Below, one piece after another: positions 1-49,263 of a stretch of DNA of 49,263 bases. The notes beneath the pieces are model-generated. The model searched no databases. It saw only the letters and a program-made list of their open reading frames with translations, and was not told the origin of the DNA. The position numbers and the translations under genes are program-made. Origin of the DNA: an uncultured beta proteobacterium (GTDB lineage: Bacteria; Pseudomonadota; Gammaproteobacteria; Burkholderiales; SG8-41); assembly GCA_903913965.1 (NCBI GenBank), contig CAIWNB010000035.1, forward strand, positions 1-49,263. The letters run 5' to 3'. Position 1 is the stretch's first letter; the number at the start of each line of letters is the position of its first letter.

Positions 1-429
1 AAGAGCATCACTAATGCGCTCACCGAAGTGGTGGGCGGCCATATTCCGCTGTTGTTCAATGTCGCCAGCCCGACCATTCCGATGGTGCAAACCGGCCGCG
101 TGCGCGCACTGGCGACTACCGGCGCGACGCGCATGGAAGCGTTGCCCGATGTGCCGACCATCGCCGAGTCGGGGGTCCCGGGTTATGAAAACGCAACGTG
201 GAACGGCATCGCCGCACCGGCGAAGACGCCGGCCGTAGTGGTCAGCCGCCTGAACCGCGAGTTCAATGAAATTTTGAAGCTCGCTGACGTTAAAGAAGCC
301 GCACGCGTCGAGGGCTCGACCATCATCGGTGGCACGCCCGAACAGTTCCGTGACTATCTCAAACGCGAATACGCGAAATACGGCAAGCTGGTGCGCGACG
401 CCGGCATCAAAGGCGAGGCGGCGAATTAA
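1..429 (+). CDS. Bug/TctC solute-binding protein, C-terminal part (cut by window start)
   Basis: This is the last 142 codons of a tripartite tricarboxylate transporter receptor. Bug proteins are periplasmic two-lobed binding proteins that capture carboxylates or related small molecules and deliver them to a TctAB-type permease. The frame is open from base 1 and ends at TAA 427-429. Family landmarks are visible: a G-R-V-R-A-L-A strand, the LPDVPTIAESGVPGYE motif, the NGIAAPAKTP loop, and a C-terminus ending in a G-I-K-G-E tail. The N-terminus and signal peptide lie outside the window. A second Bug gene begins 18 bp downstream on the same strand, so the two are probably cotranscribed. Confidence 0.95.
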   Translation, partial: KSITNALTEVVGGHIPLLFNVASPTIPMVQTGRVRALATTGATRMEALPDVPTIAESGVPGYENATWNGIAAPAKTPAVVVSRLNREFNEILKLADVKEAARVEGSTIIGGTPEQFRDYLKREYAKYGKLVRDAGIKGEAAN

Positions 430-447
430 GCAAGGGGAGTGCGGGAC

Positions 448-1374
448 ATGACAACGCGCGTTGCAGGGTTGGACGGTGGTGATGCCAGTTATCCGGGCGC
501 GCCGCTGCGCCTGATCATTCCGGAAGTGGTGGGCTCGGCCGCCGATTTGATGTCGCGCATTATCGGTGATGGGTTTGCCGCTATCACCGGTCAGCCAGTG
601 ATCTATGAAAACCTGTTTCTCGAGGCAGGCGTGACGCGTGGCGCCACAGCAGCGCCTGATGGCTATACGCTGCTCTACGGTTCGGCCGGTAATCTTGCCT
701 TGTTGCCGCATGTAAAAAAAATGGCGGTCGATCCCTTGCAGGATCTGCTGGCGGTGGGGCGCTTTGTCATTCAACCGTCGTTGCTTGCGGTCAATCCGGC
801 GCTAGCGGTAAACAACTTGCAGGAACTGGTGGCGATGATGCGGGCGCAACCGGGGCGTTTGCGCATGTCCACGGCGGGTGCCGGTACCTCGGGCCACTTC
901 GCCGGTGAATTGTTGATTGCGCAGGCCGGTGTACAGCCGGAGGTCGTGCATTATCACGGTGGCGGACCGGCGATCGAGGCGGTGGTCAACAACGATGCGC
1001 AGTGGACGATGGCGCCCATCGCCGGTCGGCTGCCGCATGTGCGCAGCGGCAAACTGCGCGCGATTGCGATCGGTAGTCCGGCGCGTTTGCGCGCGCTGCC
1101 CGAGGTGCCGACGATCGCCGAATCCGGTTATCCCGCTTATAGCGCGGTGGGCTGGGGCGGCATCTTCGTGCCCAAGGGCACGCCGCAAGCGGTGATCGAG
1201 CGGTTGAATGCGATCATGGCTGTAGCGATTGCCACGCCGGCGCTGCGTGCGCGCTTCGAAGCGCAGGGGGCCGAGCCGGCGGGCGGCACGCCGCAGGAGA
1301 TGGCTGGGATATTGGCGCAGGATCACGCCTGCTATGGCGAACTCGCCGCACAGCTGGGTCTGCGTATTGAATGA
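448..1374 (+). CDS. Bug/TctC-like protein without signal peptide
   Basis: The 308-residue product covers the whole Bug fold (strand PLRLIIPEVV, ADLMSRIIGDG motif, LPEVPTIAESGYPAY, C-terminal Y-G-E-L). The N-terminus is only about 20 hydrophilic residues (MTTRVAGLDGG) before the first core strand, with no hydrophobic export segment. ATG 448 is chosen because AAGGGGAG at 432-439 lies 8 nt upstream; a GTG at 439 would add only three residues and also gives no signal peptide. The usual PGG before the conserved Asp is replaced by EVVGSA. It may act in the cytoplasm, or the true start may have been lost. It follows the partial Bug gene by 18 bp. Confidence 0.85.
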   Translation: MTTRVAGLDGGDASYPGAPLRLIIPEVVGSAADLMSRIIGDGFAAITGQPVIYENLFLEAGVTRGATAAPDGYTLLYGSAGNLALLPHVKKMAVDPLQDLLAVGRFVIQPSLLAVNPALAVNNLQELVAMMRAQPGRLRMSTAGAGTSGHFAGELLIAQAGVQPEVVHYHGGGPAIEAVVNNDAQWTMAPIAGRLPHVRSGKLRAIAIGSPARLRALPEVPTIAESGYPAYSAVGWGGIFVPKGTPQAVIERLNAIMAVAIATPALRARFEAQGAEPAGGTPQEMAGILAQDHACYGELAAQLGLRIE

Positions 1375-1446
1375 TGAGGTGGTGGCGGGCGCCACTGCGT
1401 TGTCTGCAGTATATTTGACGTTTTAATTTCAACGAGGAGAAACCGC

Positions 1447-1740
1447 ATGGCCAAAGGATATTGGATCAATTGTTTCCGTTCGATCAAAGACCCCGCGAAG
1501 GTGGACGCCTATCGTCAGCTCGCCGGCCCCGCCATGGAAGCGGCGGGTGCAAAATTTCTGGTGCGTGGCGACCCCGCCAAGGTTTACGAGGCGGGCATCG
1601 TCGGCCGTGTGGTGGTGATTGAATTCGAGAGTGTAGAGAAGGCGATTGCCACGCACGACAGCCCCGGCTATCAGGCGGCGCTCAAAGCCCTTGGTGATGG
1701 CGCCGAGCGTGATTTGCGCATCGTCGAAGGCATAGCCTGA
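1447..1740 (+). CDS. DUF1330 family protein
   Basis: The 97-residue product starts MAKGYWINCFRSIKDP and has the ferredoxin-like alpha-beta layout of DUF1330 (dimeric alpha/beta-barrel superfamily): a YW-x-N/x-C-F first strand, a K-V-x-A-Y helix, the central R-G-D-P-A-K segment, a VVVIEFES strand and a SPGYQAAL helix. An AACGAGGAGAAACCGC ribosome-binding site precedes the ATG. No enzymatic role is established for most family members. It lies 72 bp after the signal-less Bug gene on the same strand and converges on another Bug gene. Confidence 0.85.
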   Translation: MAKGYWINCFRSIKDPAKVDAYRQLAGPAMEAAGAKFLVRGDPAKVYEAGIVGRVVVIEFESVEKAIATHDSPGYQAALKALGDGAERDLRIVEGIA

Positions 1741-1765
1741 TCAACGACTGATGCATAGTGCGGCA

Positions 1766-1786
1766 GAGTAGCGCCTGGCGCTACTC
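1766..1786. terminator. Hairpin between convergent genes
   Basis: GAGTAGCGCC (1766-1775) and GGCGCTACTC (1777-1786) are perfect complements around a single T, and they cover the stop codon of the minus-strand Bug gene. The position between convergent genes fits a shared transcription end, but there is no T-run, so factor-independent termination is doubtful. The 16-nt core CGCCTGGCGCTACTCG recurs at the 3' end of the Bug gene ending at 45793. Confidence 0.35.
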
Positions 1787-2740
1787 GAGCCGCGCACCGG
1801 CCGCTTTCACCACGGGGCCGAGTTTTTCAATTTCGCCAGTGATGAAGGCGGTGGTTTCGGCGCGGGTTGCTACCGATGCCACCATGCCCATGTCAGCGAG
1901 TCGTTTACGATGTTCTTCGCGGCGGCTGAGATCGAGCATCACCGCACTTAGTTTGTCCAGCACGGCTTCCGGCGTTTTGGCCGGTAACGCCAATCCGAAA
2001 TACCCCCAGACCTCGACATCGGCAAAACCGGCTTCGGCCATCGACGGGATTTGTGGTTCGCTGGCGAGGCGTTTTGAGTCGGCGACCGCCAGCACTTTGA
2101 GCTTGCCTTCCTTGGCGGCGTTGATCGCGGTTGAATCAAACATGAAATGCACTTCGCCGGCCATCAGCGCCATGGTGGCTTGTGCCGCGCCTTTGTACGG
2201 CACATGCACCACGTCGATGTTGGCGCGGCTCTTAAAGAGCGCACCCGCGAGATGGTGGGGTGAGCCGTTGCCGACCGAAGCGAAACTCAGCTTGCCCGGA
2301 TTGGCGCGCGCATAGGCGACGAGTTCGCGCACGCTGTTAACGGGCAGTGTTGGCGCGGTAACGAGGTAGTTCGGCGTGCGTGCCATCAGCCCGATTTGGG
2401 CGAAATCTTTTAACGGGTCGTAGGGTAGTTTGGCGAACAGGCTCGAGTTAATGCCGTGCGAGGCCTTTTGTGTGACGAACAGTGTGTAGCCATCGGGGGC
2501 GGCGCGTGCCACCAATTCGGCGCCGATATTGGTGGCACCACCCGGACGGTTTTCCACCATGAATTGTTGGCCGAGGGCATCGGTGAACGCTTTGGCAAAA
2601 ATGCGTGTGATGGTGTCGCCGTTGCTGCCGGGCGGATAGGGATAGATGATGCGCGCGGCGCGGTTTGGATAATCGCTTTGCGCACAGGCGAGGCCGCAGC
2701 AGAGGGCGGTCAGCAGGAATAGTCTGGTCGCGATGTTCAT
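1781..2740 (-). CDS. Bug/TctC solute-binding protein
   Basis: The 319-residue receptor begins MNIATRLFLLTALCCGLACA, a signal peptide with likely cleavage before QSDYP. The open frame extends 20 codons further upstream, but that stretch is not signal-like, so ATG 2740 is preferred. The ligand-loop motif reads YPPGSNGDTITRI, keeping the conserved Asp and Arg, followed by VENRPGGATNIGAE. The mid-region HVPYKGAAQATMALMAGEVHF and IPSMAEAGFADVEVWG are standard. It is followed on the same strand side by a GlcG/HbpS-like gene upstream (88 bp away), so the two could share a transcript. The substrate is unknown. Confidence 0.93.
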   Translation of the reverse strand: MNIATRLFLLTALCCGLACAQSDYPNRAARIIYPYPPGSNGDTITRIFAKAFTDALGQQFMVENRPGGATNIGAELVARAAPDGYTLFVTQKASHGINSSLFAKLPYDPLKDFAQIGLMARTPNYLVTAPTLPVNSVRELVAYARANPGKLSFASVGNGSPHHLAGALFKSRANIDVVHVPYKGAAQATMALMAGEVHFMFDSTAINAAKEGKLKVLAVADSKRLASEPQIPSMAEAGFADVEVWGYFGLALPAKTPEAVLDKLSAVMLDLSRREEHRKRLADMGMVASVATRAETTAFITGEIEKLGPVVKAAGARLE

Positions 2741-2827
2741 GTGAGCTTTGCGGGATAAGGTGGTTGGCGGGTTGAGTGCGGCTGCGGCCCGGCAGCGCAA
2801 ACTGCCGGACCGCCTGCACCAGCCGTT

Positions 2828-3328
2828 TTATTTGAGCAGATCGGCAACCTTGTCGATGCCGGCTTTGACGCAGGCTTCGTCCTTGTCGCCACCAGGCGCG
2901 CCCGAGGCGCCAATGCCGCCGATTACATCGTCGCCCACCTTGATTGGCAGCGCGCCCTGATTGGCGATCACATTGTTGAGATGAATCAGCGCAAAGGTCG
3001 GATCATTTTTAAGGCGTGTGACGATTTCACCCGATGGCACACGGAAGGTGCGTGCGGTATAGGCCTTGCGCATGCTGTTCTCAACCGTATGCGGGCCGGT
3101 GTTGTCGCCGCGCACCTGCAGGATAATTTCGCCGCTGCGACCAACCACTGTCACCGAGACTGCGTAGCCGTTGGCTTTGCACACCGCCATGGTGGTTTCG
3201 GCCATGGCCAGTGCAATGCCGGACGACAAACTTTTTTGTTGCAGCAGTTGCGCGCTTGCTGGTGCGGCCAGCGCGAAAAGGCCGAGGCTGGCGATCGCCA
3301 GAGCAGTCGTGCGGATGATCGATAACAT
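2828..3328 (-). CDS. Exported GlcG/HbpS (DUF336) family protein
   Basis: The 166-residue product has a clear signal peptide (MLSIIRTTALAIASLGLFAL..., cleavage after APASA) and then the GlcG/HbpS fold: an A-M-A-E-T-T helix, VSVTVVGRSGEIILQVRGD strands, SMRKAYTARTF helix, and the glycine-rich IGGIGASGAPGG loop near the C-terminus. Family members include haem-binding HbpS of Streptomyces and GlcG of the glycolate locus; many are periplasmic small-ligand proteins. No haem-ligand assignment can be made from sequence alone. GGGGGAGACC precedes the ATG. It probably forms a unit with the Bug gene downstream on the minus strand. Confidence 0.85.
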   Translation of the reverse strand: MLSIIRTTALAIASLGLFALAAPASAQLLQQKSLSSGIALAMAETTMAVCKANGYAVSVTVVGRSGEIILQVRGDNTGPHTVENSMRKAYTARTFRVPSGEIVTRLKNDPTFALIHLNNVIANQGALPIKVGDDVIGGIGASGAPGGDKDEACVKAGIDKVADLLK

Positions 3329-3434
3329 AATGGTCTCCCCCTTTTTTATGCCCGCCGGCTGGCGGACGTTGGAGACAGACTATACAACAGAGCTACGGTT
3401 CGTCGCGCCGATGCGCTACAGGCTGACTGTGGGA

Positions 3435-3917
3435 TCAAAGTAAGGTCTCATCGACATCGTCGAACCCTGCCAGATGGCGTCGCCCGGCAAATTTGTAGCC
3501 GCGTTTACGGCTGCGCGGATATTCACAGATATCAACCGCCTTGCGCGTGCCGCCCAGCAGGTAAACGAGGTCTTCCTTGTGGGGATTGGTCATGCCATGC
3601 GGCAGCGACTGCGCGGTGAATCCCATGAAATCACCGGGGCCGACTTTGATTTTGCGTTTACCGATTTCGGCGAGGCCATGACCCGACAGAATGTAGACGA
3701 ATTCTTCGTCGCAATAGTGGGTGTGGAACTCGGTGGTGTCGTCGCCTTGTTTGATCCGCACCAGATGCACGCCCATCTCCGTCATGCCAACCGCATCACC
3801 GAGCGACTTGTTCAGACGCAGTACATTTTTGTTGACGAAATGACGGCGGCGTTCGACCGCCATGCGCTTGATTGCCGCGGCGGTGAGCAGCGGAAACGGT
3901 TTGGCTTTTTTGGGCAT
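3435..3917 (-). CDS. Cupin-domain protein
   Basis: The 160-residue single-domain cupin carries motif 1 as HTHYCDEEFVYILSGHG (residues about 65-81, with His-x-His and Glu metal-ligand candidates) and motif 2 as GPGDFMGFTAQSLPHGM (about 93-109, with the second-motif His). It has no signal peptide. Metal-binding cupins of this size include isomerases, dioxygenase-like enzymes and sugar- or acid-binding proteins, so a precise reaction cannot be named. An AAGGA site lies 9 nt before the ATG. It is divergent from the muconolactone-isomerase-like gene, sharing a 102-bp intergenic region. Confidence 0.88.
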   Translation of the reverse strand: MPKKAKPFPLLTAAAIKRMAVERRRHFVNKNVLRLNKSLGDAVGMTEMGVHLVRIKQGDDTTEFHTHYCDEEFVYILSGHGLAEIGKRKIKVGPGDFMGFTAQSLPHGMTNPHKEDLVYLLGGTRKAVDICEYPRSRKRGYKFAGRRHLAGFDDVDETLL

Positions 3918-4019
3918 GTTGGGCGTCCTTGTTGTGAAGGGTCAGCTTGGCATCATACATTTTGGCGGGGTGCGTGGTGCCGGTCTAGAATAGCCCCACC
4001 TTTTTTTCAGGAGTCCAAC

Positions 4020-4331
4020 ATGCAATTCATGGTGCGTATCGTGGTTCATCTGCCGGGTGACTGGCCAAAAGAAAAAGTCGAGGAACTCGCCGCCCGCGAA
4101 ACTGCGCGCGGTATGCAATGCATACAGGAAGGCAAGTTGCGTCGTATTTTTCGGATCGTTGGTCAGCGCGCCAACTTCAGTATCTGGGAGGCGGCGACTC
4201 TCGAGGAGTTGCATGCGACCTTGCTCTCGCTGCCGATGCATCCCTTCTTTGAACTCGAAGTCACGCCCATCATCGAACACAGCACGACGCAGGCGTGGAA
4301 TGCCGCCCACAGCGCCATGCCGCCGTTCTGA
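4020..4331 (+). CDS. Muconolactone delta-isomerase-like protein
   Basis: The 103-residue product begins MQFMVRIVVHLPGDWP and matches the CatC layout through its length: an F-x-V-R first strand, an EELAARETARGMQ helix, GKLRRIFRIVGQRANFSIW and LLSLPMHPFFELEVTPI near the end. CatC isomerises muconolactone to the enol-lactone in the catechol branch of the beta-ketoadipate pathway and is cytoplasmic. No catB, catA or pcaD is near, so it may serve another lactone or acid. The start is ATG 4020, preceded by TTCAGGAGTCCAAC; a longer open frame upstream overlaps the divergent cupin gene and is rejected. The next gene starts 8 bp after its stop. Confidence 0.8.
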   Translation: MQFMVRIVVHLPGDWPKEKVEELAARETARGMQCIQEGKLRRIFRIVGQRANFSIWEAATLEELHATLLSLPMHPFFELEVTPIIEHSTTQAWNAAHSAMPPF

Positions 4332-4339
4332 GACGGTTT

Positions 4340-4870
4340 ATGCAGCTGCTAAAAAGTATTGTGTTCGTCGGTGTGGTGCTCGGCCTCTTTGCGGGGGCAG
4401 CAGCAGCACGCGTGCCCACCGGCTGGCCCTTTCTCGAATACAACGAGGCGGTGCGGGTGGCCAAGCAGAAGAACAAACCGCTGTTCGTCTATTATGGTTT
4501 CGAGACCTGCCAGTATTGCGTGTATCTGAACAACAACACGCTGTCTTACACCGCGCTGCGCACGCGTTACACCGAGCACTATGTGTTGGCGTATTTCGAT
4601 ATCCGCGGCAAACCCGGCGATATCATGACGCTGCCAAATGGCGAGAAGCTGCCGCGCGGTCAGGCCATCCGCAAGCTCAAGGGCAGCCCGGTGCCGGCGT
4701 GGGCTTTTGTCTCCCCCGATGGTCGCGAAATACTCATGCGGCGTGGATCAAACACCAGCATCGATTCGTTTATGCAATATGATCAGTACGTCAGCAGCGG
4801 CAGCTGGCCGCAGACTACCTTCGAAGAATTTCTCTTGCAGAATGGAATGCGCGAAACCAAAGCCGAATAA
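4340..4870 (+). CDS. Exported thioredoxin-fold protein with CxxC
   Basis: The 176-residue protein starts MQLLKSIVFVGVVLGLFAGA, a signal peptide ending near AAA-RVPTG. A thioredoxin-like domain follows: NKPLFVYYGFETCQYCVYL holds the C-Q-Y-C redox pair (about residues 56-59), and SPVPAWAFVSPDG supplies the cis-Pro region and following strand. It resembles the SoxW/thioredoxin_2 group, which reduces or oxidises periplasmic cysteine pairs. The start was chosen for the signal peptide and lies 8 bp after the CatC-like stop, so translation is probably coupled. Confidence 0.83.
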   Translation: MQLLKSIVFVGVVLGLFAGAAAARVPTGWPFLEYNEAVRVAKQKNKPLFVYYGFETCQYCVYLNNNTLSYTALRTRYTEHYVLAYFDIRGKPGDIMTLPNGEKLPRGQAIRKLKGSPVPAWAFVSPDGREILMRRGSNTSIDSFMQYDQYVSSGSWPQTTFEEFLLQNGMRETKAE

Positions 4871-4967
4871 CCGGTTCAGGCACGGTGATATCAAAGAAGT
4901 TCCCGGTACGAGCAGGTAGGGCGCGCGGTAAGATGTTGCCCCGGATCAATCACATAAAGAGCAGGCC

Positions 4968-5765
4968 ATGGATTTCAATCTCAAGGGACGCACCGCCTTC
5001 ATCACCGGTGCAAGTCGTGGTATCGGCAAGGCAATCGCAGAGGCGCTGGCCGCCGAGGGTGCCAATCTCGGCTTGTTTGGCCGCGATCTCGAACGCTGCG
5101 AACAGGTGGCGAAAGAGCTGCGCGCCAAATACACCGGCATCCGCATTGCGGTGGTGCCGCTCGATCTGGAGCAGGGCACGGCGGCGATCAAGCCGGCGGT
5201 CGAGCAGGGTGTGAAGGAACTTGGTGCCATCGATATTCTGGTCAATTGCGCAGGCGGGGCTTATCGCGGCCGTCTCACTGAAATTCCGGATGAGTTGTGG
5301 GAAGACTATTTCGCCGTTAAGCCGCTGGGTTTGATTCGCATGACCCGCGAAGCATTGCCGTATCTGAAAAAATCGCCACAGGCGCGTATCATCAATATCT
5401 CCGGTACGCGCGGACGCGAACCCGGCGGCGTGTCGGTGATGTCAGGGCCGATCAATCTCGGCACACTGTCGATTACCAAGGCGCTGGCCAATGAGTTCGG
5501 GCCGTACGGCATCACCGTTAATGCGATCTGCCCGGGTTCGACCGATACTGGGCGCTGGACCGAGCTCGTCGAAATTACCGCACGCGAGAAGAAGTTGTCG
5601 ATTGAAGCGGCAACCAAACATCTGGTCGCCGATGTGCCGATGGGACGCGTCGTGGTGCCGCAAGACATTGCGGGTCTCGCGGTTTATCTGGCCTCAGAGC
5701 AGGCGGGCATGATTACCGGTACTGCAATCAATGTGGATGGCGGCAGAACCCGCGGGATTCCCTGA
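4968..5765 (+). CDS. Short-chain dehydrogenase/reductase-like protein lacking the catalytic Tyr/Lys
   Basis: The 265-residue product has a good Rossmann half: TGASRGIGKAIAEAL cofactor motif (about 14-28), VVPLDLEQ, VNCAGG and the C-terminal INVDGGRTRG. The active-site helix reads SGPINLGTLSITKALANE where classical SDRs have Y-x-x-x-K followed by a similar helix; by alignment Tyr becomes Ser and Lys becomes Asn. The catalytic Ser position in NISGTRG appears to be Gly. The fold and NAD(P) site are therefore kept but the standard reductase triad is not. NCBI's BKR-like SDR-like group has this kind of deviation. A Bug gene follows 9 bp downstream. Confidence 0.85.
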   Translation: MDFNLKGRTAFITGASRGIGKAIAEALAAEGANLGLFGRDLERCEQVAKELRAKYTGIRIAVVPLDLEQGTAAIKPAVEQGVKELGAIDILVNCAGGAYRGRLTEIPDELWEDYFAVKPLGLIRMTREALPYLKKSPQARIINISGTRGREPGGVSVMSGPINLGTLSITKALANEFGPYGITVNAICPGSTDTGRWTELVEITAREKKLSIEAATKHLVADVPMGRVVVPQDIAGLAVYLASEQAGMITGTAINVDGGRTRGIP

Positions 5766-5774
5766 CCGCTACCG

Positions 5775-6836
5775 ATGCGCCATTGTTTTACAGCTGCGCC
5801 TGCGCAATTCGTCCGACCTTGTGGCCCGGCAGGCGCGCAGCGTATTGCGGGGCGCCGAGGGGTATGGGTAACCAGCGGCCTGCTCTTTGCCCCGGCGTTG
5901 CTTGCATGTTTATTGGCGGCATCCTGCACGTCGGCGCAGGATTACCCGACCAAAACCATACGCCTGATTGTTCCTCTCGCCCCTGGCGGCGGCAACGATA
6001 CCGCCGCCCGCGTGGTTGGTCACAAACTTGGCGAAGCCCTCGGCCAGCAGGTGGTTGTTGATAACCGTCCGGGCGGCGGTAGTGTGATTGCCTCTGAAAT
6101 AGCCGCCCGTGCGCCGGCCGACGGCCATACGCTGTATTTGTTCAGTACCAATGTCACGGTGGCGCCGGCGCTGCATAAAAAATTATCCTTCGATACGCTC
6201 AAGGATTTCGCGCCGATCACGCGCCTGACCATCGCGCCGGGTGCGCTGATCGTGCATCCGTCCGTGCCGGTGAAGACGGTGAGAGACGTGATTGCGCTGG
6301 CAAAAACAAAGCCGGGAGAAATCACCTTCGCTTCGGCCGGACTTGGCAGTGGCTCGCATCTCGGCGGCGAGCTCTTCAATATGCTGGCCGGCGTGTCTCT
6401 GCTGCATGTACCTTATAAAGGCAGCGCGCTGGCGACCGCATCGGTGCTCGGCGGCGAAACTTCGGTGGCGTTCACCAATCCGATCGGTGCGCTGCCGCAT
6501 ATCAAGGCGGGGCGTTTACGTATGATCGCGGTGACGACGGCCCAGCGCTGGCCGCTGTTGCCGGGGCTGCCGACGATTGCGGAATCCGGTGTGCCCGGTT
6601 ACGAAATCATAATCTGGAACGGGCTGGCGGCGCCGGCGGCGACACCGCGTCCGGTGCTTGATCGTTTGCATCGCGAACTGATGCGCGTACTGGCGATGCC
6701 CGAACTCAATGAACTGCTGGCCGCCGACGGATCGCGGACTTATGCAGAAACAGCGCAGGCGTTCGCCGCGTTTATAAAATACGAAGTCGAAAAGTGGATC
6801 AAAGTGATTGCGCAGGCGCGTTTGTCAGCGACGTAG
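5775..6836 (+). CDS. Bug/TctC solute-binding protein, start uncertain
   Basis: As drawn from ATG 5775 the product has 353 residues: about 30 Arg- and Gly-rich residues, then a hydrophobic stretch (LLFAPALLACLLAASC) ending TSA before QDYPTKTIRLIVP. The core has PLAPGGGNDTAARVVG, VDNRPGGGSVIASE and LPTIAESGVPGYE. No in-frame ATG or GTG lies nearer the hydrophobic segment, and no ribosome-binding site is obvious before 5775. Part of the extension (5822-5851) resembles an intergenic repeat found again near 42440, so the reading of the N-terminus is doubtful. A-A-S-C could also be read as a weak lipobox. The gene follows the SDR by 9 bp. Confidence 0.85.
   Translation: MRHCFTAAPAQFVRPCGPAGAQRIAGRRGVWVTSGLLFAPALLACLLAASCTSAQDYPTKTIRLIVPLAPGGGNDTAARVVGHKLGEALGQQVVVDNRPGGGSVIASEIAARAPADGHTLYLFSTNVTVAPALHKKLSFDTLKDFAPITRLTIAPGALIVHPSVPVKTVRDVIALAKTKPGEITFASAGLGSGSHLGGELFNMLAGVSLLHVPYKGSALATASVLGGETSVAFTNPIGALPHIKAGRLRMIAVTTAQRWPLLPGLPTIAESGVPGYEIIIWNGLAAPAATPRPVLDRLHRELMRVLAMPELNELLAADGSRTYAETAQAFAAFIKYEVEKWIKVIAQARLSAT
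5822..5851. repeat. Short GC-rich repeat shared with 42440-42469
   Basis: About 30 nt here match the intergenic element near 42440 at most positions, with a 14-nt identical core AGGCGCGCAGCGTA. Elements of this form (GGCCGGA...GCGCGCAGCG...TCCGG) are common dispersed intergenic repeats in proteobacteria. Here it lies inside the reading frame of the Bug N-terminal extension. Confidence 0.4.
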
Positions 6837-6847
6837 GAAAATCTTTT

Positions 6848-6870
6848 CTTCCGCCCTTGAGGGGAAGGCG
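6848..6870. repeat. REP-like palindrome
   Basis: The sequence CTTCCGCCCTTGAGGGGAAG forms a short stem (CTTCC.CCC with GGGGAAG) between the Bug gene and the GST gene. It belongs to the CTTCCCCC/GGGGGAAG type that recurs at 11921, 42236 and 46770. It could also stop transcription from the Bug gene, but has no T-run. Confidence 0.4.
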
Positions 6871-6902
6871 TTTCGTTTTCGATAAAGTTTGAGGAGAGAG
6901 CA

Positions 6903-7517
6903 ATGAAATTATTCGGCACCCCGGGCAGTCCCTATGTACGCAAGGCGCGGCTCGCACTTGAAGAAAAAGGCATCGCCTATGAATATGTGCTCGCACCACG
7001 CGAAACGCGCGCGACACTGGTGGTGCCGCTCAATCCGCTGGGCAAGATCCCGGTCTTGCAGCGTGACGACGGCAAGTCGGTGTTCGATTCGCCGGTGATT
7101 GTCGAATACGTCGACGGTTTAAAGCCCGAACCGCGGCTGATCCCGCAGGACTTCGAAAGCCGTATCGCCGTCAAGGGTTGGGAGGCGCTCGGCGATGGTG
7201 TGGCCGAGGCGACAGTGTTGATTACACACGACTGGCGCAAGCCCGAAGAAAAACGCGAGTCTGAGAAATGGTATGAAGCCCAGCGCGCGAAGATTCACCG
7301 TGGACTCGCCATGATGGAGCGTGAGATGGGGGACGGTCAGTTTTGCTTTGGCAGTTCATTCACGCTGGCCGATATCGCCGCCGGATACGCGCTTGGTTAT
7401 CTGGTATCCGGTATTCCCGATTTCGACTGGCGTGCGGCCAATCCGCGTTTGTCGCGGCACTATGACGTGCTGGTGCAACGTCCGGCTTTCCGCAACACCG
7501 ATCCAGACGCCAAATAA
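6903..7517 (+). CDS. Glutathione S-transferase family protein
   Basis: The 204-residue cytoplasmic protein has the N-terminal thioredoxin-fold half (MKLFGTPGSPYVRKARLALEEKGI) with Ser in the usual catalytic segment (GSPYVRK), the NPLGKIPVL cis-Pro motif and DSPVIVEYVD, which corresponds to the glutathione-binding E/D-S motif. The C-terminal all-helical half contains SSFTLADIAAGYALGYL, the conserved structural Asp motif. It resembles bacterial GstB-type enzymes that conjugate or reduce xenobiotic electrophiles; the substrate is unknown. GAGGAGAGAGCA precedes the ATG. It lies 66 bp after a Bug gene and converges with another. Confidence 0.9.
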   Translation: MKLFGTPGSPYVRKARLALEEKGIAYEYVLAPRETRATLVVPLNPLGKIPVLQRDDGKSVFDSPVIVEYVDGLKPEPRLIPQDFESRIAVKGWEALGDGVAEATVLITHDWRKPEEKRESEKWYEAQRAKIHRGLAMMEREMGDGQFCFGSSFTLADIAAGYALGYLVSGIPDFDWRAANPRLSRHYDVLVQRPAFRNTDPDAK

Positions 7518-7525
7518 TCGCCGGT

Positions 7526-7553
7526 GCAGTGACCGTGCCGGTGCGGTTACTGC
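7526..7553. terminator. Convergent-gene hairpin
   Basis: GCAGTGACCG (7526-7535) pairs with CGGTTACTGC (7544-7553), one position being a G-U pair, around an 8-nt loop. It lies between the convergent GST and Bug genes and overlaps the Bug stop codon. There is no clear T-run on either side, so this is a candidate only. Confidence 0.4.
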
Positions 7554-8533
7554 TCTGGTTTGATGGCAGCGTCCTGAATGACCTTGCTCCAGCGCTGCAT
7601 TTCGGCCTTGAGAAAGGTGGCGAATTCTTTCGGTGAACTACCGACCGGTTCGGCACCATCGAGATTGAAGCGTTGCACGACGTCTGGCAGCTTGACGGTG
7701 TTCGCCACTGCGGTGGCTAGTTTTGCGACGATGGCCGGCGGCGTGCCCGCGGGGACCATCATGCCCTGAAATGCCTCGGCGTGATAACCGGGCAGGCTCT
7801 CGGCGACAGTGGCCACCTCCGGCATGCTCGGATGTCGCTTGGCGCTGGTAACGGCGAGGGCGCGCAGCTTGCCGCTTTTGACATGCGGTGCCGCCGAGAT
7901 GGTGGTGGTGAAGAGCATGGTGATCCGTCCGCCGATCACATCGGTGACGGCAGCCGGGATACCCTTGTAGGGCACGTGGATCATGCGGATGCCGGCCATG
8001 CGCTGGAAGAGTTCGGCCGACAGATGCGGCGCCGAACCGCTGCCAGGGCTCGCGTAGGTCAATTCACCCGGTTTGACTTTGGCGAGTGCGATCAGGTCAC
8101 GCACCGTGCCGGCTGCGGCCGAGGGCGTAATGACGATGACGTTGGGCTGGGTGTTCAACTGCGTGACGGGCACGAAGTCGCGGATCGGATCGTAGGGCAG
8201 CTTCGGATACAACCCCGGATTGATGGCAAAGGTCGTGGTGATCATCAGGATCGTGTAGCCGTCGGCGGCTGCCTTGGCGGCGATTTCAGTGCCGACGATG
8301 GTGGCCGCTCCCGGACGCGAATCGACGACGATGTTCTGGCCCCATTGCTCGGTCAGTTTATGACCGAGGAGGCGGGCCGTGATGTCGAGCCCACCGCCCG
8401 GCGCGAAGGGTACGATCAAACGCAGCGGTCGCTCGGGATAACGCGCGGCATCTTGCGCGAATGCGGCAGGCGCTGCCGCGAGCAGCGCAGCAGCAACCGC
8501 AAACTGATGATGGTTCAAAGACCGGCGCAGCAT
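7547..8533 (-). CDS. Bug/TctC solute-binding protein
   Basis: The 328-residue receptor begins MLRRSLNHHQFAVAAALLAA, a signal peptide ending APAAFA before QDAARYPERP. The frame is open for another 150 codons upstream, but that part runs across the opine-dehydrogenase gene in another frame and is not used. The ligand motif PFAPGGGLDITARLLG and VDSRPGAATIVGTE are intact; MPEVATVAESLPGYHAE is slightly shortened. It starts 13 bp after the stop of the dehydrogenase gene, which strongly suggests one transcript, so the dehydrogenase may act on whatever this receptor helps import. Confidence 0.93.
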   Translation of the reverse strand: MLRRSLNHHQFAVAAALLAAAPAAFAQDAARYPERPLRLIVPFAPGGGLDITARLLGHKLTEQWGQNIVVDSRPGAATIVGTEIAAKAAADGYTILMITTTFAINPGLYPKLPYDPIRDFVPVTQLNTQPNVIVITPSAAAGTVRDLIALAKVKPGELTYASPGSGSAPHLSAELFQRMAGIRMIHVPYKGIPAAVTDVIGGRITMLFTTTISAAPHVKSGKLRALAVTSAKRHPSMPEVATVAESLPGYHAEAFQGMMVPAGTPPAIVAKLATAVANTVKLPDVVQRFNLDGAEPVGSSPKEFATFLKAEMQRWSKVIQDAAIKPEQ

Positions 8534-8546
8534 GAGGGCCGCCACG

Positions 8547-9659
8547 TCAGCCGCCGAGCGCGCGCTGCACGACTGCAGCTGGGGTGCCGGCGAGATCCAT
8601 GTCGGCCAGCGTGGGTCCGCATTGCCACGCATCGATGCCCAGCAGCACGCCGAGAATTTCAGCGAAGGCGCGATGCAGCGGCACTGCGATGTCTGCCTGT
8701 TCAGCGAGTTGCACGCAGGGCACGATGGCATAGGGCAGGTCCACCGCCTCCCATTCGCGCCAGATATCGGGCTGGAAAGGCGGAAACGATTTGTAGACCG
8801 GGTTCTGCATCGCTTCGTAAAACGTATTGCTCTTGAAGCCGTAATACTGTTCGATCGCCTTGGCCATCGGCGTATGCGTGACGCCGTAGGCCTCACAGAC
8901 GCGTTTGCGCTCGGCATCGAGCGCGTCGCCGAGCACGCCAGCGGACGGCACCACGCACTCTTGATAGAAGCCGGTTTTTTTGCCATCGAGTTTGGCGCGC
9001 TCCATCATGCCGACATTCGGCAGCACCATCGCCGGATGGACGATCAGGTTGAGGTTTTCGAGTCCGGTCTGCAGTACTGAGGTGGCAGCCGTGAGACCGG
9101 GAAAAACCGGCGTCAGCGCTGCCAGTGCCTCGGCGGCGCGTGCCGCCGGCACGGTGGCAATCTGGATGCCACGGCGCAGGCCCTTCGGGGTGACCACGGT
9201 GCCGTTGATGCGCGCGGCATGCGTTGGTGCTGGCGCTTCGGTGACGAGCACGTCTTCGCGGCCGGCCTGCCGCAGCAGCGGCGTGAGGCGTGCCGCCGGC
9301 CAGTAGCCGTGGCTTTGCACATGCACGACGGCACCGCGCGCGAATTCGGGAATCATCGCGCTAAAGCGTTTTTCGAGCTGGTGCATGTCGACTTCGATTA
9401 GCACGACTTGCGCATCCTGCAAGGCTTCTGCAGTGCTGTCGCAAATACGCTCGACGGCGGCGAAGCCGGTTTTTTTCGAAATCAGGTGCTGCGCATCACC
9501 TTCGACCGTAAAGCCGCCGGCTGCGCGGATCGCCGGCAGTTGCTCGCGTTGGTCTGCAAACACGGTGAAGCGCACCTGATGGCCGCACAGCGTGAGGTCG
9601 GCTGCGCAGACAGCGCCGATAGCGCGCGGGGTGTTGCCGATGACAGCGACTCTGGACAT
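8547..9659 (-). CDS. NAD/octopine (opine) dehydrogenase family protein
   Basis: The 370-residue protein has an N-terminal nucleotide-binding segment (MSRVAVIGNTPRAIGAVCAA, an unusual G-N-T-P-R-A version of G-x-G-x-x-G) and the octopine-dehydrogenase C-terminal domain, marked by ENLNLIVHPAMVLPNVG (about 216-232) with the His-Pro pair. Family enzymes reductively join an amino acid to a keto acid, or run the reverse oxidation. ATG 9659 is chosen over the upstream frame start because the Rossmann strand begins directly after it. It sits between an exported MBL-fold protein and a Bug gene on the same strand (25- and 13-bp gaps). Confidence 0.85.
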   Translation of the reverse strand: MSRVAVIGNTPRAIGAVCAADLTLCGHQVRFTVFADQREQLPAIRAAGGFTVEGDAQHLISKKTGFAAVERICDSTAEALQDAQVVLIEVDMHQLEKRFSAMIPEFARGAVVHVQSHGYWPAARLTPLLRQAGREDVLVTEAPAPTHAARINGTVVTPKGLRRGIQIATVPAARAAEALAALTPVFPGLTAATSVLQTGLENLNLIVHPAMVLPNVGMMERAKLDGKKTGFYQECVVPSAGVLGDALDAERKRVCEAYGVTHTPMAKAIEQYYGFKSNTFYEAMQNPVYKSFPPFQPDIWREWEAVDLPYAIVPCVQLAEQADIAVPLHRAFAEILGVLLGIDAWQCGPTLADMDLAGTPAAVVQRALGG

Positions 9660-9684
9660 GGTTACGTGATCTTTTTCGAATGAA

Positions 9685-10650
9685 TCAGGGGGTTTCTTTG
9701 TAAATCGCATCCACCGCGGAAATTACCCGGACCGGCTGGTCCCACGCCGGATACTTCGTCTTGAATTCCTCGACGAGCAGCTTGCCGGTGGCTTCTGCGG
9801 TTTTACCTTCGCGCTTCAACGCCAGGGTGCGCGTCTGCAGCGTGCTCAAGAGCTCGTGATTGGCGCTGAGGATAGAACCGTCGGCGAGGTCGCCATGCGA
9901 GCCGATCACATGTGCAGGCTTCAGGCGTTCGAGCATTTCAAGGCTGGTCAGCCACGCGCGCATGCTCGACTGCGGCATCGCAAAGGCCGGGAAGATTTCT
10001 TTCATCGCCAGATCGCCGGGGAACAGCACCCGGTCTTCCTCGATGTAAAACGCGGTGTCGCCCAACGTGTGTGCCGGCCCGACGTACAGCATGCGCACGC
10101 GTACACCACCAAGGTCGACCGTTTTTTCGCGCTCGAAAATCTCGTCCGCTGTGCGGAACGTTGCGTCTTTCAGAATCTCGGCGCGTTCCGGCGAGCGCTT
10201 GGAGAAGATGTTGACCCAATACATGCCCGATTCGTCGATGTCTTTTTGCTCGGCCGCGGCGCGGATGATCTTGGCCTGCGGGAACGCTAATTCGCCGGTG
10301 GTGTGTTCGGGGTGCAGGTGGGTGGTAACGACATAGACCTCGGTGTTTTTGCTGACCTTGGCCATTTCGCGAGCAACCGCCTCGCCGCTCAAGCGCCCCA
10401 TGCCCGGATCGATGATCATGGTCGCCTTGCTGCCGACGATGATGCCGACGTTCGGCACCCCCGGCACCGACTCGCTGGGGATGGCGTATACATGGGGGGA
10501 GACCTTGACCGTCACGCCTTCCTTCACCACCGGCCACTCTTTGTCGCCTTTCGGTGAGCGTGTGGTGTTGAAAACCTGTGCCGTGGCCGTGGTCACCAGC
10601 GTGACCAGCAATGTGAATACCGCCAGTTTCAACATCTGCTGCATGGCCAT
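9685..10650 (-). CDS. Exported metallo-beta-lactamase-fold hydrolase
   Basis: The 321-residue protein starts MAMQQMLKLAVFTLLVTLVT with a signal peptide ending ATA before QVFNTTRSP; the second ATG (10644) is equally possible. Metal motifs are visible: THLHPEHTTGE (first motif, with Glu in place of the usual Asp of HxHxDH), GPAHTLGDTAF, FPGDLAMKEI and VIGSHGD. Many such periplasmic MBL proteins are lactonase- or esterase-like, and some belong to quinoprotein-linked loci. The Asp-to-Glu change in the metal motif could alter the second metal site. It is in a minus-strand run with an alpha/beta hydrolase upstream (23-bp gap) and the opine dehydrogenase downstream. Confidence 0.87.
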   Translation of the reverse strand: MAMQQMLKLAVFTLLVTLVTTATAQVFNTTRSPKGDKEWPVVKEGVTVKVSPHVYAIPSESVPGVPNVGIIVGSKATMIIDPGMGRLSGEAVAREMAKVSKNTEVYVVTTHLHPEHTTGELAFPQAKIIRAAAEQKDIDESGMYWVNIFSKRSPERAEILKDATFRTADEIFEREKTVDLGGVRVRMLYVGPAHTLGDTAFYIEEDRVLFPGDLAMKEIFPAFAMPQSSMRAWLTSLEMLERLKPAHVIGSHGDLADGSILSANHELLSTLQTRTLALKREGKTAEATGKLLVEEFKTKYPAWDQPVRVISAVDAIYKETP

Positions 10651-10673
10651 CCCCCCATCTTGTAATGACGCGC

Positions 10674-11867
10674 TTAGTGGCCTGCTTTGAGTACCTCGGC
10701 CACCCAGTCGGCCATGTAGGCCATGCCGATGGTGACGTTATCCACCTGGCAGTGGTGATAGCCGCCTTCTTCGCGCTTGAAGATCTTCATGTGCTTGTTG
10801 GTTGAGCCGCTGGCGTTGATCATGTTTTGCGCATGTTCGAACGGTGCCTGCTGATCGCCTTCGCCGTGCACCAGCAGATACGGGCAGCGCATTTTCTGGA
10901 TCACGCCGTCCAACTTGAAGCCCTCGAGTTTCTTGAAGGCCTCTTCCTTGGTGTTGACGCCGAACACCCACAAGAGATGTTGCCAGGGCACCGACAGCGA
11001 AAGAACTTCACCGCGTTCGATGCGCGCCAGGCGTTGCTGCCACTTGGTGTGGTAATCCCACTCCGGACCCCATGAGATACAGCAGGCAAAACGCTGATCC
11101 ATCGAGGCCGCGCGCGGCGCGTAATAACCGCCGAGCGAGAGCGCCATGATGCCGATGCGTTTTGGATCGAATTCCGCGCGCGCAGCGAGGAAGTCGTAGG
11201 CGGCACCCGCGTGGCGTTCGGTTTCATGATGCAGCATCAGGTTGCGGAAGCGAATCGCTTCGCCGTTGCCCGGACCGTCGAGCAACAGTACTGAGATGCC
11301 ACGTTTGACCATTTCCGGAATGCCGCGGAAGTACTGGATTTCTTTGGTGACATCGAAGCCGTCGAGGAACAGCATGATCGGGCCTTTTTTGCCCGGCTGT
11401 TGTTCGGCGTGCACGATGATGCCCGGCAGACTGGTGCCTTCGTAGGGAATTTCAACGTGTTCGAGACGCAGCGCCTTGTTGAGTTCGGCACCCTTGCGGA
11501 AGGCGTCGACGCCGCGTTTGTAGGCGGCCTGGGTTTCGGCCGTCTTCGGTTGCGAGAAGCGTTCGCCGACGTGATAGTAATGCGAGGCACGCATCAGATA
11601 AGCCGAAGCGGTGATGTTATGGCCTTTGGCTGCCTCGGCGTGGCCGATGTTTTCGATGCGTTCGGCTTCACCCGCCCATTCGTTGAACCAGGCGATGTCG
11701 TCGCCGACGTGGTTCTTCAAACGCAGTCCGATACGGTTGATTTCATCAATCTCGGCGCCGCCCCAGGGCGCGCCGCCGAGGGCGAGTAACACGCCGTGCG
11801 ACCAGCGGTAGTTGTCGGGGAAATAGCTAAAGGCGAGTTCGCCCTCGGGCAGCGGTGAAACGGGCAT
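10674..11867 (-). CDS. Alpha/beta hydrolase (FrsA / dihydropseudooxynicotine-hydrolase-like)
   Basis: The 397-residue protein has a helical N-terminal region of about 130 residues and a C-terminal alpha/beta-hydrolase domain. The nucleophile elbow is ALSLGGYYAPR (Ser about 244), the acid is in VHGEGDQQAPFEHA, and the base in GGYHHCQVDN. The oxyanion-loop region is FLDGFDVTKE and the LLLDGPGNGEA strand follows. This architecture matches the FrsA-like/2,6-dihydropseudooxynicotine hydrolase group, which cleaves C-C or ester bonds. No signal peptide is present. The gene heads the minus-strand run hydrolase, MBL protein, opine dehydrogenase, Bug receptor. Confidence 0.87.
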   Translation of the reverse strand: MPVSPLPEGELAFSYFPDNYRWSHGVLLALGGAPWGGAEIDEINRIGLRLKNHVGDDIAWFNEWAGEAERIENIGHAEAAKGHNITASAYLMRASHYYHVGERFSQPKTAETQAAYKRGVDAFRKGAELNKALRLEHVEIPYEGTSLPGIIVHAEQQPGKKGPIMLFLDGFDVTKEIQYFRGIPEMVKRGISVLLLDGPGNGEAIRFRNLMLHHETERHAGAAYDFLAARAEFDPKRIGIMALSLGGYYAPRAASMDQRFACCISWGPEWDYHTKWQQRLARIERGEVLSLSVPWQHLLWVFGVNTKEEAFKKLEGFKLDGVIQKMRCPYLLVHGEGDQQAPFEHAQNMINASGSTNKHMKIFKREEGGYHHCQVDNVTIGMAYMADWVAEVLKAGH

Positions 11868-11920
11868 GATGATGTCCTCTGTTGGTTTATGAATGCAGAT
11901 TACGTGTTTGTGCTCTACTT

Positions 11921-11943
11921 CTTCCCCCGTTCACGAGGGAAGG
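11921..11943. repeat. REP-like palindrome
   Basis: CTTCCCCCGTTCACGAGGGAAG forms a stem of CTTCCC with GGGAAG. It is the same type as the elements at 6848, 42236 and 46770 and lies between the end of a Bug gene and the start of the hydrolase operon. Confidence 0.4.
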
Positions 11944-11956
11944 TTGGGATGCAGAA

Positions 11957-12934
11957 TTACAGCCGCGGAATGCCGGACTCGACAATGATCTTGCGGAACT
12001 TCTCGACGTCGCGTTTGACGATGGCGCGGAATTCCTCCGGCGTATTGCCCACCGCCTGCAGGCCGAGCGCGCGCAGGCGTTCTTTGACATCGTTGGTTTG
12101 CAGCGCAGCGACTAACGCTTTGTGCGCGGCGCGCACGATCGGATCGGGCGTTTTGGCCGGCAGGAACAAGCCAGTCCAATACTGAATGTCGTAACCGGTC
12201 ACACCTTGTTCGGCCAGTGTCGGCACATCGGGCAGCACGGGTGAGCGCGTTGAACTGGTGATGCCGTAGGCCTTCATGCGTCCGGTCTGCAAATGGTTTT
12301 GCGTGGCCAGCGGGGTCAGCATGGAAATCGACGCCTCTCCCGATACGACTGCAAGTTCTGACGGCGCGCTGCCCTTGTACTGAATATTGGTCATCTTGAT
12401 GCCGAGCTGTTTCCACAGGGCATCGCCGGCGAGTTCACCGGTGGCGCCAGGAATCGCGATATTGAGCCCGCCGGCGCGCGTTTTCGCGTGAGCTGCCAGA
12501 TCCTGGATGGTGGTGCCCGGCAGTTTGGCATTGGCGGCCACCACCATACCGGTAGTCGACAGTTGCGAGACCGGAATGAAATCATTGACCGGATCGTAGG
12601 GCAGTGATTTGTAGAGCGTGGCGTTCACCGCGTGCGTGCCGCTGTTGCCGATGATAAAGGTGTGGCCGTCAGGCGGCGACTTCGAGCCGATTTCCATGCC
12701 GATGATCGCGTTGTTGCTTGGCCGGTTGTCGACGATGATCGAGACACCCAGCACATCGGACATCTTGGGCACGATCAGACGCGCCTGCACATCCGACGGA
12801 CCGGCCGGCGCAGAGCCGACGATCATGCGCACCGGTCGGCCGGACGACGATTGGGCATAGGCAGTGACACAGCAGAGAGCCGCGGCGGCACAGACTGCCG
12901 CGGAGACGATACGGAACGGGAGGGTAGTATTCAT
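11957..12934 (-). CDS. Bug/TctC solute-binding protein
   Basis: The 325-residue receptor starts MNTTLPFRIVSAAVCAAAAL with cleavage likely after VTAYA. The frame continues 58 codons upstream, but that part is hydrophilic and precedes a complete signal peptide, so it is excluded. The ligand motif is SAPAGPSDVQARLI, with PAG-PS replacing PGG but Asp and Arg kept; VDNRPSNNAIIGME replaces the common NRPGAGG. LPDVPTLAEQGVTGYDIQYW follows. It is divergent from the Bug gene at 13155 across 220 bp, a likely regulatory region in which I recognise no operator. Confidence 0.92.
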   Translation of the reverse strand: MNTTLPFRIVSAAVCAAAALCCVTAYAQSSSGRPVRMIVGSAPAGPSDVQARLIVPKMSDVLGVSIIVDNRPSNNAIIGMEIGSKSPPDGHTFIIGNSGTHAVNATLYKSLPYDPVNDFIPVSQLSTTGMVVAANAKLPGTTIQDLAAHAKTRAGGLNIAIPGATGELAGDALWKQLGIKMTNIQYKGSAPSELAVVSGEASISMLTPLATQNHLQTGRMKAYGITSSTRSPVLPDVPTLAEQGVTGYDIQYWTGLFLPAKTPDPIVRAAHKALVAALQTNDVKERLRALGLQAVGNTPEEFRAIVKRDVEKFRKIIVESGIPRL

Positions 12935-13154
12935 GGGCGCAAGTATATGCCAAGTCGCGGTGTCCTGATTTGATCGGGGATCATCAACGGCGTGTATGTT
13001 TGCCGCAGATACGGGAAACCCATTCCCCGGTTTATTTGCGTGAGCGGCGGTAGTATCCTCGGCGCCTTTGTCGTGGGCTGCTGTCATCGCCGCGGGGTCC
13101 ATTGGCAACCCCTGCTGTTACAGACACCCTAATGATTTTTGAAAGAAAACAGTG

Positions 13155-14123
13155 ATGAAGCTTTTGTATTGGATACGCGGGTCAGTCATCGCCACGGTTG
13201 CAGTGTGTGGACTTGCGCAGGCCGACGTCTGGCCGTCGAAACCCATCCGTCTGATTTCACCGTTCGTGCCCGGTGGTGGAGCTTCCCTGGTGGCGCGGCT
13301 GGTGGCGGGCGATCTCGGCGAAGCACTGGGGCAGTCTATCGTGGTTGATAATCGCGCCGGCGGCGGCGGGGTGATCGGCACCGAAATCGCCGCACGTTCG
13401 CGTGCCGACGGCTATACCCTGCTGATGGCCACCGCCAGCAATGTGGCGGTACGCCCCTTGATCGACAAGGTGCCGTTCGATCCACTGAAGGATTTTGCCG
13501 CCATCATCCAGACCACCACGGTGCCGCTGGTGTTATGCGTGCACCCTTCGGTGGCGGCCCGCTCAGTGGGTGAATTCATTGCGCTGGGCCGCAATCGGGA
13601 ATCGCGGCTGAATTTCGCATCCTCCGGCGAAGGTACCATCAGCCACCTCGCCGGCGAGTTGTTCAAGCTCTCGGCTGGCGTGACGATGGCGCATGTGCCT
13701 TACAAAGGCGGCGGTCAGGCCATCATCGATGTGATCGCCGGACATGTGCAAGTGGGCTTTATTAATATTCTGGAGGCGTCCGCGCAAATCAAATCCGAAC
13801 GCCTGCGTGCGCTGGCGGTAACGACTGCGCAGCGTTCGCCGGTGTTGCCCGGTGTGCCGACGGTAGCGGAGTCCGGCCTGACGGGTTATGAAGTCACGCA
13901 GTGGAGCGGCATGCTCGCGCCGGCTGGCACGCCGCCCGCCATCATTGCGCGGTTGAATGCGGAAATTGACAAGATTATGCAAAAGCCGCTCGTGCGCGAA
14001 CGGCTCGCTGCTGATGGGGCCCAACCGGGCGGCGGTTCCCCGGAAAAATTCGGCACTTTCATCAAGGCCGACATTGCGAAATGGTCGAAGGTTGTGAAGA
14101 GCGCGGGGCTGGTGCGGCAGTAA
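13155..14123 (+). CDS. Bug/TctC solute-binding protein lacking the ligand-motif Asp
   Basis: The 322-residue receptor has a signal peptide MKLLYWIRGSVIATVAVCGL ending AQA before DVWPSKP. A GTG directly before ATG 13155 is the alternative start; the ATG is preferred with the GAAAG upstream. The ligand motif reads PFVPGGGASLVARLV: the PGG and Arg are kept but the position of the conserved Asp is Ser. VDNRAGGGGVIGTE and LPGVPTVAESGLTGYEV are otherwise standard. It converges with a Bug gene ending 16 bp away. Confidence 0.92.
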   Translation: MKLLYWIRGSVIATVAVCGLAQADVWPSKPIRLISPFVPGGGASLVARLVAGDLGEALGQSIVVDNRAGGGGVIGTEIAARSRADGYTLLMATASNVAVRPLIDKVPFDPLKDFAAIIQTTTVPLVLCVHPSVAARSVGEFIALGRNRESRLNFASSGEGTISHLAGELFKLSAGVTMAHVPYKGGGQAIIDVIAGHVQVGFINILEASAQIKSERLRALAVTTAQRSPVLPGVPTVAESGLTGYEVTQWSGMLAPAGTPPAIIARLNAEIDKIMQKPLVRERLAADGAQPGGGSPEKFGTFIKADIAKWSKVVKSAGLVRQ

Positions 14124-14130
14124 CCAGGCC

Positions 14131-14151
14131 CTGGCCGTTTTACTTGGCCAG
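14131..14151. terminator. Hairpin between convergent Bug genes
   Basis: CTGGCC (14131-14136) pairs with GGCCAG (14146-14151) around GTTTTACTT. The short T-run lies in the loop and the minus-strand Bug stop codon (14140-14142) falls inside. It is a weak candidate for a shared transcription end. Confidence 0.25.
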
Positions 14152-15114
14152 TCCCAGCTCGGTCATGATGACTTTGGTGTCGTTGTATTCGACCTCGAGG
14201 TATTTGGCGAAGTCCTTGCTGCGCATGAACTGCGTATCCCAGTCGCGGTTCTCCGCTTCCTTTTTCCATTCGGCGCTGGCCGCCATTTTCGCCAGCACCT
14301 CCTCCCAGTAGACGACCGCGTTGGCTGGCATGTTCTTTGGGCCAAAGATTGCGCGCCAGCTTTCCAGTGAAGCGTTGATGCCCTGTTCCTTCAGCGTCGG
14401 TACCTGGGCGAGCTGGCCCGATAAGCGACGTGGTGCTGCCACCGCCAGCATGCGCGCACCGCCGGCCTGCACCTGGGGCAGCGCCGAGCCCACCGAAGAC
14501 ACCACCAGATCAAGATGGCCGCCGGCCAGTGCGGTCATGGAATCAGCATTGGTCTTGAAGATCGCGACCTTGAGCTTTTTCACCTCGACGCCACCCGCGC
14601 GCAGGGCGAGTGCCAGCGTCAGATGATTCGGGCCGCCGCGCGCGACCGTGCCGATGGCGAGTGCCGTCGGGTCGGCCTTGAGCTTGTCGATCACATCGCG
14701 CATGGTCTTGAACGGGGCGCCAGCGCGCACTGAAATCGCGCTGTGCTCGTTGATCAACAGCGCGACCGGCGTCAGGTCGAGATAGCTGGTTTGCGTGATG
14801 CCGGCGAGCTGGTTGCCGAACAAGGTCGGATTGGCGAGCAGCAGATAGTGCGGATTGGTCGCAAATGAATTCAGATAAACCACGGCGATGGTTTGGTTGC
14901 CGCCAGGTTTGTTTATCACATTGATCGGTGTGGGCGCCTGTTTTGCGTCCTGCAACAGTTTTTGGATGACGCGTGCAACTTGATCGTTACTGCCGCCGGC
15001 ATCCGAGGAGGTGATGATTTCAATCGCGCGTTCGGGTTTCCACGCCTGCGCCCAGCTGTTAAACGCAAAGAACAGTCCAGCCCACAGTAGCAAAGCATTG
15101 CGGATGGTTTTCAT
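14140..15114 (-). CDS. TctC-type solute-binding protein
   Basis: The 324-residue protein begins MKTIRNALLLWAGLFFAFNS with cleavage near WAQA. CGAGGAGAAACC gives a strong ribosome-binding site for ATG 15114. It differs from the other receptors here: the ligand motif is SSDAGGSNDQVARVIQ, the second loop is INVINKPGGNQTIA and the central region is TVARGGPNHLTLALALRAGG. These features are closer to the TctC branch seen with true tricarboxylate-type systems than to the bulk of Bug proteins. The ModA-like gene lies immediately upstream on the same strand, 42 bp away. Confidence 0.92.
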   Translation of the reverse strand: MKTIRNALLLWAGLFFAFNSWAQAWKPERAIEIITSSDAGGSNDQVARVIQKLLQDAKQAPTPINVINKPGGNQTIAVVYLNSFATNPHYLLLANPTLFGNQLAGITQTSYLDLTPVALLINEHSAISVRAGAPFKTMRDVIDKLKADPTALAIGTVARGGPNHLTLALALRAGGVEVKKLKVAIFKTNADSMTALAGGHLDLVVSSVGSALPQVQAGGARMLAVAAPRRLSGQLAQVPTLKEQGINASLESWRAIFGPKNMPANAVVYWEEVLAKMAASAEWKKEAENRDWDTQFMRSKDFAKYLEVEYNDTKVIMTELGLAK

Positions 15115-15156
15115 GGTTTCTCCTCGGCGGGTTTGCTGCATCCTTGTTGTTCGCTT

Positions 15157-15852
15157 CTAGACTGCTTCCATGCCGGTGGCGCGAAAGGCGGACAGCGCCG
15201 CCGGTGATGCCAGAAAATCCACCAGGGCTTGCGCTGCCGCCGCGTGTGGCGCTTCGCTAAACGGCGCGGCCGCCATCACCGTCCAGACTTGAATCTCGTC
15301 TGGAAAGGCGCCGACGATATCGACGCCCGCCACGGCCATCAGTTCGGGAATTTGCTGTATCGCCAGTTCAACCGTACCTGCGGCGAGAAATTCGCCGACC
15401 AGTCCGCCGTCGGGAATGGTGGCTTTGGCGCGCACGGCGTCACCGATGCCAAGGCGGTCGATCAAACCGGCGAAATAAATGCCGCTGGCACCAAGGCGGG
15501 TGTAGACGATCGAAGGGGCGGCCAGCAGCGTACGTTTGAACGCTTCAACAGAGCTGATATCGGGTCGCACGGCACCCGCGCGCACCGCCACGCCCGCACC
15601 GGAACGCGCAAGGAGCCGCACGCCGCCTGTGATGCCTTGCTGTGCCAGCGCTGCCAGCACCGGGGCGGTGACGATGGCGACATCGCCGCGTTCTCCGGCG
15701 GCTATACGCGTGGCAAGTGCGTTGGCGGTATCAAAGCTCACATCGAGCGTATGGCCGCTCTCGCGTTCGAATTGCGGGCCGAGTTGTGCCAGCGCGCCGT
15801 GTACGCCGTTGGAAGATAAAACCCTGAGTTTGCTGCCGTGTGCCTGAGTCAT
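15157..15852 (-). CDS. ModA-like substrate-binding protein without signal peptide
   Basis: The 231-residue product has the SBP_bac_11/ModA-type fold: KLRVLSSNGVHGALAQLGPQF first lobe, AAGERGDVAIVTAP, SGAGVAVRAGAVRPDISS hinge, LGASGIYFAGLIDRLGI and the C-terminal ALVDFLASPAALSAF. It begins MTQAHGSKLRV, with no hydrophobic leader, so it is predicted to stay in the cytoplasm. The gene at 23396 is a clear paralogue, also leaderless. Relatives sit beside catabolic genes and could act as cytoplasmic binding or sensing proteins; that role is inferred. It is divergent from an acyl-CoA dehydrogenase gene. Confidence 0.82.
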   Translation of the reverse strand: MTQAHGSKLRVLSSNGVHGALAQLGPQFERESGHTLDVSFDTANALATRIAAGERGDVAIVTAPVLAALAQQGITGGVRLLARSGAGVAVRAGAVRPDISSVEAFKRTLLAAPSIVYTRLGASGIYFAGLIDRLGIGDAVRAKATIPDGGLVGEFLAAGTVELAIQQIPELMAVAGVDIVGAFPDEIQVWTVMAAAPFSEAPHAAAAQALVDFLASPAALSAFRATGMEAV

Positions 15853-15969
15853 GTCAAAATCCGCAACGAGTTTGGTAAGCGTGCAAGCTTAACCGATTTG
15901 CGCGGTGTGCTTGCGGCACACCGGCTGCACAAGGCATCATCCGCGCATAACGAAAAACCGAGGAGCGCC

Positions 15970-17154
15970 ATGGAATTCCGTCTCAATGAAGAACAGCGCG
16001 CGTGGCAGATGATTGCGCGCAAATTTGCTGAAGATGAAATCCGCAAGATTTCTGTTGCACGCGACGCCATCGAAGATCCGCGTGCAACCTTCGACTGGGA
16101 AATTATCCGCAAGGGCTCAGAGCTTGGCCTGCGCACGCTGGGCGTGCCGAAGGTGTGGGGCGGTCCCGAAGTCGATTTCACCACACAGGCCGTTGTCATG
16201 GCCGAACTCGCGCGTGGCGACAGCGCGATTGCAAAGACCTTCAGCCAGTGCTGGAAGTGGTGTCACCTCATCATGGATCGCTGCACCCCCGAGCAGCAGG
16301 AGCGTTATCTCAAGCCCTTCATTGCCGATCATGCGTTTGTGTTGGGCGGCGGCATCACCGAACCGAATGCCGGTTCCGACAACCGTTTGCCACCGCTTGA
16401 TGCGCCTAAAACCGGTCTGCGCTTGAGTGGCGTGGCCGATGGAGACGGTTGGCGTCTCAACGGTGAAAAATGTTTCATTGCCAACGCCAACATCGCCAAG
16501 CTGATCTTTGTTTTTACGCGCACCAATCCGGAGGTTGCCGTGCGCCAGGGCACCACCATCTTCGCCGTGCAGATGCCGCATGAGGGCGTGCGGGTCGGCA
16601 AGGTTTTCAACAAGGACGGCTGGCGCTTTTATCAGAACGCCGAACTCATTTTCGAAAACGCGCGTGTGGCGCAGTCTGACATGATGGGCAAACTGCATGG
16701 TGCGATGAGCCATCATGGCGGCAAGAACGCCAAGTTTGCCGAGCTTGAATATTCGGCGAATGCGGTCGGCGTGTGTGATGCAGCGGTTGAAATGGCGATG
16801 CGCCATGCGCGCAGTGAGACGCGCGGCGGCCGGCCGCTGGCCGATCAGCAGACGGTGCAGTTACAGTTGTCGGAGATGAATATGGTGACCGAGGCCTTGC
16901 GCTCGTTCATGCTGCGCGTGGCGACCGAATCGGATGACGAGGGGGACGAACACTTTGCGCACAGCCATTTCCTGATGAACTTTGCCACCGAGGCGATCCA
17001 GCGCGTGTGCAATCTAAACCAGGTGATCCACGGTTATGCCGACGGGCGCGCCAGTGCCGCCGCCGACAAGCTGGTGCGCGATGCGATTATCTGGACCCAC
17101 ATCGCCGGTGATGCGGTGCAGAAAATGAAAGCGGTGAGTTTCTTGTTGAAGTAA
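15970..17154 (+). CDS. Acyl-CoA dehydrogenase family protein
   Basis: The 394-residue flavoprotein has the three-domain ACAD layout: N-terminal helices (MEFRLNEEQRAWQMIARKFA), a middle beta domain (ITEPNAGSDNRLPP, then NGEKCFIANANIA) and C-terminal helices with the RDAIIW arm. The position of the MCAD-type catalytic Glu (E-G-T after RDAxI) reads A-G-D, so that Glu is absent. A Glu in AELEYSANAVG aligns with the alternative base used by isovaleryl-CoA and long-chain dehydrogenases. GAGGAGCGCC precedes ATG 15970; a 44-codon upstream extension is not domain-like. It is paralogous to the gene at 18827. Confidence 0.9.
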   Translation: MEFRLNEEQRAWQMIARKFAEDEIRKISVARDAIEDPRATFDWEIIRKGSELGLRTLGVPKVWGGPEVDFTTQAVVMAELARGDSAIAKTFSQCWKWCHLIMDRCTPEQQERYLKPFIADHAFVLGGGITEPNAGSDNRLPPLDAPKTGLRLSGVADGDGWRLNGEKCFIANANIAKLIFVFTRTNPEVAVRQGTTIFAVQMPHEGVRVGKVFNKDGWRFYQNAELIFENARVAQSDMMGKLHGAMSHHGGKNAKFAELEYSANAVGVCDAAVEMAMRHARSETRGGRPLADQQTVQLQLSEMNMVTEALRSFMLRVATESDDEGDEHFAHSHFLMNFATEAIQRVCNLNQVIHGYADGRASAAADKLVRDAIIWTHIAGDAVQKMKAVSFLLK

Positions 17155-17173
17155 GCGCGCTTGGTCACGCTTG

Positions 17174-17220
17174 AAAAAACGCGGCCCCCGCAACACATGG
17201 ATGCGGGGGCCGTGTTTTTT
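17174..17220. terminator. Bidirectional rho-independent terminator
   Basis: AAAAAAC, then CGGCCCCCGCA (17182-17192), a 9-nt loop, TGCGGGGGCCG (17202-17212) and GTTTTTT. The perfect 11-bp stem is flanked by an A-run on one side and a T-run on the other, so it can end transcription of both the acyl-CoA dehydrogenase (plus) and the lipoprotein (minus). Confidence 0.92.
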
Positions 17221-17237
17221 AGGCTGGCTTGAAGCGG

Positions 17238-17450
17238 TTATTCGCTTTTACCGCCGGCTGATTTGGCTGCGGCTTTGGCAGCGTCCATCGCCTTGTTTTT
17301 ATCTTCTTCGCTGACTGCAGCAGCCGGTGCGGCGGGGGCTTCGGCTTTCGGCGCTTCCGGCACGGCTACCGGCGCGGGTTTCGGCGCTTCTTTGCTGCAG
17401 GCGCTTAACAACAGAACGGCAAGGCTGGCGATGGCGAGTGAGAGTTTCAT
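17238..17450 (-). CDS. Small Ala/Pro-rich lipoprotein
   Basis: The 70-residue product begins MKLSLAIASLAVLLLSACSK: a short charged start, a hydrophobic core and the lipobox L-S-A-C, so Cys18 should be lipidated. The rest is a low-complexity A/P/E/K stretch followed by an Ala/Lys helix (EEDKNKAMDAAKAAAKSA). No function is recognisable. It may be a membrane-anchored spacer or a small envelope stress-type lipoprotein. It stands alone, with its 3' end at the bidirectional terminator. Confidence 0.8.
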   Translation of the reverse strand: MKLSLAIASLAVLLLSACSKEAPKPAPVAVPEAPKAEAPAAPAAAVSEEDKNKAMDAAKAAAKSAGGKSE

Positions 17451-17632
17451 TTATTTTCCTGAAGATTAAGCGGCGGGTTTTAGGGATTTTTGCAGGACAG
17501 GCGCAGTCAGCACGCCTTCATTCCGCATGCTCATCTTAGCACCCCTGCATCGCGGGGCGAACCGTGCCTTGGCGATCCGTTGCGGTCCGTTTCCCGAGAT
17601 GTGAATTGTTTTCGAGGCGCAGACCGCGCGAC

Positions 17633-18616
17633 TTATTGTTGCTGAACCGGGATGCCGGCTTCCTTGATCACACGTGCCCATTTGTCATGTTCGGCACGGA
17701 CGAATTTTGCAAACTCTGCCGGCGAGGCGCTGGTGTTGGCATCGAGTTCAACATTGGCGAGCTTCGCTTTGACTTCTGGTAGCCGCATCATTTTGGCGAA
17801 CTCTTCATGTAGTCGGGTGATGATTTCAGGTTTCGTCCCTGTCGGTGCAAACAAGCCGTACCAAGTGATGACAACGAGTTCCGGCATGCCGGCTTCAGCG
17901 GCGGTCGGCACTTTCGGCAGGGTGGCGACCCGTTCGTTGGCCATCACCGCCAAGGCGCGGATGCGTCCTGCATTGACCAGCGGGATGGTTGCCGGCACGG
18001 TGGAGGTCACCATATCGACTTCGCCGGAGAGCATGGCGTTCATGGCGATCGCCGCGCCCTTGTAAGGAACATGCAAGATATTAATCTTCGATTGCGTCTT
18101 GAATAATTCACTGCCGAGCTGGCTGCCCGACCCCAGCCCACCAGAACCGAAGTTCAAGGTGCCGGGTTTGGCTTTCGCAAGTTTGATTAGTTCGTTCAGG
18201 CTTTTCGCTGGTACCGAAGGGTGCACCACCATGACGTTCGGAACAGTCGCCAATAAAGTGATCGGTACGAAATCGCGAAAGGTGTCATAACCGAGTTTCG
18301 AATACAGGCTGGGGCTGATGGCAATCGACGGGCTGGTGAGGAGCAGCGTGTAACCATCCGGTGGTGTTTTAGCGACAATTTCGGAGGCGACATTGCCGCC
18401 GGCACCGGATTTGAAATCGGGCACAATCGATTGTCCGAGCGGTTCGCGCAAACGGTCGGCAATCATCAGTGCGAGCACATAAGGCGCGCCGGTAGGAAAG
18501 GCCACCACCAGACGGATATTTTTTTCAGGATATTTTTGTGCGGACGCGACAGGCACCAGAGTGACGAGCGCGAGCAAAAAAAACACGGTGTGACAGATCG
18601 ATTTTTTGACGGTCAT
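17633..18616 (-). CDS. Divergent Bug/TctC solute-binding protein
   Basis: The 327-residue product starts MTVKKSICHTVFFLLALVTL and is cleaved near VASA before QKYPEKN. CAGGAGGAATC gives a strong ribosome-binding site. The ligand motif is heavily altered: AFPTGAPYVLALMIADRL stands where PGGxxDxxAR is usual, so both Asp and Arg are missing, and VPDFKSGAGGNV replaces VDNRPGAGG. The rest (SGGLGSGSQLGSELF, HVPYKGAAIAMNAM, VPTAAEAGMPEL) is normal. A changed ligand type is likely. It is divergent from the second acyl-CoA dehydrogenase. Confidence 0.9.
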   Translation of the reverse strand: MTVKKSICHTVFFLLALVTLVPVASAQKYPEKNIRLVVAFPTGAPYVLALMIADRLREPLGQSIVPDFKSGAGGNVASEIVAKTPPDGYTLLLTSPSIAISPSLYSKLGYDTFRDFVPITLLATVPNVMVVHPSVPAKSLNELIKLAKAKPGTLNFGSGGLGSGSQLGSELFKTQSKINILHVPYKGAAIAMNAMLSGEVDMVTSTVPATIPLVNAGRIRALAVMANERVATLPKVPTAAEAGMPELVVITWYGLFAPTGTKPEIITRLHEEFAKMMRLPEVKAKLANVELDANTSASPAEFAKFVRAEHDKWARVIKEAGIPVQQQ

Positions 18617-18826
18617 GATTCCTCCTGCTGAAGATTTTAACCGCCCAGGCTATCTTTGACACGGCGCGGCGCGCATATCATCATCGCGGCGGGGAATGGT
18701 TGCGACGATTTCCCGATCTGGATTAAACAAAACGCTCGATTTTTTACTACGCCCTTCCCGGAAGGAGAGGTCGAGAACGGGCTACATGCGCTGCGGCGTA
18801 TGCAAGAATATTTGTCGGAGGCGCTA

Positions 18827-20038
18827 ATGGATTTTGCATTGAACAAAGAACAACGCGAATGGCAGATGAAGGCACGCCGCTTCGCCGAAGAAGAGATACG
18901 CCCGCTGTCACTGGCGCGCGAGCAGATTGCCGATCCAGCCGCGACCTGGGATTGGGACATCATCAAGAGGGGTTCGCAGCTTGGTTTTCGCACACTGGGC
19001 GTGCCGAAAGACTGGGGCGGGCCGGGCGCCGATCTGGTTACGCAGTGCGTGGTGATGGCTGAGCTGGCGCGTGGCGACAGTGCGATCTCCAAGGCTTTCA
19101 GTCAGAACTGGAAGTGGAGTCAGTTGATCGCGGTGGTGTGCACGCCCGACCAGCAGCAGCGCTTTCTCAAACCCTTCATCGCCGATGACACTTATATGCT
19201 GGGCGGTGCGCGCACCGAGCCCAACGTTGGCTCCGACCATCGCATGACGCCCAACAGCGACCCAAAAACCGGATTTCGTCTGAAGGCCGAACGCGACGGC
19301 GATCACTGGATATTGAACGGTGAAAAAACCTTTATCGCCAACGGCAGTGTTGGCAAACTTTTTTTCGTCAGTGCGCGCACCGACTTCACCAAACCGGTTA
19401 CCGAAGGGTCGACCGAGTTCATCGTGCCAACCGATACCCCGGGCTTTCGCATCGGCAAAAAATTCAACAAGGCGGGCTGGCGTTTTTATCAGAACGCCGA
19501 GCTGATTTTTGAAAACGCCCGCATACCGCACAGCAATATCGTCGGTGCAGTGAACGGCGGCTGGCAGGCGCGCACCAGCGATCCGTCGCAGTTCAATGAT
19601 CTGGAGCTGGCAGCCAATGCGGTGGGTGTGTGTGACGCGGCTCTTGAAGAGGTGATGGCCCTTGTGAAGAAGCCAGGGCGCGGCGGCGCGCCGCTGGCCG
19701 CTCAACAGCGCGTGCAGTTGAAGCTCGCTGAAATGAATATGCTCACCGAGTCGCTGCGCGCTTACATCATGCGCACGGCATGGGAGCGCGATCTTGCCTG
19801 CGCCGGCGACAAGGTGCAGGCGGCCTCCGCCAATGCCGGACTCGTGATGGTCTATTCGCAGGAGGTCATTCAGAGAGTGACGGCGCTGAACCGCGCGATC
19901 TTCGCGCTGGCACCGGTGGCCTCACGCGGCGCGATGAACGCTTCTGCCGACAAACTCGAACGCGATGCGTTTATCTGGACGCATCTGGCGGGTGATTCGC
20001 TCTCCAGGATCAAGACGATCAAGAAGATGCTGCGTTAG
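18827..20038 (+). CDS. Acyl-CoA dehydrogenase family protein (paralogue of 15970)
   Basis: The 403-residue product begins MDFALNKEQREWQMKARRFA and parallels the 15970 gene throughout (RTEPNVGSDHRMTP, NGEKTFIANGSVG, NKAGWRFYQNAELIFENARI). As in its paralogue, the MCAD-type Glu segment near the C-terminus is changed (ERDAFIWTHLAGDS), while the Glu of NDLELAANAVG is kept. The frame opens 57 codons earlier; ATG 18827 is chosen by comparison with the paralogue and because TCGGAGGCGCTA precedes it. A Bug gene is divergent from it and no electron-transfer flavoprotein gene is nearby. Confidence 0.9.
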   Translation: MDFALNKEQREWQMKARRFAEEEIRPLSLAREQIADPAATWDWDIIKRGSQLGFRTLGVPKDWGGPGADLVTQCVVMAELARGDSAISKAFSQNWKWSQLIAVVCTPDQQQRFLKPFIADDTYMLGGARTEPNVGSDHRMTPNSDPKTGFRLKAERDGDHWILNGEKTFIANGSVGKLFFVSARTDFTKPVTEGSTEFIVPTDTPGFRIGKKFNKAGWRFYQNAELIFENARIPHSNIVGAVNGGWQARTSDPSQFNDLELAANAVGVCDAALEEVMALVKKPGRGGAPLAAQQRVQLKLAEMNMLTESLRAYIMRTAWERDLACAGDKVQAASANAGLVMVYSQEVIQRVTALNRAIFALAPVASRGAMNASADKLERDAFIWTHLAGDSLSRIKTIKKMLR

Positions 20039-20110
20039 CAGCGCGTATCTTTTGCCGTTGCCCCATTTTTGGGGATTAAGATGCGGCGCAGCCGTTCAGC
20101 ACACATGGTG

Positions 20111-20155
20111 TTCTCTATCCCTTGGCGGGAGAGAGCCGGGGTAGCGGTGTGTGGG
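20111..20155. repeat. REP-like element
   Basis: TTCTCTATCCCTTGGCGGGA and the following GAGAGCCGGGGTAGCGGTG form a degenerate copy of the CCCTCTCCC...GGGAGAGGGCAGGGGTGAGG element seen at 42364. It lies between the acyl-CoA dehydrogenase and brnA. Confidence 0.4.
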
Positions 20156-20197
20156 TATGAAGGAACGCGCTGCGCTTATTGAGTAATACGGCGCTGC

Positions 20198-20575
20198 TTA
20201 CTTACCCCGACGTGCTGGCGTAACGCGATACGCCGCGCGTTCCTCACGAATCACGCGGCGGAGGGTATTTTCGAGCGACTCATGCTCGATGGCCTGGCGT
20301 AATGCGGTATTGATCAGTGTCTGGTAGCCCCGTGTGCCCGCGCGGGCCTTGAAATATTCGACGATAGCCGTATCGAGATACATCGTCAGGCGCTGCTTGC
20401 CGCGCGGTACCGCTTTGCCTGCCACGCGCACCACCCCATGCGCCGCCATTTCAGCAGTGATCTCGGGAATGTCGGATAAATCGATATCGGCGTTACCCAT
20501 CGCATGGACACGCCGCCGATCGGTTTCCGACGTCGCGGCGCGCCTAGAGGTTTTCGAAATAGAGGGTTTGCTCAT
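20198..20575 (-). CDS. brnA: BrnA-type antitoxin
   Basis: The 125-residue protein has a charged, probably flexible N-terminal half and a C-terminal ribbon-helix-helix domain: KQRLTMYLDTAIVEYFKARA and GTRGYQTLINTALRQAIE. The Y-F-K-x-x-x-x-x-GYQT-x-IN-x-xLR pattern is typical of BrnA. In known BrnTA systems BrnA neutralises the RNase toxin BrnT and represses the operon. As sequenced, its ATG overlaps the (shifted) brnT stop as ATGA; with the brnT frame restored the genes overlap by 32 nt. The antitoxin looks intact although its toxin does not. Confidence 0.85.
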   Translation of the reverse strand: MSKPSISKTSRRAATSETDRRRVHAMGNADIDLSDIPEITAEMAAHGVVRVAGKAVPRGKQRLTMYLDTAIVEYFKARAGTRGYQTLINTALRQAIEHESLENTLRRVIREERAAYRVTPARRGK

Positions 20576-20814
20576 GTTTGGTCGCCTTGCGCATGGAAAT
20601 GATGCGGATCTGCCGTGCAGTTTTCGGTATGGGCGATCACGACTACGGTTTCGCGCAGCATGCCCATTGTAATAAAGCGCCGCTCACCGTATGCAAATCG
20701 TGCGACCTCAAATGTATAAGTGAGGCTGTCCAGCAGCGTGGCCGCATCGGCAAAATCGAAGCCGTGTTTCTGGATATTTGTGCGCCGTTTGTCATCGTCC
20801 CAGATGATCTTCAT
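20544..20814 (-). pseudogene. brnT: BrnT-type toxin, frameshifted
   Basis: The uninterrupted frame (20572-20814) starts MKIIWDDDKRRTNIQKHGFD with the BrnT pattern W-D-x-x-K-R-x-x-N-x-x-KHG-x-DF and reads FGERRF-like AYGERRFITMG. After VVIAHTEN it loses similarity. In the next frame the family C-terminus continues as QIRIISMRKATKHEQ, ending at TAG 20544-20546. Removing one A from GAAAAC (20620-20625) restores an 89-residue BrnT. The cause may be a real inactivating insertion or a sequencing error in an A-run. BrnT is an RNase; the lost segment carries conserved basic residues of the active site. Confidence 0.8.
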
Positions 20815-20821
20815 CGTTTAA

Positions 20822-20850
20822 ATTATGCATAAAAATATGCATATGTGCAA
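20822..20850 (-). promoter_or_regulatory. Putative brnTA promoter with twin-palindrome operator
   Basis: Reading the minus strand, TTGCAC (20850-20845) and CATAAT (20827-20822) are separated by 17 nt; the -10 matches consensus at 5 of 6 positions and the -35 only at its TTG. Two 10-bp palindromes, ATATGCATAT (20835-20844) and TTATGCATAA (20823-20832), centred 12 bp apart, cover the spacer and the -10. They are candidate BrnA (RHH) binding sites. Only 7 nt separate the -10 from the brnT ATG and no ribosome-binding site is present, so the mRNA may be leaderless. Confidence 0.5.
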
Positions 20851-20910
20851 ACGCCAAGATCTTTTTGTTCAATACTGGGGGGCGCGCGCGCAATGATTCT
20901 GCTTGCCGGG

Positions 20911-22278
20911 CTACGACACCCGCGTCAGCGCAAACAGTTCACCCATTTCCGTCAGCGTATCGAGATTCCATAGGCGCTTCACCAGCGCATCGCACTGCGA
21001 TTGCGGCATTTGATCACCCACGAGTTCGCGGAATTTTTCCTCGATCTCCGCGTCCGGCATCGGATTGCGCGGGTGGCCGCGGTGGTGTTCCACACGAATG
21101 TCTTTACGCGTGCCGTTACGCAGTGTCATGGTCAGGTCGCAGAGCATGGCCTCGGGTTCGCGTTGGTTGGCCTCTTCGGAAACCTCGCATTTGATGCGGC
21201 TGACGAGTGCCAGCAGCGTTTCATCGTGCAGATACGGGTCGTCAAAATAATCGACGTTGATACGCCCGTATTTGAGCGCGACGCCGGTGACGTACGGCAT
21301 GCTGTGGTCGGCGGTTTCGCGGTTGGCAGGGCGCCATTTGTCGGGGTCGCCAGCCATCATCTCGATTGCCGTATGCAGGGTGCATACCTCGATCGATTCG
21401 ATCTCGTTGACGTCTTTGACGAGGGCGCGCGCTTCGAGTGCCGCCTGCACCACTGATTGCGAGTACTGGCCGAGTGGATAACGCTTGATCAAACAATCCA
21501 TGATGCGAAACGGGGTGTCCTTGCCGCCGAAAGGGGCGAGTTCAACCGGGCCGTGGGTGACCGCCTTGAAATAACCACCGCGGCCTTCGAACACCGGCGA
21601 GGGGCCGGTCATGCCGCGTTGTGCCATCTGTGCGGCGAAGATCGCATTGCGGCTGGAGTTGGCATAGGCGCAGCCCTTCCACATTGAGACATTGCCGATA
21701 CGTGTTTGATACAGCGCGACGTTGGCGGCAACCGTAAGGTTGAGCGCATGCGTAATTTTTTCGACGGGCAGTTTCAGCAGACGCGCCACACCCAGCACGC
21801 TGGCCATGGCGCCGATGGTGACGTGGTCGAAACCCATCGGCTTGAAGTTGATGGTGTCGCACATGCGGCAGAACATTTCATAGGCGATCACCGTGGCGAG
21901 GATCAATTCGCGGCCGTTGGCGCCGCCGAGTTCCGCGGCCGATAGCAGTGCAGCGATGCTGTCACTTGGATGCCCGGCTTCGCGGCCGGTGTAGCCGTCG
22001 TTGAAATCAAGGTAGCGGATCATCGAGCCGTTGGCGAAGGCGGCCAGGTCTGCGCTGCTGCGTTCACCGCTGCAGAGGATGGTCGCCGGTTGCGTGCTGG
22101 TGATGGTGGCGGCCTGCTCGCGAGCGATGCGTACCGGTTCGCTGTTGTAGCCGCCAATGGCGCAGCCGAGTGTATCGACAATCAGGCGTTTGGCCTGATG
22201 CACTACCGCCGGGGGCAGGTCTTCGTAGCGGAGCGCTGCCGCCCAGGCGGCCAGTTGGTCTGCGAGATGTGTCATCAT
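20911..22278 (-). CDS. MmgE/PrpD family protein
   Basis: The 455-residue protein has the MmgE/PrpD arrangement: a helical first domain (LADQLAAWAAAL, AKRLIVDTLGCAIGGY, FANGSMIRYLDFNDGY, GHPSDSIAALLSAAELGG) and an alpha/beta second domain with PVFEGRGGYF and SMPYVTGVALKYGRI. The family includes 2-methylcitrate dehydratase and cis-aconitate decarboxylase; the substrate here is not predictable. Two adjacent ATGs (22278, 22275) follow CAGGAACC. No prpB, prpC or acnD is present, so a methylcitrate cycle role is not supported. It is divergent from the Bug gene at 22381 across about 100 bp. Confidence 0.9.
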   Translation of the reverse strand: MMTHLADQLAAWAAALRYEDLPPAVVHQAKRLIVDTLGCAIGGYNSEPVRIAREQAATITSTQPATILCSGERSSADLAAFANGSMIRYLDFNDGYTGREAGHPSDSIAALLSAAELGGANGRELILATVIAYEMFCRMCDTINFKPMGFDHVTIGAMASVLGVARLLKLPVEKITHALNLTVAANVALYQTRIGNVSMWKGCAYANSSRNAIFAAQMAQRGMTGPSPVFEGRGGYFKAVTHGPVELAPFGGKDTPFRIMDCLIKRYPLGQYSQSVVQAALEARALVKDVNEIESIEVCTLHTAIEMMAGDPDKWRPANRETADHSMPYVTGVALKYGRINVDYFDDPYLHDETLLALVSRIKCEVSEEANQREPEAMLCDLTMTLRNGTRKDIRVEHHRGHPRNPMPDAEIEEKFRELVGDQMPQSQCDALVKRLWNLDTLTEMGELFALTRVS

Positions 22279-22380
22279 GGTTCCTGTGGTCAAGGCTTGC
22301 GAGTTTACGCGAGGTGGCGTTGCTTGACGCGCCGCAGGCGGGCCTGACACCGTGCAAATTAAAAAAATCTCGGAGGGGAT

Positions 22381-23337
22381 ATGAAAAACTGTCTGTCACT
22401 GGTGGTGCTGTCGATGCTGTGCGCAGGAACTGTTTGCGCGCAGCCCTATCCGGCCAAGCCGATTCGCATCGTGGTGACCAGTTTTGGTTCGGGACCTGAT
22501 CTGATGGCGCGTTTGATCGGGCGCCGTTTGACCGAGGCGTGGGGGCAGCAGGTGATCGTTGATGCAAGGGTTGGTGCCACTGGCCGCATCGCGGCTGAAC
22601 ATGTGGCGCGTTCGGCTGCCGATGGTTACACGCTGATGATGGTGACTTCGCAGTTTGCGATCGGCTCGGCGCTCTACGAAAAACTCACCTTTGATCCGAT
22701 CAAGGATTTTTCGCCGGTGGCGATGCTCGCCTCGACACCGTTTGTGCTGGTGGTGCATCCATCGGTGCCGGCCAAATCGGTGAAAGAGTTGATCGCACTG
22801 GCGAAGGCACGCCCCGGCCAGTTGCAGGGCGGCACGTCGGGCGCGGGTTCTCCCTCCGGGCTATCGCTGCAGCGCTTGAAGTCGCTCTCCGGCGTGTCGA
22901 TCACTGACATTCCGTTCAAGACTATCGCGCAGGCCTTCACCGATACCGCCGCCGGCCAGATCCATTTCACCTTCACGGTGGTGCCCGCCGTGTTGCCATC
23001 GGTGCGTGCCGGGCGTTTGCGCGGGCTTGCCGTCACCAGCCTTAAGCGCACACCGCTCGCACCGGAACTGCCGACCATCGCCGAGACGATCCCGGGTTAT
23101 GAAGTGATCGGCTGGTACGGGCTGGTGGCGCCGGCACGCACGCCTGCCGAGATCATCACCAAACTGAACACCGAGATCGGCGTTGCGATGCGCTCGGCCG
23201 AAGTGTTGGAACGCCTTGAAACGCTGGGTGCGGAATTGTCGCCGCCGGCGAATGCCCAGGCTTTCGGCGCTTACCTTGCCGCGCAGATTGAGCAGAGCCG
23301 GCAATTGATCAAGGAGTCAGGGGCGGTGCCGGATTAG
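22381..23337 (+). CDS. Bug/TctC solute-binding protein
   Basis: The 318-residue receptor begins MKNCLSLVVLSMLCAGTVCA, cleaved before QPYPAKP, with CGGAGGGGAT as ribosome-binding site. The ligand motif is SFGSGPDLMARLIG (Asp and Arg kept, PGG replaced by GSG) and the second loop is VDARVGATGRIAAE, lacking the usual NRPG. The middle segment GTSGAGSPSGLSLQRLKSL and DIPFKTIAQAFTDTAAG also diverge from the VPYKG form. It is followed 58 bp later by a ModA-like gene, mirroring the Bug plus ModA-like pairing at 14140-15852. Confidence 0.92.
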   Translation: MKNCLSLVVLSMLCAGTVCAQPYPAKPIRIVVTSFGSGPDLMARLIGRRLTEAWGQQVIVDARVGATGRIAAEHVARSAADGYTLMMVTSQFAIGSALYEKLTFDPIKDFSPVAMLASTPFVLVVHPSVPAKSVKELIALAKARPGQLQGGTSGAGSPSGLSLQRLKSLSGVSITDIPFKTIAQAFTDTAAGQIHFTFTVVPAVLPSVRAGRLRGLAVTSLKRTPLAPELPTIAETIPGYEVIGWYGLVAPARTPAEIITKLNTEIGVAMRSAEVLERLETLGAELSPPANAQAFGAYLAAQIEQSRQLIKESGAVPD

Positions 23338-23395
23338 ACCCATTGCGGCGGTGATACACTCGCCGCACACTTACAACGCAACCCACGGAGTCCGT

Positions 23396-24070
23396 ATGAA
23401 TCTCACCGTCATGCAATCAGCCGCCTTTAAAGAGGCTTATGAAGCGCTGTTGCCCGCATTCGAACAGGCCAGCGGTTACAAGGTCACCACGCTGTGGACG
23501 CCGAGTGTCGATATGATGAGCCGCTTGAAGGGCGGCGAAGTGGTCGATCTCGTCATCATGTCGGCCGCGGCGATTGATGAATTGATTCAGCACGGCAAAC
23601 TCGCCGCGCGTGTCGATCTGGCGAAATCCGGTGTGGCGTTGGCGGTGCGCGCCGGTGCGCCGCAACCCGACATCAGTTCGGGGGATGCCTTGAAGCGCGC
23701 ATTAATTGCCGCCAAATCGGTGTGCTATTCGACCGGTCCAAGCGGGATTTATCTCGCCGGCCTCTTCGAAAAAATGGGTATCGCCGAACAAATCAAAGCC
23801 AAGCAGGTGGTGGTCAAGGGCGAACCGGCTGGTGCGGTGGTAGCGCGCGGTGAAGCCGAGATCGGTTTTCAGCAAATGAGTGAATTGTTGCCGGTGGCCG
23901 GTATCGATATCGTCGGCCCGTTGTCGGATGACGTTCAGCGCATCACCGTGTTCTCCGCCGGCGTGCATGCGCAGGCCCCGCAGGCCGCGGCGGCGCAGGC
24001 TTTGATCCGTCATCTGACGGCTGCTGCGGCGGCACCGGTGATTACGAAATCGGGGATGCAGCCGGTCTAG
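23396..24070 (+). CDS. ModA-like substrate-binding protein without signal peptide
   Basis: The 224-residue protein begins MNLTVMQSAAFKEAYEALLP directly in the first strand and helix of the fold, with no leader, after CACGGAGTCCGT. Landmarks are LKGGEVVDLVIMSAAAI, SGVALAVRAGAPQPDISS, STGPSGIYLAGLFEKMGI, GEAEIGFQQMSELL and the C-terminal LIRHLTAAAAAPVI. It is a paralogue of the 15157 gene. The upstream frame extension (15 codons) adds only polar residues. A cytoplasmic place is therefore predicted, which is unusual for a binding-protein fold. Confidence 0.83.
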   Translation: MNLTVMQSAAFKEAYEALLPAFEQASGYKVTTLWTPSVDMMSRLKGGEVVDLVIMSAAAIDELIQHGKLAARVDLAKSGVALAVRAGAPQPDISSGDALKRALIAAKSVCYSTGPSGIYLAGLFEKMGIAEQIKAKQVVVKGEPAGAVVARGEAEIGFQQMSELLPVAGIDIVGPLSDDVQRITVFSAGVHAQAPQAAAAQALIRHLTAAAAAPVITKSGMQPV

Positions 24071-24112
24071 TGTTGGCTCATTATCCGCAGAGTTAAGGCC
24101 GCCGCCCGCCGC

Positions 24113-25798
24113 TCATCCGCCGGCGTTGATGGTGGCAGCGATTTTTTCTGCCAGCATGAGCGTCGGGATGTTGGTGTTGCCGCGCATCAGCGTCGGCATG
24201 ATCGACGCGTCGCAGACGCGCAGCCCGCTCACACCATAGACCCGTCCTGACGGATCCACCACCGCGCCACGATCATCGGCCGCGCCCATGCGGCAGGTGC
24301 CGGCGGTGTGAAACTTGCCAGCGATGTTGTGGCGCACGAGATCCGCCAGTGCATCGTGGTCTGCCGCCAGTGTTTGTAAATTGACCCGATCGCCGGTGAG
24401 TGTGGCGAGGACGACGTCGCTGAGGATGGGCGCGACATCCAGCAGACGCGCGATCCAGCGGCTATTACGCTCGTTGGCGGCATTGGCCTCGTTGAGTTTG
24501 CGCAGACGGTCGGAGAAGCGGATTGGAAACGGCGTGCCGCATAGTGGTTTGATGCCGTCCCACGCAAACAGCTCAGCGACCCGGCGAAAGCCGTCCATGA
24601 AACGCAGCAGGTCGCGTTCGTCATCGAGAAAGTTGAATTCGATCAGCGGTGCGGCGGCCGGATGCGCTGCGCTGAGTGTGACGCGTCCACGCGAGGCCGG
24701 TTTGAGCAGCGTCGGGGCGAGATTGGCGATTTGCTGGCCCAGGTCATTCCATGACGTCTTGCTTTGAATGTTGATGTAGGCGTCACCCTCAGGACAACCT
24801 TCGACGCCTGATGAATAGCGGAAGCAGGTGGTGAGGTGGGTGCGCAGCGTGTCGGCTTGTCGCGCCGCCTTGCGCAGATGGGCGCCGATGAAGAGGATGG
24901 GATGGTTCTGCAGGTTGGCACCGACGCCAGGGCGATCAGCCACAACCTCAATCCCAAGTGCTTGCAGATCGGCCGCCGCACCGATGCCGGCGCGCATCAG
25001 CAGCAGCGGTGAAAAGATCGCGCCGGCGCTGAGGATGACCTCGCCGGCGTGGAAGGTTTGCGTCGTCCCTTGCACGACCGCACTCACCCCGGTGACGCGG
25101 TGGCCGTCGAACAGTGGTCCGTTGACCGTGGCGTCACAGATGATGTGCAGGTTGGGTCGCCGGCGTACCTCGGCGGTCAGATAATCGAGACCGCTGGAGC
25201 CGCGCCGTTGCAGCGTATTGGACAGCGGCACCGCGCAATAGCCGTCACGAAAATCACTGTTCATGTCGGCGATGAATGGAATCTGCTGCGCCTCGGCATA
25301 GGCTTCGATGGCGCGTGACAGCGGCGGCCATTGGTCGCGTGGAATACGACGAATTGGAATCGGCCCCGTGTTGCCATGTGCGTCGGTGTTGAAATCGAGA
25401 TCGTGTTCGAGCGCGCGGAAGTGGGGCAGCACGTCTTCCCATCCCCAGCCGTGTGCGCCCAATCGTAGCCACTCGTCGTAGTCATCGGGCGCGCCGCGCA
25501 GCGCCGCCATCGCCATCACCGAGCCGCCGCCGCCCATGATGCGGCCCTGCGACAAACCGCTCGCCGGTGAATTGGCACGGGTGCGCCAGTGTGCGCGCAA
25601 GCCCGGCCACATATAGGACTTGTTGTAGTACGAGGCTGGATAGATGTCGAGGATGTCGGCCGGTTCGCGCCCGGGCGGTGTGTCGGCACCGGCTTCGAGC
25701 AAGAGTACGCTCTGGTTTGCGCGCTCGGAAAGACGCGCGGCGAGCACGCAACCAGCGGCGCCGGCGCCGCAGATGATGAAATCGAAATGGGCGGACAT
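24113..25798 (-). CDS. GMC-family FAD oxidoreductase
   Basis: The 561-residue flavoprotein has the N-terminal dinucleotide motif FDFIICGAGAAGCVLAARLS and LLLEAG, the GMC signature region (LSQGRIMGGGGSVMAMAALR, with GGGG where GGSS is common) and the second signature around LSAGAIFSPLLLMRAGIG. The C-terminal active site is FHTAGTCRMG (catalytic His) and GNTNIPTLMLAEK (paired Asn). It resembles choline-dehydrogenase-like alcohol oxidoreductases. No signal peptide is present. GGAGACGGTCGC precedes the ATG. It is divergent from the Tat-type Bug gene at 25931. Confidence 0.92.
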   Translation of the reverse strand: MSAHFDFIICGAGAAGCVLAARLSERANQSVLLLEAGADTPPGREPADILDIYPASYYNKSYMWPGLRAHWRTRANSPASGLSQGRIMGGGGSVMAMAALRGAPDDYDEWLRLGAHGWGWEDVLPHFRALEHDLDFNTDAHGNTGPIPIRRIPRDQWPPLSRAIEAYAEAQQIPFIADMNSDFRDGYCAVPLSNTLQRRGSSGLDYLTAEVRRRPNLHIICDATVNGPLFDGHRVTGVSAVVQGTTQTFHAGEVILSAGAIFSPLLLMRAGIGAAADLQALGIEVVADRPGVGANLQNHPILFIGAHLRKAARQADTLRTHLTTCFRYSSGVEGCPEGDAYINIQSKTSWNDLGQQIANLAPTLLKPASRGRVTLSAAHPAAAPLIEFNFLDDERDLLRFMDGFRRVAELFAWDGIKPLCGTPFPIRFSDRLRKLNEANAANERNSRWIARLLDVAPILSDVVLATLTGDRVNLQTLAADHDALADLVRHNIAGKFHTAGTCRMGAADDRGAVVDPSGRVYGVSGLRVCDASIMPTLMRGNTNIPTLMLAEKIAATINAGG

Positions 25799-25930
25799 GC
25801 GACCGTCTCCTGCCTGCTGTGGGTGAACCCGCCTGATGCTACCGCAGGCCTACCGTGTCCTCAAGGCGGCAATAAACCGCGGCACGGGTATGACATAGAT
25901 ATAATGATTGAAACAGCGGAGGAGAACGCG

Positions 25931-26890
25931 ATGACCAGGAGGCGGTTCTTGTGGACGGCGGCCGCATGCGTGTTGGCGCAGGTTGGTTGGTGCGCTGATT
26001 ACCCGTCGCGTCCGGTGCGCATCGTCGTGCCGAATACCGCAGGCTCGGGGGCCGATGTGGTGGCGCGTCTGGTGGCCAACCGGTTGACGCAGACTCTGGG
26101 TCAACAGATGGTGATCGATAACCGCGCGGGTGCGAGTGGTGGTATCGGCACCGAGATTGTTTCGCGCGCGGTGCCCGATGGACACACCTTGCTGATGATC
26201 ACCTCTCAGCAGGCCAACAACGCCGCGCTCAGCAGCAGACTGCCCTACGATCTGGTAAAGGATTTTTCGCACGTCAGTCTGCTCGCCTCAACACCGCTGA
26301 TCCTGGTGGTTAATCCGTCACTGCCGGCGAACAACATGCGTGAACTGGTGGCGTTGGCGAAGGCGCGTCCCGGTCAGTTGAATTACGGCACGCCGGGTGC
26401 CGGCACCGCCGGCCATCTGGCCACTGAGTTGATGCGCAGCATGGCCGGTATCGAGATCGTGCACGTGCCCTACAAAGGTACGACACCGGCGCTCACCGAC
26501 ACCATGGCAGGGCAGTTACAGCTGACGGTGCTGGTGGCCACCGCGGTGATGCCTTCATTGAAGGGCGGCAAGATCCGCGCGTTAGGCGTGACCAGTGCGA
26601 AACGCTCGCAGCTTGCCCCCGATTTGCCGGCGCTCGCCGAAACCATTCCGGGTTACGAGTGGACCGGCTGGTACGGCTTGGCGGCACCCGCCAATACGCC
26701 ACGCGAAATTATCGTCAGACTGAATGCCGAACAGTTGCAGATGTTAAAGAGCGCCGAGTTTCGCGAGCGGCTCGCCGAACTCGGCGCCGACACGCTGGGC
26801 AGCACGCCGCAGGAATACACCGACCATATCCGCCGCCAGATTGAAAAAATGCGCCTGGCGGTGAAGGTCTCCGGATTGCGCGTCGAGTGA
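25931..26890 (+). CDS. Bug/TctC solute-binding protein with twin-arginine leader
   Basis: The 319-residue receptor begins MTRRRFLWTAAACVLAQVGW. T-R-R-R-F-L matches the Tat consensus (S/T-R-R-x-F-L) and is followed by a mild hydrophobic core, with cleavage near WCA before DYPSRPV. Bug proteins normally use Sec leaders. CGGAGGAGAACGCG precedes ATG 25931; the longer upstream frame overlaps the GMC gene and is rejected. The ligand motif PNTAGSGADVVARLV keeps Asp and Arg. Its stop overlaps the start of the next Bug gene as GTGA, so the two receptors are translationally coupled. Confidence 0.92.
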   Translation: MTRRRFLWTAAACVLAQVGWCADYPSRPVRIVVPNTAGSGADVVARLVANRLTQTLGQQMVIDNRAGASGGIGTEIVSRAVPDGHTLLMITSQQANNAALSSRLPYDLVKDFSHVSLLASTPLILVVNPSLPANNMRELVALAKARPGQLNYGTPGAGTAGHLATELMRSMAGIEIVHVPYKGTTPALTDTMAGQLQLTVLVATAVMPSLKGGKIRALGVTSAKRSQLAPDLPALAETIPGYEWTGWYGLAAPANTPREIIVRLNAEQLQMLKSAEFRERLAELGADTLGSTPQEYTDHIRRQIEKMRLAVKVSGLRVE

Positions 26891-27822
26891 AGCGCGCTCT
26901 CGGTTTGATCATGATGGTGGCGGCCGGCGCGCTGCATGCGCAGAATTTTCCCAATCGTTTAATCCGTGTTGTGACCACTGAAGTCGGCGGCGCCTCGGAT
27001 CTCGCCACGCGCATCATGGCGCAGGCGTTGTCGGTGAATCTCGGGCAGTCGGCGATCGTTGAGAATCGCGGCATCATCGGCGTTGAAATTGTCTCGCAGG
27101 CAACAGCCGACGGCCATGTGCTGCTGCATTACACCAGCCCGCTGTGGATCATTCCTTTGTTCCGTCGTAATACCGTGTGGGAACCGCTGCGTGATTTCGC
27201 ACCGGTGGCAATTACCGTCAACACACCGAATTTGCTCGCGGTGCATCCGTCGTTACCGGTAAAAACTGTGCCGCAATTGGTGGCATTGGCGCGTGCCCGA
27301 CCGGGCGAGTTGAACTATGGGTCGAGTTCAACCGGTGCCGGCAATCATCTCGCCGCCGAGCTGTTTAAATCGATGACCGGCGTGAAGATCGAGCGTATTG
27401 CTTTCAAAGGGGCGGGGGCGGCGTTGAATGCCTTGATCGGCGGTCAGATCGATATGATTTTCCCGAGTGCCGGTTCGGTGGCGCAACACATCCGTCAGGG
27501 CCGTTTGCGCGCGCTTGCGGTGACGAGCCTCGAACCGTCGGCGCTCGCCCCCGGATTGCCGACCATGGCGCAGGCCGGCGTGCCTGGTTATGAATCACAG
27601 TCACGCACAGTCTTGTTTGCACCGGCGAAAACGCCGCCTGCCGTGATTGCACGCCTGAACAGCGAGGTGGTACGCACGCTGCAGCAGCCCGAGGTCAGGG
27701 AACGTTTGTTCGCTGCGGGTCTTGAGGTGATTGCGAGCAGCCCCAGCGAGGCGGCGGCAATGATACGGTCGGAGATGACGCGCATGGCCCGGCTGATTGA
27801 AGAGGCCGCCCTGCACGAATAA
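26887..27822 (+). CDS. Bug/TctC solute-binding protein, coupled to the preceding one
   Basis: The 311-residue product starts at GTG 26887, inside the stop of the previous gene (GTGA). The leader MKRALGLIMMVAAGALHA is short and ends before QNFPNRL. Ligand motif: TEVGGASDLATRIM. The second loop is shortened to VENRGIIGVEIVSQ, and the text after it (LHYTSPLWIIPLFRRN) resembles the receptors at 45793 and 48517, so these three form a subfamily. It ends 24 bp from a convergent Bug gene. Confidence 0.92.
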   Translation: MKRALGLIMMVAAGALHAQNFPNRLIRVVTTEVGGASDLATRIMAQALSVNLGQSAIVENRGIIGVEIVSQATADGHVLLHYTSPLWIIPLFRRNTVWEPLRDFAPVAITVNTPNLLAVHPSLPVKTVPQLVALARARPGELNYGSSSTGAGNHLAAELFKSMTGVKIERIAFKGAGAALNALIGGQIDMIFPSAGSVAQHIRQGRLRALAVTSLEPSALAPGLPTMAQAGVPGYESQSRTVLFAPAKTPPAVIARLNSEVVRTLQQPEVRERLFAAGLEVIASSPSEAAAMIRSEMTRMARLIEEAALHE

Positions 27823-27846
27823 GCGCTGCGATGATTGCGCGGGGGC

Positions 27847-28809
27847 TTATTGAATAGTGATGCCGGCGTCCTTGATCGCTTTCACCCATTTCGTGCGTTC
27901 GGTTTTCATATGAGCGGTGAATTGCGCCGGGGTACTGCCGACCGCATCGGTGCCGTCGGCCGCCAGCCGCGCCAGTACATCCGGCGCTTTCAATACTGTG
28001 GCGATACCCTGTTGCACGCGTTCAACCACCGCTTTGGGCGTGCCGGCCGGGGCCAGCACGCCGTGCCATTGCGTCACCACAAAGCCGGGTAAGCCGGATT
28101 CAGCCATCGTTGGCACCTCGGGCAGCATCGGGGTGCGTTGCGCCGTAGTCACCGCCAGCGGACGCAGATACTTCGAACGAAACAGACCGGCCATCGAGGC
28201 CGTGCTCGAGATCGTTAAATGAGTGCGGCCAGAGATCAAGTCGGGAAAGCCTGCGCCAATCCCCTTGTAGGGGATATGCACCAGCTTGATGCCGGTCATC
28301 GAGGACATCAGCTCCGTTGAGAGTTGCTGTAGTGATGCAACGCCCGATGAGCCATAGGTCAGTTTCCCGGGGTTGGCCTTGGCATAGGCGAGAAAATCCG
28401 CGAGCGTGGCTGGTAGCGAGGGATGTACGGCCAGCACATAAGGCGAAGCGGACACCTGCGTCACCGCTGCAAAATCGCGCACCACATCGTAAGGCGCCTT
28501 GTTGAGTTCCGGATAAATCAGCGCTGTTACGCTCATGATGACGAAGGTATAGCCGTCGGGCGCGGCGCGCGCGGTGACTTCCATGGCAATGGCGCCGCTC
28601 GCGCCGGGGCGGTTATCGACCACCACCGAGGTCTTGAGGTTTTCCGACAGAGCCGGTGTGATGGAGCGGGCGATGACATCAAGTCCACCGCCGGGCGCGA
28701 TCGGGCACAGCATGCGGATGGGCCGCGCCGGATAGGTCTGCGCACTCGCCGCACTGGCAAGTGTGACGAATATCAGTGCTGCGGCTGAACATATTTTCAT
28801 CTGCTGCAT
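27847..28809 (-). CDS. Bug/TctC solute-binding protein
   Basis: The 320-residue receptor starts at ATG 28809 (MQQMKICSAAALIFVTLASA), chosen because GGAGGCGACACCC precedes it; an ATG five codons upstream is the alternative. Cleavage is likely before QTYPARP. Motifs are canonical: CPIAPGGGLDVIARSI, VDNRPGASGAIAME, HIPYKGIGAGFPDLISG and LPEVPTMAESGLPGFVV. It is the first of two tandem minus-strand Bug genes and converges on the coupled pair at 25931-27822, giving four adjacent receptors. Confidence 0.93.
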   Translation of the reverse strand: MQQMKICSAAALIFVTLASAASAQTYPARPIRMLCPIAPGGGLDVIARSITPALSENLKTSVVVDNRPGASGAIAMEVTARAAPDGYTFVIMSVTALIYPELNKAPYDVVRDFAAVTQVSASPYVLAVHPSLPATLADFLAYAKANPGKLTYGSSGVASLQQLSTELMSSMTGIKLVHIPYKGIGAGFPDLISGRTHLTISSTASMAGLFRSKYLRPLAVTTAQRTPMLPEVPTMAESGLPGFVVTQWHGVLAPAGTPKAVVERVQQGIATVLKAPDVLARLAADGTDAVGSTPAQFTAHMKTERTKWVKAIKDAGITIQ

Positions 28810-28929
28810 GGGTGTCGCCTCCATCGGTTGCCGGTGATCCGGTCATGCACTCGAGTATAAGCGCTGGTGCCACTGCGGTGAACTTCGTGCTGCGTCCCGC
28901 GCCTGCTGGAGATGTTGCGAGGCGCAGCT

Positions 28930-29916
28930 TTATTCCGCTTTGATACCAGCCTGACGCGCCAGCTTGATGGTTAATGCGACCTGTTCTGCGATCAGCTTGT
29001 CGAACGCCGCCGGGGTGTTAGGTGCGGCTTCTGCACCCATCGATAGCAGGCGTTGCTGGATCTCGGGTTGATTGAGCACGCGGGTGATTTCACGGTTCAG
29101 GCGCTCGATGATGGGGCGCGGGGTTTTTGCCGGTGCCAGCAGACCCGACCATGAATCCCATTGATAACCGGGCAGACCGGATTCAGCCAGGGTCGGCACC
29201 TCTGCGTAGACGGCGACGCGTTTTTTTGCTGTCACCGCAATCGCGCGAATTTTGCCGTCGCGTACCAATGACACCGCACTGGCCAGCGGTGACATGAAGA
29301 AGTGCAGTCGTCCGCTGATGAGATCGGTCAGCGCCTCGGGAATGCCGCGATAAGGCACGTGCACGGCGTCGATCGCGGTGGTGTGTTTAAACATCTCGGC
29401 GGCGAAATGTGCGCCGCTGCCGGTGCCGCCGGAACCATAGTTGAGCTGCCCCGGTTTGGCTTTGGCCAGCGCGATCAATTCCTGAGCGGTTTTCACGCTG
29501 AGTGTGGCTGGCACCACCAGCACGTAACAGGCGGTCGAGGTCAGCGTGATGCCGGCGAAATCGCGCACCGTATCGTAGGGCAGGCTCGCCCGCACCGCAG
29601 GAATTGCCACGTGTGAGGACGAAACAAACAGCAGCGTGTGTCCATCCGCATCCGCATCGGCGACGATTTTTGCGGCGACCACGCCGCCCGCTCCGGGCCG
29701 GTTGTCGACGATGACCTGTTGTCCGAGTGCTTCATAAAGGCGCGGCTGGAGCATGCGTGCGGTGATATCCGGCTGCCCGCCGGGCGTGAAGCCGACCACC
29801 ATGCGCACCGGCCGTGAGGGGAAAGTTGCCCCGACTACTTCAGCCGGTAGCGTGATTGCGGCGAGCAGCAGGCCCAGACTTGCGCGCTGAAGAAAAGATA
29901 ATGAGAGACGGTTCAT
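28930..29916 (-). CDS. Bug/TctC solute-binding protein (GFTPGGQPDI subfamily)
   Basis: The 328-residue receptor starts MNRLSLSFLQRASLGLLLAA with cleavage near VVGA before TFPSRPV. No clear ribosome-binding site precedes the ATG. Its ligand motif VVGFTPGGQPDITARML and the middle block LAKAKPGQLNYGSGGTGSG are nearly the same as in the receptors at 43649 and 44702, along with the GYQWDSWSGLLAPAKTPRPI segment. These three are the closest relatives in the window and probably arose by duplication. It lies upstream (in transcription) of the Bug gene at 27847. Confidence 0.93.
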   Translation of the reverse strand: MNRLSLSFLQRASLGLLLAAITLPAEVVGATFPSRPVRMVVGFTPGGQPDITARMLQPRLYEALGQQVIVDNRPGAGGVVAAKIVADADADGHTLLFVSSSHVAIPAVRASLPYDTVRDFAGITLTSTACYVLVVPATLSVKTAQELIALAKAKPGQLNYGSGGTGSGAHFAAEMFKHTTAIDAVHVPYRGIPEALTDLISGRLHFFMSPLASAVSLVRDGKIRAIAVTAKKRVAVYAEVPTLAESGLPGYQWDSWSGLLAPAKTPRPIIERLNREITRVLNQPEIQQRLLSMGAEAAPNTPAAFDKLIAEQVALTIKLARQAGIKAE

Positions 29917-30038
29917 GATGAGGGGCGGCAGGTGGCCGGCAAATAATTCGAAGGCGTGATTGTGCCCGAATTCGCGGTCTACGCAGGCGCAAGGCTTCGG
30001 CTATCATGCGTGCTAACAACACTGCGGGGCAGGGCGCG

Positions 30039-30551
30039 ATGGCGCAGGTAACAAAAAACACGAATTGCAGCGGCTTTACGCTGGTTGAGATGATGATAGT
30101 GATCGTCGTTATTAGTGTGCTCGCGTTGATGGCGGTGCCGAATTTTCAGGACACCATAGTGCGCAATGAAATCAAGGAGGCGCTGCCACTCGCCGATATC
30201 GCCAAACAACCCGTGGCGCTGGCGTGGGCGGTGGCGCAGGCCCTGCCGCGTGATAACGCTGATGCTTTGCTGCCGGTGGCCGAGAAAATCGTCAGCAATC
30301 AGATCAGCTCGGTGGCGATCAAGGACGGTGCCATCAACATCACTTTTGGTAACCGCTGCAATGGCGTGATCAAAGGCAAGGTGCTGACGCTGCGTCCGGC
30401 AGTGGTGGAAGACGCGCCCGTGGTGCCGGTGGCATGGGTGTGCGGTACCGCCGAGGCACCGGACAAGATGGTTGTTAAGGGCATTAACGCAACCAATATT
30501 CCGGACACGTTTTTGCCGTTTAACTGCCGCGCGAGACTGCAGAAAAAATAG
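30039..30551 (+). CDS. Orphan type IV pilin-like protein
   Basis: The 170-residue product has a 12-residue leader MAQVTKNTNCSG followed by the class III cleavage site G/FTLVEMMIVIVVISVLALM, with Glu5 of the mature chain present. The remaining globular part (NEIKEALPLADIAKQ helix, then strands) has Cys pairs (GNRCNGV, WVCGTAE, FNCRAR) suited to a disulfide-bonded D-region. Such proteins are cleaved by PilD and assemble in type IV pili or type II secretion pseudopili. No pil or gsp gene is nearby. An earlier ATG at 30006 would lengthen the leader to 23 residues and is less likely. Confidence 0.85.
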   Translation: MAQVTKNTNCSGFTLVEMMIVIVVISVLALMAVPNFQDTIVRNEIKEALPLADIAKQPVALAWAVAQALPRDNADALLPVAEKIVSNQISSVAIKDGAINITFGNRCNGVIKGKVLTLRPAVVEDAPVVPVAWVCGTAEAPDKMVVKGINATNIPDTFLPFNCRARLQKK

Positions 30552-30617
30552 CGTGAAAGCAACGGGACGTCCGCTGTTTTGTGACGCCCCGCCACGCTTG
30601 CTGCTGTTACGTAATTG

Positions 30618-31289
30618 TTATTTCGCCGCGAAGCAGTAAAAGAGTCCCGCACCGCCAGAGCTTTTCAAAGCATCCTGGCTGCAACCGCCACGCGAGGCAT
30701 GGGATGAATTCCATGAGCGCGCGATGGGGTCATCAGTGAGACCGACGCGGTCGGTATGACCCAGTTGTATCGCGCCTTCGGCACCGCTTTTGGTGTAATT
30801 GCCGCAAGTCATGTCACTGCCCGCCGGATAGGCGCGACCGTGCCAGTCGGAGCCGGTGAGTGCATCGTGGGCATTGGGCGTGTCGCCGCGGCCGTTGACC
30901 ATGGCGCCTTTTTCAGTCAGCAGTGTTTGCTTGGTCAGATTGGCGATCGGGCCGTGTAGTTCCTCGATGTTGTAGGCGATGATCGCGCCTTTTGCATTGG
31001 TCCACGGGCCGTTGCCGATGCGGTCGCGTGCGTTGATCGCCGGCACGGCAGTTGCCGGCTGCTGGCTTAAATAAGCACGCCAGCTGCGATTGCCGGCGCC
31101 GACGGCGGCAGCGAGTTTCTGACAATGTGCGTCGGCACCCGCGAGGCCGCCGAGATCGGCGCCCTTGCCGCTACCGCTGCTGGTGACGAAGAAGGTCATG
31201 TCATTCTCAGTGATGGTGGCACAGCCACCGATCGCCGCAAGTGCGAGTACGGCGATCCCTGTCCAGGTTTTGTAATGATCGCTTTTCAT
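30618..31289 (-). CDS. Lectin-like lipoprotein (DUF1554-like)
   Basis: The 223-residue protein begins MKSDHYKTWTGIAVLALAAI and then G-G-C, a lipobox, so it is probably anchored to a membrane. The rest resembles a widespread family of secreted C-type-lectin-like or DUF1554-like proteins: FFVTSSGSGKGADLGGLAGA, CQKLAAAVGAGNRSWRAYLS, NARDRIGNGPWTNAKG, NGRGDTPNAHDALTGSDW and C-terminal SWNSSHASRGGCSQDAL with FYCFAAK. Several Cys residues suggest disulfides. Ligand and role are unknown. It converges on the pilin-like gene, 66 bp apart. Confidence 0.75.
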   Translation of the reverse strand: MKSDHYKTWTGIAVLALAAIGGCATITENDMTFFVTSSGSGKGADLGGLAGADAHCQKLAAAVGAGNRSWRAYLSQQPATAVPAINARDRIGNGPWTNAKGAIIAYNIEELHGPIANLTKQTLLTEKGAMVNGRGDTPNAHDALTGSDWHGRAYPAGSDMTCGNYTKSGAEGAIQLGHTDRVGLTDDPIARSWNSSHASRGGCSQDALKSSGGAGLFYCFAAK

Positions 31290-31792
31290 TGATGATCCCC
31301 CATTGGTTGAACTGCAGGATGGCAACGCTAACACGAGTCAGAAAGCGGGACAAATCAAGTCGTCGGTTGGAGCCGGGTGGGGGGCTGATGGAAACCTGGC
31401 TCACGCCACTGAAGGCTGTGTTGATTCCGCGGTTGTCGTCTAGCGGACTTTCATGTCATCTGCCAGTCATGGCTCTGGCTGCCACTGATGGCCGCAAGGG
31501 CCAGTGCGATCCCACCGGCCATAGTCGTGTTAAGACTATGCAAGCGTAACAATACCGAACAGCCCAATTCTTTAAAACTATTAAGTTGCTAGCGTTGATC
31601 TTGCCGTGGTGAACATAATCGCTCGAACGTAAGGCATCTGACTGCGCAGCCGCCGCTGTCCCAGGACGCACTGGCATGATATAAAGCCCCCGCTCGTGGG
31701 GGGCGCCGCCGGATATTCCGCATCTTTTCTGCTGTTTGCTCTCCTGTTTGCAACGAGATTTTTTTCATGCACGCGTAGCCGGAGAACACGAA
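31290..31792. other. Intergenic region without supported gene
   Basis: About 500 bp between the divergent lipoprotein and repeat-protein genes. Short open frames here lack ribosome-binding sites and family features. I see one GC-rich hairpin, GCCCCC (31686-31691) with GGGGGC (31699-31704), followed on the minus strand by CTTTAT, and an imperfect stem around TGGCCGCAAGGGCCA (about 31484-31500). The base composition is lower in GC around 31540-31640 than in the flanks. A regulatory region or a small RNA is possible, but nothing specific can be claimed. Confidence 0.5.
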
Positions 31793-32206
31793 ATGCAGTT
31801 GAGGGTGATGGTTTTATTGCATGGCGCTTGCGGCCTCATGCTGGCGGCGGGTTTGGCGCTGTCAGCCGAACCAGCAGCGCCGCCGGCCAAGGCCCCCAGT
31901 CAGATGTCGGGTGCTTCACCTGCCGGTTCGAGCGGCCCCCAGGGTGGACCGTCGTCACAGATATTTGGCAACGCGCCTGTTTGGGAAACCGTCCAGGGGC
32001 AGACCGCACCGCTAGTGTTCCGCGGTACCGGGTCTCTCGGGCTGTCGGCGACGATTAAGGATTGGGAAACCGTCCAGGTGCAGACCGCGCCGCTGCTGTT
32101 TCGCGGCACCGGCTTACTCGGGCTGTCCGACTCGCTCAAGAATTGGGAAACGGTCCAGGTACAAACGGCGCCGCTGGTATTCCGCGGCACGGGCCAACTG
32201 AAATAA
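31793..32206 (+). CDS. Exported protein of 27-residue repeats
   Basis: The 137-residue product starts MQLRVMVLLHGACGLMLAAG with a signal peptide ending near ALSA before EPAAPP. A Pro/Ala/Ser/Gly-rich linker covers residues about 26-60. Three tandem units follow: residues 64-90, 91-117 and 118-137 (the last truncated), each beginning WETVQ and containing QTAPLxFRGTG, then LGLS and K-D/N. The pattern of alternating strands suggests a repeat beta structure. I do not recognise the family. CCGGAGAACACGAA precedes ATG 31793. The stop lies 20 bp before the next exported-protein gene, so the two are likely an operon. Confidence 0.75.
   Translation: MQLRVMVLLHGACGLMLAAGLALSAEPAAPPAKAPSQMSGASPAGSSGPQGGPSSQIFGNAPVWETVQGQTAPLVFRGTGSLGLSATIKDWETVQVQTAPLLFRGTGLLGLSDSLKNWETVQVQTAPLVFRGTGQLK
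31982..32203 (+). repeat. Tandem 81-bp coding repeats
   Basis: Two full 81-bp units (31982-32062, 32063-32143) and a 60-bp partial unit (32144-32203) encode the WETVQ...GTG repeats. The units are also alike at DNA level (each begins TGGGAAAC-GTCCAGG), so they come from duplication and could vary in number between strains. Confidence 0.88.
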
Positions 32207-32226
32207 TTTAATCGATAGGGTGAATC

Positions 32227-33033
32227 ATGAACTGCAAACAAATAGTGGCATGCGTGTTGGCGCTGGGCGTTACGACGGCCTCCAATGCGGCGCAGGCCCC
32301 GGCACCGACGCCGGATTTCGTGTTTACAGTGCCGCTGAACCTGCAAAATCTGCCGGGCGAAGTGCATACCGTGGTCGTTTGGTGTGAAGCGTTGAATGCC
32401 ACCTACGGGCGACCGGGAGAGTTTTCTGATCCGCGCGATACAAAAGTGGCGCAGGATGAGAGTTTGCTGCAATTCAGGGCTGGACCTCGCATTATTGCCT
32501 CGACCGGCGCGATTTCGATTAGGGTGAATGGCGGGCTTGATGCGCAGGCGCTCGCCATGCGGCCCACTGCAAAGCCGCTCGCCGCATGGAGCGTTGACCG
32601 TATTGATATGATGGATATTAATTCGCGCAGCTCCGGAAAGCCGGTATCGATTAATGCAAACAAAGTGTTCTCACCGGACGAACTTGCAAATCTAATGAGG
32701 GGCGGCACGCAGTATTCGATCGCGCCGAAAGCTGGCTCCGCATTGTCTAATGTCGCTGCCGTGGCGCTGATTGCAAACACCGCAGGCGCTACCGACCCGG
32801 CGCTGGGTACCGCATTTGCCTGCCATATGGGATTCAAGGCGGCCGCGATGGTTGATGGCAAGCCGACCGATTTTGATATTTTTGCCGGCCCGGGTTCCTA
32901 TGAAGGCATGCCCGACGAAAATGCGAAGGACCCGAAATTTATCAATTCGATGGGCAGGTTGCCCAACCCGTATAAAGTTCTCCACGTATATGGCAATTTC
33001 CCTGCCAAAGCTGGCAAGCCCGCAGCGAAGTAA
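32227..33033 (+). CDS. Exported protein of unknown function
   Basis: The 268-residue product begins MNCKQIVACVLALGVTTASN, a signal peptide cleaved near NAAQA. The mature part opens with DFVFTVPLNLQNLPGEVHTV and VWCEALNATYGRPGEF, which looks like a beta-sandwich start; later parts are FSPDELANLMRGGTQYSIAP and FACHMGFKAAAMVDGKPTDF. No enzyme motif is visible and I do not recognise a family. Two Cys (about 52 and 198) could form a disulfide. It follows the repeat protein by 20 bp with AGGGTGAATC before the ATG and ends at a strong terminator. Confidence 0.75.
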   Translation: MNCKQIVACVLALGVTTASNAAQAPAPTPDFVFTVPLNLQNLPGEVHTVVVWCEALNATYGRPGEFSDPRDTKVAQDESLLQFRAGPRIIASTGAISIRVNGGLDAQALAMRPTAKPLAAWSVDRIDMMDINSRSSGKPVSINANKVFSPDELANLMRGGTQYSIAPKAGSALSNVAAVALIANTAGATDPALGTAFACHMGFKAAAMVDGKPTDFDIFAGPGSYEGMPDENAKDPKFINSMGRLPNPYKVLHVYGNFPAKAGKPAAK

Positions 33034-33063
33034 CTGTTTTTTGTTGTTGCAGCGAAACCCAAG

Positions 33064-33089
33064 CCGGGGCTCTTAGCCCCGGTTTTTTT
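33064..33089 (+). terminator. Rho-independent terminator
   Basis: CCGGGGCT (33064-33071), loop CTT, AGCCCCGG (33075-33082), then seven T (33083-33089). It ends the repeat-protein operon. Confidence 0.93.
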
Positions 33090-33149
33090 CGGCGTCCCGT
33101 TTTGATGTCATTGGTAGTGATCGTGTCGGTGGGCGCGCCACCGATCTGT

Positions 33150-34379
33150 TTAACGCCGCGACGTTTCTTCCGGCGCTACCAAGCGATCAACCTTCCACAA
33201 CGACGGAAACCATTTGATCCACAGTGCTGCAACCAGCAGTGTGCCCGCACCCCCGATGACCACCGAAGCCACGCTGCCCAACCAGGCGGCCACCGCGCCT
33301 GACTCGAACTGTCCGAGATGGTTTGAGGTGCCGGTGAATATGGAGTTGACCGCAGCGACGCGGCCGCGCATGCCGTCTGGGGTTTGCAGTTGAACCAGCG
33401 AAGTGCGGATGACTACGCTGACCATGTCGGCAGCCCCCAGCACCATCAAAGCGGCGAACGATAAGGGGAAGGAGCGCGATACACCAAAGACGATGGTGGC
33501 GAGCCCAAACGCGGCAACCGAGGCAAACATGGTGCGTCCGATATGGCGCTCGAGCGGCAGGCGCACCATCAGCAGCGAAATCAACACGGCACCGATGGCT
33601 GGTGCGGTGCGCAGCAGGCCCAGTCCGGTCGGTCCGGCGTCGAGGATGTCGCGCGCGTAGATGGGGAGCAAGGCGGTGGCGCCACCCAGCAGGATGGCGA
33701 ACAAATCGAGTGAGATCGCGCCGAGTATGACCGGCCGGCTGCGGATAAAGGCAATGCCGCCAAACAGCGAAGCGAGCGTCATCGGTTCGCGCGACGGCAG
33801 CGCGGCTTGGGCCAGGCGGATGCTCGACAGAAAAGCACCGGTGCTAAAGAAACACAGTGCAGCGGCCGCATAAGCTGCGACCGGACCGATCAGATAAATC
33901 AGGCCGCCCAGCGCAGGCCCGGCGATGATGGCGGCTTTGCGTACACCGGAATTCCATGCGATGCATTGCGGCAGCTCGCTGCGTTCCACCAGCGTCGGCA
34001 TGAGGGCGCGCAGCGCCGGCTGTTGAAACGCATGTGAAGCGCCGAAGGCGGCGGTGCAGGCGTAGAGGAGTTCAGCGCCCGCGATGCCGCTGAAACTGCC
34101 GCCGGCCAGCACCGCAGTGGCGCCGAATTTGACGCATTGACAGACGGTGGTGATGCGCCGCCGGTCGAAGTTGTCGGCAACATGACCAGCGACGAGGGCG
34201 AGCAGAAACTGTGGCAGGAATTGCGCGAGCCCGATCAGTCCCAGGCTCAACGCACTGTGGGTCAGATCGTAGATCTGCCAGCCGACGGCGACGAGGAAAA
34301 TTTCCTGACCAACGGCGAGCAAGACCTCGGCGATCCAGTAACGCGTGAACGCGGCATTACCCGGCGGCCTGTATCCCAT
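33150..34379 (-). CDS. MFS transporter (EntS/MFS_3-like)
   Basis: The 409-residue membrane protein shows about 12 hydrophobic segments and the MFS_3 pattern: YWIAEVLLAVGQEIFLVAVG at TM1, GHVADNFDRRRI as the loop 2-3 motif, PALRALMPTLVERSELPQ and RGRVAAVNSIFTGTSNHLGQ late in the chain. Relatives include enterobactin exporter EntS and other small-molecule exporters; the substrate is unknown. ATG 34379 is used; a TTG directly before it would add one residue. It is divergent from nothing close and converges on the terminator at 33064. Confidence 0.9.
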   Translation of the reverse strand: MGYRPPGNAAFTRYWIAEVLLAVGQEIFLVAVGWQIYDLTHSALSLGLIGLAQFLPQFLLALVAGHVADNFDRRRITTVCQCVKFGATAVLAGGSFSGIAGAELLYACTAAFGASHAFQQPALRALMPTLVERSELPQCIAWNSGVRKAAIIAGPALGGLIYLIGPVAAYAAAALCFFSTGAFLSSIRLAQAALPSREPMTLASLFGGIAFIRSRPVILGAISLDLFAILLGGATALLPIYARDILDAGPTGLGLLRTAPAIGAVLISLLMVRLPLERHIGRTMFASVAAFGLATIVFGVSRSFPLSFAALMVLGAADMVSVVIRTSLVQLQTPDGMRGRVAAVNSIFTGTSNHLGQFESGAVAAWLGSVASVVIGGAGTLLVAALWIKWFPSLWKVDRLVAPEETSRR

Positions 34380-34532
34380 CAAACGCGATCAACCATGCGG
34401 CGGTCTGAGCGCGCTGACCAACGCGGCGCGTTCTTTCGTGGTCAGGTGGATGATCGAGCCGCAGCCGTCCATAACGCTTTGTCTGGTCATCGTGGTGGCC
34501 CGTTTCAGGCGGGGGTAGCGCACGCGCGCACC

Positions 34533-35462
34533 CTATTCCAGACCGTAGAGGAATTGGGCGTTTTTCCAGGCCACTTTTTCCGCAGTGCCGGGCGTCAGAT
34601 TGGCGAGCAGGCCGCTGCGTATGCTGCGTGCGGTGCTCTCGTAATCAGCCCAGTTGTAGACGTCGTCGATGCCGGCAAGAAAGCGCTCTGGATAGTCTTC
34701 GATCAAGCGCTTCCAATCACCGTTCAGACGGCTGGCATCGAAAATCATGCGCTGCATCATGCGCGGTTTGAGCTGCGGCGGGCTGCGATAAGACAAGTCG
34801 CAAAAAATATTCGGATTGTTTTGCAGCACTTCACGAATCTCGGCGGGCGGGGCGAGCACACCGCAATGAGAAAGGATCAGCCGCGCTTCGCGATTGGAGG
34901 CCGCCAGCGACAGCAGTTCGCGCGCGGTGTCACCACTCCACTCGGCGTGTACGTTGAGCGGCCGCTGATATTTGCCGGCCAGGTCGAACAACGCTTTGAG
35001 CGTCGGCGCGTCGCCGCGTATCTTGTGATAGACGCGCTCGTTTGCCGCGCTATTGAGTGTGTTGACGTGGATTTCACCGATCGCCCGTGCGCCGCGCTCG
35101 CGCAAATCGGTTTCGATCGCTGTCAGGCGCGCTTTGAACGCCGGACTGTCAGCGTTCTCAAGGGCCGCCACACCGCCATCCTGTTTGAGCGAAAGCCACT
35201 GCGTTTGCCCGGTGGTGCGGATATAGCGCGGACCAAGTGCCGTGGCTACTTCTTCGTTGCGCTGTGGCCCACCGAGCGCGGCGGCGCCGCCAGCGGCGCG
35301 TATGCCATGGCGGTCCATTGCCTGCAGTAATTCGGCGGTGTCCATATAAGGCATGACGTGGAAATGCGCGTCGATCAAAGGTAGCACTGGTTCGGCGCTG
35401 AGCGCGCCGCCACTAGATACGCCGCAGACAAGAATGGCCGCGTGTAAAAGTTTGTTGCGCAT
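34533..35462 (-). CDS. Exported amidohydrolase-superfamily (amidohydrolase_2-like) protein
   Basis: The 309-residue protein starts MRNKLLHAAILVCGVSSGGA with a signal peptide ending near LSA before EPVLP. A TIM-barrel metal site is readable: LIDAHFHVMPY (H-x-H), GEIHVN, PLNVHAEWSG, LILSHCGVLAP and LAGIDDVYNWADY (Asp). These correspond to the ligands of the PF04909-type hydrolases and decarboxylases. Export to the periplasm is unusual for this group. The AroQ-like gene lies upstream on the same strand 37 bp away. The reaction is not predictable. Confidence 0.85.
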   Translation of the reverse strand: MRNKLLHAAILVCGVSSGGALSAEPVLPLIDAHFHVMPYMDTAELLQAMDRHGIRAAGGAAALGGPQRNEEVATALGPRYIRTTGQTQWLSLKQDGGVAALENADSPAFKARLTAIETDLRERGARAIGEIHVNTLNSAANERVYHKIRGDAPTLKALFDLAGKYQRPLNVHAEWSGDTARELLSLAASNREARLILSHCGVLAPPAEIREVLQNNPNIFCDLSYRSPPQLKPRMMQRMIFDASRLNGDWKRLIEDYPERFLAGIDDVYNWADYESTARSIRSGLLANLTPGTAEKVAWKNAQFLYGLE

Positions 35463-35499
35463 AAGGGGCTGCTGCTTTCGTTAAAGGCTGCTGTAAAAA

Positions 35500-35937
35500 T
35501 CAGTGTGCGGCGAGGATGTCCTGCAGTCCGCGCATGGCGAGGTAATAGCCAAAGAGGCCAAAGCCGGTGACCACGCCCCGAGTGGCGCGAGCGACCTCGG
35601 AGTCGCGGCCGCGCCGGGCCGGGTTTGAGATGTGTAGCTCGATCACCGGGAATTTCACCTGTGCGATCGCCGCTACCAACGCTGGATAACCGGTGGTGTA
35701 GCCGGCCGGATTAATGATTGCCGCAGCGATATCGCCGGCATCAAAGGCAGCGTAAAACTTGTTGATGACCTCACCCTCAATGTTGGAGTGAAAGATCTCG
35801 ACGTCATAGCCCAGTTCCTTCGCATAGCGGCGGATATGTTCGTCGTACTCCGGCAGCAGCATCTTGCCGAATACTTCGATCTGCGATTTGCCGCGCATAT
35901 TCATGCCGGCGCCGTGAATTACCAGGAGTTTTGGCAT
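35500..35937 (-). CDS. AroQ (type II dehydroquinase)-like protein with changed active site
   Basis: The 145-residue product matches the type II 3-dehydroquinate dehydratase fold throughout: KLLVIHGAGMNMRG, INPAGYTTGYPALVAAI, VIELHISNPARRGRD and GVVTGFGLFGYYLAMRGL. Compared with AroQ, the loop holding the catalytic Arg and Tyr (R-E-P-x-x-Y-G) reads SQIEVFG, so Tyr is Phe and Arg is Ser, while the Asn of INP and the His of ELHISN are kept. Loss of the catalytic Tyr argues against normal dehydroquinase activity. AAGGACTGGCA precedes the ATG. It probably forms a unit with the exported amidohydrolase. Confidence 0.82.
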   Translation of the reverse strand: MPKLLVIHGAGMNMRGKSQIEVFGKMLLPEYDEHIRRYAKELGYDVEIFHSNIEGEVINKFYAAFDAGDIAAAIINPAGYTTGYPALVAAIAQVKFPVIELHISNPARRGRDSEVARATRGVVTGFGLFGYYLAMRGLQDILAAH

Positions 35938-36159
35938 TGCCAGTCCTTTGTGCGATGAGTTGTTTTAGCAGGGAGAGTGTCGAGCCGCCGAGTTTACAGA
36001 AGCGCGCCAGCCAGCGCGATGTTTTCAGCCGTCCTTGTGCGTGTCTGCGGGTTCACCACCGCAGGCGCAGTTAACACCGGCACAGCCGGCGAACGCACAG
36101 CTTCGCATGCGATTAGAATAACGGCTCGCATTTTTAAAACCATTTTCGGAGAGAACACT

Positions 36160-37041
36160 ATGAAGCATCGCGTCGGAATCGTCGGTGTCGGGTTGATGGG
36201 TGGCTGGCTGGCGCGGCATCTGCTGGCAGCGGGTTATTCGGTGATTGCGCATGACCTTGATCCGGCCAAGGTCGATACACTGGTGGAGGCTGGGGCCAAA
36301 AAAGTCGCTTCGCCTGATCAAATCGCAGCACAGGTTGATGTCATCATCCTCTCGCTGCCCAATTCAAAAATCGTCGATGACGTGGTGCGTAATTCGCTGA
36401 AGCTGTTTGAGACCGGACGCAAGGGCCTCATTCTGTTGGACGCCTCGACCGCCGACCCGATGCAATCGAAGGCACTCGCCGCCGAGCTCGAGGCGAAGGG
36501 CGTGGAGATGGCCGATTGCACGATCAGCGGCACCAGTGCGATGGCCAAAGTCAAAGACACGGTCTTCATGTTCGGCGGCAAAAAAGAAATTTACGACGCG
36601 GTGGTGCCGTTGTTTGAAGCGATGGGCCGCGAATGGGTTTACATGGGTGCGCATGGCAATGGCGCGACGATCAAGCTGGTCGTCAACCTTGTACTCGCGC
36701 TCAATCGCATGGCGCTGGCCGAAGGCCTGACGCTGGCGAAGAAGGCCGGCCTTGATGCGGCCCAGACGCTGGAGGTGTTGAAAAAATCTGCGGCCGGTTC
36801 GAAGTGTATGGATCAGAAGGGCAAGTACATGGTCGAGGAGAACTACCTGCCGCCGATCGGCCACCTGGGCATTCACTACAAGGACGTGCGTCTGATGCTG
36901 GCCCTTGGTGCGAGTCTCGACTGCCCGCTGCCGCTGCTGGCAATCAACGCGCAGGCGCTCGCTTCGCAGATGTCCAAAGGGCGCGGCGACTGGGACAGCT
37001 CGGCGGTCATGCAGTTCTACAAGGAACTGGCTAACCTTTAG
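36160..37041 (+). CDS. 3-hydroxyisobutyrate dehydrogenase-like NAD(P) oxidoreductase
   Basis: The 293-residue protein has the beta-hydroxyacid dehydrogenase plan: RVGIVGVGLMGGWLARHLLA (G-x-G-x-M-G), the substrate-loop segment DCTISGTSAMAKVKDT (in place of D-x-P-V-S-G-G) and GNGATIKLVVNLVLALNRMA with the catalytic Lys. Family enzymes oxidise beta-hydroxyacids such as 3-hydroxyisobutyrate or tartronate semialdehyde. The altered S-G-T-S loop suggests another acid. ATG 36160 follows CGGAGAGAACACT; a 61-codon upstream extension lacks domain features. The gene is alone on the plus strand before the methyltransferase-fold gene. Confidence 0.88.
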   Translation: MKHRVGIVGVGLMGGWLARHLLAAGYSVIAHDLDPAKVDTLVEAGAKKVASPDQIAAQVDVIILSLPNSKIVDDVVRNSLKLFETGRKGLILLDASTADPMQSKALAAELEAKGVEMADCTISGTSAMAKVKDTVFMFGGKKEIYDAVVPLFEAMGREWVYMGAHGNGATIKLVVNLVLALNRMALAEGLTLAKKAGLDAAQTLEVLKKSAAGSKCMDQKGKYMVEENYLPPIGHLGIHYKDVRLMLALGASLDCPLPLLAINAQALASQMSKGRGDWDSSAVMQFYKELANL

Positions 37042-37146
37042 TCCTTTGGCGGCTGGTTCTGGCGCGGTCGTGCAAATGCGCCAGGGACCGGCTACGCGAT
37101 ACTGCAATCACCGCCGCCTGTGGCGGCTTGAACGGATCATTTTCTG

Positions 37147-37797
37147 ATGGGACTGCTCAAGTCATTCCTTGGTTTTCATCTGCAACCGCGCGCAGCGGTG
37201 GAGGCCGAAGCGAACGACGTATTGCCGACGCGTGAACGGCAGATTCTTGACTGGGTGGATCAAGGTATGCCGGTGCCGCCGCCCCATGTTGTCAAACAGG
37301 CGGTAGTGCTGGCTTATGCCCAACGCTTCGGCACCGCTACGCTAGTGGAAACAGGCACTTATTTCGGCGCGATGGTCGAGGCCATGCACGACCACTTCGA
37401 ACATATTTATTCAATCGAGCTCAGCGAGGCTTTGTTTGCCCGCGCGCAGGCGCGTTTTCACGGACTGCCTGGCATTACACTGATTCAGGGTGACAGCGCG
37501 CGCGAGATCGCGAGGGTGCTACCGCAATTGAAGGTGCCAGCCTTGTTCTGGCTCGACGGTCATTGGTCGGACGGCGTGACTGCGCGCGGTGATACCAATA
37601 CGCCGGTGCGCGAGGAACTCGCAGCCATTCTGGGCGCCGCTGATTTGTCGCATGTCATTTTGATTGATGACGCACGTGAATTCGGCGTTGATCCCTCTTA
37701 TCCGACGATTGAAGAGCTGCGCCAAATGGTGGCTGCGCAGCGACCGCATCTGCGGCTGTCGGTAGACGTGGACATCATACGTATCCATCCCGCTTGA
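37147..37797 (+). CDS. Class I SAM-methyltransferase-fold protein
   Basis: The 216-residue protein contains a Rossmann-like core: TLVETGTYFGAMVEAMHDHF (motif I position, E-T-G-T-x-x-G), IYSIELSEALFARAQARF (motif II acidic end), ITLIQGDSAREIARVLP (G-D-S) and ALFWLDGHWSDG followed by HVILIDDAREFG. The ETGT start is found in a group of uncharacterised methyltransferase-like proteins near glycan or secondary-metabolite genes. No target can be assigned. It lies 105 bp after the hydroxyacid dehydrogenase gene. Confidence 0.75.
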   Translation: MGLLKSFLGFHLQPRAAVEAEANDVLPTRERQILDWVDQGMPVPPPHVVKQAVVLAYAQRFGTATLVETGTYFGAMVEAMHDHFEHIYSIELSEALFARAQARFHGLPGITLIQGDSAREIARVLPQLKVPALFWLDGHWSDGVTARGDTNTPVREELAAILGAADLSHVILIDDAREFGVDPSYPTIEELRQMVAAQRPHLRLSVDVDIIRIHPA

Positions 37798-38051
37798 TCC
37801 ATACGCACGGTAATTTGACCGGCCGCTCCGCGGAGTGGTGAGTGCCTGGATGCAGCGCGTTTTAGACTGGCGGTCTTACTAATATCAGACCGGTCTGAAC
37901 GATGTCGTCTGTTGCAGAAAATAAAACATTCACCATAACGCCTGTCTTCGTTTCGATACTCGGCCATGATATGAATCAAGTGTGCGTCGACGGTGTTTGT
38001 TAAAATCGTCTGCGCTATGCAAACCCCTTTCAGCATCGACCCGACGCCGCG

Positions 38052-39281
38052 ATGAGCGCGGCACCCCGTGCCTTGCCGGTCACAGGTTTGTCGCGTGATG
38101 CTGCGACCACCGTCTCGCTGGTTTTTCTGTGCAATTGCGTCAATGCGTTGTCGGTTGGCGGCATTGCGCTGTTTCTGCCGCTGATACGCGGTGACCTGAA
38201 CATCAGTTTTACGCAGGCCGGGATGTTGTCGGTGGCGGCTACCGCGACCTATGCGCTTGGCCAGATTCCTGCAGGTTTTCTGACCGACCGTTTCGGGCCG
38301 AAGCGGCTCTTCTTTATCGGTGTGACCGGTTCGACTGCGTTCATGTTGCAATTCGGCATGGTGGCCAGCTTTGAGCACGCATTGATCAACCAGATGCTCG
38401 CCGGTATTTTTCGTGCGTTCATGTTTGCACCGGGCTTGACGTTGCTGGCGTCGTGGTTTCCACCCGAACGGCGCGCCACAGCGATGGGCCTTTATATTGC
38501 CGGTAATTTTACCGGCAACATTATCCTCTCGCTGATCGGTCCGCTGATGGTGGTGTCGCATACCTGGCGCTTTCCCTTCATGGTGTTTTCGCTGGCCGGT
38601 ATCTCAACGGCCGTATTGTTTTTGATGTTCGCCAAAGAGCCGGTGCGCCACGCCTCGCGTGATCCGATCAAGCTGCATGACCTCCTGGAGCTGCGGCGTC
38701 ACCCCATCATCTGGCTGACGAGTGCGCTGCAAATCATCCGTATGGGGCCGGTGGTCGGCATCAGTTTTTGGCTACCGTCTTTTCTGGTGGCTGATCGCGG
38801 ACTCACCCTGCAAACAGCTGGTCTGGTGACAGCGATGGGCGCGGCACTCAGTGCACCGTCCAATGCGCTGGGCGGTTACGTTTCCGATCGCTTGAATAAT
38901 CCGCCGCTGGTGATCGGTGGCGCTCTGGCCATCCTCGCTACTACCGCCCTCCTGCTCGCGCAAATCCAGTCGCTGCCACTATTGCTGGTGGTGATTGCGG
39001 TGAATTCAATCTTCGCGCAGTTTTATTTCGGCCCGCTGTTCCTCGTGCCGGTCGAGGTACTCGGGCAGCGTACTGCGGGTATTGTTACCGGTTTTTGCAA
39101 TTTGTTTGCAAACATCGGTTCGGTAGCGTTTGCCTATGCGCTCGGCGTGATCAAGGACCGCACCGGTTCGTTTGCCTGGGGTTTTGGTGCGATCTGCATT
39201 TCATGTCTGATCGGTATTGGCTTGAGCTTCGTACTGGCGGGTATGCGCCGCCGCGGGCTCGAGACCAAGGTGGCGCGCTGA
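38052..39281 (+). CDS. MFS transporter (organic-anion/nitrate-like)
   Basis: The 409-residue protein has about 12 membrane segments. MFS motif A appears as GFLTDRFGPKRLFF (loop 2-3) and a second copy-like loop as GGYVSDRLNNPP. RAFMFAPGLTLLASWFPPERRATAMG and YIAGNFTGNIILSLIGP match the TM4-TM5 region of anion:cation symporters and related carriers. It begins with about 20 hydrophilic residues. The ribosome-binding site is weak. It could move organic acids, but the substrate is unknown. A 254-bp region without a supported gene precedes it. Confidence 0.9.
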   Translation: MSAAPRALPVTGLSRDAATTVSLVFLCNCVNALSVGGIALFLPLIRGDLNISFTQAGMLSVAATATYALGQIPAGFLTDRFGPKRLFFIGVTGSTAFMLQFGMVASFEHALINQMLAGIFRAFMFAPGLTLLASWFPPERRATAMGLYIAGNFTGNIILSLIGPLMVVSHTWRFPFMVFSLAGISTAVLFLMFAKEPVRHASRDPIKLHDLLELRRHPIIWLTSALQIIRMGPVVGISFWLPSFLVADRGLTLQTAGLVTAMGAALSAPSNALGGYVSDRLNNPPLVIGGALAILATTALLLAQIQSLPLLLVVIAVNSIFAQFYFGPLFLVPVEVLGQRTAGIVTGFCNLFANIGSVAFAYALGVIKDRTGSFAWGFGAICISCLIGIGLSFVLAGMRRRGLETKVAR

Positions 39282-39587
39282 GTTATAGGCGGCAAGAGCA
39301 AGGGTTATTCGAAACCCTGGTCGTCACAGCTGCCGTCTAAAAGCAAGCGGGCCTGACGCCGGGATACGGCGTTACACCGGCCCCGCCGGAAATTGGAGGG
39401 GCGCTATTAATGCGTATGCCGGTTTTTTTCGATGGGCTCTTTTTCCAACGGCGTAGAAATAGAGCTACGCACCTTTGCTCGTGGTTTTGCCGAAATACGC
39501 TTGAGGAGGCGGTGCGCTGAAGACGATGCCGGCTGAAGTGCTGGTTCGGTGGCTCTTTCAGAGGCGGCACACTAGAATCAGCGCATT
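39282..39587. other. Intergenic region without supported gene
   Basis: About 306 bp between the MFS gene and the DUF3301 gene. A small hairpin, AGGGTT (39301-39306) with AACCCT (39313-39318), follows the MFS stop without a T-run. No convincing short gene, promoter or RNA was seen. Confidence 0.5.
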
Positions 39588-39920
39588 ATGTCCTTTATCG
39601 AAATCAGCGTGCTGGTGGTTTTCTCGGCCTTGGGCTGGCTGTGGCTCGACAGTCTCAAGGCGCGCGAGATTGCGGTGACCGCCGCGCGTAACGCCTGTGC
39701 TGCTGACGGCTACCTGTTGCTGGATGACACCGTGGCGATTGCATCGCTGAAACCGGCGCGAAACGACGAGGGTCGGCTGCTTCTGCAACGCAGCTATGAT
39801 TTTGAATACAGCGATACTGGCGACAACCGGATTGCCGGTGGCATTTTGCTGCTGGGCCACCGCGTCATCATGCTAAATATTGGTTCGCGCGAGGGCAGCA
39901 ACGTTTACACGCTGCATTAA
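39588..39920 (+). CDS. DUF3301 family protein
   Basis: The 110-residue protein opens MSFIEISVLVVFSALGWLWL, a single N-terminal membrane segment, and then the DUF3301 pattern DSLKAREIAVTAARNACAAD with LLLDDTVAI, LLLQRSYDFEYSDTGDNR and GGILLLGHRVIMLN. The family is common in beta- and gammaproteobacteria and has no established function; it is probably an inner-membrane protein with its C-terminal part in the cytoplasm. It converges on the gene ending at 39945. Confidence 0.87.
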   Translation: MSFIEISVLVVFSALGWLWLDSLKAREIAVTAARNACAADGYLLLDDTVAIASLKPARNDEGRLLLQRSYDFEYSDTGDNRIAGGILLLGHRVIMLNIGSREGSNVYTLH

Positions 39921-39944
39921 TACTGCGCCGCAGTGGCAGCACTT

Positions 39945-40460
39945 TCAGTGCAGACGTGTTTTTGTCGCAGGGGTAGTGTCAGTTGGCGCCGCTACAGGCA
40001 CACCCGCCGGTGCGATCAGCCATTTGGCGTCGGTCTGCAAGCGGTCAAGAAGCACGCCGACCTGTTGCGCCAGATGATGCGCAAAACGCAGGTTCACATT
40101 GCTGCCGTTGGCGGTGCCCAGATCGACCGAGATACCGTGTTCAAACGGCGTGATGCCCAACTTGACGACGAGCACCGGCGCCTCTCCCAACGGAAAGCTG
40201 CTGCCTGGTTGAAAGCTGTCATCGAGTTTGGTTTGTTGCGCGACGGCTTGTTGTTCGAATTCGTGGACGGTTTGTGCCACTTGCGGTGGAAACTTGGTGG
40301 CGACCGCGCGGGCCGCCAGCGTACGGTTGGCGGCGAGCAGGCGCGCAGTCACCGGACGCGTCAGCCAGAAACGGAATTCCTGGCCTTCGTCGGTGCTGAC
40401 CCGCAGCAGGATACGGTCTTCGGCTGGCACGTAGCCGCCATTGAGTTGTTTGATTCCCAT
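39945..40460 (-). CDS. Conserved hypothetical protein
   Basis: The 171-residue cytoplasmic protein begins MGIKQLNGGYVPAEDRILLR and continues with RVSTDEGQEFRFWLTRPVTA, a helical, Gln-rich middle, then LVVKLGITPFEHGISVDLGT and NVNLRFAHHLAQQVGVLLDR, ending in an Ala/Pro/Thr-rich tail. It looks like two small alpha/beta halves. I do not recognise a named family. The ribosome-binding site is weak. It is convergent with the DUF3301 gene and lies 50 bp after the selenoprotein gene on the same strand. Confidence 0.75.
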   Translation of the reverse strand: MGIKQLNGGYVPAEDRILLRVSTDEGQEFRFWLTRPVTARLLAANRTLAARAVATKFPPQVAQTVHEFEQQAVAQQTKLDDSFQPGSSFPLGEAPVLVVKLGITPFEHGISVDLGTANGSNVNLRFAHHLAQQVGVLLDRLQTDAKWLIAPAGVPVAAPTDTTPATKTRLH

Positions 40461-40510
40461 GTGATTATTTTACCGCGTGATCGCCCGCGTCCGTATGCAT
40501 GCGGCGCGCC

Positions 40511-42115
40511 TTATTCGATGGCTCGCGTTACCGAACGCGTGTTGCCGAAGCACGGTATGTAGACCGTATGCGCGCCGGCACCGCCGGCAACAATGATGGC
40601 GATATCTTGCGGTGTGTGGGCGATGGTGAGCAGGGTGTCTGCGTTAATCGGACCATAAGCGGCGGTGCGTGAGGCTTGTGCGCGGCCCATGTCCTCGGGC
40701 GTCATACGGCCAGCTTGCATCTTCGACCATTCCCAGAGCTTTTGCTGCACGTCGGCCTTGCTGTAACCGGCATCGTGCAGAATTTCGGCGTGCTCGGGCG
40801 AGAGCACGATCCACGGTTCGCCGCCATGCACGTATTCATTGGAAGGACCATGCATCATGGTGTCGGCGAACACGCGCAGAATGTCGTCGGCGTTTTTGCC
40901 GTAGCTGTGCATATTCATGGTGCCTTCCGCACCGACCACCGTGACCGTGCTTTGCGCCGGTTGATAGCCGCGCTCGACGTGTAGCGCTTGCCACGGGTTT
41001 TCGGCTTCGTTCTCGGCGCAGCAAAAGGAAATCTTGCCCGGCTGGCCCTGCGTGGCACGGTCCATGTCGCCGGGCAGTGCGCCACCGATGTTTTGCAGGA
41101 TCAAGCGCAGCGCGCGGCCGAGTGTGGCGTTGGCCCAGTTGCCCTGACCCAGACAATTCGCGCCGCTGTTCATATTGAGTTGCTGTGCGATCGGGCCGTT
41201 GACGATCAGCCACACCGCGACCGGGTCGGTGGTGGTTTGCACGCCCTGCAGATTGAACGGACGCTCGCAGACCGCGGCGGTGGCGGCGATCAGCACCGGC
41301 AGGTGGGCCGGTTCGCAGCCGGCCATCACCGCATTGATGGCGATGCGTTCGATGCTGGCGGCGCCGAAGCCCGGCGCGATGCGCGCGATAACCTCGTCGG
41401 CCTTGCGTGGGCTACCGCGCAGCATGGCGGCGACGCGTTCTCCGGTGGGCGGCACGACCGGCAGACCGTCGCCCCAGCGCTGTTGCATGATAAAGGCGTT
41501 GATTGCCTGCAGATCGTCGTCCACCTCGAACAGCGCGGTGCGTGTGGCGATGGCCGCGCGGGTGCCGGATGGTTCACTGTTGTCGAGGTTGGCAACCAGC
41601 TTCGCGATATCGTTGGCACATTGCGCCGCCAGTTCGCGCACCTGTTCGCGCGAGCGCGCGCTGAACGGATGAGGCACAACAGCGATCGGCAGATCGGGGT
41701 AACCGCAGGCGGCCGCCTGGGCGCGACCGAGTTTGATAAAGGCGCTGGAACAAACCGTCAGCGCGAGTGGCCCGAGTTTTGTCACTTCCGCATTGTCGTG
41801 GATACTCCACGACGTGCAGGCTCCTCAGTCGCCGGAGCCGGTGATGACGATGTCGCAGCGTTCGGCGATTTCCCGGATCATCGTTTCATCGGCGGGAATC
41901 GAAGCGCCGCGCTTGCGCCGGGTGATGATTGCTTTGACGCCGTGTTTGGTTGTGAATTCGGCGGCGAGGTCTTCGACCAGAAAATTAAAATTGGGCTTGG
42001 CGTTATCGATGAAGCCGATGGTTTTGCCTTTGAGGCCATCGAGCGCACGGCGGGCGAGTTGCGGCAGGTCGCCGGCGGGTGCGCTCGGATCATAAATGCG
42101 GGTGGTGACGGGCAT
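40511..42115 (-). CDS. UGSC-family selenoprotein with in-frame UGA (Sec97), two-domain fusion
   Basis: Reading TGA 41825-41827 as selenocysteine joins two open frames in the same phase into a 534-residue protein. ATG 42115 follows CCGGAGAACCGC. Residues 1-165 form the UGSC-type domain: MPVTTRIYDPSAPAGDLPQ, LKGKTIGFIDNAKPN, ERCDIVITGSGD then U-G-A-C-T-S-W-S-I-H-D, giving a U-x-x-C redox pair (U97, C100). After a linker, a C-terminal domain (about 195-534) contains QQRWGDGLPVVPPTGERVAA, WLIVNGPIAQQLNMNSGANC, GQPGKISFCCAENEAENPW and GGAGAHTVYIPCFG. No reaction is known to me. The UGA context and hairpin (separate entry) favour Sec over a nonsense mutation. Selenium-insertion genes are not in the window. 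Confidence 0.82.
41795..41827 (-). promoter_or_regulatory. Predicted bacterial SECIS hairpin with its UGA
   Basis: On the minus strand UGA (41827-41825) is followed by 11 nt, then stem GTCGTGG (41813-41807), loop AGTAT (41806-41802) and CCACGAC (41801-41795). The 7-bp stem is perfect. The apical loop starts 19 nt after the UGA, has 5 nt, and its second base is G. These fit published bacterial SECIS rules (small loop 16-37 nt from UGA with a G in its first two bases). A further 3-bp GCA/TGC pairing lies just below with an internal loop. Confidence 0.8.
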
Positions 42116-42235
42116 GCGGTTCTCCGGTGTGCGGGTGTTTGTACTGGCGAACAAGCCGATCAACTTAATCGAATTTTGGAATGCAGGCAACAGAAGCCCT
42201 GTTGATTGCTATTCGCGCCATACCCACCATCCTGC

Positions 42236-42257
42236 CCTTCCCCCTCAAGGGGGAAGG
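42236..42257. repeat. REP-like perfect palindrome
   Basis: CCTTCCCCCT and AGGGGGAAGG are perfect 10-bp complements around CA. It is the best preserved copy of the element also seen at 6848, 11921 and 46770. Confidence 0.6.
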
Positions 42258-42363
42258 AACCTGCTGCTTGATGTGGACGGTCAGGGGCGCCGCATACTTT
42301 TTTCAGCATTGAAAGAATGCAACAACCAGAACGCGACAAGCGACTTCGTACACCTGGTTTTCT

Positions 42364-42400
42364 CCCTCTCCCCCGGAGGGAGAGGGCAGGGGTGAGGGGG
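42364..42400. repeat. REP-like element
   Basis: CCCTCTCCC (42364-42372) pairs with GGGAGAGGG (42378-42386) around CCGGA and is followed by CAGGGGTGAGGGG. This is a very common intergenic repeat in proteobacteria; a degenerate copy is at 20111. Confidence 0.6.
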
Positions 42401-42439
42401 GGGCGGTGAAAGTTGTTGAGACGTCAGAAAACCAATTGG

Positions 42440-42469
42440 TAGGCCGGAAGGCGCGCAGCGTAGTCCGGG
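42440..42469. repeat. Short GC-rich repeat
   Basis: TAGGCCGGAAGGCGCGCAGC and the following GTAGTCCGGG form an imperfect palindrome (CCGGA with TCCGG). It shares a 14-nt identical core with 5822-5851. Confidence 0.5.
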
Positions 42470-42596
42470 AACAACCATCGCGAACGGAATCGCGGGATCC
42501 GATTCGCTACTTTAGAGCGGCGTTTTGCCCAGCAAACTGCGCGGACTTGTCGCGCCGCACGCTACAATATACTCACCGATTCATGGAGCATCTGCT

Positions 42597-43550
42597 TTGA
42601 AAAAATTGTTGTTCATCACGATTGCACTTTTGTGCACAACTACCCACGCCGCCGATTTCCCGCAACGCCCCGTGCGCATTGTCGTGCCGTCGACACCGGG
42701 TGGCGCACTCGATATTTTGTCGCGTATGCTGGCGCAGAAACTACCGGAACGCTGGGGTCAGCCGTTGGTGATCGACAATCGTTCGGGCGCCGGCGGCATT
42801 ATTGGCAGCGAGATCGTCGCCAAGTCGGATGCCGATGGTCATACCCTGCTGGTGGTGGCACTCGGTTATGCCGCCAATCCGTTCCTCTACGACAAGCTGC
42901 CGTATCGGACGCCGCAGGATTTCGCGGCCATCACCGTACTGGCCTCGCAACCGAATGTGCTGGTCGTGCATCCGGCGGTGGCGGCTAGCAACCTGCGCGA
43001 ACTGATCGCGCTGGCGAAAGCGAAGTCGGGCGGGCTCGCGTATGGCACCTCGGGTATAGGCACCAGCGGACATCTGGCGATGGAGTTATTCAAACGCATG
43101 GCGGCGGTTGACATGATCTCCGTGCCGTATAAAGGCGCCGGGGCGTCGAATGCAGCGGTGGTGGCCGGTCAGGTGCAGGTGTTATCGACCGCTCTGGGGG
43201 CAGCGCTGCCTTTTGTTAAATCGGGACGCTTGCGTGCCATTGCCGTGCTCGGTGCCAAACGCACGCCGGTCGCACCGGAGATTCCGACCGCGGTCGAATC
43301 GGGTTTGAAGGATTACATTGTCGACGGCTGGTTTGCTGCGCTTGCACCCGCGAAAACGCCAGTGCGCATCGTCGAGCAACTGCAAAAAGATTTTGCCGGG
43401 GTCTACAAGCAACCCGATGTCGCAGCGCGCCTGTTCGAGGGCGGCTTTGATGCCGGCACCCTGACGCCGAAAGAAACAACCGCTTTTATCGCGGCGGAAA
43501 TGGCGAAGTGGGGCAAGTTGATCAAAGAGGCGGGCATTAAGGGCGAGTAA
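42597..43550 (+). CDS. Bug/TctC solute-binding protein with TTG start
   Basis: From TTG 42597 the 317-residue receptor begins (f)MKKLLFITIALLCTTTHA, a near-ideal signal peptide, before ADFPQRPV. GGAG at 42585-42588 lies 8 nt upstream. The frame's first ATG at 42525 would place 24 polar residues in front of the same signal peptide and has no ribosome-binding site, so TTG is preferred. Motifs are PSTPGGALDILSRML, VDNRSGAGGIIGSE, SVPYKGAGASNAAVVAG and IPTAVESGLKDYIVDGW. It is divergent from the selenoprotein gene and converges with the Bug gene at 43649. Confidence 0.9.
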   Translation: MKKLLFITIALLCTTTHAADFPQRPVRIVVPSTPGGALDILSRMLAQKLPERWGQPLVIDNRSGAGGIIGSEIVAKSDADGHTLLVVALGYAANPFLYDKLPYRTPQDFAAITVLASQPNVLVVHPAVAASNLRELIALAKAKSGGLAYGTSGIGTSGHLAMELFKRMAAVDMISVPYKGAGASNAAVVAGQVQVLSTALGAALPFVKSGRLRAIAVLGAKRTPVAPEIPTAVESGLKDYIVDGWFAALAPAKTPVRIVEQLQKDFAGVYKQPDVAARLFEGGFDAGTLTPKETTAFIAAEMAKWGKLIKEAGIKGE

Positions 43551-43574
43551 TGCCAATGGAAAAATTCTGCCACT

Positions 43575-43617
43575 GAGCACACAGGGTTCACAGAGAAGAA
43601 CCGAATGCTGTGTGCTC
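43575..43617. repeat. Inverted repeat of CACAGAG type
   Basis: GAGCACACAG (43575-43584) and CTGTGTGCTC (43608-43617) are perfect 10-bp complements 23 nt apart, embedded in ACAGGGTTCACAGAGAAG text typical of dispersed CACAGAG repeats. It separates two convergent Bug genes. A related arrangement is at 48404-48496. Confidence 0.6.
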
Positions 43618-43648
43618 TGAGTACCCTGTGGCTAATTGGTAGTACGGT

Positions 43649-44629
43649 TTACTGCGGTTCGATGCCGGCTTTCTTCGCCAGTTGCATCGCGGTTTTCAAC
43701 TGTCGCGCAACGAAGGCGTCCATTTCTTCGGGCGTGGTTGCTGTAGGTTCTGCGCCAAGCGCGCGCAGCCGTTCGATGATCTCCGGCATGGCAAGTATCT
43801 TCACCACTTCGCGGTTGAGTTTGTTGATCACCGCACGCGGTGTTTTAGCCGGTGCGAGCAAGCCGCCCCACGAATCCCATTCAAAGCCGGTGAGGCCCTG
43901 TTCGGCGAGTGTGGGTAGTTCGGGATACAGCGACGAACGTTTTTTCGAGGTCACGCCGACAGCGCGCAACCGTCCTTCTTTGATCAGTGAAACCGAGCTG
44001 GCAATCGGCGCCATGGTGAACTGCACGCGGCCACTGATGGCGTCGGTGAGGGATTCCGGGATGCCCTTGAACGGAATATGAACAATATCGATGCCCGCAC
44101 TTTGCTTGAACATTTCACCAGCGAAATGGGTGCCGCTGCCGGTGCCTGCCGAGGAGAAATTGATCTGCCCCGGTTTTGCTTTGGCCAGCGCAATCAGTTC
44201 CTGCACGGTTTTGATGTTGAGCGCGGGTGTTACCGCCAGCACATAGGTGGCGTTTGCGGTGAGCGTAATGCCGGCCAGGTCCTTGATCGTATCGAATGGC
44301 ATTTTGGCTCGCACCGCGGGCGAGGTGACATGCGCTGACGACACCGACAACAAGGTGTGACCGTCGGCCGGTGCGTCCACCACGATATGGCTGCCGATGA
44401 TGCCGCCGGCGCCCGGCCGGTTGTCGACCACCACTTGCTGATGTAGTGCGTCGGTCAGCTTCGCCTGAATCAACCGCGCGTAAATGTCGGGTTGTCCGCC
44501 GGGTGTAAAGCCCACGACGACGCGGATCGGGCGGCTCGGAAAGCCTGCGGCGGGGTCGGTTTTTTGCGCCAGCGCAGGCGCGGAAACTGCGGCGATGGTG
44601 AGCGCGCAGGCGAGAGAGGTTTTTTTCAT
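43649..44629 (-). CDS. Bug/TctC solute-binding protein (GFTPGGQPDI subfamily)
   Basis: The 326-residue receptor starts MKKTSLACALTIAAVSAPAL with cleavage after ALA; AAGGAAGACGCC precedes the ATG. Its ligand motif VVGFTPGGQPDIYARLI, the NFSSAGTGSGTHFAGEMFKQ block and GFEWDSWGGLLAPAKTPRAV match the receptors at 28930 and 44702 closely. It is the last gene of a minus-strand run of five (48517, 46871, 45793, 44702, 43649). Confidence 0.93.
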   Translation of the reverse strand: MKKTSLACALTIAAVSAPALAQKTDPAAGFPSRPIRVVVGFTPGGQPDIYARLIQAKLTDALHQQVVVDNRPGAGGIIGSHIVVDAPADGHTLLSVSSAHVTSPAVRAKMPFDTIKDLAGITLTANATYVLAVTPALNIKTVQELIALAKAKPGQINFSSAGTGSGTHFAGEMFKQSAGIDIVHIPFKGIPESLTDAISGRVQFTMAPIASSVSLIKEGRLRAVGVTSKKRSSLYPELPTLAEQGLTGFEWDSWGGLLAPAKTPRAVINKLNREVVKILAMPEIIERLRALGAEPTATTPEEMDAFVARQLKTAMQLAKKAGIEPQ

Positions 44630-44701
44630 GGCGTCTTCCTTGTATCGAGTCCGGCATGAAACCCGAAAACACCGTCCTCTGCAAGTGCTATTGCGATGAC
44701 G

Positions 44702-45676
44702 CTATTGAGGTTGCATCCCCGATTTGCGAGCGATATCGGCGACGATGACGAGTTGTTCGGCAATCATCCGGTCGAATTGCGCGGGCGTGCCCGGATTGGG
44801 TTCGGCACCCAGTGAATTCAAACGCTGTTCAACCTCGGGGGCGCGCAGGATCCGGGTGATTTCGGCGTTGAGTTTGTCGATGATGACACGCGGAGTTTTC
44901 GCCGGTGCCAAGAGACCGGCCCATGAGTCCCAGCGAAAGCCGGCTAACCCGGACTCGGCGATGGTTGGAATGTCGGGTTGGGTGCGCACGCGTTTTTCAG
45001 CCGACACGCCGAGCGCAATCAGCCGGCCTTCCTTGACCATATTGATGGCGCTGGCCAGTGGTGACATGAAAAATTGCACGCGGTTGGCCATGGTATCGGT
45101 GAGTGCTTCCGGCACGCCTTTGTAGGGTACGTGTACGACGTCGATGCCGGCGGCGCTTTTGAAAATTTCAGCGGCAAAATGCGTGCCGCTGCCCGTGCTG
45201 CCTGATGAGAAGTTGATCTGGCCCGGCTTTGCCTTGGCCAGTGCGATCAGATCCTTCACCGATTTGATGCCGAGCGTGGGCGGCACCACGAGCAGGTAAC
45301 AGGCGCTGGCGGTGGTCGTGATGCCGGCAAAATCGCGTGCGGTGTCATAAGGCATGCGCGCGTGCACGGTTGGCGAGACGACGTGGGCTGCCGACACGCT
45401 CAATAGGGTGTAACCGTCCGGATTGGATTCGGCGACGATGCGTGCCCCGGCCACGCCGCCCGCCCCCGGGCGGTTGTCTACCACCACTTGCTGTTTCCAG
45501 CTCTCCGCGAGCTTGGCGCCGATCAGGCGTGCCGTGATGTCTGGCATGCCGCCGGGGGTGAAACCGATGACGATGCGGATTGGCCGCGCTGGAAAGGGAT
45601 CCGGGGTTGCCGCGACTGCCGCTGTTACGATGGCGTGTATGAAAGTGAGAGCTAGGGCAATCAGCGGCAATTTCAT
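44702..45676 (-). CDS. Bug/TctC solute-binding protein (GFTPGGxPDI subfamily)
   Basis: The 324-residue receptor begins MKLPLIALALTFIHAIVTAA and is cleaved near AVAA before TPDPFPARP. CAGGAGTTGCCGCC supports ATG 45676 over the frame start 12 codons upstream. Key segments are VIGFTPGGMPDITARLIG, VDNRPGAGGVAGAR and FRWDSWAGLLAPAKTPRVI. It is the tandem neighbour and close relative of the gene at 43649 (72-bp gap), consistent with local duplication. Confidence 0.93.
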   Translation of the reverse strand: MKLPLIALALTFIHAIVTAAVAATPDPFPARPIRIVIGFTPGGMPDITARLIGAKLAESWKQQVVVDNRPGAGGVAGARIVAESNPDGYTLLSVSAAHVVSPTVHARMPYDTARDFAGITTTASACYLLVVPPTLGIKSVKDLIALAKAKPGQINFSSGSTGSGTHFAAEIFKSAAGIDVVHVPYKGVPEALTDTMANRVQFFMSPLASAINMVKEGRLIALGVSAEKRVRTQPDIPTIAESGLAGFRWDSWAGLLAPAKTPRVIIDKLNAEITRILRAPEVEQRLNSLGAEPNPGTPAQFDRMIAEQLVIVADIARKSGMQPQ

Positions 45677-45792
45677 GGCGGCAACTCCTGTAGACGGATG
45701 TCGCGCCGGCAAGCGGCCGGCACGTTGTTCAGCGCAGGCGTGTGGCCTGCGTGTGAATCAAGCGGCGTGTGTGGCTGCGCCGCCGCCTGGCG

Positions 45793-46740
45793 CTACTCGC
45801 GGATACCGGCTTCCTTGATCACCTTGCCGAGCCGTGACATTTCCGATTTGATTACCGTACTGAATTCATCGGCGGTGCTGGCGACGACCTCGACGCCGGC
45901 GTTCATGAACAACTCCTTGACCTCGGGCCTGTTGAGGCCGCGTGCGATTTCCTGCTGTAGTTGGTGGATGATGGCAGGCGGCGTTTTTGCCGGTGCGAAC
46001 ATGCCGATGATGGACAACGCTTCATAGCCGGGCACGGTGGAGGCGACAGTCGGCAAATCGGGGACAAGAGATGAACGCTTCGAGGTTGCCACCGCGATGG
46101 CGCGCAAGCGGCCGGTTTTCATGTGCATGGCTACCGAACCCAGCCCCGAAAACATCAGGTGTGCTTCGCCAGCGACGAGGGCCACGACCGACGGGCCGGT
46201 GCCCTTATAGGGAATGCGGACGAGGTCGGTGCCGGTCATCGCCTTGAACAATTCAGTGGCCAGATGGGGCGAGGCGCCGATGGTGCCGGCGGCGTAGTTG
46301 AGTTGCCCGGGTTTGGACTTCGCCAGTGCGATCAAATCCTTCACTGAACGCACTGGCATCGACGGATGCACCACGACGATGATGGGCGAGATGATGGCGA
46401 GCGAGACAGGCGCCAGATCGCGCAGCGGATCGTAGCCGACGTTATCGCGCAAAAACGGCAGCAGCCATACGGTGTTGCCATAGAACATCAGCGTATAGCC
46501 GTCGGCCGGTTGCTTGGTCATGTATTCAACCGCAAGCCCGCCGCGGTTTTCGACGATCACCTGCTGGCCGAGGCCTTTGGTCATCTCCTGCGCGATTAAC
46601 CGCGCACCCCAGTCATTGGTGCTGCCCGGTGAGGCGGTGACGATACGGATAAGCTTGCTCGGGTAATGCTGCGCCGATGCCGGCGCAGCAAGCAGTATCG
46701 CGAGGGCTATTGGGGCCAAGCATGTGAATTTCCGCATCAT
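45793..46740 (-). CDS. Bug/TctC solute-binding protein (VENRGG subfamily)
   Basis: From ATG 46740 the 315-residue receptor begins MMRKFTCLAPIALAILLAAP and is cleaved after ASA before QHYPSKL. GAGG lies 9 nt upstream; ATGs three and six codons further up are alternatives. Ligand motif: ASPGSTNDWGARLIA. The second loop is VENRGGLAVEYM, shorter than the usual NRPGAGG form, and GNTVWLLPFLRDNVGYDP follows. The receptor at 48517 shares LNYAAGTIGASPHLATELF and YKGTGPSVVALV-type text, so the two are close paralogues that flank the TcuA-like gene. Confidence 0.93.
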   Translation of the reverse strand: MMRKFTCLAPIALAILLAAPASAQHYPSKLIRIVTASPGSTNDWGARLIAQEMTKGLGQQVIVENRGGLAVEYMTKQPADGYTLMFYGNTVWLLPFLRDNVGYDPLRDLAPVSLAIISPIIVVVHPSMPVRSVKDLIALAKSKPGQLNYAAGTIGASPHLATELFKAMTGTDLVRIPYKGTGPSVVALVAGEAHLMFSGLGSVAMHMKTGRLRAIAVATSKRSSLVPDLPTVASTVPGYEALSIIGMFAPAKTPPAIIHQLQQEIARGLNRPEVKELFMNAGVEVVASTADEFSTVIKSEMSRLGKVIKEAGIRE

Positions 46741-46769
46741 GAAGTTCATCCTCAACATTTCCTGCTTTT

Positions 46770-46806
46770 CCTTACCCCACGAACAAGGACGGGGGAAGGG
46801 GGGTGG
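46770..46806. repeat. REP-like element
   Basis: CCTTACCCCACGAACAAGG and ACGGGGGAAGGGGGGTGGG form a degenerate copy of the CTTCCCCC/GGGGGAAG family, placed between a Bug gene and the TcuA-like gene. Confidence 0.4.
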
Positions 46807-46870
46807 GCGTGAGAAATTTGTAATGGTCGTTTACGATAAAGATCTTTTTGGAGGGTATTGGGTCAACCAA

Positions 46871-48352
46871 TCAGTTTTGCACCGCAGCGAGTCCGGCTGC
46901 GGTTCCTGCGATGCGCCCGAAGGTTGCGCCAGACATCATGCCCGACCCCGAGCCGTAACCGCCGACGAACAAACCACCGACCATTTCGCCGGCTGCATAG
47001 AGGCCCGGAATCGGACGCCCGGCAACGTGCTGCACATTGCCGGTCTTTGCTTCGATCTTGAGGCCGCCGAAGGCGAAGGTGATGCCGCAGCGTACCGGCC
47101 AGGCTTCAAACGGGCCCTTGTCGATTTCGAGCGCATAGTTTGATTTCGGCGGATAGATGCCCTTGGTGCTCTTGCCATCGAGGGTGTGGCGGTCCGGGTT
47201 GTATTGGCCCGGCTGCACTGCGGCATTAAATTCGCGCACGGTCTTCACGAAGTTGGGCACGTTGATGCCGAGTTCCTCGCCGAGTTTTTCCAGCGTGTCG
47301 GCTTGCGCGTGCGTCGCTTTGCGATAGTTCGAGGTGTAGAGATTCAGGTCGCGGATTTTTGCGTCCAGAATCTGGTAGGCCACCCCGCCCGGTTGGCCGA
47401 GGATGGCGCGCCCCATGCTGGCGTAGGTGCGGCCGCGCGTTTCCCAGACCTCATCGATGAAGCGTTCACCGTTTTGATTGACCATGATGCCGTACGGATA
47501 CATATAGCGATTCAGGCTGTCGCCGTGCACATGCACCGAGGGGACGGTGAATTTTGGCAGCGCGATGTCCTGCGGCGAGGCGTGGCAGGTGCTCCAGCTG
47601 CCGTGCGGCATCGCCCCGATGTCCATCGCCATCTTCAAACCATCACCGGTGTTGAACGGCACACCGCGCACATGCACCATGTCCCAGCCGGGACCGAGGT
47701 AGCGCGCGCGCATCTCGGCATTGGCTTCGAAACTGCCGCAGGCGAGGATCACGGATTTGGCGTAAAAGCGGGCGTAGCCTTGCGGCGTCAATGCCACGAC
47801 ACCGATGACGCGTCCGCTACCGTCCTGAATCAGTTCAACCCCGGCGGTTTCGTAGTGAAACGCCACTTTGGCTTTCTCCAGAATGGCGAAGTTGCGCTTC
47901 TGCAGGCCGGCGCCGCCGCCGTTCATGGTCAGCACGTTGTCGTTGGTCATACTGGCCGGCACCCAGTCGTGACCTTTGCCGGCGAGCCATTGCACGGTAT
48001 TCAGCGACTCAGTGACGTGCACCTGCAGCAGTTCCTGGTCCGACTGGTTATTGGTTACACGCATGATCTCGTCCCACACCTCGGCCTCAGTGCGGTGCGG
48101 CAGGCCGCAGTCGAGGAGCTTGAGCAGTTCGCTGTCCGACATGCCGCGTACCAGCGGGCGCAGGTCTTCGACGCCGTTGAAGACGAAGCGGATGTGGCCG
48201 GTCATTGCGCTGTTGCCGCCGCGGTCGCGCAGCGTTGACTTCTCGATGATGGCGACGCTCGATGTTTTCTCCAGCGCCGCATGGGCTGCCGAACAGGCGG
48301 CATTGCCGCCGCCAACGATCAAGACGTCGTAGTGAAATTCCTGGTCTGACAT
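46871..48352 (-). CDS. TcuA-like FAD-dependent dehydrogenase
   Basis: The 493-residue flavoprotein of the fumarate reductase/succinate dehydrogenase superfamily has YDVLIVGGGNAACSAAHAAL (dinucleotide site), RDRGGNSAMTGHIRFVFNG (N-terminal flavin loop), GERFIDEVWETRGRTYASMG and the C-terminal GLYAAGEMVGGLFVGGYGSG. N-A-A-C-S-A and the GGNSAMT stretch match TcuA, which oxidises tricarballylate to cis-aconitate. TcuB is absent, so the name gives a group rather than a substrate. AAGGAACGGTA precedes ATG 48352. It lies between two closely related Bug receptors on the same strand, which suggests uptake and oxidation of the same acid. Confidence 0.85.
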   Translation of the reverse strand: MSDQEFHYDVLIVGGGNAACSAAHAALEKTSSVAIIEKSTLRDRGGNSAMTGHIRFVFNGVEDLRPLVRGMSDSELLKLLDCGLPHRTEAEVWDEIMRVTNNQSDQELLQVHVTESLNTVQWLAGKGHDWVPASMTNDNVLTMNGGGAGLQKRNFAILEKAKVAFHYETAGVELIQDGSGRVIGVVALTPQGYARFYAKSVILACGSFEANAEMRARYLGPGWDMVHVRGVPFNTGDGLKMAMDIGAMPHGSWSTCHASPQDIALPKFTVPSVHVHGDSLNRYMYPYGIMVNQNGERFIDEVWETRGRTYASMGRAILGQPGGVAYQILDAKIRDLNLYTSNYRKATHAQADTLEKLGEELGINVPNFVKTVREFNAAVQPGQYNPDRHTLDGKSTKGIYPPKSNYALEIDKGPFEAWPVRCGITFAFGGLKIEAKTGNVQHVAGRPIPGLYAAGEMVGGLFVGGYGSGSGMMSGATFGRIAGTAAGLAAVQN

Positions 48353-48403
48353 TACCGTTCCTTGTGGTTGGATCAATTAAAAAATCTTTGCTGCAGAGGG
48401 CGG

Positions 48404-48496
48404 CGGAACACAGGGCAATCCATAGGTCTGATCTAAGCCGATCTCGCGGAAATTTTGCGTTCTATCGAGTGTTTGCCATGAACCCTGAGTGTTCCG
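48404..48496. repeat. Wide inverted repeat of CACAG type
   Basis: CGGAACACAGGG (48404-48415) and CCCTGAGTGTTCCG (48483-48496) are complementary except for two extra bases. It resembles the pair at 43575-43617 and lies between the terminal Bug gene and the TcuA-like gene. Confidence 0.4.
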
Positions 48497-48516
48497 TGCC
48501 GACACTATTTTTTGAT

Positions 48517-49263
48517 TTATTCGCGGATGTTGGCCTCGCGTATGACCTTGCCCATGCGCGCCGACTCGTTCTTCACATACGTGGCGAACTCGTCCGGTGT
48601 CGTGCCGTTGGACTCGACACCTGCGTTGAACAGCAATTCCTTGACCTCGGGTTTATTGACCGCGCGGGCAATTTCCTGCTGCAGGCGGTTGACGATCGCG
48701 AGTGGGGTTTTGGCCGGCACGAACATGCCGAGCACCGAAGTGGATTCATAGCCCGGCAGCACCGACGCGATGGTCGGCAGTTCGGGGGCCAGTGCCGAGG
48801 TCCTGGCACTGGTGATCGCGAGTGAGCGGAGTTTTCCCGCCTTGATGTGCGGGGCGACCGAGCCGAGGCCGGCGATCATCAAATGCACTTCACCGCCGAG
48901 TAATGCGATCACCGAGGGGCCGGTGCCCTTGTAGGCGACGCGCACAATGTGGGTCTGCGCCATTGCGTTGAAAAGCTCGCTGGCCAGATGTGGTGCAGCG
49001 CCGATGGTACCTGCAGCGTAATTGAGCTGCCCGGGGCGCGCTTTGGCCAGCGCGATCAGCTCGCGGGTTGATTTCACCGGTAGTGAGGGATGCACGACGA
49101 GGATGTTCGGTGAGCTCATCGCCAGCGACACCGCGATGAAATCACGCGTCACATCCCAGTTCACGCCATCACGCAGAAATTGCGTCAGCCATGCGGCGCT
49201 GCCATAACCGAGCATGGTGTGGCCGTCGGGTGGCGCCTTGGCCACGTTCTCCATGCTGAGGCC
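48517..49263 (-). CDS. Bug/TctC solute-binding protein, N-terminus cut by window end
   Basis: The visible 248 residues start within the second ligand loop (GLSMENVAKAPPDGHTM) and run to the normal C-terminus (MGKVIREANIRE). By comparison with the receptor at 45793, the window ends just after the ENRG segment, so the signal peptide and first ligand motif are missing. Shared text includes LNYAAGTIGAAPHLASELF, YKGTGPSVIALLGGEVHLM and NKPEVKELLFNAGVE. It is the first visible gene of the minus-strand run containing the TcuA-like gene. Confidence 0.93.
   Translation of the reverse strand, partial: GLSMENVAKAPPDGHTMLGYGSAAWLTQFLRDGVNWDVTRDFIAVSLAMSSPNILVVHPSLPVKSTRELIALAKARPGQLNYAAGTIGAAPHLASELFNAMAQTHIVRVAYKGTGPSVIALLGGEVHLMIAGLGSVAPHIKAGKLRSLAITSARTSALAPELPTIASVLPGYESTSVLGMFVPAKTPLAIVNRLQQEIARAVNKPEVKELLFNAGVESNGTTPDEFATYVKNESARMGKVIREANIRE

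Follow-up and report, generated by a model that had tools for sequence, protein, structure and literature searches.

The closest described relatives of the gene analyzed here are the UGSC proteins (PF24696/NF041046; ABI76733.1 type), a family of predicted selenoproteins known from worm-symbiont and ocean metagenomes in which selenocysteine (Sec) occupies the U of a U-G-x-C motif. The fusion of a UGSC domain to a conserved domain of unknown function, termed UGSC/Unknown_1, is depicted in Figure S1A of the 2008 Global Ocean Sampling survey (PMC2398784), and both the family and a UGSC fusion are already known. A more distant point of comparison is provided by GrdB and PrdB of the glycine, sarcosine, betaine and D-proline reductases (PF07355, TIGR01917, TIGR04483), which exhibit a U-x-x-C pair followed by an E..G.P pattern similar to the one found in UGSC proteins. 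In GrdB and PrdB, Sec participates in the reductive cleavage of the complex-bound substrate (PMC13188914).

The window, i.e., the whole stretch of 49,263 nt that was analyzed, belongs to an uncultured betaproteobacterium whose genome assembly (4.95 Mb, 545 contigs) is referred to here as the source genome. On the minus strand, the phase running from 42115 to 40511 is interrupted solely by a TGA at 41827–41825, which reads TCA on the plus strand (Table 1). Gene calling with translation table 11 yields a 121-aa ORF (41825–42190) and a 424-aa ORF with a GTG start (40511–41785), which share one phase and are separated by 13 sense codons. The read-through product comprises 534 aa, ends at a TAA and carries U at position 97 and C at position 100, where the ATG at 42115 is preferred as the start based on a GGAG Shine-Dalgarno sequence and the start positions of relatives. 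Judging from sequence comparisons, the reading of this TGA as Sec is close to certain. An initial annotation of this DNA had already described two in-phase open frames split by the TGA, which a gene caller would report separately, and had interpreted the codon as Sec97 paired with Cys100 in a UGSC protein. Frame, phase, TGA position and the splitting by the gene caller are borne out, as is the residue numbering when counted from ATG 42115, and the strand, which had been left unstated, can now be given as minus. The assignment to the UGSC family also holds for the read-through translation, which the PF24696 profile matches across the TGA, with the amendment that it applies to the N-terminal third of the protein while the remaining ~345 aa constitute a separate conserved partner domain.

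Table 1. Positions and strands of the features at the predicted UGSC selenoprotein locus, numbered within the window.
Feature	Position	Strand	Remarks
UGSC-partner fusion gene, predicted selenoprotein, 534 aa, Sec97	40511..42115	-	ATG 42115, TAA 40513-40511
In-frame TGA read as predicted Sec97, motif U-G-A-C	41825..41827	-	TGA/TGC/TGT exchange in homologues
TGC codon, Cys100, second residue of the U-x-x-C pair	41816..41818	-	Conserved Cys in 17/19 paralogues
UGSC domain PF24696	41594..42094	-	Pfam match; predicted flavodoxin/CheY-like fold
C-terminal partner domain, ~345 aa, W-x-DGLP-x-x-PPT ... MAGC-x-PEY	40511..41542	-	Without Pfam/NCBIfam match
Shine-Dalgarno region GGAG, 5' of ATG 42115	42116..42129	-	
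SECIS-like hairpin, 8 bp, 3-nt loop	41795..41813	-	Pairing in relatives, synonymous-codon controls
Divergent neighbour, TctC/Bug-type solute receptor PF03401	42525..43550	+	

In the profile search, PF24696 aligned to residues 8–174 of the 534 with 147.3 bits (E = 6.4e-43), covering positions 3–170 of the 172 in the model and exceeding the gathering score of 25 bits. The NCBIfam model NF041046 matched over positions 2–145 of 147 with 115.1 bits (E = 2.6e-33). As this lies under its curated cut-off of 125 bits, the protein is filed under the Pfam family only and not as an NF041046 equivalog. Like the described members, it combines the UGSC domain with a predicted Sec at the U of U-G-x-C; it differs from them in its U-G-A-C motif, which replaces U-G-S-C, in the fusion to the partner domain and in being one of 19 paralogues. 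Taken alone, the gene adds one more member to a known, uncharacterised family with a known architecture, and the interest is in the extent of this family and its possible chemistry, beyond the single gene.

The C-terminal ~345 aa returned no Pfam or NCBIfam match up to an E-value of 10. Nevertheless, this partner domain accompanies all 19 UGSC genes of the source genome, fused in 12 and encoded by a same-strand neighbour in 7, and is found beside 31 of 34 UGSC copies in a Chloroflexi MAG. Both figures were collected with UGSC as the query and are free of the bias that affects the corresponding count in named genomes, where the matches were collected with the partner domain as the query; there, 76 of 80 UGSC copies have a same-strand partner no more than 800 bp away (30 of them in the same frame). 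Because every UGSC paralogue of the source genome has its partner, either fused or adjacent, it is highly likely that the two domains would act together. The arrangement is most probably the same as that of the UGSC/Unknown_1 fusion, and the partner domain is presumed to be Unknown_1. Searches of PDB sequences with UGSC, full-length and partner profiles retrieved nothing credible. Among structural comparisons of the partner model (pLDDT 89.5; Foldseek, VIA-align), class I fumarases were the best whole-length matches and were rejected as too weak (E = 2e-3, Z ~5 at 5–6 Å). The partner domain is without a confident structural relative, and its role is therefore a guess.

Among the structural matches listed, those of the predicted UGSC domain (mean pLDDT 85.5) are flavodoxin/CheY-like alpha/beta folds, and the model places Sec at the N-terminal end of the helix after strand 89–94. 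A flavodoxin/CheY-like alpha/beta sandwich is predicted, in place of the thioredoxin fold proposed in 2008. At the level of sequence profiles, UGSC proteins repeatedly match the GrdB, GrdF, GrdH and PrdB models (best 2e-5). The GrdB model TIGR01917 matches 15 of 28 UGSC domains (best 2e-5) and reaches ~12 bits in one member displayed, with a match that spans the Sec region; for the PrdB model TIGR04483, the best value is 9.5e-4. These matches are weak but recurrent, with Sec aligned, and the UGSC members stay far below the curated GrdB/PrdB cut-offs (602 bits for TIGR01917 and 65 bits for TIGR01918). When 369 genomes of the class were screened for GrdB-type proteins, only PrdB-like proteins under the cut-off emerged, and these were used for a profile-profile comparison. 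Here, hhalign aligned UGSC to the gammaproteobacterial PrdB-like proteins at E = 6.9e-5 (probability 63%), with Sec opposite Sec or Cys, as opposed to 0.085 or worse for the controls TctC, MmgE/PrpD, SDR and the partner domain. In contrast to the GrdB/PrdB systems, no GrdE/PrdA pyruvoyl partner was recognised for UGSC, the partner domain is a different one and the organisms are mostly uncultured. By these sequence measures UGSC is not a member of the GrdB/PrdB family and at most a remote relative.

The PrdB-like gammaproteobacterial group itself exhibits either U-P-[AV]-C (L113, L114, L117, L119) or C-P-[IV]-C (L115, L116, L118, L120) and, remaining below the GrdB-family model cut-off throughout, represents a separate family with a Sec/Cys pair. 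In Candidatus Entotheonella (L163), an ORF on the minus strand (8219–8911), located ~3 kb from a partner-domain gene, resembles PrdB-like proteins in the stretch just past the Sec and may be another truncated selenoprotein.

Due to the GrdB/PrdB matches and the role of Sec in these reductases, an enzyme that employs a selenol nucleophile together with the partner domain is favoured. UGSC would then be remotely related to the B subunits that carry Sec, and its own Sec would act on the substrate as a selenol nucleophile, to be restored afterwards by a thiol reductant, with Cys100 serving as the resolving thiol, the partner domain binding or preparing the substrate, and reductive cleavage or another carbon-heteroatom reaction as the outcome; the chances of this mechanism appear evenly balanced. 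Slightly less assured is the further proposal that the many divergent paralogues would be specialised for different small organic acids as substrates, which in betaproteobacteria would often be imported via neighbouring TctC systems. Taken as a whole, from Sec insertion to the diversified paralogues, this explanation is probable, and the best proposal for its mechanism is a two-part reductase or lyase which would use Sec as a selenol nucleophile on small organic acids.

The strongest competing explanation, which concerns the function and leaves the Sec reading intact, regards UGSC as a thiol-disulfide oxidoreductase in a redox relay, whose U-x-x-C would reduce disulfides or peroxides of protein partners in the manner of thioredoxin-like selenoproteins. 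In fact, U-x-x-C is a classic redox pair, and the 2008 survey places the family with selenoproteins of the thioredoxin fold (PMC2398784). However, the predicted UGSC domain resembles flavodoxin/CheY-like folds, two paralogues in the source genome have Ser in place of the second Cys (UGSS and UGTS), and a family of 19 to at least 146 divergent copies that keeps its conserved partner domain looks more like a set of substrate-specific enzymes, so that a redox relay seems rather unlikely.

Regarding the favoured selenol-nucleophile enzyme and its proposed substrates, MmgE/PrpD and amidohydrolase genes recur near UGSC genes, and this neighbourhood suggests organic-acid breakdown. Around the UGSC genes of the source genome, TctC receptor genes occur at 27 per 100 kb, compared to 5 per 100 kb at its other loci, figures that stem from small samples in a TctC-rich genome. 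None were detected in the Chloroflexi stretches, and the transporter link is therefore lineage-specific. Across the window as a whole (1–49263), there are about 19 matches to TctC/Bug-type receptors, corresponding to 39 per 100 kb and greatly exceeding the 5 per 100 kb of the remaining loci sampled.

Sec is usually regarded as costly and sparingly used. In the accessible literature, the published maxima of selenoprotein genes per genome are 39 in Syntrophobacter fumaroxidans, 57 in the Olavius algarvensis Delta 1 endosymbiont and 63 in a Methylomirabilota MAG (PMC5029168, PMC9312934, PMC13188914). These totals span all selenoprotein families, whereas UGSC alone contributes 19 genes in the source genome, 51–54 in a genome of the same genus (G003) and at least 146 UGA-containing copies in the groundwater Chloroflexi MAG JACPQD01 (G415). 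PF24696 identifies 19 UGSC loci in the source genome, and each has exactly one in-frame TGA within its UGSC domain, always at the U of the motif, which reads U-G-x-C in 17 and U-G-x-S in two; the median identity among the 19 domains is 25%. All 25 genomes examined from the same family hold UGSC matches (4 to 58 each), while genomes outside the family mostly have zero, with exceptions of 19, 6 and 1. The initial annotation had considered Sec-containing proteins rare in betaproteobacteria outside formate dehydrogenase, which is wrong for a lineage with 19 copies here and several in every family genome sampled. Across the class, the family was found in six of 369 genomes, with at most nine candidates scored per genome, and is therefore sparse.

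Among the individual genomes, G003 (98% complete, 2% contamination) has 58 UGSC matches, of which 51 contain a single TGA without another stop, three a TGA plus another stop and four no TGA, one gene being split over two rows of this count. Another genome, G018, has 30 matches, all with TGA, and the betaproteobacterial MAG RIFCSPLOWO2_12_FULL_62_13 contains 40 UGSC copies. For the Chloroflexi MAG G415, at least 150 matches were obtained, at least 146 of them with TGA, counting the best 150 of 208 candidates; its contigs of 359 kb and 350 kb bear 18 and 20 TGA copies, respectively. Four of the 150 matches in this MAG are without an in-frame TGA and three have two (C20, C58, C62, C101 and others). 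A few copies in G003 show extra stops or a broken frame (G003:C7:46801-47299, G003:C307:2580, G003:C45:3329), from which it appears that UGSC copies may be gained and lost. Several UGSC MAGs are titled “Bordetella parapertussis” (L124, L128, L129, L148, L151, L179, L193) and one “Methanobacteriaceae archaeon” (L189), which look like cases of mislabelling or misbinning.

The expansion could also be a binning artefact in which mixed strains inflate the number of copies, with the window gene still being a selenoprotein. The source genome consists of 545 contigs with an estimated contamination of 5.5%, G415 is a MAG, and a review from 2026 cautions on co-assembly. Yet the low median identity of the source-genome paralogues means that they are not strain duplicates, the 18 and 20 UGA-containing copies on single G415 contigs leave bin mixing alone as no explanation, and G003 still has 51–54 at 2% contamination; an artefact is thus improbable. 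With a genuine expansion, UGSC and its partner domain could form a superfamily of enzymes that is large, virtually undescribed and a distant relation of glycine/proline reductase, and that in certain uncultured bacteria would have diversified into dozens, perhaps up to two hundred, selenoenzymes per genome with differing substrates, a proposal that is tentative and falls somewhat short of an even chance. If true, the largest cited selenoproteome (63) would be more than doubled and Sec would be mass-deployed as a catalytic tool for the breakdown of diverse organic acids. With about 50 to more than 140 genes in some bacteria, the family is among the largest uses of Sec seen so far, and such numbers of genes from one selenoprotein family imply that Sec confers a selective advantage in an entire class of reactions. 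Each of these genes would be split into two by standard gene callers. A first testable idea of UGSC function comes from the constant partner domain together with the GrdB/PrdB relationship. No description of the scale of the expansion or of the GrdB link was found in the accessible literature, and it is not certain that the expansion is new.

The homologues, for which an end at the TGA had been named as a possible objection, run on past it with strong conservation and exchange TGA for TGC or TGT. In named genomes from several phyla, 80 UGSC copies lie beside a partner domain, and their codon at the Sec site is TGA in 74, TGC in four and TGT in two. In all six TGA-type genomes tested, the best match in a tRNA-Sec search was a true tRNA-Sec according to ARAGORN, while in all five Cys-type genomes tested, including Natrialba and Sphingomonas, it was only a tRNA-Ser or tRNA-Leu; in this first pass, which scored a subset of candidates, tRNA-Sec is likely absent from the Cys-type genomes. 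In G415, whose Sec machinery is putative, ARAGORN and tblastn searches covering about a third of the MAG detected no tRNA-Sec and no confident selA, selB or selD, the best tRNA-Sec match being a tRNA-Ser.

Downstream of the window UGA, a hairpin of 8 bp with a 3-nt loop (GUCGUGGA-GUA-UCCACGAC; 41813–41795, minus strand) begins after 11 nt, and its bases also encode S-W-S-I-H-D. When 168 distinct related Sec genes are compared, 89% of the cells for the eight pairs are paired, as opposed to 18–54% in the eight other registers, and pair 21:27 occurs as G-C in 116 of these genes and as C-G in 44, revealing compensatory changes. In the P-A-V subfamily, which has another peptide, the stem is shifted by one register and is 100% paired there. 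Compared to synonymous recodings of the same peptide, the hairpin of the gene analyzed here exceeds the controls (z = -3.03, p = 0.007), and 146 Sec genes yield a mean z of -2.30 with 71% at p ≤ 0.05, as opposed to one of six Cys genes passing. The signal is weaker in the Chloroflexi set (mean z -1.77, 43% passing), and 8 of the 19 source-genome hairpins, mainly from divergent subfamilies, fail singly against the synonymous controls. A search of Rfam at the locus gave no SECIS match. Based on pairing and recoding controls, the element can be classed as a SECIS-like hairpin, to which SelB putatively binds.

The genes selA, selB, selC and selD, which the initial annotation had proposed to look for, are all present in the source genome. 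A single 36-kb contig bears selA (C524:15978), selB (C524:18061) and the tRNA-Sec (C524:21164), the latter with the anticodon TCA and confirmed by ARAGORN; since two UGSC genes reside on this contig as well, machinery and family come from the same organism. Because the UGA lies within a conserved domain, a conserved hairpin follows at SECIS distance and the Sec machinery of the genome is complete, SelB with Sec-tRNA would almost certainly insert Sec at UGA codon 97. A genuine stop separating two genes, or the halves of a decaying pseudogene, agrees with the two ORFs of a standard gene caller and is still extremely improbable given that conservation spans the TGA, that the TGA is shared by all 19 paralogues and nearly all relatives, and that Cys codons occupy the site in genomes without a detected tRNA-Sec, in addition to the conserved hairpin and the full machinery. 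Equally negligible is a reassignment of TGA to another amino acid across the genome (as in codes 4 or 25), which would account for in-frame TGA codons in many genes but not for their occurrence once per UGSC domain and always at the motif, for the tRNA with a TCA anticodon being tRNA-Sec, or for the Cys codons that substitute in relatives; moreover, 11 of the 19 UGSC paralogues terminate with TGA, and there is therefore no genome-wide reassignment. The remaining component, selD, is located on a different contig from selA, selB and tRNA-Sec (C145:1483), and this gene (C145:1483-2409; L037/L040) is a selenoprotein gene itself with a single in-frame TGA.
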